A model generated the notes under the pieces. That model searched no databases. It saw nothing but the letters and a program-made list of their open reading frames with translations, and had not been told where the DNA came from. From an uncultured Gemmatimonadota bacterium (GTDB taxonomy: Bacteria; Gemmatimonadota; Gemmatimonadetes; Gemmatimonadales; Gemmatimonadaceae): 34,187 nucleotides of DNA. The position numbers and the translations under genes were made by a program. Every line of letters starts with the position of its first letter. Within the stretch, counting starts at the first letter, position 1. Shown piece by piece: positions 1-34,187 of this stretch. The DNA is taken from assembly GCA_903900795.1 (NCBI GenBank), contig CAIUOO010000048.1, forward strand, positions 1 through 34,187. Reading direction: 5' to 3'.

Positions 1-1
1 C

Positions 2-244
2 AACATCGCCGAGGGCGTTGCTCAACCCAGTGCCGCCGACTGCGCGCGATTTCTCAGCTACGCGATCTCGTCGGCCTTCGAAGTCGAAAGCCATCTCATC
101 CTCGCCGACAAGCTCGGGCTCAACCTCGTCGGCATCGAGGAGGCCCTCGATGAACTCCGTCAGATCCGACGCATGACCTTCAGCCTGCGCAGGCACTACG
201 TGGAGAAAGCAAAGCGAGAAAAACCAAAGGGGCGCGACAGCTAA
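2..244 (+). CDS. Four-helix-bundle protein (23S rRNA intervening-sequence type), 3' part
   Basis: The window opens inside this gene; 80 C-terminal residues and a TAA stop are present. The visible part starts with NIAEG, followed by an RFL-x-YA-x(3)-AFEVESHL stretch and LADKLGL. These match the conserved second half of the small four-helix-bundle family first described from 23S rRNA intervening sequences. The C-terminus is basic (KAKREKPKGRDS), as is common in the family. Proteins of this family are about 115-125 residues, so roughly 35-45 residues lie outside the window. The molecular role is not established; many are free-standing chromosomal genes, and nothing here links it to rRNA. It converges on the mlaD gene. 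Confidence 0.8.
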   Translation, partial: NIAEGVAQPSAADCARFLSYAISSAFEVESHLILADKLGLNLVGIEEALDELRQIRRMTFSLRRHYVEKAKREKPKGRDS

Positions 245-291
245 CCGTCGGCGCCCCCCCTCCATCCTCCTTCCTGATACCCTCCCTCCTG

Positions 292-320
292 CTCCCTAGG
301 GAGTTCGCAGTTCGCAGTTC
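292..320. repeat. Palindrome plus 7-bp tandem repeat between convergent genes
   Basis: A perfect 12-bp palindrome CTCCCTAGGGAG (292-303) is followed directly by two and a half copies of a GTTCGCA unit (303-319). It lies just after the mlaD stop codon and faces the stop of the four-helix-bundle gene. It could act as a bidirectional end-of-transcript structure, but there is no clear T-run, so terminator function is only a possibility. Confidence 0.35.
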
Positions 321-1208
321 CTAGAAGATCCGCAAATTGATGTATTTTTTCGGATTCTTCTTCAAATCCATCACCAGCGAATCCACCCGCAGCAGCAGCG
401 TATCCAGGCGGGCGTACACCGCCGGATCATTCAGCAGCTTGCCCGCGGTGCCGTTGCCGTTGCTCACTTTGTCGAGCACACCCTGCACCTGCGCGTTCGT
501 CTGCTTGACGTCGCGCGCCAGCTGCTCGAGCTGGGCCGACGTGGCCCGCAGATTCTTGACCGTGGAATCCACCTTCGTGGAATCCACACTGGCCAGCGTG
601 CGGCGTACCGTCTGCTGCGTGAGCGTGAGCTGCTTCGACTGTTCGGCCGTGACCGCGCTCAGCTGCGCCACAAGCTTGGTGAGATCGGCCACCGTCTGCC
701 GTACATCCTTCATGCCGCCGCCTGCCACGAACTGCGTGCGCGCTTCGCCGGTCAGGGCGCGGATGTCGAGTGCGATCGAATCGCCCTTGCCCAGCAACTC
801 CGGGATGCCCGGTGACCCGGCTCCCGTAGGAATCGTGTCGCCGGCCGACATGTAGCCCTGCCGACCGATGATCGGCGTGAGGGCGATGAGCTGGTCGCCG
901 AAGATGCCGTTGGCTTGCACGGTGGCCGTGGTGCCGGCCGGCACCTGGTACTGCGACTGCAGCTTGAGCGTCACCGCGATCGTGCCGTCGGGGATCAGGT
1001 CGACCTTATTTACATACCCGACCTGGACGCCGGCCAGCAGCACCGGCTGTCCTTGCTTGAGGCCAGCGCCCCACTTGAAGCGCGCAAACATCGGATAGCC
1101 GCTGGAGAGGCCGCCACGGGCGATCCAGATGGTGCCGCCGATGCCGAGCACCGCAGCCACCAGCAGGAGCAGACCGACAAGCAGTTCGTCGCGTCGTTTC
1201 GTCGTCAT
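321..1208 (-). CDS. mlaD: MlaD-family (MCE domain) lipid-transport substrate-binding protein
   Basis: A 295-residue protein with one N-terminal membrane anchor (about residues 9-31, rich in L, V, A and I) followed by an MCE domain (about 38-115). The MCE segment contains GLKQGQPVLLAGVQVGYV and ends with the typical GIFGDQLIALTP stretch. The C-terminal half is polar and helical, probably coiled coil (about 165-250). Known family members hold phospholipids for an ABC transporter that moves lipids between the inner and outer membrane. It is the last gene of a minus-strand operon, 21 bp after mlaE. No MlaF-type ATPase gene is adjacent. The start at 1208 is supported by the immediate membrane anchor. 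Confidence 0.9.
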   Translation of the reverse strand: MTTKRRDELLVGLLLLVAAVLGIGGTIWIARGGLSSGYPMFARFKWGAGLKQGQPVLLAGVQVGYVNKVDLIPDGTIAVTLKLQSQYQVPAGTTATVQANGIFGDQLIALTPIIGRQGYMSAGDTIPTGAGSPGIPELLGKGDSIALDIRALTGEARTQFVAGGGMKDVRQTVADLTKLVAQLSAVTAEQSKQLTLTQQTVRRTLASVDSTKVDSTVKNLRATSAQLEQLARDVKQTNAQVQGVLDKVSNGNGTAGKLLNDPAVYARLDTLLLRVDSLVMDLKKNPKKYINLRIF

Positions 1209-1229
1209 GTATGAAGAGAGAGCAGGCCG

Positions 1230-2024
1230 TCAGGCCTGAATGAAGGGAGCAAGGACGGCAGCCACGAGGGCATCGAGCACCAGAATGCTCACCGACGCGA
1301 TCACGACGGCGAGGGCGGTGGAACGCCCCACGCCCTCGGCGCCCGCTTCGGTCACGTAGCCCTCGTACGAACAGACGAACGAAATGGCCGCACCGAACAG
1401 GAACGCTTTGATCAGGGAGTACACCACCTGGAAGGCTGTAAACGCCAGTCGCAGTCCATCCAGAAAGTCACTTGTGCGCACATCGGTCGAGGTCACCAGG
1501 ATGGCCCACGCGCTCATGATGGCCGCCGTGTTCGCCAGAACGACCAATACGGGTAGCATCACGATCCCGGCCAGAAACCGCGGCAACGCGAGAAACGCCA
1601 CCGGGTCGAACGAGAGCGTCTCGAGCGCGTCGATCTGCTCCGTCACCCGCATGGTGCCGATTTCCGCAGTCATTCGCGCACCGACCCGGCCGGTGAGCAC
1701 CAACGCCGTGAGCAGCGGTCCCAGCTCCAGCACGATGCTCTGTCGCGTGATCAGGCCGACCACCGAGAGCTGCACCCCGGGAAAGAGCTGATAGCGCGTC
1801 TGGAAGGCCGTCACGCCGCCGAGGAACGCGGCGACGATGATCGTGAGGGGTACCGACTCGACGCCCATCGTGCGCATCTGCCGGATCGTTTCAGGGATCC
1901 AGGTTCCGGGATCCCGTACTCCGCGCACGATGTCCCGGGCGAAGTAGGCGCGCTTGCCGAGCGCGCGGAGAATGCCCTCGGCGCGTCGCTCGGCCACCCG
2001 AACGAGCATGCCCGTTGGCCGCAT
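1230..2024 (-). CDS. mlaE: MlaE-family ABC transporter permease
   Basis: A 264-residue permease of the lipid-transport MlaE family, expected in the inner membrane. Family hallmarks are visible: an N-terminal amphipathic segment, VGLITRQSIVLELGPLL, then ARMTAEIGTMRVTEQIDAL, and later hydrophobic helices with FCSYEGYVTEAGAEGVG near the C-terminus. The ATG at 2024 overlaps the lptG stop codon by one base (TGATG), which implies translational coupling and fixes the start. A longer upstream reading frame exists but only runs antisense-like through lptG in another frame. The partner ATPase (MlaF) is not encoded in this cluster. Confidence 0.92.
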   Translation of the reverse strand: MRPTGMLVRVAERRAEGILRALGKRAYFARDIVRGVRDPGTWIPETIRQMRTMGVESVPLTIIVAAFLGGVTAFQTRYQLFPGVQLSVVGLITRQSIVLELGPLLTALVLTGRVGARMTAEIGTMRVTEQIDALETLSFDPVAFLALPRFLAGIVMLPVLVVLANTAAIMSAWAILVTSTDVRTSDFLDGLRLAFTAFQVVYSLIKAFLFGAAISFVCSYEGYVTEAGAEGVGRSTALAVVIASVSILVLDALVAAVLAPFIQA

Positions 2025-3109
2025 CAGGTGCGTACCCGCGCCAGCAGCACGAGCGCGAACAGCCCGCACGCCAGGTTGGGGACCCATGCTGCTATGTCGG
2101 GGGGCATGAGCCCCTTTCCACCGATCGCCTTGGTCAACTGAATGAGCACGAGAAAGAGAATGGTCGTGGCCAGGCTGACCGCGATGCCGTAGGCGGCGCC
2201 ACCGCGCTGTGAACTGGTTGCCAGCGGGGCGCCGAATAGTGCAATGATGAGACACGTGACCGGAATTGCCAACTTCAGCATCCGCTCCACGCGCAACAAA
2301 TTCACGTCGGCCCCCGAGCGCTCAAGCGCGGTGATGAACCGCGACAGATCCGCGAAGTTCATTTCACTCGGCTGCCGCTCGGTGGCCTGCAGGTCCTGTG
2401 GCTTCTCCGTGAAGTGCCGGTCGACGAGGGAGTCGAAGGCCACCGCACGATCGGTGGAGTCGTTTGGGACCACGTGCACGATCCCTGACTTGAGCACCCA
2501 CCCGCGAGCGTTGGACCACGTCGCGTTCCGGGCCGCGACCAAGAGCCCCGGCCGCTTCACCGACCCACGCTCCTCGATTTCCACGTTCTCGACGGCCCGC
2601 TGCTTCACATCGAGCGTGTATATCCGGTAGACGCGCCCGGTTTCACTGGCGAAGGCGAAGTTGTAGCGATTGTTGTCGCGGTCCTGCCCTTTTCCAGCCA
2701 GCAACTTGAGACGCTCGGCGTTGGCTGGCGGCGCAATTTCGGCGAACACCAGGTCAATGCCCATCGCGATCGTGGCCATGAACAGAATCGGCGCGATGAA
2801 TCGGTAGAAGCTGATGCCGGAGGCCTTGGCGGCCGAAATCTCGGAATAGCGTGTAAACGTGCCGATGGAAAACACCGTGGCAAAGAGCACGGCCGCGGGG
2901 AGGACCATGAACAGCGTGTCGGGAATCCAGTAGAGGTAGCTGAGGGCGACCGCTTTGAAGGCCAGTTTGCGCTCCGTGTACTTACGGAGGTTGTCCACGA
3001 GGTCGATGACGAACACCAGCACCGGGAAGCCCAGCGTGGTGATCGTGAAGATCCGCGTGAACTCGGCCGCCACGTAGCGATCGAGGGGCGTAATGAAGCG
3101 ACGGCTCAC
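2024..3109 (-). CDS. lptG: LptF/LptG-family LPS export permease (second copy, LptG-like)
   Basis: A 361-residue permease subunit of the lipopolysaccharide exporter, which drives LPS from the inner membrane onto the LptA bridge. The N-terminus ITPLDRYVAAEF and helix 1 are followed by a conserved cytoplasmic segment, RYSEISAAKASGISFYRFI, typical of YjgP/YjgQ proteins. A periplasmic domain occupies the middle, and three C-terminal helices end the protein. The GTG start at 3109 overlaps the lptF stop by four bases (GTGA). This is preferred over a longer frame beginning at 3208, which would lie deep inside lptF. Length matches the family. Confidence 0.9.
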   Translation of the reverse strand: MSRRFITPLDRYVAAEFTRIFTITTLGFPVLVFVIDLVDNLRKYTERKLAFKAVALSYLYWIPDTLFMVLPAAVLFATVFSIGTFTRYSEISAAKASGISFYRFIAPILFMATIAMGIDLVFAEIAPPANAERLKLLAGKGQDRDNNRYNFAFASETGRVYRIYTLDVKQRAVENVEIEERGSVKRPGLLVAARNATWSNARGWVLKSGIVHVVPNDSTDRAVAFDSLVDRHFTEKPQDLQATERQPSEMNFADLSRFITALERSGADVNLLRVERMLKLAIPVTCLIIALFGAPLATSSQRGGAAYGIAVSLATTILFLVLIQLTKAIGGKGLMPPDIAAWVPNLACGLFALVLLARVRT

Positions 3110-4746
3110 GCGCCCACCGCCGCTGTCGGCTTGTTGTCCGCCGTTTTCGCGGCCTGTTCCCGTTTCATCTGCGCCGCCAACGCCCGGCGCGCACCGCGAT
3201 CGGCCCACCAGTCACGGAGCCCACCGCCGCGCGAGGTGTCGGTCGTCGATTCCACCCGCCACAAGAGCACCACACCGGCCAGCGTAAAGATGACATTCGC
3301 GATCCACATCGCGATCGATGGTGGCACCATACCCTTGTCGGCCAGCGCCTCGCCACCCATAAGACAGACGTAATACAGCCCGAATACGCCGATGCTGACG
3401 CCGATCGTCACGCCCACGCCACCGCGTGGAAACCGCAGCGCAATCGGCGGGCCGAACAAGACGAACACCAGACAGGCGAACGAGAGTGCGAATTTCTTGT
3501 GGATCTCGACCGTCAGGCTGTCGATTCCTTCGCGTGACGCCACCAGCTGGGCATCGGCCGCGTTCATCGCTCCGCGATACATGCTCACACTGTCGATCAC
3601 GGGGGGAATCGGCGGCGCGATGGTAACCGTGGGCGTCGGCGTCGGGATGACCGCGCCAAGGGTGTCCCGGAGCGTGTCCCGGAGCGTGTCGCCGGACGGC
3701 GTGACCGTCGGGGTGACTGTCGGCGTGACTACTGGCGCTTGCGGCGTGGGGGGCACGACTGGCGCCTGCGCCTTGGCCTTTTTCGGGAGGAACAGCGACG
3801 GCAACGTCACGCAATAGAACCGCGCCAATCCTTCCTGAGCGGGCCGATCGCGCGGTGCCCTGAGCGTCTTCGTGCCCGGGGCGACCAGTCGGCTGGCGTA
3901 CATGATGTATTCTTGCCGCACCCGCCGGAACTCCAGCGCATCGGTCGCGTACCGCCGGTGCATCTCGCACACGGTCATCTCGCGATCGCTGCGGAAGTCG
4001 TCCGTGCTGGTGCTCTCGAACCCGCGCGTAATGCCGCGCACCTTGACCGTTTGATCAATGAAGTAACTGCGCTGCAGCCGCCTGGGGTCCCCGCGGACGA
4101 ACTCCTGCGAGTAGCCATCAAAGAGCTGCAGCAGCAGGTCCTGCCCGTTCTTGGTGAGCGAGAAGACGCCGCTGTCGGCATAGATCGTCTTGCGCTCCGG
4201 TCCCTTGGTGAGATCGTAGATCACCACATCATACATCTTGTTCGTGTTCGCATCGCTGCGGGCGATTCGCAGGAAGAACTGGTCGGTGACCGCATTCAGC
4301 GCCTGATCCCGTAAGGCGAGCGTCGGCTTCGTCTTCGCGATATCGTTCTGCAGAATGCGCAGTTCGTGGTTGGCCCGCGGCAGCACCTGATCGTTGAACG
4401 CGACCATCGCGATCGACAACAGGAAGGCACACGCCAGGACCGGCAGCATCAGGGTGCGGACACGCACACCACTCGCCTTCAAGGCGGTGATCTCGTGTTC
4501 GGCGGCCATGCGGCCGAAGGTGAACAGGGTCGCCACCAGCACAGCCATCGGCATCGTCATCGCGACGGTGAAGGGCAGCGACAGGACGAAGAATTTGCCG
4601 ATGGCCGACCAGGGGAGTCCCTTGCCGGCAAGGTTCGCGAGCTGGCGCGCGACGTACTGCAGCATGAGCAGCGACGTCAGCGCCGACAGCGCAAACAGGA
4701 GAGGTCCGACGTGCTCACGCACGATATAGCGGGTAACAAGCTTCAC
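3106..4746 (-). CDS. lptF: LptF-family LPS export permease with a Pro/Thr-rich periplasmic insert
   Basis: A 546-residue YjgP/YjgQ-family permease, first gene of the lptF-lptG-mlaE-mlaD operon. The start is taken as GTG at 4746, reading VKLVTRYIVREHV, just before the first membrane helix; a longer frame to 5025 would run antisense into the divergent SprA gene. The cytoplasmic segment EHEITALKASGVRVRTLMLPVL is clear. The protein is about 180 residues longer than usual. Part of the excess is a low-complexity Pro/Thr/Val-rich insert (about residues 318-383) coded by short tandem repeats, placed before the last helices. The C-terminal part (ALSFACLVFVLFGPPIALRFPRGG) is normal, so it is probably functional. 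Confidence 0.87.
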   Translation of the reverse strand: MKLVTRYIVREHVGPLLFALSALTSLLMLQYVARQLANLAGKGLPWSAIGKFFVLSLPFTVAMTMPMAVLVATLFTFGRMAAEHEITALKASGVRVRTLMLPVLACAFLLSIAMVAFNDQVLPRANHELRILQNDIAKTKPTLALRDQALNAVTDQFFLRIARSDANTNKMYDVVIYDLTKGPERKTIYADSGVFSLTKNGQDLLLQLFDGYSQEFVRGDPRRLQRSYFIDQTVKVRGITRGFESTSTDDFRSDREMTVCEMHRRYATDALEFRRVRQEYIMYASRLVAPGTKTLRAPRDRPAQEGLARFYCVTLPSLFLPKKAKAQAPVVPPTPQAPVVTPTVTPTVTPSGDTLRDTLRDTLGAVIPTPTPTVTIAPPIPPVIDSVSMYRGAMNAADAQLVASREGIDSLTVEIHKKFALSFACLVFVLFGPPIALRFPRGGVGVTIGVSIGVFGLYYVCLMGGEALADKGMVPPSIAMWIANVIFTLAGVVLLWRVESTTDTSRGGGLRDWWADRGARRALAAQMKREQAAKTADNKPTAAVGA

Positions 4747-4807
4747 GACGTAAATTCCGTGGTGACCACCCGCATTATCAAGGGCGCGTCGGCCTAGAGT
4801 CGACAAT

Positions 4808-7800
4808 ATGCGCTCGCAGTTTTTGACCGTACGGCGGCGACAGGGCTGGCCGCCAGTACCCCACGACCGGAGTTCGGTGCCCAGGCAGCTCCAGACATGG
4901 GCGCTACCGGCATGGCCAACGGCACGGCCCATGGCCTGGTCCATGGCCTGGCCGGTGGCGTTGCTCACCGCCATCTTCCTGATCGCGCGTCCCCTCGCGG
5001 CGCAGCAGGTCGCCCCTCGGCCCACGCTAGTGCCTCCAGGAGCTCGCCTGGCGGCTGATTCGTTGCGCCTCAGAGTCCCCTACAGCCTCGGTCCGTTCGG
5101 GGTCGCTACGGCCTTTCGCCCCGATCCGGCCCGGGTGGCCGAGCGCGCCGTGGCCATCGCCCGGCGGCTCCACGAGGAGCGGATCGTAGCCCGTTGGGGA
5201 CAAACCGTCGTTCGCGGGCTCGTTTCGCCGCGTGTCGCCGCCGGCGAGGCCCGGTCCGACAGTGGTCCGACCCCGGGAGCCCTGGTGCCGCTTGCCCCGC
5301 AACGCCGCCTGGGGGCCGATGCCGCCACCCAGCTCACCACCGACCTCCTCGGTGACATCGGGGACCTCGGCATCGCCCTCCAGTCGCGCCTCGAGTCGAA
5401 GGTGCAGCGCAGTCGCAACGAGCGATGTACCACCGCGCAGCTCACCATTCTTGGCAACAACTGCTTCGGCATCTTTCAGCCGGCCTTCGACTTTCAGTTC
5501 AACGTGCGTACGGGTGGCGTCGTCGCCGATCGCGTGTACGTCAATGTCGATTACGACTCGCAACGCGAGTTCGATGCGTCGAACAACATTTCGGTGCGCT
5601 ATCAGGGCAAGTCGGACGAAGCCCTGCAGACGCTCGAAGTCGGCAACGTCACCTTCCAGCCGCCGGCCTCGCGCTTCCTCACGTCAGGCATCCCGTCGGG
5701 CAACTACGGCATTCAGGCCACCGGACAGATCGGCCCCATGCGCTTCACGTCCATCGTGGCGCAGCAGAAGGGCAATGTCTCCAAGGACAACGTCTTCACC
5801 ATCGGCGAACGCTCGCAGCAGCAGGTCGATCGCGTCATCGAAGACATTCAGGTGGAGACGCGCCGCTTCTTCTTCACCATCGATCCGCGCTCGCTGGGCG
5901 GATATCCGAACATCGATCTATTGAATCGGCAGCAGATGCAGCAGTTGGCGGCGTCGCTCCCCGACTCGGTGCGACCGGCGCGACTGTACGTGTATCGCCA
6001 GCTCATCGGCGCCGCGAACCAGAATCCGCGCGGTCCGCAGTTCTCGGTGCGTGGCGCGCGCAATCCGTCGCGGCAGATCTATGAAGTATTGCGTGAGAAC
6101 GTCGACTACTACGTCGATCCCTCGCAGCTCTGGATCGCGCTGGTGCGTCCGCTCAATCCCAACAATGAGCGGCTCGCCGTCGCGTACGAAGTGAACGTGA
6201 ACGGCACGCCGGGGCGGAATGTGAACACCGGTGGTACGCCCGACATCGAGTTCACCGCCGATCCGCAGTACGCGAATCTGCTCTGGGAGCCCGAACTGCA
6301 GCCCACCAACAGCGCGTACTTCCTGCGCGAGCTCAAGTCGGTGTATCGCTTGGGCGGCGAAGATCTGCAACGCGAGTCGATCACGCTCAAGCTCGTGACC
6401 GGCACCTCGGGCGATCAGGAGAAGCCGATCAACCCGTCACGCGGCGAAACCTATCTGCAGCTCTTCGGCCTGTCGCAAGCCACCAACTCGGCGGCGTTCG
6501 ACGTAGAGAATCGCGTGTGGCCGCGCCCCAACGATCCCAACCAACTGGCGTCGTTCGCCGGCGGCAACGGTCAGCAGAAGCTGATCCGCGACTACTTCGT
6601 GTTCTATCCGTCGCTGCAGCCGTTCGCGCGCGGTGGACTCGCGCAGCCACTCGCAAATCCGGCCAACGACACGCTGTACCGGTATCCCAACGAGTACCTG
6701 TATTCCGCGCAGCGGCCGCAGGCCATCTATCGGATGGTCGCCAGCTATCGCTCGGAGGGCGGTGGCAGCACGCAGTCCATCAAGCTCAGCACGATTCAGG
6801 TGCGCCCCAATTCCGAACGCGTGTCGCTCGACGGCCGGCTGCTCACGAAGACCACGGACTACGAGATCGACTATGATCTCGGCATGATCACCTTCAATCG
6901 TCCGGATACGCTGTTCGCCACGCCGAGGCAGGTGTCGGTACGCTACGAGGAGAACCCGCTGTTCGTCGCGGCACCCACCACCATTCTCGGGTTTGCGTCA
7001 CAGTTCCCGCTCGAGAACGGCCAGCTGGCATTCACCGCGATCTCGCAGAGCCAGCGCTCGGGATACAACCGACCGCCGCTCGGGTTCGAGCCGGTCGGCT
7101 CGCTGGTCGCCGGCGTGACCGGCAATCTCGCGTGGGATGCGCCGCTGCTTACCCGCGCGCTGGGCAAGCTGCCGTTCAAGCAGAGCGCCACGCCGTCGCG
7201 CGTGAGCCTGCAGGGCGAGTTCGCGATGAGCAAGCCGCAGCCGAATGCCGCGGGGCAGGCGTACCTCGAATCGTTCGAGGGCGAGGGTGCGATTCCAGGT
7301 ATCTCGCTCTCCGAAGGCTCTTGGTACTACAGCTCGCGTCCGTCGCTGGGCAACACGCTGGCGGCCCGCTTCGGCAGCAGCACCTTCTCGGTGAATCGCG
7401 CGGCGACGATGGCCTTCCAGAACAACGGTGTCGACGTCGGTGGCAACTTCATTCAGTTCAATATCCAACAGATCGATCCCTCGGTGCGAATTGTGGGCAG
7501 CGGTGTGCAGACGTCTGAGCAGCTGCTGTGGATGACGCTGTATCCGCTCAAGACCGGCGGCATTTTTGACTTCGAACCCGGCACGGCGAAGCGCCGGTTT
7601 GCCTGGACGTTGGGTGACAACAGTCTCGTGGGTAATACGCCAACGGGACGCCGTTGGCGCTCGCTCCGCACGGTCATCAATCCCAGTGGTGCCGATCTCT
7701 CGCGCACCGAAAACATCGAGTTCTTCGCGCTGGTGCAATCCGAACAGGCGAAGGTGAAGCGCAATCCCACGCTCGTGTTCGACTTCGGTGAAATCAGCGA

Positions 7801-10800
7801 GAACAGCGTGACGTTCGCACCGGAAACGCTCACCGTGAACGCGCCGGTTCGCGCGGGGCTTCCTGCCGACTCCACCTATCGCGGCAAGCGGTTGGTGGGT
7901 TTTGATCGCTTCGATTCCGAGCGCGATCCGTTCTCGCGGGCATTCAACGCGGCCGAGAACGACAAAGGCTTGCCTGGCGACGTGGCCGATACGCTCGTGG
8001 TCGTGAATCGCACCGGTCCGTCGCCGGTCATCTCTACGCAGAACAAGGTCGCCATCTGCACGCAAGCCGTGCAGATCGTGCAGGTGCTCGGCGACAGCCG
8101 TGTCAATTGTGGCGCCCGCAACAACCGGCTCGACGAAGAGGATATCGATCTCGACGGCCAGCTGAACATGCCCAACGCCGCCATCGATCAGGAGCAGTAC
8201 AAGCGTTTTGTGGTCGACCTCGCAGATACGCGCAACTGGACACGCGTGGGCAAGTGCTATCAGCAGCAGGACTCGACGGTGAACGGCGTGGTCAGCGATT
8301 CACTCTGCTGGGTGCAGGTGCGCCTCAATTGGCGCGCGCCGGCCGAAGAGCAGAACAGTCCGAACGACCGGCGCGTGCGCGCGTTGCGGCTCACGATGGT
8401 GTCGAGTGCTGAGTCGGCCGACGACGCGTTCGTGCGCGTGGCGCTCACGAGACTCAAGCTGGTCGGCGCGCCGTGGCTGAAGCGTAGCGTCGAGCCCCTG
8501 TCGGGGATGGCCGGCGACTCAGCCGGGGTGATTGGCGGCTACGTGATCGCCAGTGTGATTGGCACGCTCGACTCCACGTCGTTGGTGCCGTATACGCCGC
8601 CGCCGGGTGTGGTCGAGGCGCCGGAGAACCGGCAAACCGGTTACGAGAACAACCGGTTGCAGGTGAATGAACGCGCGCTTCGGCTGCAGGCCGGCATCCC
8701 GGGTCGTCAGTTCCGGCCGTTTGATCGGGCCGAAGCATTCTTTCGCTTCCCGGAAGGCACCAAATCCTTCATGGGCTACAAGACGCTGCGCTTGTGGATG
8801 CGCGGCCGTGGCAACGGCTGGGGACAGAACGGTGAGCTGAACGGTTACGTAAAAATCGGCCGCGACGAGAACAATTTCTACATGTACCGCACACCGGTGA
8901 ATGCCGGTGTCGGGCTCAGTGCGTGGGAGCCCGAGGTGCGGGTCGACTTGCAGAAATTCCAGATCCTGCGTGCGCAGCTCGAGAACAATTTCCTCACCGG
9001 CTCCAGCGACTCGGTGTCCTGTTCCGGCGCCGACCTCGAGCTGATTCGTCGCTCGGGGTTGCCGCGTGGCGTGGCGGTGCGGCGCTTCGCCGTGTGTCAG
9101 GACGGCTACATCGTGTACAGCGCCGACCCAACGGTCACGCCACCCAATCTGGCCGGCGTGCAGGAAATGGCGGTCGGACTCGTGCGTGTGGACAGTGTGC
9201 CGCGTGGCGGCACAGGCCTCATGAGCAACGATACGCTCGAACTCTGGGTCAACGACATTCGCCTCACCGATGTCGTCGATGATATCGGCTTCGCCGGCGA
9301 GCTGGGACTGGCGGTGAATGCCGGAGACCTCGCCGACTTCCGCATGAACGTGAGTCGTCGCGATCCCAACTTCCGTCAGCTCAACGAGACCCCGTCGTTC
9401 CTCACCACCAGCGGCGTGAGTGTGGGCACCACGTTGCATCTCGAGCGGATGTTGCCGCAACGACTCGGCATCGTCATGCCGTTCAGCGTGGACTATGTGG
9501 GCTCCGGCGTCGATCAGCTGTTCATCAATCGCACCGACGTGCGCGCCAGTGGCATTCAGGGGCTGCGCAATCCCAGCGATCGACGTGTGAATTATGCGCT
9601 CGCCCTGCGACGGGCCACGCCGATGGGCGGTGGGTGGTACGCACCGCTGGTGAACGGGCTCGCCCTGAACGGCACGTGGTCGAATGCCGCGTCGCAGAGC
9701 GCTTTCCAGGAAGCCACCAACAGCGCGTATGCGCTCGGGGCGTCGCTCAATTTGTCCGGCGACCGTCGCGAGTCGAAGTTGCCGCGGGTGGTCGATGCGC
9801 TGTTCGGTGTCTTGCCGCGCGGGCTGCGTGAGAGCGAGGCGATTCGAAATTTCCGTGGTCAGCGATTCCGGTGGTCCCCCACGGCGTTCCGGTTGTCGAG
9901 CTCCCTGGCGCGCAACGCGAACTCGAGCACGTCGTTTACGAAGGCCGCCGAGTCGCCGACGGACACCGGTCAGGTGGCGAACGGACTCACGCACTTCTGG
10001 CAGAATAGCAGCACCCTCGAGTTCCGTCCGTCGGTCGGCCTGACGGCCTCCATGAACGCGCGGCAGCTGCTGGACCTGCGCGATTATCGCACCACGTCGA
10101 TCCTGCCGGACAGCACCGATCGTGGACAGGCCGCGGCCGCGGAGCGACTACAGTTGCTGGGAACGACCGTGGGGCTCGAGCGCGAACGGTCGCTCACCTC
10201 GGCCGTGCTCTTCCAACCCACGCTCGCTGTGTGGCTACGGCCGCGTCTCGACTTCAACTCGACGTTCAACCTGAACAAGGATCCGAACGCGCGCGCGCTG
10301 CTGCGGGAGCAAGACTCCGCCGGGGCGTATCGCCTGCCCAAGCGACTGGGGGCGGCGCAGACGTTCAGTACGGGCACCACGTTCGATTTCGGTCGCTTGA
10401 TCACGTCGCGCACTAAGGAGAAGACGCTGAGCAATCGGCTGGGACGGATGTTTGCCCCGATCGATGTGTCGTGGCAGCAGAGTCTCACCTCGAACTACGA
10501 CAACACCGCCTTCATTCCCGGTTGGGGCTACCAGCTGGGGCTGGGTGGTCTTCAGTCGTTTCGCGGACTCGACTCACGGCTGGCCACCACGGCCGGACGG
10601 CTGCGTCGCGCCACCGCCACGGGTGCGTTGAACTTGCCCTTCTCGCTCACCGTGCAGTCGCGCTTCGAGAACGGCACGACCGAAACGTGGACGCGTCGCA
10701 CGTTCGATGGATTCCAGGCCGTGATTACGAGTACGCAGTTGGTGAAGCCCGACTACTCCGTGCGCTGGAGCTGGCGGCCCGTGCGTCTGCGGAAAGTGAT

Positions 10801-11380
10801 CACGATGCTGAACGTGAACGGGCGCTATCTCGTGAGTGAACAGGAAACGATGATCCCCAACGAAACCGGCGGCTTGGCCGATCGCAGCCGGACCACGGCC
10901 CGCAGTCAGCCGCTGTCGGGCGCGATCACCTGGGCCTTTCTGGGCGGACTCACCACCAACGCGTCGCTCGATCGCACGCACCGCGAAGACAGCCGCCCGG
11001 GTTCGCTCACGAACCTCGACTCGCGGCGCGTCTCGTTCGACGTGGCAAGGCGCTTCAAGGTGCCGAAACGGTTCACCACCCGGAACGCCACCGTGCGCAC
11101 GTCGCTGTCGTATCAGAGCGAGCAGTCGCAGTCGATCGTGCAGGGGTCCTCGTCCACCACCGCGGCTGGTGACGTGGTCACGATCCCCCCCTCGGTGCTC
11201 ACGGATAACGGCCGTCGCGCGTTCAACTTCAACGCCGATACCGATCTCTCGGAGCTGCTCACCTTCAGTCTCACGGGATCACGGGTCGTCAACTTCGACC
11301 GCAACTACAACCGACAGACGTCGAACCTGATCTTCAGCGCGGTGCTGCAGCTCCGCTTCTTCGCAGGTGATCTGAAGTAG
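4808..11380 (+). CDS. sprA: SprA-like giant outer-membrane/cell-surface protein
   Basis: A 2190-residue protein resembling SprA, the outer-membrane translocon of the type IX secretion system in Bacteroidota. Family-like segments include YLESFEGEGAIPGISLSEGSW (compare the DDFEGS motif), a region with TVINPSGADLSRTENIEFF, and LWVNDIRLTDVVDDIGFAG (compare the repeated NELRLTDF motif). The C-terminus ends in amphipathic strands (NLIFSAVLQLRFFAGDLK) as expected for a barrel. A signal peptide is present, but hydrophobic residues only begin near residue 47, with cleavage near residue 65. Internal ATGs at 4931 or 4943 are therefore plausible alternative starts. The divergent lptF gene starts only 61 bp away. 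No other type IX components are visible. Confidence 0.85.
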   Translation: MRSQFLTVRRRQGWPPVPHDRSSVPRQLQTWALPAWPTARPMAWSMAWPVALLTAIFLIARPLAAQQVAPRPTLVPPGARLAADSLRLRVPYSLGPFGVATAFRPDPARVAERAVAIARRLHEERIVARWGQTVVRGLVSPRVAAGEARSDSGPTPGALVPLAPQRRLGADAATQLTTDLLGDIGDLGIALQSRLESKVQRSRNERCTTAQLTILGNNCFGIFQPAFDFQFNVRTGGVVADRVYVNVDYDSQREFDASNNISVRYQGKSDEALQTLEVGNVTFQPPASRFLTSGIPSGNYGIQATGQIGPMRFTSIVAQQKGNVSKDNVFTIGERSQQQVDRVIEDIQVETRRFFFTIDPRSLGGYPNIDLLNRQQMQQLAASLPDSVRPARLYVYRQLIGAANQNPRGPQFSVRGARNPSRQIYEVLRENVDYYVDPSQLWIALVRPLNPNNERLAVAYEVNVNGTPGRNVNTGGTPDIEFTADPQYANLLWEPELQPTNSAYFLRELKSVYRLGGEDLQRESITLKLVTGTSGDQEKPINPSRGETYLQLFGLSQATNSAAFDVENRVWPRPNDPNQLASFAGGNGQQKLIRDYFVFYPSLQPFARGGLAQPLANPANDTLYRYPNEYLYSAQRPQAIYRMVASYRSEGGGSTQSIKLSTIQVRPNSERVSLDGRLLTKTTDYEIDYDLGMITFNRPDTLFATPRQVSVRYEENPLFVAAPTTILGFASQFPLENGQLAFTAISQSQRSGYNRPPLGFEPVGSLVAGVTGNLAWDAPLLTRALGKLPFKQSATPSRVSLQGEFAMSKPQPNAAGQAYLESFEGEGAIPGISLSEGSWYYSSRPSLGNTLAARFGSSTFSVNRAATMAFQNNGVDVGGNFIQFNIQQIDPSVRIVGSGVQTSEQLLWMTLYPLKTGGIFDFEPGTAKRRFAWTLGDNSLVGNTPTGRRWRSLRTVINPSGADLSRTENIEFFALVQSEQAKVKRNPTLVFDFGEISENSVTFAPETLTVNAPVRAGLPADSTYRGKRLVGFDRFDSERDPFSRAFNAAENDKGLPGDVADTLVVVNRTGPSPVISTQNKVAICTQAVQIVQVLGDSRVNCGARNNRLDEEDIDLDGQLNMPNAAIDQEQYKRFVVDLADTRNWTRVGKCYQQQDSTVNGVVSDSLCWVQVRLNWRAPAEEQNSPNDRRVRALRLTMVSSAESADDAFVRVALTRLKLVGAPWLKRSVEPLSGMAGDSAGVIGGYVIASVIGTLDSTSLVPYTPPPGVVEAPENRQTGYENNRLQVNERALRLQAGIPGRQFRPFDRAEAFFRFPEGTKSFMGYKTLRLWMRGRGNGWGQNGELNGYVKIGRDENNFYMYRTPVNAGVGLSAWEPEVRVDLQKFQILRAQLENNFLTGSSDSVSCSGADLELIRRSGLPRGVAVRRFAVCQDGYIVYSADPTVTPPNLAGVQEMAVGLVRVDSVPRGGTGLMSNDTLELWVNDIRLTDVVDDIGFAGELGLAVNAGDLADFRMNVSRRDPNFRQLNETPSFLTTSGVSVGTTLHLERMLPQRLGIVMPFSVDYVGSGVDQLFINRTDVRASGIQGLRNPSDRRVNYALALRRATPMGGGWYAPLVNGLALNGTWSNAASQSAFQEATNSAYALGASLNLSGDRRESKLPRVVDALFGVLPRGLRESEAIRNFRGQRFRWSPTAFRLSSSLARNANSSTSFTKAAESPTDTGQVANGLTHFWQNSSTLEFRPSVGLTASMNARQLLDLRDYRTTSILPDSTDRGQAAAAERLQLLGTTVGLERERSLTSAVLFQPTLAVWLRPRLDFNSTFNLNKDPNARALLREQDSAGAYRLPKRLGAAQTFSTGTTFDFGRLITSRTKEKTLSNRLGRMFAPIDVSWQQSLTSNYDNTAFIPGWGYQLGLGGLQSFRGLDSRLATTAGRLRRATATGALNLPFSLTVQSRFENGTTETWTRRTFDGFQAVITSTQLVKPDYSVRWSWRPVRLRKVITMLNVNGRYLVSEQETMIPNETGGLADRSRTTARSQPLSGAITWAFLGGLTTNASLDRTHREDSRPGSLTNLDSRRVSFDVARRFKVPKRFTTRNATVRTSLSYQSEQSQSIVQGSSSTTAAGDVVTIPPSVLTDNGRRAFNFNADTDLSELLTFSLTGSRVVNFDRNYNRQTSNLIFSAVLQLRFFAGDLK

Positions 11381-11465
11381 CTCCCGTTTTGGGCGCGCAC
11401 TATATAGATGATGCCGGCGTCGCGCGGGTTACCGCGCCGTCGTGGACCATTGGTACCGTGGCTCC

Positions 11466-12014
11466 ATGCCCACGCCCGCGGAACGCCAGGCTCTCCTGTT
11501 TCTCGCTGCCGTTGCCGTCATTGGCGGCGGTGTGCGGGCAGCCGGCACGCGGTCACTCGCCCGGGAGGTCGCTCGGGCCGAGCGTGGGGTGGCGCCCAGC
11601 GCGGACTTGGCCACCCGCGCTCTTGACGCCCAGATCGCGGCGGTCGACTCCGCCCGCCGACGCGTGCGGGCACCGAAGGCCAACGCTCGTACGCGAGCAG
11701 CTCGGACGATCATGGAGCCGACACGCTCTCAAGGACGACTGCCGAATCCGGTCCTGTCGATCGACGTGAACGCCGCGTCGGCCGCAGAACTGGAGCGGCT
11801 GCCTCGCGTCGGACCGGCGCTCGCCGCCCGCATCGTCGCGTGGCGCGAGGCGCACGGTCCGTTCGAGTCGATGGAAAGCCTCCGTCACGTGCGTGGCATC
11901 GGGCCGGCGACGGCACGGATGCTCGCTCCTCTGGTGACGTTTTCCGGACGGCACAGTCCATTACAAAGTGAGGCGCCTGCCTCGTCGTTCCCGCGCTCGC
12001 CGTTCCTGTCCTAG
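11466..12014 (+). CDS. comEA: ComEA-like helix-hairpin-helix DNA-binding protein
   Basis: A 182-residue protein with an N-terminal hydrophobic anchor (LLFLAAVAVIGGGV) and a linker rich in Arg and Ala. Two helix-hairpin-helix motifs follow: IDVNAASAAELERLPRVGPALAARIVAWR and SMESLRHVRGIGPATARMLAPL (split here only for description). This is the ComEA layout: a membrane-anchored receptor that binds incoming double-stranded DNA in natural transformation. Its position directly before pilB, pilT and pilC fits a pilus-driven uptake system. ATG at 11466 is preferred over the in-frame ATG at 11442 because the hydrophobic anchor then starts close to the N-terminus. Confidence 0.82.
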   Translation: MPTPAERQALLFLAAVAVIGGGVRAAGTRSLAREVARAERGVAPSADLATRALDAQIAAVDSARRRVRAPKANARTRAARTIMEPTRSQGRLPNPVLSIDVNAASAAELERLPRVGPALAARIVAWREAHGPFESMESLRHVRGIGPATARMLAPLVTFSGRHSPLQSEAPASSFPRSPFLS

Positions 12015-12023
12015 CCGAAATTT

Positions 12024-13874
12024 GTGTATATGGTTGCTCCTGTTTCCCCTCTCGCCGGTCGAGCCGCCGAACGGCTCGGTGACCTCCTCGTCAAAGAGGG
12101 GCTCCTTACGCATGACCAATTGGCGAAGGCGCTGCAGGAGCAGGCAGGCGCGCCGGGCCAACGCATTGGGGTGACCGTCGTCAAGCTGGGGTTCGTGCCG
12201 GAAACGGAGGTCGTGCGCATGCTCGCCCGCCAGTATCGCATGCCGGCCGTCGATCTTGCGCGATTCGAGTTGGATACGCGTCTGCTCAAGCTGATCCCGG
12301 CGGAGCTGGCGTCCAAGCACACCGTGCTGCCGCTCAAGCGCGACGGTCGACAGCTCACCGTCGCCATTGCCGATCCGACTGCGATGTCGGTGATCGACGA
12401 TCTCAAGTTCATCACGCGCTATGATATCGTGCCCGTCCTGGCGGGCGAGTACTCGATGCGCGCGGCGATCGAGAAGTACTATGAAGCGAATGAAGGGAAC
12501 ATGCAGTCGCTGCTGCTGGACATCGCAGCGGCCGAGGAAGACGATGTAGAGATTCTGGAGGCGCAGGAAGAGGCGCAGGATGCGAGTGTGCTGGCGGCGC
12601 TGGTGGATGAAGCGCCCGTCGTCAAGCTGATCAACGCCATCCTTGTCGACGCCGTTCACAAGGGCGCGTCGGACATTCACTTCGAGTGCTTCGAACACGA
12701 GCTGCGGGTACGCTACCGCATTGACGGCGCGCTCGCCGAAGTCATGAAGCCGCCCCTCAAGATGCGCGCGGCCTTGATCTCGCGATTCAAGATCATGGCG
12801 TCGCTGAACATCGCCGAACGGCGCGTGCCGCAGGACGGCCGTATCAAGTTGAAAGTCGGCAAGAAGGTCATCGACTTCCGCGTGAGCGTGCTGCCCACGC
12901 TGTTCGGCGAAAAGGTCGTGCTCCGCATTCTCGACAAGGGCAACCTCACCCTCGATCTCGAGAAGTTCGGGATCGAGCCGCGCGCCGAGCGCGAGTTGAT
13001 GGAAGCGATCTCGAATCCGTACGGCATGGTGCTCGTGACCGGTCCCACCGGCTCGGGTAAGACCACCACGCTGTATTCGGCGCTCTCGAAGATCAATAAC
13101 GGCGATACGAACATCATGACTGCCGAGGATCCCGTCGAGTATAACCTCTTCGGCATCAATCAGGTGCAGGTGCGCACCGACATCGGCATGACCTTCGCCG
13201 CGGCGCTGAAGGCGTTCCTGCGTCAGGACCCGAACGTCATCATGGTCGGTGAAATCCGAGACTTGGAAACGGGCGGCATCGCCATCAAGGCGGCGCTCAC
13301 CGGCCACATGGTCATGAGCACGCTGCACACGAATTCGGCGCCGGAGACAATTACCCGCTTGCTGGACATGGGGCTCGAACCCTTCAACGTGGCGTCGGCG
13401 CTCAACCTGATTCTGGCGCAGCGACTGGTGCGTCGGATCTGCAGTAAGTGCAAGGTGCGGTACGAGCCCGACGCGGCCGAATTCGCCGGTGCCAAGGTCA
13501 AGGCCAGTACCACGTTGCGCGAGCTCAAGTTCACCGACGAAGCGCTCAACAATGCCCGGTCGCGCGCTACGCCGGAAGCCGTGCCGTTCCTGACGAATCT
13601 GTCGCTCGATACCACGATCGGCGAGCTGCCGTACTTCAAGGGACACGGTTGTGACGCCTGCGGCGGTACGGGGCTCAAGGGCCGTCAGGGTCTGTACGAG
13701 GTGATGTTCCTGACCCAAACGCTCAAGAAGTTGGTGATGCAGAACGCCGACGTGCAGGTGCTGCGCAACGCGGCCATCGACGAGGGCATGCTGTCGCTCC
13801 GCATGGACGGCTGGCTCAAGGTGCTCAAGGGCGTGACCACGCTCGATCAGGTCATCCGTGAAACAGCAAGCTGA
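12024..13874 (+). CDS. pilB: PilB/GspE-family type IV pilus assembly ATPase
   Basis: A 616-residue secretion ATPase that powers pilus extension. An N-terminal GspE/PilB domain (LGDLLVKEGLLTHDQLAKAL) is followed by the ATPase core with SDIHFE, Walker A GPTGSGKTT (about residues 340-348), MTAEDPVEY, and LRQDPNVIMVGEIRDLET (Walker B). A tetracysteine zinc site is present: CSKC near residue 472 and CDACGG near 542. A GTG at 12024 and an ATG at 12030 are both possible starts; they differ by two residues. The gene follows comEA by 9 bp and precedes pilT by about 90 bp, which includes a short hairpin (CAGTGG at 13885-13890, CCACTG at 13901-13906). Confidence 0.95.
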   Translation: MYMVAPVSPLAGRAAERLGDLLVKEGLLTHDQLAKALQEQAGAPGQRIGVTVVKLGFVPETEVVRMLARQYRMPAVDLARFELDTRLLKLIPAELASKHTVLPLKRDGRQLTVAIADPTAMSVIDDLKFITRYDIVPVLAGEYSMRAAIEKYYEANEGNMQSLLLDIAAAEEDDVEILEAQEEAQDASVLAALVDEAPVVKLINAILVDAVHKGASDIHFECFEHELRVRYRIDGALAEVMKPPLKMRAALISRFKIMASLNIAERRVPQDGRIKLKVGKKVIDFRVSVLPTLFGEKVVLRILDKGNLTLDLEKFGIEPRAERELMEAISNPYGMVLVTGPTGSGKTTTLYSALSKINNGDTNIMTAEDPVEYNLFGINQVQVRTDIGMTFAAALKAFLRQDPNVIMVGEIRDLETGGIAIKAALTGHMVMSTLHTNSAPETITRLLDMGLEPFNVASALNLILAQRLVRRICSKCKVRYEPDAAEFAGAKVKASTTLRELKFTDEALNNARSRATPEAVPFLTNLSLDTTIGELPYFKGHGCDACGGTGLKGRQGLYEVMFLTQTLKKLVMQNADVQVLRNAAIDEGMLSLRMDGWLKVLKGVTTLDQVIRETAS

Positions 13875-13963
13875 GTTCGTGTGACAGTGGGGTTTCCTCT
13901 CCACTGGAACGCTCGTCCATCTCCGGGACGCCAACGGGCGCCCCGTTCACGACTGCCCGCACG

Positions 13964-15124
<1,161 letters not shown>

Positions 15125-15187
15125 GTCCTGCCATCGCATGTCCTGACACCGTTGTAGTGGTTCTCCGCACTTTGACTCCCTGACACG

Positions 15188-16384
15188 ATGCCTACGTTCA
15201 CCTACACCGCGCGCAGCACGAAGGGCGAGCTGAAATCGGCCACGATCGACGCGCCCAGTCGCGATGACGCGGTCGCCCAGCTACGCCGCCAGCGCCTCAC
15301 GATCATCAAGGTCGACGAGTCGCGATCGACGCCGAAGAAGACCGGTGGATCGATCGGCATGCGCGACATCGTGATTTTTACGCGACAGTTCTCCACCATG
15401 ATCAACGCCGGCCTGCCGCTGGTGCAGGCCCTCGACATTCTGGCCCGTCAGAGTGAGAACAAGGCGCTGGCCGCGGTTGTGCGTGAAGTCGTGTTCGACG
15501 TGGAGTCGGGCAACACGGTCGCCGATGCCATGCGTAAGCATCCCAAGGCGTTCAGTGATCTGTACATCAACATGGTGGCCGCCGGTGAAGCGGGTGGTAT
15601 CCTCGATACCATCCTGAACCGCCTCGCCGTCTTCATGGAAAAGAACGACGCCCTCGTGCGCAAGGTGAAGGGCGCCATGATCTACCCCACGGTCATTCTC
15701 TGCGTGGCGGCGTTGTGCGTGGTCATTCTGCTGTGGAAGGTCATCCCGGTCTTCAGCAGCATGTTCGAGAGTGTGGATATGGAACTGCCGCTCCCGACCA
15801 AGGTCGTGGTTGGGCTGTCGCACTTCCTGACCAGCTATTGGTGGGGCATCCTGATCACGGTTGCCGGCTCGGCGTACGCCACGAAGCAATTCTATGCTAC
15901 GCCGCCCGGACAGCTGCTCATCGACAAGCTCCTGCTCAAGGTGCCCGTGCTTGGCGATGTCCTCCGCAAGTCGGCGGTGTCGCGCTTCACCCGCACACTC
16001 GGCACGCTGATCTCATCCGGTGTAAGCATTCTGGATGGTCTCGAAATCACCGCCCGCACGTCGGGTAACCGCGTGGTGCAGGACGCCGTCATGAACAGCC
16101 GCGCCAGCATTGCGGGTGGTGATACCATCGCCGGCCCACTGCAGAAGTCGGAAGTGTTCCCGCCCATGGTGATCAGCATGATCGCCGTCGGCGAACAGAC
16201 CGGCGGTCTTGACGAAATGCTCACCAAGATCGCCGACTTCTACGATGACGAAGTCGACGCCGCGGTCGGCGCCTTGCTGTCGCTGCTCGAGCCGATCATG
16301 ATCGTCTTCCTCGGTGTGGTGGTGGGCGGTATGATCGTCGCGATGTACCTGCCGATCTTCGATATGGTGAATGCGGTGAAGTAA
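15188..16384 (+). CDS. pilC: PilC/GspF-family type IV pilus inner-membrane platform protein
   Basis: A 398-residue polytopic protein, the inner-membrane platform on which PilB and PilT act. The N-terminus TFTYTARSTKGELKSATIDA and two GspF domains are clear. The first domain has FTRQFSTMINAGLPLVQALD and the second has RFTRTLGTLISSGVSILDGL, each followed by a glycine-rich MVAAGEAGGILD or MIAVGEQTGGLDEML segment. Hydrophobic helices lie around residues 170-195, 215-235 and 365-390. Length is standard. It is the last gene of the pilus block and is followed by a strong hairpin terminator. Confidence 0.95.
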   Translation: MPTFTYTARSTKGELKSATIDAPSRDDAVAQLRRQRLTIIKVDESRSTPKKTGGSIGMRDIVIFTRQFSTMINAGLPLVQALDILARQSENKALAAVVREVVFDVESGNTVADAMRKHPKAFSDLYINMVAAGEAGGILDTILNRLAVFMEKNDALVRKVKGAMIYPTVILCVAALCVVILLWKVIPVFSSMFESVDMELPLPTKVVVGLSHFLTSYWWGILITVAGSAYATKQFYATPPGQLLIDKLLLKVPVLGDVLRKSAVSRFTRTLGTLISSGVSILDGLEITARTSGNRVVQDAVMNSRASIAGGDTIAGPLQKSEVFPPMVISMIAVGEQTGGLDEMLTKIADFYDDEVDAAVGALLSLLEPIMIVFLGVVVGGMIVAMYLPIFDMVNAVK

Positions 16385-16440
16385 GGGGCGCCTTTTGTGC
16401 TGCGGTTTCCCCTGTGGACACCGGGGTTCAAGTGGATCCG

Positions 16441-16477
16441 AAAGCGGCGGTGACCATCGAAGGTCACTGCCGCTTTT
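16441..16477 (+). terminator. Intrinsic-type terminator after pilC
   Basis: A 15-bp stem (16441-16455 with 16462-16476) contains one G-T wobble and closes a 6-base loop. It ends in TTTT followed by CGTT. It lies 57 bp after the pilC stop and is the strongest hairpin noticed in the window. Because the stem also begins with AAA, it could serve both strands, but no gene reads in from the right. Confidence 0.75.
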
Positions 16478-16676
16478 CGTTCCTCGGTCGCGCCGGTCGG
16501 CCCCATCGGGCGTTTCCCGATGCAGACCGAACCGTGAAGTATCCGTGACGTTTCACCGGCAGATCCTGCGCATTTTAGGGATCTATGCTCGTTCGACACG
16601 GTCTCGCCATGCCACGCTCTGTTCGACCTTCCCGACTGTCGTTGCCGACGCTCTACTGCGTGGTGGTCGCTTGCTC

Positions 16677-18983
16677 ATGTGCCGTGCGATGACGGGCAGC
16701 ACGCCGTACCTGGGAGCGGGCCGCCGCGTCGGCGTCCTCCGCCGCGGCGTCAAGATCGCTGCGCGCGTGACAGTGGTCGTTTCCGCCGTGAGGGGCCCGA
16801 CACGCGGACCCGTTCACCGTCTGCGCGGGGCTGGGCGGATCGTCGCGGTCACCATTGCGCTGCTCGCGCCCAGTCTGCTTACGAGCCAGCCCAAGCCCGC
16901 GACGTTGCCGGCGGTGTCGGTCGTAGGAACGACGCCTGGGGCGCTCGATGGGATTCCCGGTGCCGCGACGGTGGTGGACTCCACGCGCCTCGTGCGGCTC
17001 AAGCCGCTCAGCGTGAAAGAGGTACTCCGTACGATCCCCGGAATTCACGTGGTCGATGAAGACGCGTTCGGACTCAACCTCAATATCGGCATGCGCGGAT
17101 TACCACCGCGCCGCGCACAGCGCGTGCTCCTGCTCGAAGATGGCATGCCGATCCACCTCGGTCCTTACAGCGATCCCTCCGCGCACTACCATCCGCCCGT
17201 CGACGCGCTCGAGCGCGTCGAGGTCGTGAGAGGCTCGGCCCAGATTGCCTTCGGGCCGCAAACGGTGGGTGGCGTGATCAATTTCGTGCGACGCGCGCCT
17301 CCCCTGCGACCCACCGCGCGCGTCACGCTCGATGGAGGCTCCCGCGCCTTCGCCGCCGGACGCTTGGCGCTTGGCGGCACCTGGCGGGGCGTTGGGCTGT
17401 CGGCGGATGTGGCCCGTCGCGAGGGCGACGGTACGCGCGACGGACAGCATCACCGGATCGATGATCTCACGCTCCGCACGGTCTTCCCGGTCGGCTCCGC
17501 ACAGCGCGTTGCCGTCACCGTCGGCCTTTATCGTGAGGCATCGCGCTACGGTGAGGCGGGACTGTCGCAGGACGAGTTCGAGCGGAGCCCATTTCAGAAC
17601 CCATTGCCGAACGATGTGTTCGATCTCACGCGGCAAGCCGTTCAGGCGGTGCACTCCGTAAACATCGGCAGTGCCACCCTACGGACACAGGCATACGCGC
17701 AACGCATCGAACGCACGGCGTGGCGTCAGGCCAGCACCTCCGCCGACCGATTGGGGAACGCCGCGTTCGAGCGTGCGTTTCGCTGCGCCATCGGCGCCAC
17801 GTCGGTGAACCAATGCGGCAACACGGGCCGTCCACGCACGTACTATTTTGTCGGGCTCGAACCGCGCCTCTCGCTGCCGCACGCGATGCTCGGTGGCCGC
17901 GCCATGCTCGAGGCGGGTGTGCGCGTACATGATGAGCAGATGCGCCGCCAGGAGCGCGCGGGCGATGGGCCGTCTGCGCGCAGTGGGGTGCTCAGCCGTG
18001 ACAACGAGATCGACACACGGGCGTTCGCCGCGTTCGTTCGCGAGCAGCTACACGCGGCGGGCGTGACGATCACGCCCGGGGTGCGCGTGGAACACGTGCA
18101 GTCCACCCACACTAACCGGCTACTCGGCCGCAGTGCGACGGACGCGTACACCGAGCTGCTGCCGGGGCTCGGCCTCTCTTGGATGGCGCCCGTTCCAGCG
18201 GGCATTGCGCTGACGGTGCTCGGCGGCGTTCATCGCGGGTTCGCGCCGCCGCGTCCGGCCGATGTGCTCAATCCTGTGGTCGGCGAGAGCATTGTGCAGG
18301 TGGATGCCGAGGTCAGTTGGACCAGTGAGCTCGGTGCGCGTCTCCAGCTGCGCGACGTCGCACAGGTGGAGGCGACGCTGTTCCGTCTCGACTATGACAA
18401 TCAAGTCGTGAGCGGTGGGCTCGTTGGCCTTGGCCAACGTTTCGTCAACGCGGGTCGCACGCTGCATGCGGGTGCGGAGGTGGCCGCGTCCGTCGCGGTC
18501 GATCGTCTGCTCGACGGCGACTGGTGGCCCAGCCGCCGAGGGGCGCTCACGGCCGACGTGGCGTTGACGTATGCGCCCGTCGCGCGATTCGCCAATGATC
18601 GCGCCAGCACCGTCGACGCCACCCGGTCGGTGATCGGGCGTCGATTGCCCTTTGCGCCACGTCACGTCGTGCACGCCGGTGCAGGCTGGTCCTCACCGGG
18701 CGGTGTCAGCGTGCGCCTCGATGGGGATGTCGTGACGTCGCAGTTTTCGGATGACCTCAATACCCGCGCGCCTTCCGCGCAGGGTCGCCGCGGGCTGTTG
18801 CCGGGCTATGTCGTTCTCAATGCCGCGCTTCGCGCCCCACTGCGTGCCGGACGGACGTCGTCGGTGGTCACGGCGACCGTCAAGAACATCGCGAATCGCG
18901 TGTACATCACAGACCGCCAGGAAGGGATCATGACCGGCATGCCTCGTCTTCTGACGCTAGGGCTCGAACTGGGCTTCCAGTAG
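16677..18983 (+). CDS. TonB-dependent outer-membrane receptor, FecA-like
   Basis: A beta-barrel receptor for active uptake of a ligand, probably an iron chelate, energised by TonB. After a hydrophobic segment (IVAVTIALLAPSLL) comes a TonB-box-like LPAVSVVG, then a plug domain with SVKEVLRTIPGIHVVDEDAF, NIGMRGLPPRRAQRVLLLEDG and ERVEVVRGSAQIAFGPQTVGG. The plug resembles FecA-type ferric dicitrate receptors. The C-terminus ends in a Phe (TLGLELGFQ region), as barrels do. The start is uncertain: an upstream open frame crosses the pilC terminator and is rejected; ATGs at 16677 and 16689 and a GTG near 16787 all precede the signal segment. No FecI/FecR genes are adjacent, so the substrate is unknown. 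Confidence 0.85.
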   Translation: MCRAMTGSTPYLGAGRRVGVLRRGVKIAARVTVVVSAVRGPTRGPVHRLRGAGRIVAVTIALLAPSLLTSQPKPATLPAVSVVGTTPGALDGIPGAATVVDSTRLVRLKPLSVKEVLRTIPGIHVVDEDAFGLNLNIGMRGLPPRRAQRVLLLEDGMPIHLGPYSDPSAHYHPPVDALERVEVVRGSAQIAFGPQTVGGVINFVRRAPPLRPTARVTLDGGSRAFAAGRLALGGTWRGVGLSADVARREGDGTRDGQHHRIDDLTLRTVFPVGSAQRVAVTVGLYREASRYGEAGLSQDEFERSPFQNPLPNDVFDLTRQAVQAVHSVNIGSATLRTQAYAQRIERTAWRQASTSADRLGNAAFERAFRCAIGATSVNQCGNTGRPRTYYFVGLEPRLSLPHAMLGGRAMLEAGVRVHDEQMRRQERAGDGPSARSGVLSRDNEIDTRAFAAFVREQLHAAGVTITPGVRVEHVQSTHTNRLLGRSATDAYTELLPGLGLSWMAPVPAGIALTVLGGVHRGFAPPRPADVLNPVVGESIVQVDAEVSWTSELGARLQLRDVAQVEATLFRLDYDNQVVSGGLVGLGQRFVNAGRTLHAGAEVAASVAVDRLLDGDWWPSRRGALTADVALTYAPVARFANDRASTVDATRSVIGRRLPFAPRHVVHAGAGWSSPGGVSVRLDGDVVTSQFSDDLNTRAPSAQGRRGLLPGYVVLNAALRAPLRAGRTSSVVTATVKNIANRVYITDRQEGIMTGMPRLLTLGLELGFQ

Positions 18984-19038
18984 GGCGTTGGCGGGGACCG
19001 CGGTCTATTTTGTCGGGGTACCCCTAACAGGATTCCCA

Positions 19039-19713
19039 ATGCGCGTCCGTTTTCGCCGATTCGCGATCCGCACCGCTCCAACCGTTTCGGTGGCCGTGTC
19101 GGTGGCCGTGTCGGTGGCCGTTTCGGTGGCCGTGTCGGTGGCTCTGTCGCTGGCCCTGACCGTCGCCGTGCCTACCTTGCTGTCCGCCCAGCGCCGACCG
19201 GGCGTGGCGATGGGCTTCTACACGACCACAGGGCTGGTAACCGGCGAGGTCGAAGGCGGCTCTGTTACCTCCAGCACGGCGCTGGCCTCGTCGCCGTCGT
19301 TCGAGGCCTCCTTCCTGCTCACCGCGCCGCTCAAGAAACTGCCCAAGCGCGCATGGATCGCCGGCGTCCGCGCCCGTGCGCTCGCGCTGGGGGACAACGA
19401 CTACTGCTCGGTGAGACCCGAGCCCGGCGGCTGTCGGATTCGCCGCTTCGACGAGCGGGCCGCGCTGCTGGCGGGCGGCGCGTTCGACATCCGGTCCACC
19501 GTGTTGCGCGCGCTCGTCGGCCCGGCGCTCTTCCGGGTGGAAGAGCAGGGCACGCGAATCGGTACGCAGATTCGTCTCGACTTCGCGTCGCCGCGTCTGC
19601 GCGGCCCCACCCCCACGCTCTTCTACAGCGGCACGTTTTTGGGCAGCCAGCGCGGCGAGTCGGTCGTGATCAGTACGATTGGCGCGGGCTTCCGCTGGGT
19701 GCGCAAGCGGTAG
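19039..19713 (+). CDS. Putative small outer-membrane beta-barrel protein with repeat-built signal peptide
   Basis: A 224-residue secreted protein of unrecognised family. The N-terminus is basic (MRVRFRRFAIR) and is followed by a long hydrophobic stretch of VSVA tetrapeptides, then ALTVAVPTLLSAQ, which looks like a signal peptidase site. The mature part alternates polar and hydrophobic residues and contains two cysteines (YCSVRPEPGGCRI). The C-terminus VVISTIGAGFRWVRKR could be a last beta strand, so an outer-membrane barrel is a reasonable guess. ATG at 19039 is chosen because it begins the basic n-region; upstream in-frame residues do not look coding. It lies between the TonB receptor and the SEC-C gene on the same strand. 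Confidence 0.7.
   Translation: MRVRFRRFAIRTAPTVSVAVSVAVSVAVSVAVSVALSLALTVAVPTLLSAQRRPGVAMGFYTTTGLVTGEVEGGSVTSSTALASSPSFEASFLLTAPLKKLPKRAWIAGVRARALALGDNDYCSVRPEPGGCRIRRFDERAALLAGGAFDIRSTVLRALVGPALFRVEEQGTRIGTQIRLDFASPRLRGPTPTLFYSGTFLGSQRGESVVISTIGAGFRWVRKR
19084..19167 (+). repeat. 12-bp minisatellite inside the signal peptide
   Basis: Five near-perfect copies of a 12-bp unit (GTGTCGGTGGCC and one-base variants) run from 19084 to 19143, followed by two degenerate copies to 19167. Each unit codes VSVA (later LSLA and LTVA). Since the unit is a multiple of three, copy-number change would lengthen or shorten the hydrophobic core without a frameshift. Confidence 0.9.
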
Positions 19714-19722
19714 ATTCCCCGC

Positions 19723-20532
19723 ATGGATCGAAACGCGCCTTGCCCCTGCGGCTCCGAAAAGAAATTCAAGAAGTGTCACGGCGCCGCCGTGCCCCCCGAA
19801 GCGGCCGCGCTGCCCGCCGCCGCGCGCGCCGAATGGCTCCGTGGCGACGTGGTGCTGCAGCGCCAGAAGCGCGTGGGGCAGGAACTGCTCGACTGGGCGG
19901 AGAAGAAGCTGACCGCCGAGTGGATCGACAAGTCGCTCGACGCGTGGGGGATGAAGGAGGACGAGGACGTTGACGAAGGCGTCGCCGACCTGTTCACCAC
20001 CTGGTCGCTTTTCAACTACGAACCCACCGCACTCGGCAAGCCCGTCGCCGCCGCGTGGCTCGATGACGCCGCCGGCAAGCGGGCCGACGCCGACACGCGC
20101 GCGCTGGTGAGCGCGGCGATGCGCTCACCGCTCGGGCTGTGGGAGGTCGAAACCGTCGAAGCCGGCGTCGGCGCCACGATCACCGATCGACTCAGCAACA
20201 CCACCTGTTTCGTGCACGAGCCCGATCTCACGCATGACCTCGGCCCCAGCGAGTTCGTGCTGGCGTACGTCATCGAGGCCGACGGCGTGCGCGTGTTCTC
20301 TGGACTGCACGCCGACACGCTGGTGATTGTCGACGCGAAGGAGCTGCTGGCCGATATCTGTGCCGATGCCGGCGTCAGTGCGGCGCCGCTTCCCGCCGAG
20401 CTGCAGCGGGATCCCGCGTGGCAGGTGCGGCTCTCGCGGCGGTTTTCGGAGACGGCCGAGGCGAGTTACGGTGACGATGTGGGTGATGATGACGGTGAAG
20501 ACGCCGGGCCGATCTCCCGCGGCGTTACCTGA
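19723..20532 (+). CDS. SEC-C zinc-motif protein
   Basis: A 269-residue soluble protein starting with a SEC-C zinc motif: APCPCGSEKKFKKCHG, ligands C7, C9, C18 and H19. This motif is found at the SecA C-terminus and at the ends of many otherwise unrelated proteins, where it binds zinc. The remaining 250 residues are acidic (DEDEDVDEG near 85, GDDVGDDDGED near the end) and were not assigned to a family. The gene begins 9 bp after the previous stop and its last 8 bases overlap the end of the convergent BON-domain gene. Confidence 0.75.
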   Translation: MDRNAPCPCGSEKKFKKCHGAAVPPEAAALPAAARAEWLRGDVVLQRQKRVGQELLDWAEKKLTAEWIDKSLDAWGMKEDEDVDEGVADLFTTWSLFNYEPTALGKPVAAAWLDDAAGKRADADTRALVSAAMRSPLGLWEVETVEAGVGATITDRLSNTTCFVHEPDLTHDLGPSEFVLAYVIEADGVRVFSGLHADTLVIVDAKELLADICADAGVSAAPLPAELQRDPAWQVRLSRRFSETAEASYGDDVGDDDGEDAGPISRGVT

Positions 20533-20881
20533 CGATCAGATTGTTTACGACGGTGTAGTCCGGCGCCTTTGTTTTGGCGACGACTTCGGCACGGGCCTTC
20601 TGCGCTTCGCTCTTCACGCTGCTGTTCAGCGTGACGGTCTTCGAGTCCCTGTTGGTGTTCACATTGATGTCGCTGGCGTCCACCGTGGCATCCGCCATCA
20701 ACGCCATCTTCACGTCGGCGGTCTCGGCCGCTGCGTCCATCGATCCGCCTACGTTCGCCGCCGCGTCACTCGAGGCGTCGGCCGCGTTCTTGGTGTCTTC
20801 CTTGGCGCCATCAGCAGTGTTGCGGTACGCGGTGGCGATGGCCATCGTGCTGGCTATCAGCAGGTGGGTGATTCGTGACAT
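20525..20881 (-). CDS. BON-domain protein, probably exported
   Basis: A 118-residue protein with a short hydrophobic N-terminus (THLLIASTMAIATA), an Ala/Asp/Thr-rich linker, and a single BON-like domain (about 55-118): VKMALMADATVDASDINVNT, then SKTVTLNSSVKSEAQKARAE and a final VVNNLIV strand. BON domains occur in periplasmic stress proteins such as OsmY and are thought to bind membranes. A GGAG sequence a few bases before the ATG supports the start. It overlaps the SEC-C gene tail-to-tail by 8 bp. Confidence 0.8.
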   Translation of the reverse strand: MSRITHLLIASTMAIATAYRNTADGAKEDTKNAADASSDAAANVGGSMDAAAETADVKMALMADATVDASDINVNTNRDSKTVTLNSSVKSEAQKARAEVVAKTKAPDYTVVNNLIVR

Positions 20882-21108
20882 TATTGACTCCGGTTCGCTG
20901 AAGGATCGAATACATTCGTGGCCTCAGCGATTCCTTGTGCAACAGCCGTGCCGACGCATCGCCCATGGTGCAATCGGTGCCGGGAAGGAGCGCCACAACG
21001 AGCCGGGTTCGCTACACGCCACCGAGCGCGAGTATCCCGAGCGCGAGTAAGTTGAACGAGCACAGTGGCGTGTCTCTTTCCGCCGTCCTCCCCCGCTACC
21101 CTGCCGCC

Positions 21109-22293
21109 ATGCTCATCGACTCGCATCATACGGACGACTCCGTCACCCTTCGTCTGTCGGGGCGTCTGGACGGCTCGACGGCGCCGCTTTTTGCACAGGC
21201 GCTGGCACAGGCGCTGGAGTCGGCGCTGCAACGGGGCGGCATGACAACGCTGGTGCTCGACCTTGACGCCTGCACGTACGTATCGAGCGCTGGACTTCGG
21301 GAAGTGCTGCGGGCGCAGAAGCTGCTTGCCGAGCGCCAGGGCCGCGTGCAGGTCACCAACGTGAGCCGCGACGTGCTGCACGTGCTCGAGCTCACCGGCC
21401 TCGCGAGCATGTTGACGGTGGTGCCCAAGGTGCGGGAGATCAGCATTGACGGGCGTGAGCTGATGTCGGCGGGTGTGTGCGGGGAGTGCTATCGGTTGGA
21501 CAGCGAGACCATCGTCAAGCTGTATCACGAGGGCGTGGCTCCCGAGATCGCCGCGCAGGAGAAGGCGTTTGCCAAGGCGGCCTTCGTGTTGGGGGTGCCA
21601 ACGGCCATCTCGTACGACGTCGTCTCGTGCGGCACGCGCACCGGCATCGTGTACGAAATGCTCGACGCGCAGCTGTTCAGCACGGTCATTCGGAATGATC
21701 TGGACAACATCGACCGCCATGCGGCAACGCTGGCGCAGGTCGCCAAAACCATCCACGCCACGCCGGCGGATCCGGCCGTGTTCCCCGATCTCAAGGCGCG
21801 ATTCCGCGGCTACTTCGACGCCATGGATTTCTTCTTGTCCGCCGAGGAGATTGGGTTTCTGCACGAGCGGCTGGCTGATGTTCCCGACGCCGATACCTGC
21901 GTGCACTTCGACATCCACTCCAGCAATATCATGATCCGCGACGGCGAGCCGGTCATCATTGACATGGGTGACTTCTCGCGCGGCAGCTATCTGTTCGATG
22001 TCGGCCTGCTGTGTACGATCTACGGCGTTCCCGAGCTGGGGATCAGCGAACTGGCCACCAAGATTCCCGCCGACGCGGGCGTTGCCCTCTGGGAGCGCTT
22101 TTTGGCGCATTACTTCGCCGACAAGCCGGCCCACGAGTTGGCGTACTTCAATCGCAACCGCGATTTCTTTGCGTCGCTGCGCCTGATTTACACCATCACG
22201 TTCCTGCCGAAAATGCGGGACGCGTGCGTGGCGATGATCCAAGACACGCTCATGCCGCGCATGCGGGCGGCGGCGCTGCTCGCGCCCTCCTGA
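21109..22293 (+). CDS. STAS domain fused to an aminoglycoside-phosphotransferase-like kinase domain
   Basis: A 394-residue two-domain protein. Residues 1-105 form a STAS domain of the anti-sigma-factor-antagonist type, with LVLDLDACTYVSSAGLREVL; Ser59/Ser60 lie where the phosphorylated serine of SpoIIAA-type proteins sits. Residues about 115-390 form a kinase-fold phosphotransferase: a putative nucleotide-binding strand with YRLDSETIVKLYHEG, the catalytic-loop HFDIHSSN (266-273, H-x-D-x(4)-N) and the metal-binding IDMGD (285). This half resembles the TIGR02172-type phosphotransferase family. ATG at 21109 is chosen because it directly precedes the STAS strand; upstream codons lack coding character. 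The natural substrate is unknown; autophosphorylation of the linked STAS serine is an inference. The cyclase gene follows 22 bp later. Confidence 0.82.
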   Translation: MLIDSHHTDDSVTLRLSGRLDGSTAPLFAQALAQALESALQRGGMTTLVLDLDACTYVSSAGLREVLRAQKLLAERQGRVQVTNVSRDVLHVLELTGLASMLTVVPKVREISIDGRELMSAGVCGECYRLDSETIVKLYHEGVAPEIAAQEKAFAKAAFVLGVPTAISYDVVSCGTRTGIVYEMLDAQLFSTVIRNDLDNIDRHAATLAQVAKTIHATPADPAVFPDLKARFRGYFDAMDFFLSAEEIGFLHERLADVPDADTCVHFDIHSSNIMIRDGEPVIIDMGDFSRGSYLFDVGLLCTIYGVPELGISELATKIPADAGVALWERFLAHYFADKPAHELAYFNRNRDFFASLRLIYTITFLPKMRDACVAMIQDTLMPRMRAAALLAPS

Positions 22294-22315
22294 TCACACC
22301 GGTTCGCCTTGTCTC

Positions 22316-23071
22316 ATGCCCATCTTTGATCTCAGTGTCCCCATCGAGGACACGCCCAGCGAGCCTCTCCCCCTGACGGTCACGCATCAGACGCATGGCG
22401 AGTCGGCGCCGGCCATGGCGGCCATGCTCGGTGCGACGGTTGACGATCTCCCCGACAGGCAGGGGTGGGCCAACGACTTCGTGAGCATGAGCTCGCACAA
22501 CGGCACGCATGTCGACGCGCCGTTTCACTACTTCCCCACCTGCGGTGGCGTGCCAGCGCGCACCATTGACCAGATGCCGTTGGAGTGGTTTTACGGCGAC
22601 GGCGTGGTGCTGGACTGTTCGGCCCTGCCGCGCGGTGCGTCGATCGGCGTGGCCGATCTCGAAGCGGCGCTGGCGCGTATCGGATACGCGCTCAAGCCGC
22701 ACGACATCGTATTGATTCGCACCGACGCCGACCGGTACTGGGGGAGCGCCGAGTACTTCGAAGCGGGGGCTGGTGTGTCGGCGGCGGCCACGCGCTGGCT
22801 GATCGGGCAGGGCATCCGCGTGATGGGGATCGACGCGTGGGGATGGGACCGGCCGTTCTGGGCCACGCGCGAGGAATTCGCCCGCACGGGTGAGGCCGCG
22901 TGTCTCTGGGAGGCCCACCGGGTCGGGATGGACCTCGAGTACTGTCACATCGAGAAGCTGGCCAATTTGCGCGCGCTGCCGGCGCCGTTCGGCTTCACGG
23001 TGGCCTGCTTCCCGGTCAAACTCACCCGCGGCAGCGCGGGGTGGAGTCGCGTGGTCGCGATCTTCCCGTAA
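22316..23071 (+). CDS. Putative metal-dependent cyclase/hydrolase (kynurenine formamidase-like)
   Basis: A 251-residue protein of the cyclase family that includes bacterial kynurenine formamidases and isatin hydrolases. The signature SSHNGTHVDAPFHYFP (H-x-G-T-H-x-D-x-P-x-H) supplies the metal ligands. Other conserved parts are the N-terminal FDLSVPI, IVLIRTDADRYWG and a late AWGWDRPF segment. Family members hydrolyse amide or lactam bonds of small aromatic compounds; the substrate here cannot be read from sequence. It lies 22 bp after the STAS-phosphotransferase gene and probably shares its transcript. Its 3' third is repeated at 24436-24663. It converges on the first double-glycine-leader peptide gene. 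Confidence 0.88.
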   Translation: MPIFDLSVPIEDTPSEPLPLTVTHQTHGESAPAMAAMLGATVDDLPDRQGWANDFVSMSSHNGTHVDAPFHYFPTCGGVPARTIDQMPLEWFYGDGVVLDCSALPRGASIGVADLEAALARIGYALKPHDIVLIRTDADRYWGSAEYFEAGAGVSAAATRWLIGQGIRVMGIDAWGWDRPFWATREEFARTGEAACLWEAHRVGMDLEYCHIEKLANLRALPAPFGFTVACFPVKLTRGSAGWSRVVAIFP

Positions 23072-23104
23072 CGGCGGCGGGTGTGGCGGGCGGGAGGCCG
23101 CCGT
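23071..23104. terminator. Hairpin between convergent cyclase and peptide genes
   Basis: An 8-bp perfect GC stem, ACGGCGGC (23071-23078) with GCCGCCGT (23097-23104), brackets an 18-base G-rich loop directly at the cyclase stop and 25 bp from the peptide stop. There is no T-run. A shorter relic of the same hairpin follows the cyclase fragment in copy 2. Bidirectional terminator function is inferred. Confidence 0.4.
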
Positions 23105-23128
23105 GCCGGTGGGGCGCAATCCGCCTGC

Positions 23129-23305
23129 CTAAGCGGGCGCGTGATCCGGGAATTGGGAGTAGTGTGCCGGTAGATCCGTGAACTCTCCACCGCAACTTGG
23201 GCATGTCGGAGCTTTGGCATTCCCGCCCACGATCCCGTCCATTTCGTCGTCGCGCAGTGGCTTCTCGGCCTCGTCCACCGTGGGGGTGTTGTCGTGCTCG
23301 GTCAT
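23129..23305 (-). CDS. Double-glycine-leader small peptide A (RiPP/bacteriocin-like precursor)
   Basis: A 58-residue peptide. Residues 1-28 form an acidic leader ending PLRDDEMDGIVGG, the layout of leaders cut after GG by C39 peptidase-type exporters and seen in many RiPP and class II bacteriocin precursors. The remaining 30 residues hold a CPSCGG motif (C35, C38), H48 and H55, spaced C-x2-C-x9-H-x6-H. The paralogue at 24730-24936 shares the leader and the C-x2-C-x9-H spacing while the rest differs. The core could be a modification target or a small metal-binding unit. ATG at 23305 is chosen because the similarity to the paralogue starts there. No modification or export gene was seen nearby. 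It is too conserved between copies to be a chance frame. Confidence 0.72.
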   Translation of the reverse strand: MTEHDNTPTVDEAEKPLRDDEMDGIVGGNAKAPTCPSCGGEFTDLPAHYSQFPDHAPA

Positions 23306-23667
23306 GGGTCTCGCTCGGTAGAAGAGTGATGTCCAGCGGGAGTTGTCGTGTCGGCGTGCCGGTGCGTCTTCTGCACTTCCCAAAGCGTATCGCGACGTGC
23401 CGTGCTTCGGTAAGGGGACGTCCGCCGCCCCCGCCGCACGCCACTCGTACGTCATCACCGCGTCAGCCGCACCCCGACCACCACCACCCCGACCACCACC
23501 ACCCGATCCCCCCGCGACGGACCGGTGGCCGAAGCGGGGCCAGTAATAGTGGCGTCCACGGCAGGGCCTTCCCAAACGATGCCGCCGGCGAGCGGAGCGA
23601 TCCTTGGCCGCTCACCGTGAAGCCGTCGCCAGCAGCAACGCGAGGTTAGCTGGCGCCGCGGGGCGTG
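23306..23667. other. Gene-free 362-bp stretch upstream of peptide A
   Basis: No convincing gene. The half nearest peptide A belongs to the repeated cassette and should hold the peptide promoter; a weak TTACCG/TACGCT pair 18 bases apart is visible on the minus strand but is not convincing. Further along, two direct copies of CCCGACCACCACCA (within about 23475-23503) give the minus strand runs of GGTGG. The rest, up to the antitoxin stop codon, shows nothing recognisable. Confidence 0.5.
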
Positions 23668-23904
23668 CTACCGCTCATCTCCGGCCACGGGCGCACGATC
23701 CTTCACCTTCTTCAGCACGCGCCGGAGCGCCGTCTTCGAACCGCGCGCGGCGCGCGCCTCCAGATACTCGCTGGTCAACAGCGCGGACATCTTCTCGGCG
23801 AGCGAGGTCGCGATCAGTTGGTTGATCGAAATGCCCTCCTGCTCGGCGAGGGCGCGCGCCTGCGCGTGCAGAGACTCGGACAAGCGGAGACTGATCGTGC
23901 TCAT
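23668..23904 (-). CDS. Ribbon-helix-helix (HicB/CopG-like) antitoxin of a PIN toxin
   Basis: A 78-residue protein. The N-terminus STISLRLSESLHAQARALAE followed by EGISINQLIATSLAEKM is a ribbon-helix-helix DNA-binding fold like those in HicB and CopG-type antitoxins. A basic tail (ALRRVLKKVKDR) follows, probably the part that contacts the toxin. The ATG at 23904 overlaps the PIN gene stop by four bases (ATGA) and is preceded by a strong AGGAGG ribosome site, so translation of the antitoxin can be high. It likely represses its own operon at the palindrome by the PIN start codon. Confidence 0.85.
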   Translation of the reverse strand: MSTISLRLSESLHAQARALAEQEGISINQLIATSLAEKMSALLTSEYLEARAARGSKTALRRVLKKVKDRAPVAGDER

Positions 23905-24329
23905 GCGTCCTCCTGAAGGCGGGCCAGAAATTGGCCGGGGGTGAGCGTCTGGATGCCGAACTGCTCGACACCCGTGAAATCGCGCGTGTTGAACGTGACG
24001 ATGAACGGGCACTGCGCCTCGACCGCCACTTCGAGCACCATGTCATCGTTCGCGTCGCGCAGGAACGGACGCCAGAGATAGAAGATCTTCCGATGATGCG
24101 CCTGCGCACACACGAAATCGATCACCGCATCGACGTCGGCGTGCGTCAGGCCAAGCTCCCGCGCCTGGCGTCGGGCGACGGCTTCGTACTCCAGCACGAG
24201 CGGCACGGAGATACTGATCTCGAACGCGTCCTCGGCCAGCAGTTCTAGCAACGCGAACGTCGCGCCTCGCCGCGAGCGAAGACCGGCGATCAGGACGTTC
24301 GTGTCGAGGATGACGTGTGGCTTCGCCAT
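23901..24329 (-). CDS. PIN-domain toxin (COG1569-type ribonuclease)
   Basis: A 142-residue PIN-domain protein, probably an RNA-cleaving toxin. Acidic active-site candidates are D9 in VILDTNVLIAG, E47/E49 in LVLEYEA, D92-D96 in RDANDDMVLEVA, and D117 in FNTRDF. The layout matches the putative toxin family with a downstream ribbon-helix-helix partner. Start at 24329 is chosen because the DTNV strand must be near the N-terminus; the longer frame to 24542 is antisense to the cyclase fragment. No ribosome site precedes the ATG, whereas a 20-bp palindrome abuts it, so initiation may be on a very short leader. The pair sits between two copies of a repeated cassette, suggesting it arrived as a unit. 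Confidence 0.87.
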   Translation of the reverse strand: MAKPHVILDTNVLIAGLRSRRGATFALLELLAEDAFEISISVPLVLEYEAVARRQARELGLTHADVDAVIDFVCAQAHHRKIFYLWRPFLRDANDDMVLEVAVEAQCPFIVTFNTRDFTGVEQFGIQTLTPGQFLARLQEDA

Positions 24330-24368
24330 GGTATCATATACGATACCACATAGCTTTCCGATCGGCAA
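24329..24368 (-). promoter_or_regulatory. Operator palindrome and possible promoter of the PIN/RHH operon
   Basis: A perfect inverted repeat, TGGTATC (24329-24335) and GATACCA (24342-24348), touches the PIN start codon. On the minus strand TTGCCG (24363-24368) and TATCGT (24340-24345) are 17 bases apart and could be -35 and -10 elements, in which case the palindrome covers the -10 and start site. This is the usual arrangement for self-repression by a ribbon-helix-helix antitoxin. The palindrome is seen directly; the promoter is a weak match. Confidence 0.55.
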
Positions 24369-24435
24369 CGCGGGCGACGCGCCTCGGCGGTCCGCGGGCC
24401 TCGCCCGGGTTACCTCCGGCGCGTCAGCCAGTGAA

Positions 24436-24663
24436 GCGGCGGCCACGCGCTGGCTGATCGGGCAGGGCATCCGCGTGATGGGGGCCGACGCGTGGGGATG
24501 GGACCGGCCGTTCTGGGCCACGCGAGAGGAATTCGCCCGCACGGGCGAGGCCGCGTGTCTCTGGGAGGCCCACCGGGTCGGGATGGACCTCGAGTATTGT
24601 CACATCGAGAAGCTGGCCAACTTGCGCGCGGGGTGGAGCCGTGTGGTCGCGATCTTCCCGTAA
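24436..24663 (+). pseudogene. Truncated second copy of the cyclase 3' end
   Basis: This 228-bp stretch repeats the last third of the cyclase gene (22781-23071) at very high identity, including the stop codon. The first two thirds, with the HGTH-x-D metal site, are missing, so it cannot be an active enzyme. It lacks 63 bases of copy 1 (an in-frame loss of 21 codons, from LPAPFGF to RGSA), with GCGCG at both joints. Most of the few substitutions are silent. The upstream end meets the promoter side of the toxin-antitoxin module. An open frame from 24301 reads through but starts in the PIN operator and has no gene-like N-terminus. Confidence 0.8.
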
Positions 24664-24729
24664 CGGCGGCGGGTGTGGAGGGCCGTGCCGGGAAGAGCGG
24701 TACGCCGTGCCAGCCGCAGACCCTACTTC

Positions 24730-24936
24730 TTACGGCACCTTTGCGGAGTACCTTTGCGGTCCCTTCAGGTTATTACTGCCGAGTGGACAGCTGTCCGTGT
24801 GGTCTGCAGAATCTCCGAGGACGGCATTGCAGAAGCCGCAACGTTCTTCAATTCCCCCCGCGATCGCGTCAAGTTCGTCGTCGCTCAGCGGCCCCTCGGC
24901 CTGGTCCGCTGTCGGTGCGTCGTCGTGCTCGGTCAT
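24730..24936 (-). CDS. Double-glycine-leader small peptide B (RiPP/bacteriocin-like precursor)
   Basis: A 68-residue paralogue of peptide A. The 28-residue leader starts MTEHD and ends PLSDDELDAIAGG, a near-textbook double-glycine leader. The 40-residue core has C33, C36, H46 and C50 (C-x2-C-x9-H-x3-C), then a Cys-free basic tail ending QRYSAKVP. Leader and C-x2-C-x9-H spacing match peptide A although most other core residues differ, which argues for selection on both parts. It faces the cyclase fragment exactly as peptide A faces the intact cyclase. Possible roles are a modified secreted peptide, a signalling peptide or a metal-binding peptide; none is proven. Confidence 0.75.
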   Translation of the reverse strand: MTEHDDAPTADQAEGPLSDDELDAIAGGIEERCGFCNAVLGDSADHTDSCPLGSNNLKGPQRYSAKVP

Positions 24937-25222
24937 GCATCTCGCTTGGTAGAAAGGATGTGTTCAGCGGGACGCCGCGGACTACGCTACCGGAGCGGCT
25001 CCCGAACACCGCGGCAACGTCGCACGTGAGCGCCGTCATGGTAAGAGCGGAACGCCGCACGCCTCATCGGCGTCATCCGTCCTCCGACCATCAGCAGGAT
25101 GCGTTCCGGTGGTCCCCGGGTGGCCGATCCCGCGCACCCTGTTAGGCCGCGGCCCGTCACATTACCGTTCCCCTTTCTCAACGGTAACGTCGCCGCCTCT
25201 CGTCCCCTCCTTCGTGACCCAC

Positions 25223-25564
25223 GTGTTAACTTTCACCCAACGGCGGCAAGACGGCGTCGGCATCATGGCCGTGGCGGGACGCGTTGATCCCACCACTGTA
25301 GCGGAGTTCGAAGCCGGCCTCCAGGCGCTGCTGCCCGACGTCGGCTACAAAGTGGTGCTCGATCTGACCAACGTGGCGTTCGTGAGTAGCCTCGGCCTGC
25401 GTGTGCTCATGACGACGCTCGTCCTCGTGCGCGCCAAGCAGGGGGCGCTCGTGATCTGTGGACTCAACGACGACCTCACCACGCTGTTCCGCATGTCGGG
25501 ATTCCTGGGATTGTTCGACGTGACCGCCACCGAAGCCGACGCGCTCGCGACCCTCGCCGGCTAA
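25223..25564 (+). CDS. Single-domain STAS protein (anti-sigma-factor-antagonist type)
   Basis: A 113-residue protein that is a complete STAS domain: GVGIMAVAGRVDPTTVAEFE, VVLDLTNVAFVSSLGLRVLM (Ser55/Ser56 at the usual phospho-serine site) and a C-terminal FRMSGFLGLFDVTATEADAL helix-strand. In partner-switching systems such proteins bind an anti-sigma kinase when unphosphorylated. No RsbW-type kinase or SpoIIE-type phosphatase gene is adjacent. A GTG at 25223 is chosen as start because it places the first STAS strand at the N-terminus as in the family; GTG at 25214 is an alternative. It lies 68 bp before a larger STAS fusion gene, so the two are probably co-transcribed. Confidence 0.8.
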   Translation: MLTFTQRRQDGVGIMAVAGRVDPTTVAEFEAGLQALLPDVGYKVVLDLTNVAFVSSLGLRVLMTTLVLVRAKQGALVICGLNDDLTTLFRMSGFLGLFDVTATEADALATLAG

Positions 25565-25632
25565 GCCACAGCGCGTGCGCCATCCATTGCGTCGCCGCCC
25601 TGCGCGATGCTCACCCCTGCACTTCGTTCATC

Positions 25633-27780
25633 ATGGCCCTCGAGATTTCCGTCGACGCCGACCTGCTGATCCTCTCCGGGCGCCTCGACGCGGCCGGCGC
25701 GATCGCCCTCGATGCCTGGAAGGCCGAGGCGGCCACTGTGCCCGCCCTTTGGGATCTGCGGGCGCTGGCCTTCATCTCGAGCTTGGGCATCCGGAGTCTG
25801 ATTACGCTCGACCGTCGCGTGCGAGCGGCCGGGCAGCGCGTGCAGGTGGTGTACGTGGAGGAATCGTTCGTGGCCGACGTGTTGTCCTCGGCGGGCCTCA
25901 CCTCCCAGTGGCCCATGCACACCGATCTCGCGTCTGCACGCGCCATGCAGCAGGGAGGCGCGCCAACGGCGCCCGCGGCCGCGTGGACTGGGGCCGCGGG
26001 TGATCGCTATCAGCGCACGCCGGCCAAGGGGCTGGGACGCGCGTCGCGCTTTCAGACGGCTCCCGACGCCCCCCCAATGCTGGTGCGCTTCGACGAACTG
26101 GGGCTGGCGTTCGGTGTGGGCGGATTCGGCTCCGACTCCGCCGATGAACCGGCGTCGGCGCTCGTCGCCACGGGGCAAACCGTGCTGGTGCACACCGCCG
26201 ACGGACTGACCGACCTGCTCGACACCGTGACGCCCGCCACCACGTTCGCCTGCATCGCCGAGGCGGTGCGGCTGGAACTCGACGACGCGGAACGGTGGGA
26301 CGCCCAGGGCGACGTCACGTGGGGGCACCTGCGCCCCGACCTACAGGCGCAGGCAGCCACCGCCGGCAACGGGCCGTGGGCCGCCGGCGCACTGGCCATG
26401 TGGGACGACCGGCCATGCGTGCTCCTGATGTTCGCACCCATCGGCGAGGCGCTGCGCGTGGTCGCGCTGCGCGCCGTGGCCGACGCGAGCACCGCGCCGC
26501 AAGCGGGCGGCGCGATCACGCTGGCCGAGGCCGCGGCCGCACTGGCCCGCGGCGATGAGGCGGAGATCTGCTGGCCCAATGACGACACCACGCTGCGCGC
26601 TGTCCGCGTGTGGTTTGCCCCAACGCCCACCATTGCAGACGGCGGCGCGCACCGGCTGGTCATCGACGCGGCCGAGCCGGTGTCGGACGCGTGGGAGCGG
26701 ATCATCCGCTCCACCTTTACCGACGAGGCCCGCGTGAAGTTGCGCCGCCTAACCGGCGGGTTCATGGCGTCCACCTTCGCTACCGACACGCACGACCGGC
26801 ACGGCCGGCGTACGCTGCCCAGCGTGCTGAAAATCAGCCCGCGCGCGGTGACGGCACGCGAGGAGGCGGCGTATCGCCAGTACGTGCGGCCGTTCATTCT
26901 GAATAACGCCACCGTGCTCATGGCGCAGGCCGTGCACGGCGAGTACGCGGGGCTGCGTTACAACTTTTTGGGCATCACCGGCGCCGAGTCGCAGCTGCAA
27001 CCGCTGGAGTCACTGTACGTCGGCGACACGCCGGCGGAGGCCACGACGGCCATCCGGCAGACGCTCACGAACGTGCTGCGGCCGTGGTATGGACAGGCCG
27101 TGGTGGCGCCGGTGCATCCGTTCGCCGACCACGATCCGCGGGTGTTGTTCACCGACTTGCCTGCCGTGGCGCAGGAGGTGCTGGGGATCGATCTCAATGC
27201 CCCGCGTATCGAGTGTCCGCCGCTCGGGCGCAGCGTCCTCAACCCGTACCATTTTCTGCAGCACCGGTGGGACGCGCTGCGCGGGTATACCGCATCGTGG
27301 GCCACGTCGATCACGCACGGCGACCTCAATCTCAACAACGTGCTGGTCGACGAGCGGCGCAACATCTACGTGATCGACTTTTCCGAGACGCGGGTGCGCA
27401 ACGTGGCGGCCGACTTCGCGCGTCTCGAGGCGATCTGCATGATGGAGCACACGCGGCTCGACCACGACGACGATCCGCGCGCGGTGCTCACGCAGGTGGC
27501 CCGTTCGCTCGAGGGGGCCATCTGGACGCCGCCTGCCGCCGACGCGTCGGCGGAGCCTATGCTGGCGCGCGCGGCGGCGCTGGCGATCGACGTGCGTGGG
27601 CTGGCGGCGCAGCGTGTGGCCGACCCGGCGCATGAGGCTGCATATCTGCTGCCGCTGCTGGAGTGGACCACGCCGATCGTCGCCTTCCGGCAAGTCGCCC
27701 GTGTGCGGAAGCAGGTCGCGGTGTGGTCGAGCGGGTTGATCCTCGAGCGTCTGTTGCGCGCACTCGATTTGCCCGAGTGA
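25633..27780 (+). CDS. STAS / unknown middle domain / phosphotransferase-like fusion protein
   Basis: A 715-residue protein in three parts. Residues 1-100 are a STAS domain with LWDLRALAFISSLGIRSLI (Ser49/Ser50). Residues about 145-330 form a globular middle part (FDELGLAFGVGGFGSD, then TTFACIAEAVRLEL) that I cannot assign. Residues about 345-715 are kinase-fold: LRRLTGGFMASTFATDT resembles a glycine-rich loop, VLKIS may hold the ATP lysine, the catalytic loop is HGDLNLNN (562-569), and the metal site is IDFSET (D582). This last part resembles the phosphotransferase-like ternary-complex-associated domain (TCAD9) of predicted conflict systems, though that match is from memory. It is a second, larger STAS-kinase fusion flanking the peptide cassettes. 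Confidence 0.78.
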   Translation: MALEISVDADLLILSGRLDAAGAIALDAWKAEAATVPALWDLRALAFISSLGIRSLITLDRRVRAAGQRVQVVYVEESFVADVLSSAGLTSQWPMHTDLASARAMQQGGAPTAPAAAWTGAAGDRYQRTPAKGLGRASRFQTAPDAPPMLVRFDELGLAFGVGGFGSDSADEPASALVATGQTVLVHTADGLTDLLDTVTPATTFACIAEAVRLELDDAERWDAQGDVTWGHLRPDLQAQAATAGNGPWAAGALAMWDDRPCVLLMFAPIGEALRVVALRAVADASTAPQAGGAITLAEAAAALARGDEAEICWPNDDTTLRAVRVWFAPTPTIADGGAHRLVIDAAEPVSDAWERIIRSTFTDEARVKLRRLTGGFMASTFATDTHDRHGRRTLPSVLKISPRAVTAREEAAYRQYVRPFILNNATVLMAQAVHGEYAGLRYNFLGITGAESQLQPLESLYVGDTPAEATTAIRQTLTNVLRPWYGQAVVAPVHPFADHDPRVLFTDLPAVAQEVLGIDLNAPRIECPPLGRSVLNPYHFLQHRWDALRGYTASWATSITHGDLNLNNVLVDERRNIYVIDFSETRVRNVAADFARLEAICMMEHTRLDHDDDPRAVLTQVARSLEGAIWTPPAADASAEPMLARAAALAIDVRGLAAQRVADPAHEAAYLLPLLEWTTPIVAFRQVARVRKQVAVWSSGLILERLLRALDLPE

Positions 27781-27801
27781 GGGGGTAACGGCCGTCGTGG
27801 T

Positions 27802-27821
27802 GCCCCGTCGCGCGACGGGGC
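27802..27821. terminator. 20-bp perfect palindrome between convergent genes
   Basis: GCCCCGTCGC joined to GCGACGGGGC forms a perfect 10-bp inverted repeat with no loop. It sits 22 bp after the STAS fusion gene and abuts the stop codon of the kinase-like gene on the other strand. No T-run follows, so it may be a bidirectional terminator, an mRNA-end stabiliser or a protein site. Confidence 0.45.
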
Positions 27822-30800
27822 TACCCCGCGAGCATCGTGAGCACGTCGCGCGGTGACATGGCACGCCCCACCGCGACCAGCGCGTCCAACAGCTCGGGCC
27901 CGATGCTTGTCCGCGCCGCGTCCACGTTGCCGGCCATCTCAGGCCCCATCGGATGCGCCAGGATTTCCCCGCTGCGTTCTGACAGTGCATCGGCGGCGGC
28001 GGCGATCGTCGCCGCACGTTCGGCGCGGCCATCGGCCGCGTCGGCGGCGGCGAGTCCAGTGAGCGCCAACCCGATACCTCGCGCGCTGCCGACTTCGTCG
28101 TACACGCGCAGCGACCGACGGAACGCTTCGCGCGCCACCGCGAGGCGCGACGCGCCAAGGGCCGTCCATCCGATTTCACTGTGCATGCGTGCCAGCTCCG
28201 GCCGGTCACCAACCCGCGTGAATGACGCGATCGCTTGCCCGTAGAGTTCGAACGCGCGCCCCACGTCGCCGCGCGCCGCGGTCATCTGCGCGAGAAAGCT
28301 GAGCGCGAGGCCACCGCCTTCGTCATCGCCAATTCGCACCTGCATTTTCCGCGCGTCTGTAACCAGCGCGAAGCCCGCGTCGAGCGCGCCGCACACGAAC
28401 AGCTGCAGCCCTTTCATCGACATCGACAATGACAGCAGGAAGTCGTGTTGCGCCCGCTCTCCGCACGCGATGGCCTCGTCCAGCGCCGCGCCCGACTCCT
28501 CCATGTGCCCCAGGCTCATGTGCCCGTAGCCGGCACACATGCACGCCTCGGCCAACAGCGCGTCGTCGGCCAGGGCGCGCGCGTCGGCCAGGGCGCGCGT
28601 CAACTCGTCAGTGCCGCGTTCCATCTCGCCGGCGTTCATCGACATCATGCCACTCGCCAGCAGCGACCGCGCTCGCCCTTGGCTGGGCGCACGATCTCTC
28701 GCCATCGGCAGCAGCACGTCGATCGACGCGCGCGCCGTGACATGCTGCCCGCCGATATGCCAGAACCAATACAGCGCACCGCACAGCAGGAGCCCGTGCT
28801 CCACGTCATCGGTCGCGCCAGAGTCGAACGACGATCGGTCGTGCTGCGCCTGCCCAGTGAACCAGTGGATCGCCGCCATCAGGTTGGCGTTGTCACGTCG
28901 GGCACGCTGCATGGCCGCGCGTTGTGTCGTACCGGTGATCCCCGCCTGCACGTCGTTTGCGAACGCACGGAATGCCATGGCGTGCGCGCGATGCACCGAC
29001 TCGACCTCGCCGTGCTCCGCTAGTGACGCGGCCGCGAACTCCCGGATGGGTTCCAGCAGGTCGTAGCGCTCGCCCGCGTCCGTCATCTGCACGAGGCCAT
29101 TGTCCACCAGCGCACGCAGTTCGTCGCGTGCGCGCCAGCGGTCGGGCTCAGCGTAGCACACCGCTTCCACTTCCGTGACGGTCCAGCCATCGGCGAATAC
29201 CGATAGACGCCGCAACAGCTGCTGTTCGGCGGCGTTCAGCAGCGAATCGCTCCACACGATGGACGCACGCAGGGTGCGCTGGCGTGCGGTACTCTGGCCT
29301 GCGGCTTCATCGCGCTCGATCGAGGTCGGCCGATCGATCGCGTCGTCCAGTTGCTGTCGCAGCGCGGCCGGCTCGAACAGGCGAATGCGCGCCGCGGCCA
29401 GTTCGAGTGCCAGCGGCAATCCATCAAGTCGGACGCAGATCGCCGCGACGTCGGCCCTGTTGGCTGTTGTGAGCGCGAACGCGGGTTGCACCATGTCGGC
29501 GCGCTGCACGAAGAGCTCGACGGCGGCAGAACGCGGCAACTCGTCCACCGGCGTCGCGTGCGCATCGGGTAATCTGAGCGGGGGCAACGTGAGCTCGTGC
29601 TCAACGCTGATCGCGAGCGGCGCACGACTGGTCGTGATCACGCAGACGCCGGTACAACGCGACACCAGCTCCGCGATGTCGACGGCCGATTCGCGGGCGT
29701 GCCCGATATCGTCGAGCAGCAAGAGCACACGACCATGTCCGAGTACTGTGGCGATGGCAGCAACGGCCGTACGGCCGTGGGCCTCGGCGATGCCGAGCGC
29801 GTTACCGACGGTGGGCATCACGTCGGCGAAGCGGGTGACGGCGGTGAGCGACACGTAGGCCGACCCGTCGGGAAAATCGTTTTGTAGCCGTGTGAACAGT
29901 TCGATCGCGAAGCGGGTCTTGCCGGTGCCACCGGGGCCGGTCACCGTCAGCACGCGCGTGCCGGCGCGCAGACGCTCCATCGCGTCGGTCAGCGACGCGT
30001 CACGGCCCAGCAGGGCGTTGGCGGGCGCCGGCGGTGGTCGCGAGATCGTCGGCGCCGTTGGTGCGGCGCTGGCGGCGGGATGACTGCCGTTGGCCCGCAT
30101 AAGGGCGCGCCGCCATTCCTCCACCGACGGGAATCGATCCGCCGGCGACTTCGCCAACGCACGTGCCACGACGCGTTCCACGGCGTCAGCCACCGGCCGC
30201 GACACGATCGCTCGCCGCGTCGCGAGTTTGGGGACGGGCGCGATGGCGTGACGCGCCATGATCGCGACTGTGGTTGGGCCGGTGAACGGCGGCGTCCCGG
30301 CGAGCATCTCGTACACCACGCAGGCCAAGGCGTACAGGTCGCTGCGGGCGTCCAGCACGTCACCGCGTGCCTGCTCGGGGCTCATGTAGCGCGGTGTTCC
30401 CAATGCCGTGCCGGCCACCGCGAGCTTCGCCTCACCCAACGCGCCGACCGCCGGCGCGATGCCGAAATCGGCTACGATCGCGTGCCCGTTCTCGATGAGA
30501 ATATTCTCCGGCGTGATGTGGCGATGCAGAACGCCGCGCCCGTGGGCGTAGCTCAGGGCGTTCGCGATGTCGTCGGCAAATTGGAGCGCCTCGTGGAGCG
30601 GAAGCGATCCGCCGCGCGCTAGCCGGTCGCGTAAACGTTCGCCCTCGACGAACGGCATAACCGAGAAGAGAAAGCCCGCGCTTTCGCCGCAATCGTACAG
30701 CGGAAGGATGTTGGGGTGGCGCAGTCCCACGGTGGCGGTGGTCTCGCGGAGGAACCAATCGTGCCCCAGCGAGGCCGCCAGGGCTGGGTGTAGCACCTTC

Positions 30801-30925
30801 ACCGCGACCGTACGCCGGTGTCGGAGGTCCTCGGCGCGGTACACGGTACCCATGCCGCCGGCGCCGATCTCCCGCTCAAGGCGATAGCGGTCGGCCAGCG
30901 CGGAGGAGAGTCGCGGATCAATCAT
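27821..30925 (-). CDS. Ser/Thr protein kinase-like / STAND ATPase / TPR fusion regulator
   Basis: A 1034-residue protein. Residues 13-275 are a Hanks-type kinase domain with glycine loop GAGGMG (21-26), K43 in VAVK, E61 and DFG (153-155); the catalytic loop reads HRHITPEN (134-141) instead of HRDxKPEN, so the catalytic Asp is His and the Lys is Thr. Residues about 305-560 are a STAND/NB-ARC-like ATPase: Walker A GPGGTGKT (330-337), Walker B LLLLDD (401-406), TTSRAPL, and GLPLALELAAAR. A winged-helix-like part (LLRRLSVFADGWTVTEVEA) and TPR-like helices (about 690-990) follow. No C-terminal DNA-binding domain was seen. ATG at 30925 is chosen because the kinase domain begins there; an open frame far upstream is antisense to the thioredoxin gene. 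It is probably cytoplasmic since no membrane segment is visible. Confidence 0.88.
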   Translation of the reverse strand: MIDPRLSSALADRYRLEREIGAGGMGTVYRAEDLRHRRTVAVKVLHPALAASLGHDWFLRETTATVGLRHPNILPLYDCGESAGFLFSVMPFVEGERLRDRLARGGSLPLHEALQFADDIANALSYAHGRGVLHRHITPENILIENGHAIVADFGIAPAVGALGEAKLAVAGTALGTPRYMSPEQARGDVLDARSDLYALACVVYEMLAGTPPFTGPTTVAIMARHAIAPVPKLATRRAIVSRPVADAVERVVARALAKSPADRFPSVEEWRRALMRANGSHPAASAAPTAPTISRPPPAPANALLGRDASLTDAMERLRAGTRVLTVTGPGGTGKTRFAIELFTRLQNDFPDGSAYVSLTAVTRFADVMPTVGNALGIAEAHGRTAVAAIATVLGHGRVLLLLDDIGHARESAVDIAELVSRCTGVCVITTSRAPLAISVEHELTLPPLRLPDAHATPVDELPRSAAVELFVQRADMVQPAFALTTANRADVAAICVRLDGLPLALELAAARIRLFEPAALRQQLDDAIDRPTSIERDEAAGQSTARQRTLRASIVWSDSLLNAAEQQLLRRLSVFADGWTVTEVEAVCYAEPDRWRARDELRALVDNGLVQMTDAGERYDLLEPIREFAAASLAEHGEVESVHRAHAMAFRAFANDVQAGITGTTQRAAMQRARRDNANLMAAIHWFTGQAQHDRSSFDSGATDDVEHGLLLCGALYWFWHIGGQHVTARASIDVLLPMARDRAPSQGRARSLLASGMMSMNAGEMERGTDELTRALADARALADDALLAEACMCAGYGHMSLGHMEESGAALDEAIACGERAQHDFLLSLSMSMKGLQLFVCGALDAGFALVTDARKMQVRIGDDEGGGLALSFLAQMTAARGDVGRAFELYGQAIASFTRVGDRPELARMHSEIGWTALGASRLAVAREAFRRSLRVYDEVGSARGIGLALTGLAAADAADGRAERAATIAAAADALSERSGEILAHPMGPEMAGNVDAARTSIGPELLDALVAVGRAMSPRDVLTMLAG

Positions 30926-31050
30926 AGGCGGATAGTGCGGGGCACGGGGCGCACACGCAATCGCCGCCGAGCCGCTCTGATTACCTTTCATGGGTACGGA
31001 TGTGGTAGGCGGGCATCCGCCCACCCGCCACATCGCCACCGGAGCAGTAC

Positions 31051-31212
31051 ATGAAGAAGAAGCACAACACGGCCGTCCCAGATTTTTCCCGCAAGCGCCC
31101 GATTCCCGGCACGCCGTCCACGGCGCCGGGTGAGAAGTCCTCACAGCCGAGCCCGCGGCAGCCGCAGAAGCCGCCCACGACCGCCAAGAATGGTGGGCGT
31201 CGCGGCACCTGA
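31051..31212 (+). CDS. Small basic disordered protein
   Basis: A 53-residue frame starting MKKKHNTAVPDFSRKRPIPG and ending NGGRRGT. It is rich in Lys, Arg, Pro, Ser and Thr, lacks hydrophobic segments and is probably unstructured. GGAG lies 7 bases before the ATG, a good ribosome site. It fills the gap between the divergent kinase-like gene and the thioredoxin-fusion gene and is on the same strand as the latter, 55 bp away. I do not recognise a family; a nucleic-acid-binding role is only suggested by charge. Confidence 0.55.
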   Translation: MKKKHNTAVPDFSRKRPIPGTPSTAPGEKSSQPSPRQPQKPPTTAKNGGRRGT

Positions 31213-31267
31213 CGCCCGCTTTCTCCCGACGCCTGCAACCAACCCGCGTCGCCGGGTATTGTTCGCT

Positions 31268-32005
31268 ATGTCTGTTGCTCTGTTGACTGATGGTGCGTTC
31301 GCCACCGACGTACTCGCCCACCCGGGGCTCGTAGTGGTGGATGTGTGGGCCGAATGGTGCACGCCTTGCCGAGCCCTGGTCCCGATTTTCAACACTCTCG
31401 CCGAGCGGTACGACGGTCGGGTTCGTGTGGCCAAGCTCGATGCCGATGCGAATCTGGAAACCGTGACCCGCTATGATGTGCGCGCGCTGCCGACGGTCCT
31501 GATCTTTCAGGGCGGGGTTCTGGTGGAGCGCCTCAGTGGAGCCCGATCCCTTGGCTCGTATGTCGACGCCATCGATGCGCATCTGGCCCGCCGCGGCGAG
31601 GCCGTGGTCGCCGTGCCGTCGGTGGAGCGGACCATGGCGCCGCCGGCTACGGCCACAGCTACGACCTCGGGGGAGAGCGACGCCATCCGTGAAGCACGGG
31701 CGCTCCTGTCGCACCATGAGGCGATGCTGGTGTTCAAGCACAGCAACGCCTGCCCCGTGTCCTTCACGGCCAAACGGCAATTTGATCAGTTCACGGTCGC
31801 TAATCCTGATGTGCCCACGCGGCTCGTGGTGATCCAGCAGGAACGCGAGCTGTCCAATGCGCTGGAGACGGTGAGCCGGCTTCGCCATGAGTCGCCGCAG
31901 GCGCTCATCGTGCGGGACGGGCGGGTGCTCTGGGATGCCTCGCACGGAGGGATCACCAAGCCGCGTCTCGAGCAGGCCTTCGTGGCGGTGCGGCCTCCGG
32001 GCTAG
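31268..32005 (+). CDS. Thioredoxin fused to a YtxJ-like monothiol bacilliredoxin domain
   Basis: A 245-residue cytoplasmic redox protein with two domains. Residues 1-110 are a thioredoxin fold with active site WCTPC (C31, C34), VAKLDAD and cis-Pro75 in VRALPT. An Ala/Thr/Pro-rich linker (about 112-138) leads to residues 140-245, which resemble YtxJ (BrxC): LVFKHSNACPVSFTAKRQF with single Cys162, then RELSNALE, RHESPQALIVRDG and WDASHGGIT. YtxJ proteins occur with bacillithiol and reduce protein-bacillithiol mixed disulfides. The fusion suggests electron transfer from the dithiol to the monothiol domain. ATG at 31268 is chosen as it starts just before the thioredoxin fold; upstream in-frame codons overlap the small basic gene. 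Confidence 0.87.
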   Translation: MSVALLTDGAFATDVLAHPGLVVVDVWAEWCTPCRALVPIFNTLAERYDGRVRVAKLDADANLETVTRYDVRALPTVLIFQGGVLVERLSGARSLGSYVDAIDAHLARRGEAVVAVPSVERTMAPPATATATTSGESDAIREARALLSHHEAMLVFKHSNACPVSFTAKRQFDQFTVANPDVPTRLVVIQQERELSNALETVSRLRHESPQALIVRDGRVLWDASHGGITKPRLEQAFVAVRPPG

Positions 32006-32129
32006 TGCGGCCGCGGGGCAGGGCACCCTGTTGCGCGTGCCCGGTCCGCGTCACGCGCGCCTCGCGCCGCCCGCTCCGACGCGCTAGACATTAGGGACGC
32101 TGTTTCATCGCTCCCCGGCCCCTCTGCCG

Positions 32130-34187
32130 ATGTCTCCGTTTTACCTCGTTCGCTACCGCCCTGTCGTCGCGGCCGCGTTGTGCTCGCTCGCGGCCACGGC
32201 ACCCGGCCTGTTGCCGGCGCAAGCGGCCCCCGCTTCCGCCCCCGCCACGACCACAGCCTCCGCCAGCTCCGCCGTGCCGCCGCGCGCAATCCGCCGCGAT
32301 GTGCCGATCACGAACAGTATCCGTCGCGCCTACGCGGCGGGTACCCGTGATTCCACCGGACGACCCGGGCGCAACTACTGGCAGCTGCGCACCGACTACG
32401 CGATCGATGTATCGCTCGACGCGGCCACGTCGCGACTGACTGGCACGGCGCGCATCACGCTGCACAACAGCAGCCCCGATCCGCTGCGCGACATCGGTCT
32501 CCGCCTCGATCCGAATCACTTCCTCGGCAATGCACCGCACGCGGCGCCATGGGTCCCCGCCGAGGTGACCGATGGCATGGTCATCTCGCGCATGACGATC
32601 GACGGCAAGCCGGTCAATCTCGCCTCCAACGCGGCCCCCGCCGGCGATGGCGGATCGGGAGCGCGCGCGATCGTGGCCGCACAGCAGAGCGCCGCCAACG
32701 CGCCCACCGGCGAAGCCGTCTTGCGTAACGGACGGTCCACGGCGGCCAGCGTGCGACTCGGGACGCCGATCGCGGCCGGCGCGAAGGCGGTGCTCGAGAT
32801 CGCTTGGTCGCATAAGCTCCCCGGCGGACCGGGAACCGGACACCGCATGGTGCAGCGATGGGCGGATACGCTGTATCAGCCCACGCAGTGGTACCCGCGC
32901 GTTGCCGTGTACGACGACCTGCGCGGCTGGGACAATGAGCTCTATGTCGGCCCGTCCGAGTTCTACAACAACTTCGGTACGTTCGATGTGAACATCGACG
33001 TTCCGGCCGGTTGGATCGTGTCCGGCACCGGGGTGTTGCAGAACCCCGAGCAGGTGCTCACCGCGGCCGCGCGCGAACGTCTCACCAAGGTCACGCAGTC
33101 CGACGCCGTCACCACCATCGTCGGTCCCGATGAAATCGGTGCTGGGCAAGCCACCGCCATGGGGAACGCCAACGGACGACTCGTGTGGCGTTTTCACGCC
33201 GACACGGTGAACGATTTTGCCTGGGCCACCGCGAAGAAGTACGTGTGGAACGCGACCCGCGCCACGATTCCCGGCAAGGGCGCAATCCCGGTGCACATGC
33301 TGTTCCTGCCCGGTCGCGCCAACTTGTTCGCCAAGGCGGGCGAGATCAGCCGCCACGCGCTCGAGTTCTACTCGAAGCTCTGGTTTCCGTATCAGTTCCC
33401 GCAGCTCACGCTGCAGGACGGGCCGAGCTCGGGAATGGAATATCCCATGGTAATCAACTCGAATGCGGGCGCCGCCGACCACGAGACCGGACACATGTGG
33501 TGGCCCATGGTCGTCAGCAACAACGAGACGTGGTACGGCTGGATGGACGAGGGCTTCAATCAGTACATGAACATCCTCTCCGATGCCGACGCCGCGTCGA
33601 AGGTGCCGGTGTTGGATGGACTCGGACAGAGCTACGGTCGTACCAGCGGCGCCGAGGCCGAGCCACCGATGATGTGGAACGCCAACTACGCGGGCCCTGG
33701 CTACTACGGATTCACCACCTATCAGAAAACGCCGCTGATGCTCTCGGCGCTGGGCGGCATTGTCGGCGACAGCGCTGTGCAGCACGCGCATCGCGCGTGG
33801 GCGCAGGCATGGATGTTCAAGCATCCGTCGCCGTGGGACTACATGTTTTTCATGAACAAGGCGCTCGGGCGCGATCTCAGCTGGTTCTGGAACAGCTGGC
33901 TGTTCACCACCGAAAGCGTGGATGGCCGCTTGGCCAGCGTGAAAACGCAGGGGATCCGCACCACGGTGACGGTGGCGCAGGACGGCAACATGCCGTCGCC
34001 GATCGTGCTCGAGGTGAAGTTCGCCGCCACCGGCCCCGCTATTCGACCCATGAAGAATGCGGTCATGACGGACAGCGTGACGGCGCTGGTGACCTGGCCG
34101 GTTGACGTGTGGTTCGGTGGCCGGCGCAGTGTCACGGCCGACCTTGTCTTCGGCGGCCGCAAAATCGAACGGATCACCCTCGACCCG
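32130..34187 (+). CDS. M1-family zinc metallopeptidase, exported, 3' end missing
   Basis: The first 686 codons of a peptidase that continues beyond the window. A signal peptide (VVAAALCSLAATAPGLLPAQA) precedes an Ala/Ser/Thr-rich linker and the M1 N-terminal beta domain (YAIDVSLDAATSRLTGTARI). The catalytic domain has GMEYPM, the zinc motif HETGH (451-455) and the third ligand E474 in WMDEGF, giving the M1 spacing HExxH-x18-E. Members are aminopeptidases; this GMEYP branch is usually periplasmic or secreted. The frame is open to the last base. ATG at 32130 gives a clean signal peptide. Confidence 0.9.
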   Translation, partial: MSPFYLVRYRPVVAAALCSLAATAPGLLPAQAAPASAPATTTASASSAVPPRAIRRDVPITNSIRRAYAAGTRDSTGRPGRNYWQLRTDYAIDVSLDAATSRLTGTARITLHNSSPDPLRDIGLRLDPNHFLGNAPHAAPWVPAEVTDGMVISRMTIDGKPVNLASNAAPAGDGGSGARAIVAAQQSAANAPTGEAVLRNGRSTAASVRLGTPIAAGAKAVLEIAWSHKLPGGPGTGHRMVQRWADTLYQPTQWYPRVAVYDDLRGWDNELYVGPSEFYNNFGTFDVNIDVPAGWIVSGTGVLQNPEQVLTAAARERLTKVTQSDAVTTIVGPDEIGAGQATAMGNANGRLVWRFHADTVNDFAWATAKKYVWNATRATIPGKGAIPVHMLFLPGRANLFAKAGEISRHALEFYSKLWFPYQFPQLTLQDGPSSGMEYPMVINSNAGAADHETGHMWWPMVVSNNETWYGWMDEGFNQYMNILSDADAASKVPVLDGLGQSYGRTSGAEAEPPMMWNANYAGPGYYGFTTYQKTPLMLSALGGIVGDSAVQHAHRAWAQAWMFKHPSPWDYMFFMNKALGRDLSWFWNSWLFTTESVDGRLASVKTQGIRTTVTVAQDGNMPSPIVLEVKFAATGPAIRPMKNAVMTDSVTALVTWPVDVWFGGRRSVTADLVFGGRKIERITLDP

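Follow-up and report, generated by a model that had tools for sequence, protein, structure and literature searches.

STAND proteins of the MalT type are described as combining a repeat sensor, a switch between ADP and ATP forms and a terminal effector, and as assembling once activated (PMC4381067; statements from cited papers, here and below, are drawn from selected sections of them). In PknK of Mycobacterium tuberculosis, presented as a STAND-family Ser/Thr kinase, residues 1–300 were used as the kinase domain, and the protein autophosphorylates and phosphorylates PrrA and MtrA (PMC9045387). Bacterial Ser/Thr pseudokinases, in which at least one of the β3 Lys, the HRD Asp and the DFG Asp is missing, were sorted by O'Boyle et al. 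(2025) into the families ActPs1–3, GLW, CP1, DYD and DLHK, and are described there as largely unexplored experimentally (PMC12599244). Kaur et al. (2020) reported kinases with disrupted catalytic sites and, separately, inactive STAND NTPases in NTP-dependent conflict systems (PMC7159879). Bacterial pseudokinases and inactive STAND proteins are already known separately; what is new in the locus described here is a graded series within one family and one genus, running from an intact enzyme through a dead kinase to a dead kinase combined with a dead P-loop.

The window, a stretch of 34,187 nucleotides from an uncultured Gemmatimonadota bacterium, contains a gene for a kinase–STAND–TPR protein (Table 1). 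The open frame spans 30991–27821 on the minus strand, and its translation contains GVLHRHITPENILIENGHAIVADFGIA, the glycine loop GAGGMGTVY, the VAVK motif and a Glu within FLRETT. The start codon chosen, ATG 30925, matches that of the orthologue L014, in which an in-frame stop lies shortly upstream of the MID start. Among named records, the best full-length match is the metagenome-assembled genome (MAG) Baikal-G1 (73%), followed by a MAG labelled Gemmatimonas phototrophica, which matches over the C-terminal part (74%); these named relatives suggest a Gemmatimonas-type genome.

Table 1 Coordinates of the kinase–STAND–TPR gene and its features in the window
Feature	Position	Strand	Basis
Kinase–STAND–TPR protein gene, 1034 aa	27821..30925	(-)	Open frame, start ATG 30925
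Ser/Thr protein kinase domain (pseudokinase)	30131..30886	(-)	PF00069; AlphaFold2 model with PknA/PknB fold
Catalytic loop HRHITPEN, residues 134–141	30503..30526	(-)	Translation
DFG motif, residues 153–155, retained	30461..30469	(-)	Translation, motif alignment
NB-ARC / STAND nucleotide-binding domain	29624..29980	(-)	PF00931, 30.0 bits (cut-off 23.5)
Walker A (GPGGTGKT), unaltered in this protein	29915..29938	(-)	Translation, orthologue motif table
TPR_12 repeats	28097..28306	(-)	PF13424, 33.6 bits (above cut-off)
Recombinant tract, approximately residues 1–390, breakpoint approximate	29756..30925	(-)	Sliding dS, AU topology test

The preliminary description of this DNA, made from the single sequence, had proposed a pseudokinase fused to a STAND/TPR protein, and the Pfam matches (Pkinase, 142–146.6 bits; NB-ARC; TPR_12) together with the motif losses support it at the sequence level. 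The protein has the NB-ARC/AP-ATPase core of a STAND NTPase, with a Walker B motif (LLLLDD) in addition to Walker A, as well as superstructure-forming sensor repeats, the TPR region appearing as successive helices across residues 624–1033 of a low-confidence full-length model. Like PknK, it joins an N-terminal kinase to a STAND module; it differs in that PknK is active, a comparison made by description only (PMC9045387). Relative to MalT-type STAND proteins, the place of the terminal effector is occupied here by the kinase.

Translation from ATG 30925 bore out the residue numbering given earlier: the position of the catalytic Asp is occupied by His136 (codon CAC, 30518–30520) and that of the HRDxK Lys by Thr138 (codon ACG, 30512–30514). 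The glycine loop, the β3 (VAVK) Lys43, Glu61 and DFG are retained, also as had been claimed, and Asn141 is present. A bSTK-type fold (PF00069; model compared with PknA) is thus combined with the absence of one of the three residues used to define bacterial Ser/Thr pseudokinases, His136 standing for the HRD Asp while Lys43 and Asp153 remain. The activation-loop Thr169, which probably corresponds to a phosphorylated Thr of PknB, is also absent from the window protein, although 41 of the 42 kinases compared have it. These 42 exclude the rows left out of the structure alignment, which was reduced from 56 chosen sequences to 45 and then to 44. Eleven rows were omitted, namely L040 (stop codon) and ten others including L080, L084 and L086, whose loops read H-L-D or H-C-D and so retain the Asp; L061 was omitted for a stop codon.

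The AlphaFold2 model of the kinase domain, built from the 44 sequences, has a mean pLDDT of 86.7, with values below 50 only in the activation segment (residues 158–174) and the tail. Its best matches in the PDB are PknA (4ow8; Z 33.0, rmsd 2.3, 267 aligned residues) and PknB (5u94; Z 32.6, rmsd 2.1, 255 aligned residues). The kinase fold is thus an ordinary one, with a lesion local to the phosphotransfer site. Beyond the kinase domain, the full-length model (mean pLDDT 61.3, pTM 0.40) is too uncertain to rely on.

Like the families of O'Boyle et al., the protein has a bSTK fold in which a catalytic motif has been lost, and by their descriptions it is set apart from two of them (PMC12599244). 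ActPs2 combines a β3 Arg with Asn for Asp, whereas the window protein retains the β3 Lys (Lys43) and the DFG Asp, and membership was rejected; in the GLW family GLW replaces HRD, and a protein reading HRH was likewise rejected as a member (PMC12599244). None of the terms 'gemmatimonad', 'stand', 'nb-arc' and 'tpr' occurs in the main text of that paper. The proteins of Kaur et al. differ in being parts of vWA–MoxR ternary systems (PMC7159879), and neither vWA nor MoxR domains occur among the Pfam matches of 24 further frames of the window that were scanned. The protein family was not found in the portions searched of the open-licence literature on pseudokinases with Gemmatimonadetes, STAND NTPase or the HGN motif.

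Orthologues were assigned by similarity and full-length architecture. In 179 genomes of the family, the STAND–TPR part was detected at E < 1e-100 in 14, followed by a gap in identity from 48% to ≤39%; among 395 genomes sampled from the phylum, 14 had the gene, two of them new (G226 and G389). Within the genus the gene is held, full or in two pieces, by 7 of 30 genomes (G000, G026, G007, G002, G027, G004 and G012), its absence from the others, and so from most of the genus, being judged at E 1e-60 in the family search. Gemmatimonadota orthologues with an intact HRD (G002, G012, G174, G076, G082, G133, G074, G075 and G138, and the loci L152 and L153 of G389 and G226) have the same architecture and 48–72% identity; they differ in that HRDIKPEN and DFG are intact in all 11, and Walker A (GTGKT) in all nine examined.

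Five proteins, all from the same genus, lack the HRD Asp, which is replaced by His in the window protein and by Asn, Cys, Cys and Asn in its relatives. The window protein reads HRHITPEN, DFG and GTGKT; G026 reads HGNLTPEH, DVG and GTGTS; G007 and G004 read HRCLTPDS, DVG and GTGTS; and G027 reads HGNLTSAH, DVG and GTGTS. All five carry Thr138, and among the 14 orthologues of the motif table these same five are the ones without Asp136, while Lys43, Glu61 and Asp153 are retained in 14/14. Asn141 is lost in four of the five, as is Thr169, which G027 retains, having lost Thr177 in addition; Thr169 is lost in none of the nine HRD members. The Walker A Lys is likewise missing from four of the five (all except the window protein) and from none of the nine HRD orthologues, so that the degenerate P-loop of an inactive STAND is found in G026, G007, G004 and G027, the P-loop of the window protein being intact. 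Alignment with homologues, suggested in the preliminary description as a check, therefore gave a divided answer: Thr138 is constant and the absence of Asp is conserved, but His itself is not (H/N/C/C/N).

The same pattern effectively excludes a base error at this codon, because four other assemblies show the same loss; the base is real, and the protein is no isolated oddity, being one of a non-HRD clade. Among 147 distinct kinase domains spanning the loop, a non-random sample in which most loci were chosen by similarity to the window protein, 142 have the Asp and the sole five without it are the window protein and its closest relatives; Lys43 is present in 147/147. The genome of the window has 13 PF00069 matches including this protein; eight further kinases (L001–L007 and L009) read HRD with Lys, three matches are partial (L010–L012) and one, L013, is presumably ABC1-like. 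Numbers of matches to the window protein are 12, 14, 11, 8 and 21 in the non-HRD genomes G000, G026, G027, G007 and G004, respectively, and at least 25–27 in many genomes of the genus; the kinase repertoire may be smaller in the non-HRD lineage, the assemblies being incomplete. Elsewhere in the Gemmatimonadales, a MAG kinase (L047) reads HRDVSPEN with NLG instead of DFG and is a candidate pseudokinase.

The selective regime bears on whether the protein is simply being lost, with first the kinase activity and later the STAND P-loop given up because the pathway is not needed any more, and with no new function gained. Two-ω codon models were fitted with a purpose-written, unpublished script on a topology fixed by hand, synonymous sites being near-saturated towards the outgroups, and the window sequence was omitted from the STAND model because the recombination point falls inside that region. 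The ω values of the non-HRD clade and of the rest were 0.118 and 0.056 for the kinase (2ΔlnL 20.9), 0.199 and 0.050 for STAND (2ΔlnL 82.0) and 0.141 and 0.070 for TPR (2ΔlnL 20.9), ratios not to be taken as exact, because control fits show rate variation between clades. Those controls used four alternative foreground groups; their ω was below that of the background in 12/12 fits, and 2ΔlnL exceeded 3.84 in 6/12, with a maximum of 50.6 (STAND; clade of G174, G133, G082, G074 and G075). An ω of 1 in the non-HRD clade was rejected for all three regions (2ΔlnL 356, 209 and 374 for kinase, STAND and TPR, respectively), and the close pair G007–G004 gave pairwise dN/dS of 0.21, 0.42 and 0.22 in the same order.

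Purifying selection is relaxed, most of all in STAND, yet the pattern is not that of a dead gene. The rise in ω may be partly lineage-wide, because the degree of relaxation in TPR is similar to that in the kinase, and a two- to fourfold increase, meaning relaxed constraint, also fits slow decay. Decay would further agree with the succession of losses (Asp, Lys, Asn171, DFG Phe and the Walker A Lys), with the replacement of Asp by three different residues and with the absence of the gene from most genomes of the genus. It is nevertheless an unlikely account, since ω lies far under 1, Thr138, Lys43, Glu61 and Asp153 are constant in all five non-HRD proteins, and frames are intact in relatives that are 63–77% identical to the window protein (blastp), internal stops being absent from the four full-length non-HRD genes and from both fragments of the fifth.

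The full-length tree unites the five non-HRD proteins in a single clade (UFBoot 99), whose sister is G002, a member of the same genus with intact motifs; G039 served as outgroup only. The window gene is a mosaic, its first ~390 residues having a separate history through recombination. Against G026, in 100-codon windows, dS is 0.73–0.95 over residues 1–400 and 0.22–0.46 past residue 400, whereas G026 compared with G007 in the same windows gives 0.29–0.76 and no comparable step. Residues 401–1034 group with G026 (support 100), and derivation of the whole gene from the G026 lineage was rejected for residues 1–385 (AU P = 5.8e-5 with nucleotides, 0.013 with amino acids). A 580-contig assembly (3.97 Mb) and a mosaic gene could also point to a chimeric contig or some other sequencing or assembly error; this is very improbable, given the absence of Asp and the presence of Thr138 in four other assemblies, and given that divergence is low again beyond the tract, at the upstream M1 peptidase (dS 0.32) and the small open reading frame (ORF) in between (0.48), so that a chimera would require an inserted 1.2-kb block.

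Within residues 1–390, seven positions are altered alike in G026, G007 and G027, where G002 has the outgroup majority; the window protein shares two of the alterations (Thr138 and Tyr357) and agrees with G002 at four positions (Ile137, Phe154, Lys336 and Thr337). A tree placing the window next to the active-looking G002 is rejected with nucleotides (AU 0.038) but not with amino acids (0.166); one placing it outside G002 is rejected with neither (0.106 and 0.087, respectively), and for nucleotides a tree with the window beside G027 equals the first-branch tree. By these topology tests and the pattern of shared positions, the kinase-and-P-loop module of the window is an early branch of the non-HRD group or of a lineage immediately next to it. 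Recombination of the N-terminal part has therefore given the window protein a less degraded module, with a dead kinase and a live-looking P-loop. The simplest reading is one loss, with decay continuing afterwards in the other members, the alternative being two separate kinase losses, one in the window module and one in the other non-HRD proteins. A stepwise double pseudoenzyme arising within the genus, in which the kinase went first and the STAND P-loop followed in most members, under purifying selection and with the window protein as a middle step through recombination of its N-terminal module, stands at about even odds. The clade-wide loss, the loss of the P-loop Lys in relatives and the recombination lay beyond the reach of the single-sequence view.

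A conserved partner gene beside the orthologues was sought in 14 loci and not found. The pseudokinase gene is adjoined by genes for STAS–APH (20935–22293), STAS (25109–25564) and STAS–TCAD9–APH (25633–27780) proteins, the last of which retains an APH-type loop (HGDLNLNN...DFSE); among the 14 loci, STAS and STAS–TCAD9–APH genes lie beside the orthologue in G026 only, and a gene for a SEC-C protein occupies the neighbouring place in G007, G004 and G027. Within the STAS/APH stretch, HicB-like and PIN-domain genes (23668–24542, minus strand) are probably a toxin–antitoxin pair. Divergent from the pseudokinase gene is a gene whose product joins thioredoxin to a BrxC (monothiol bacilliredoxin) domain (31268–32005, plus strand), present in five genus loci and partly cut at contig or stretch ends. 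A basic ORF of 53 residues (31051–31212, plus strand), 94% identical across five genus loci and without a Pfam match, is a predicted small conserved protein (dS 0.48–0.80 and dN ~0.03 against four genus loci). The small ORF and the thioredoxin–BrxC gene are near the orthologue only within the genus. Further away, a 2190-residue open frame adjoining Mla and Lpt genes (4808–11380, plus strand) has no Pfam match at 1e-5.

Judged from its motifs, the kinase has very probably lost canonical phosphotransfer. It could instead retain a weak or different activity, either residual phosphotransfer by way of another base or some other ATP-dependent reaction, as in SelO and SidJ. Lys43, Glu61 and the DFG Asp are retained, as is Asn141 in the window protein. 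The JH2 domain of JAK kinases, like G026 and G027, has an Asn in place of the catalytic Asp, and it also reads HGN. JAK2 JH2 is described as having low activity without the HRD Asp, its binding of ATP depending on a substitute Lys that lies two residues downstream (PMC4718504), and pseudokinases with new chemistry are known (PMC12599244). That Lys has no counterpart here, a basic residue being absent from this place in all five non-HRD proteins. Lys at 138 is replaced by Thr, and Asn141 and the activation-loop Thr are each lost in four of the five, which makes persisting activity improbable. The preliminary description suggested that the protein may bind ATP without phosphotransfer and act as an allosteric switch. 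Binding of ATP by the kinase part of the window protein is itself doubtful: Lys43, Glu61 and the DFG Asp point to a nucleotide site, but the equivalent of Lys168 is absent and no basic residue follows further along the loop, and the Asn171 equivalent is lost in four relatives.

The preferred reading, to which we assign a probability of roughly 0.6, is that the kinase is a pseudokinase serving as a non-catalytic docking or regulatory N-terminal domain of a STAND–TPR switch, derived from an active ancestor. A selected non-catalytic role for the protein is likely, and the kinase part has probably taken on a new use as a non-catalytic module, because the gene is intact and under selection despite the lost catalytic residues. 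The ancestor would have been an active kinase–STAND–TPR signalling protein, as other members of the family still appear to be. The catalytic Asp and the HRDxK Lys were then lost from the kinase in one lineage of the genus, and in most members the activation-loop Thr as well, with the fold, the Lys43–Glu61 pair and the DFG Asp preserved.

How such a switch might work is drawn by analogy from MalT and is tentative. The TPR part would sense a ligand or protein, the nucleotide-binding domain would shift from the ADP to the ATP form, and the protein would assemble, displaying dead kinase domains that bind a partner in place of phosphorylating it. For the window protein this cycle is likely to operate if the analogy holds, because its P-loop is intact, and the assembly should offer a binding surface and not an enzyme, because the catalytic Asp and the γ-phosphate Lys are gone. 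The nucleotide switch is probably dead too in the four relatives in which the P-loop Lys is replaced, and these proteins may act as scaffolds lacking either nucleotide-driven step.

Within one genus, close relatives carry the protein in intact, half-silenced and fully silenced form. The series allows a direct test of a non-phosphorylating role for the kinase domain in a STAND protein, and it also bears on the order in which two nucleotide-using domains are given up while the protein is kept.
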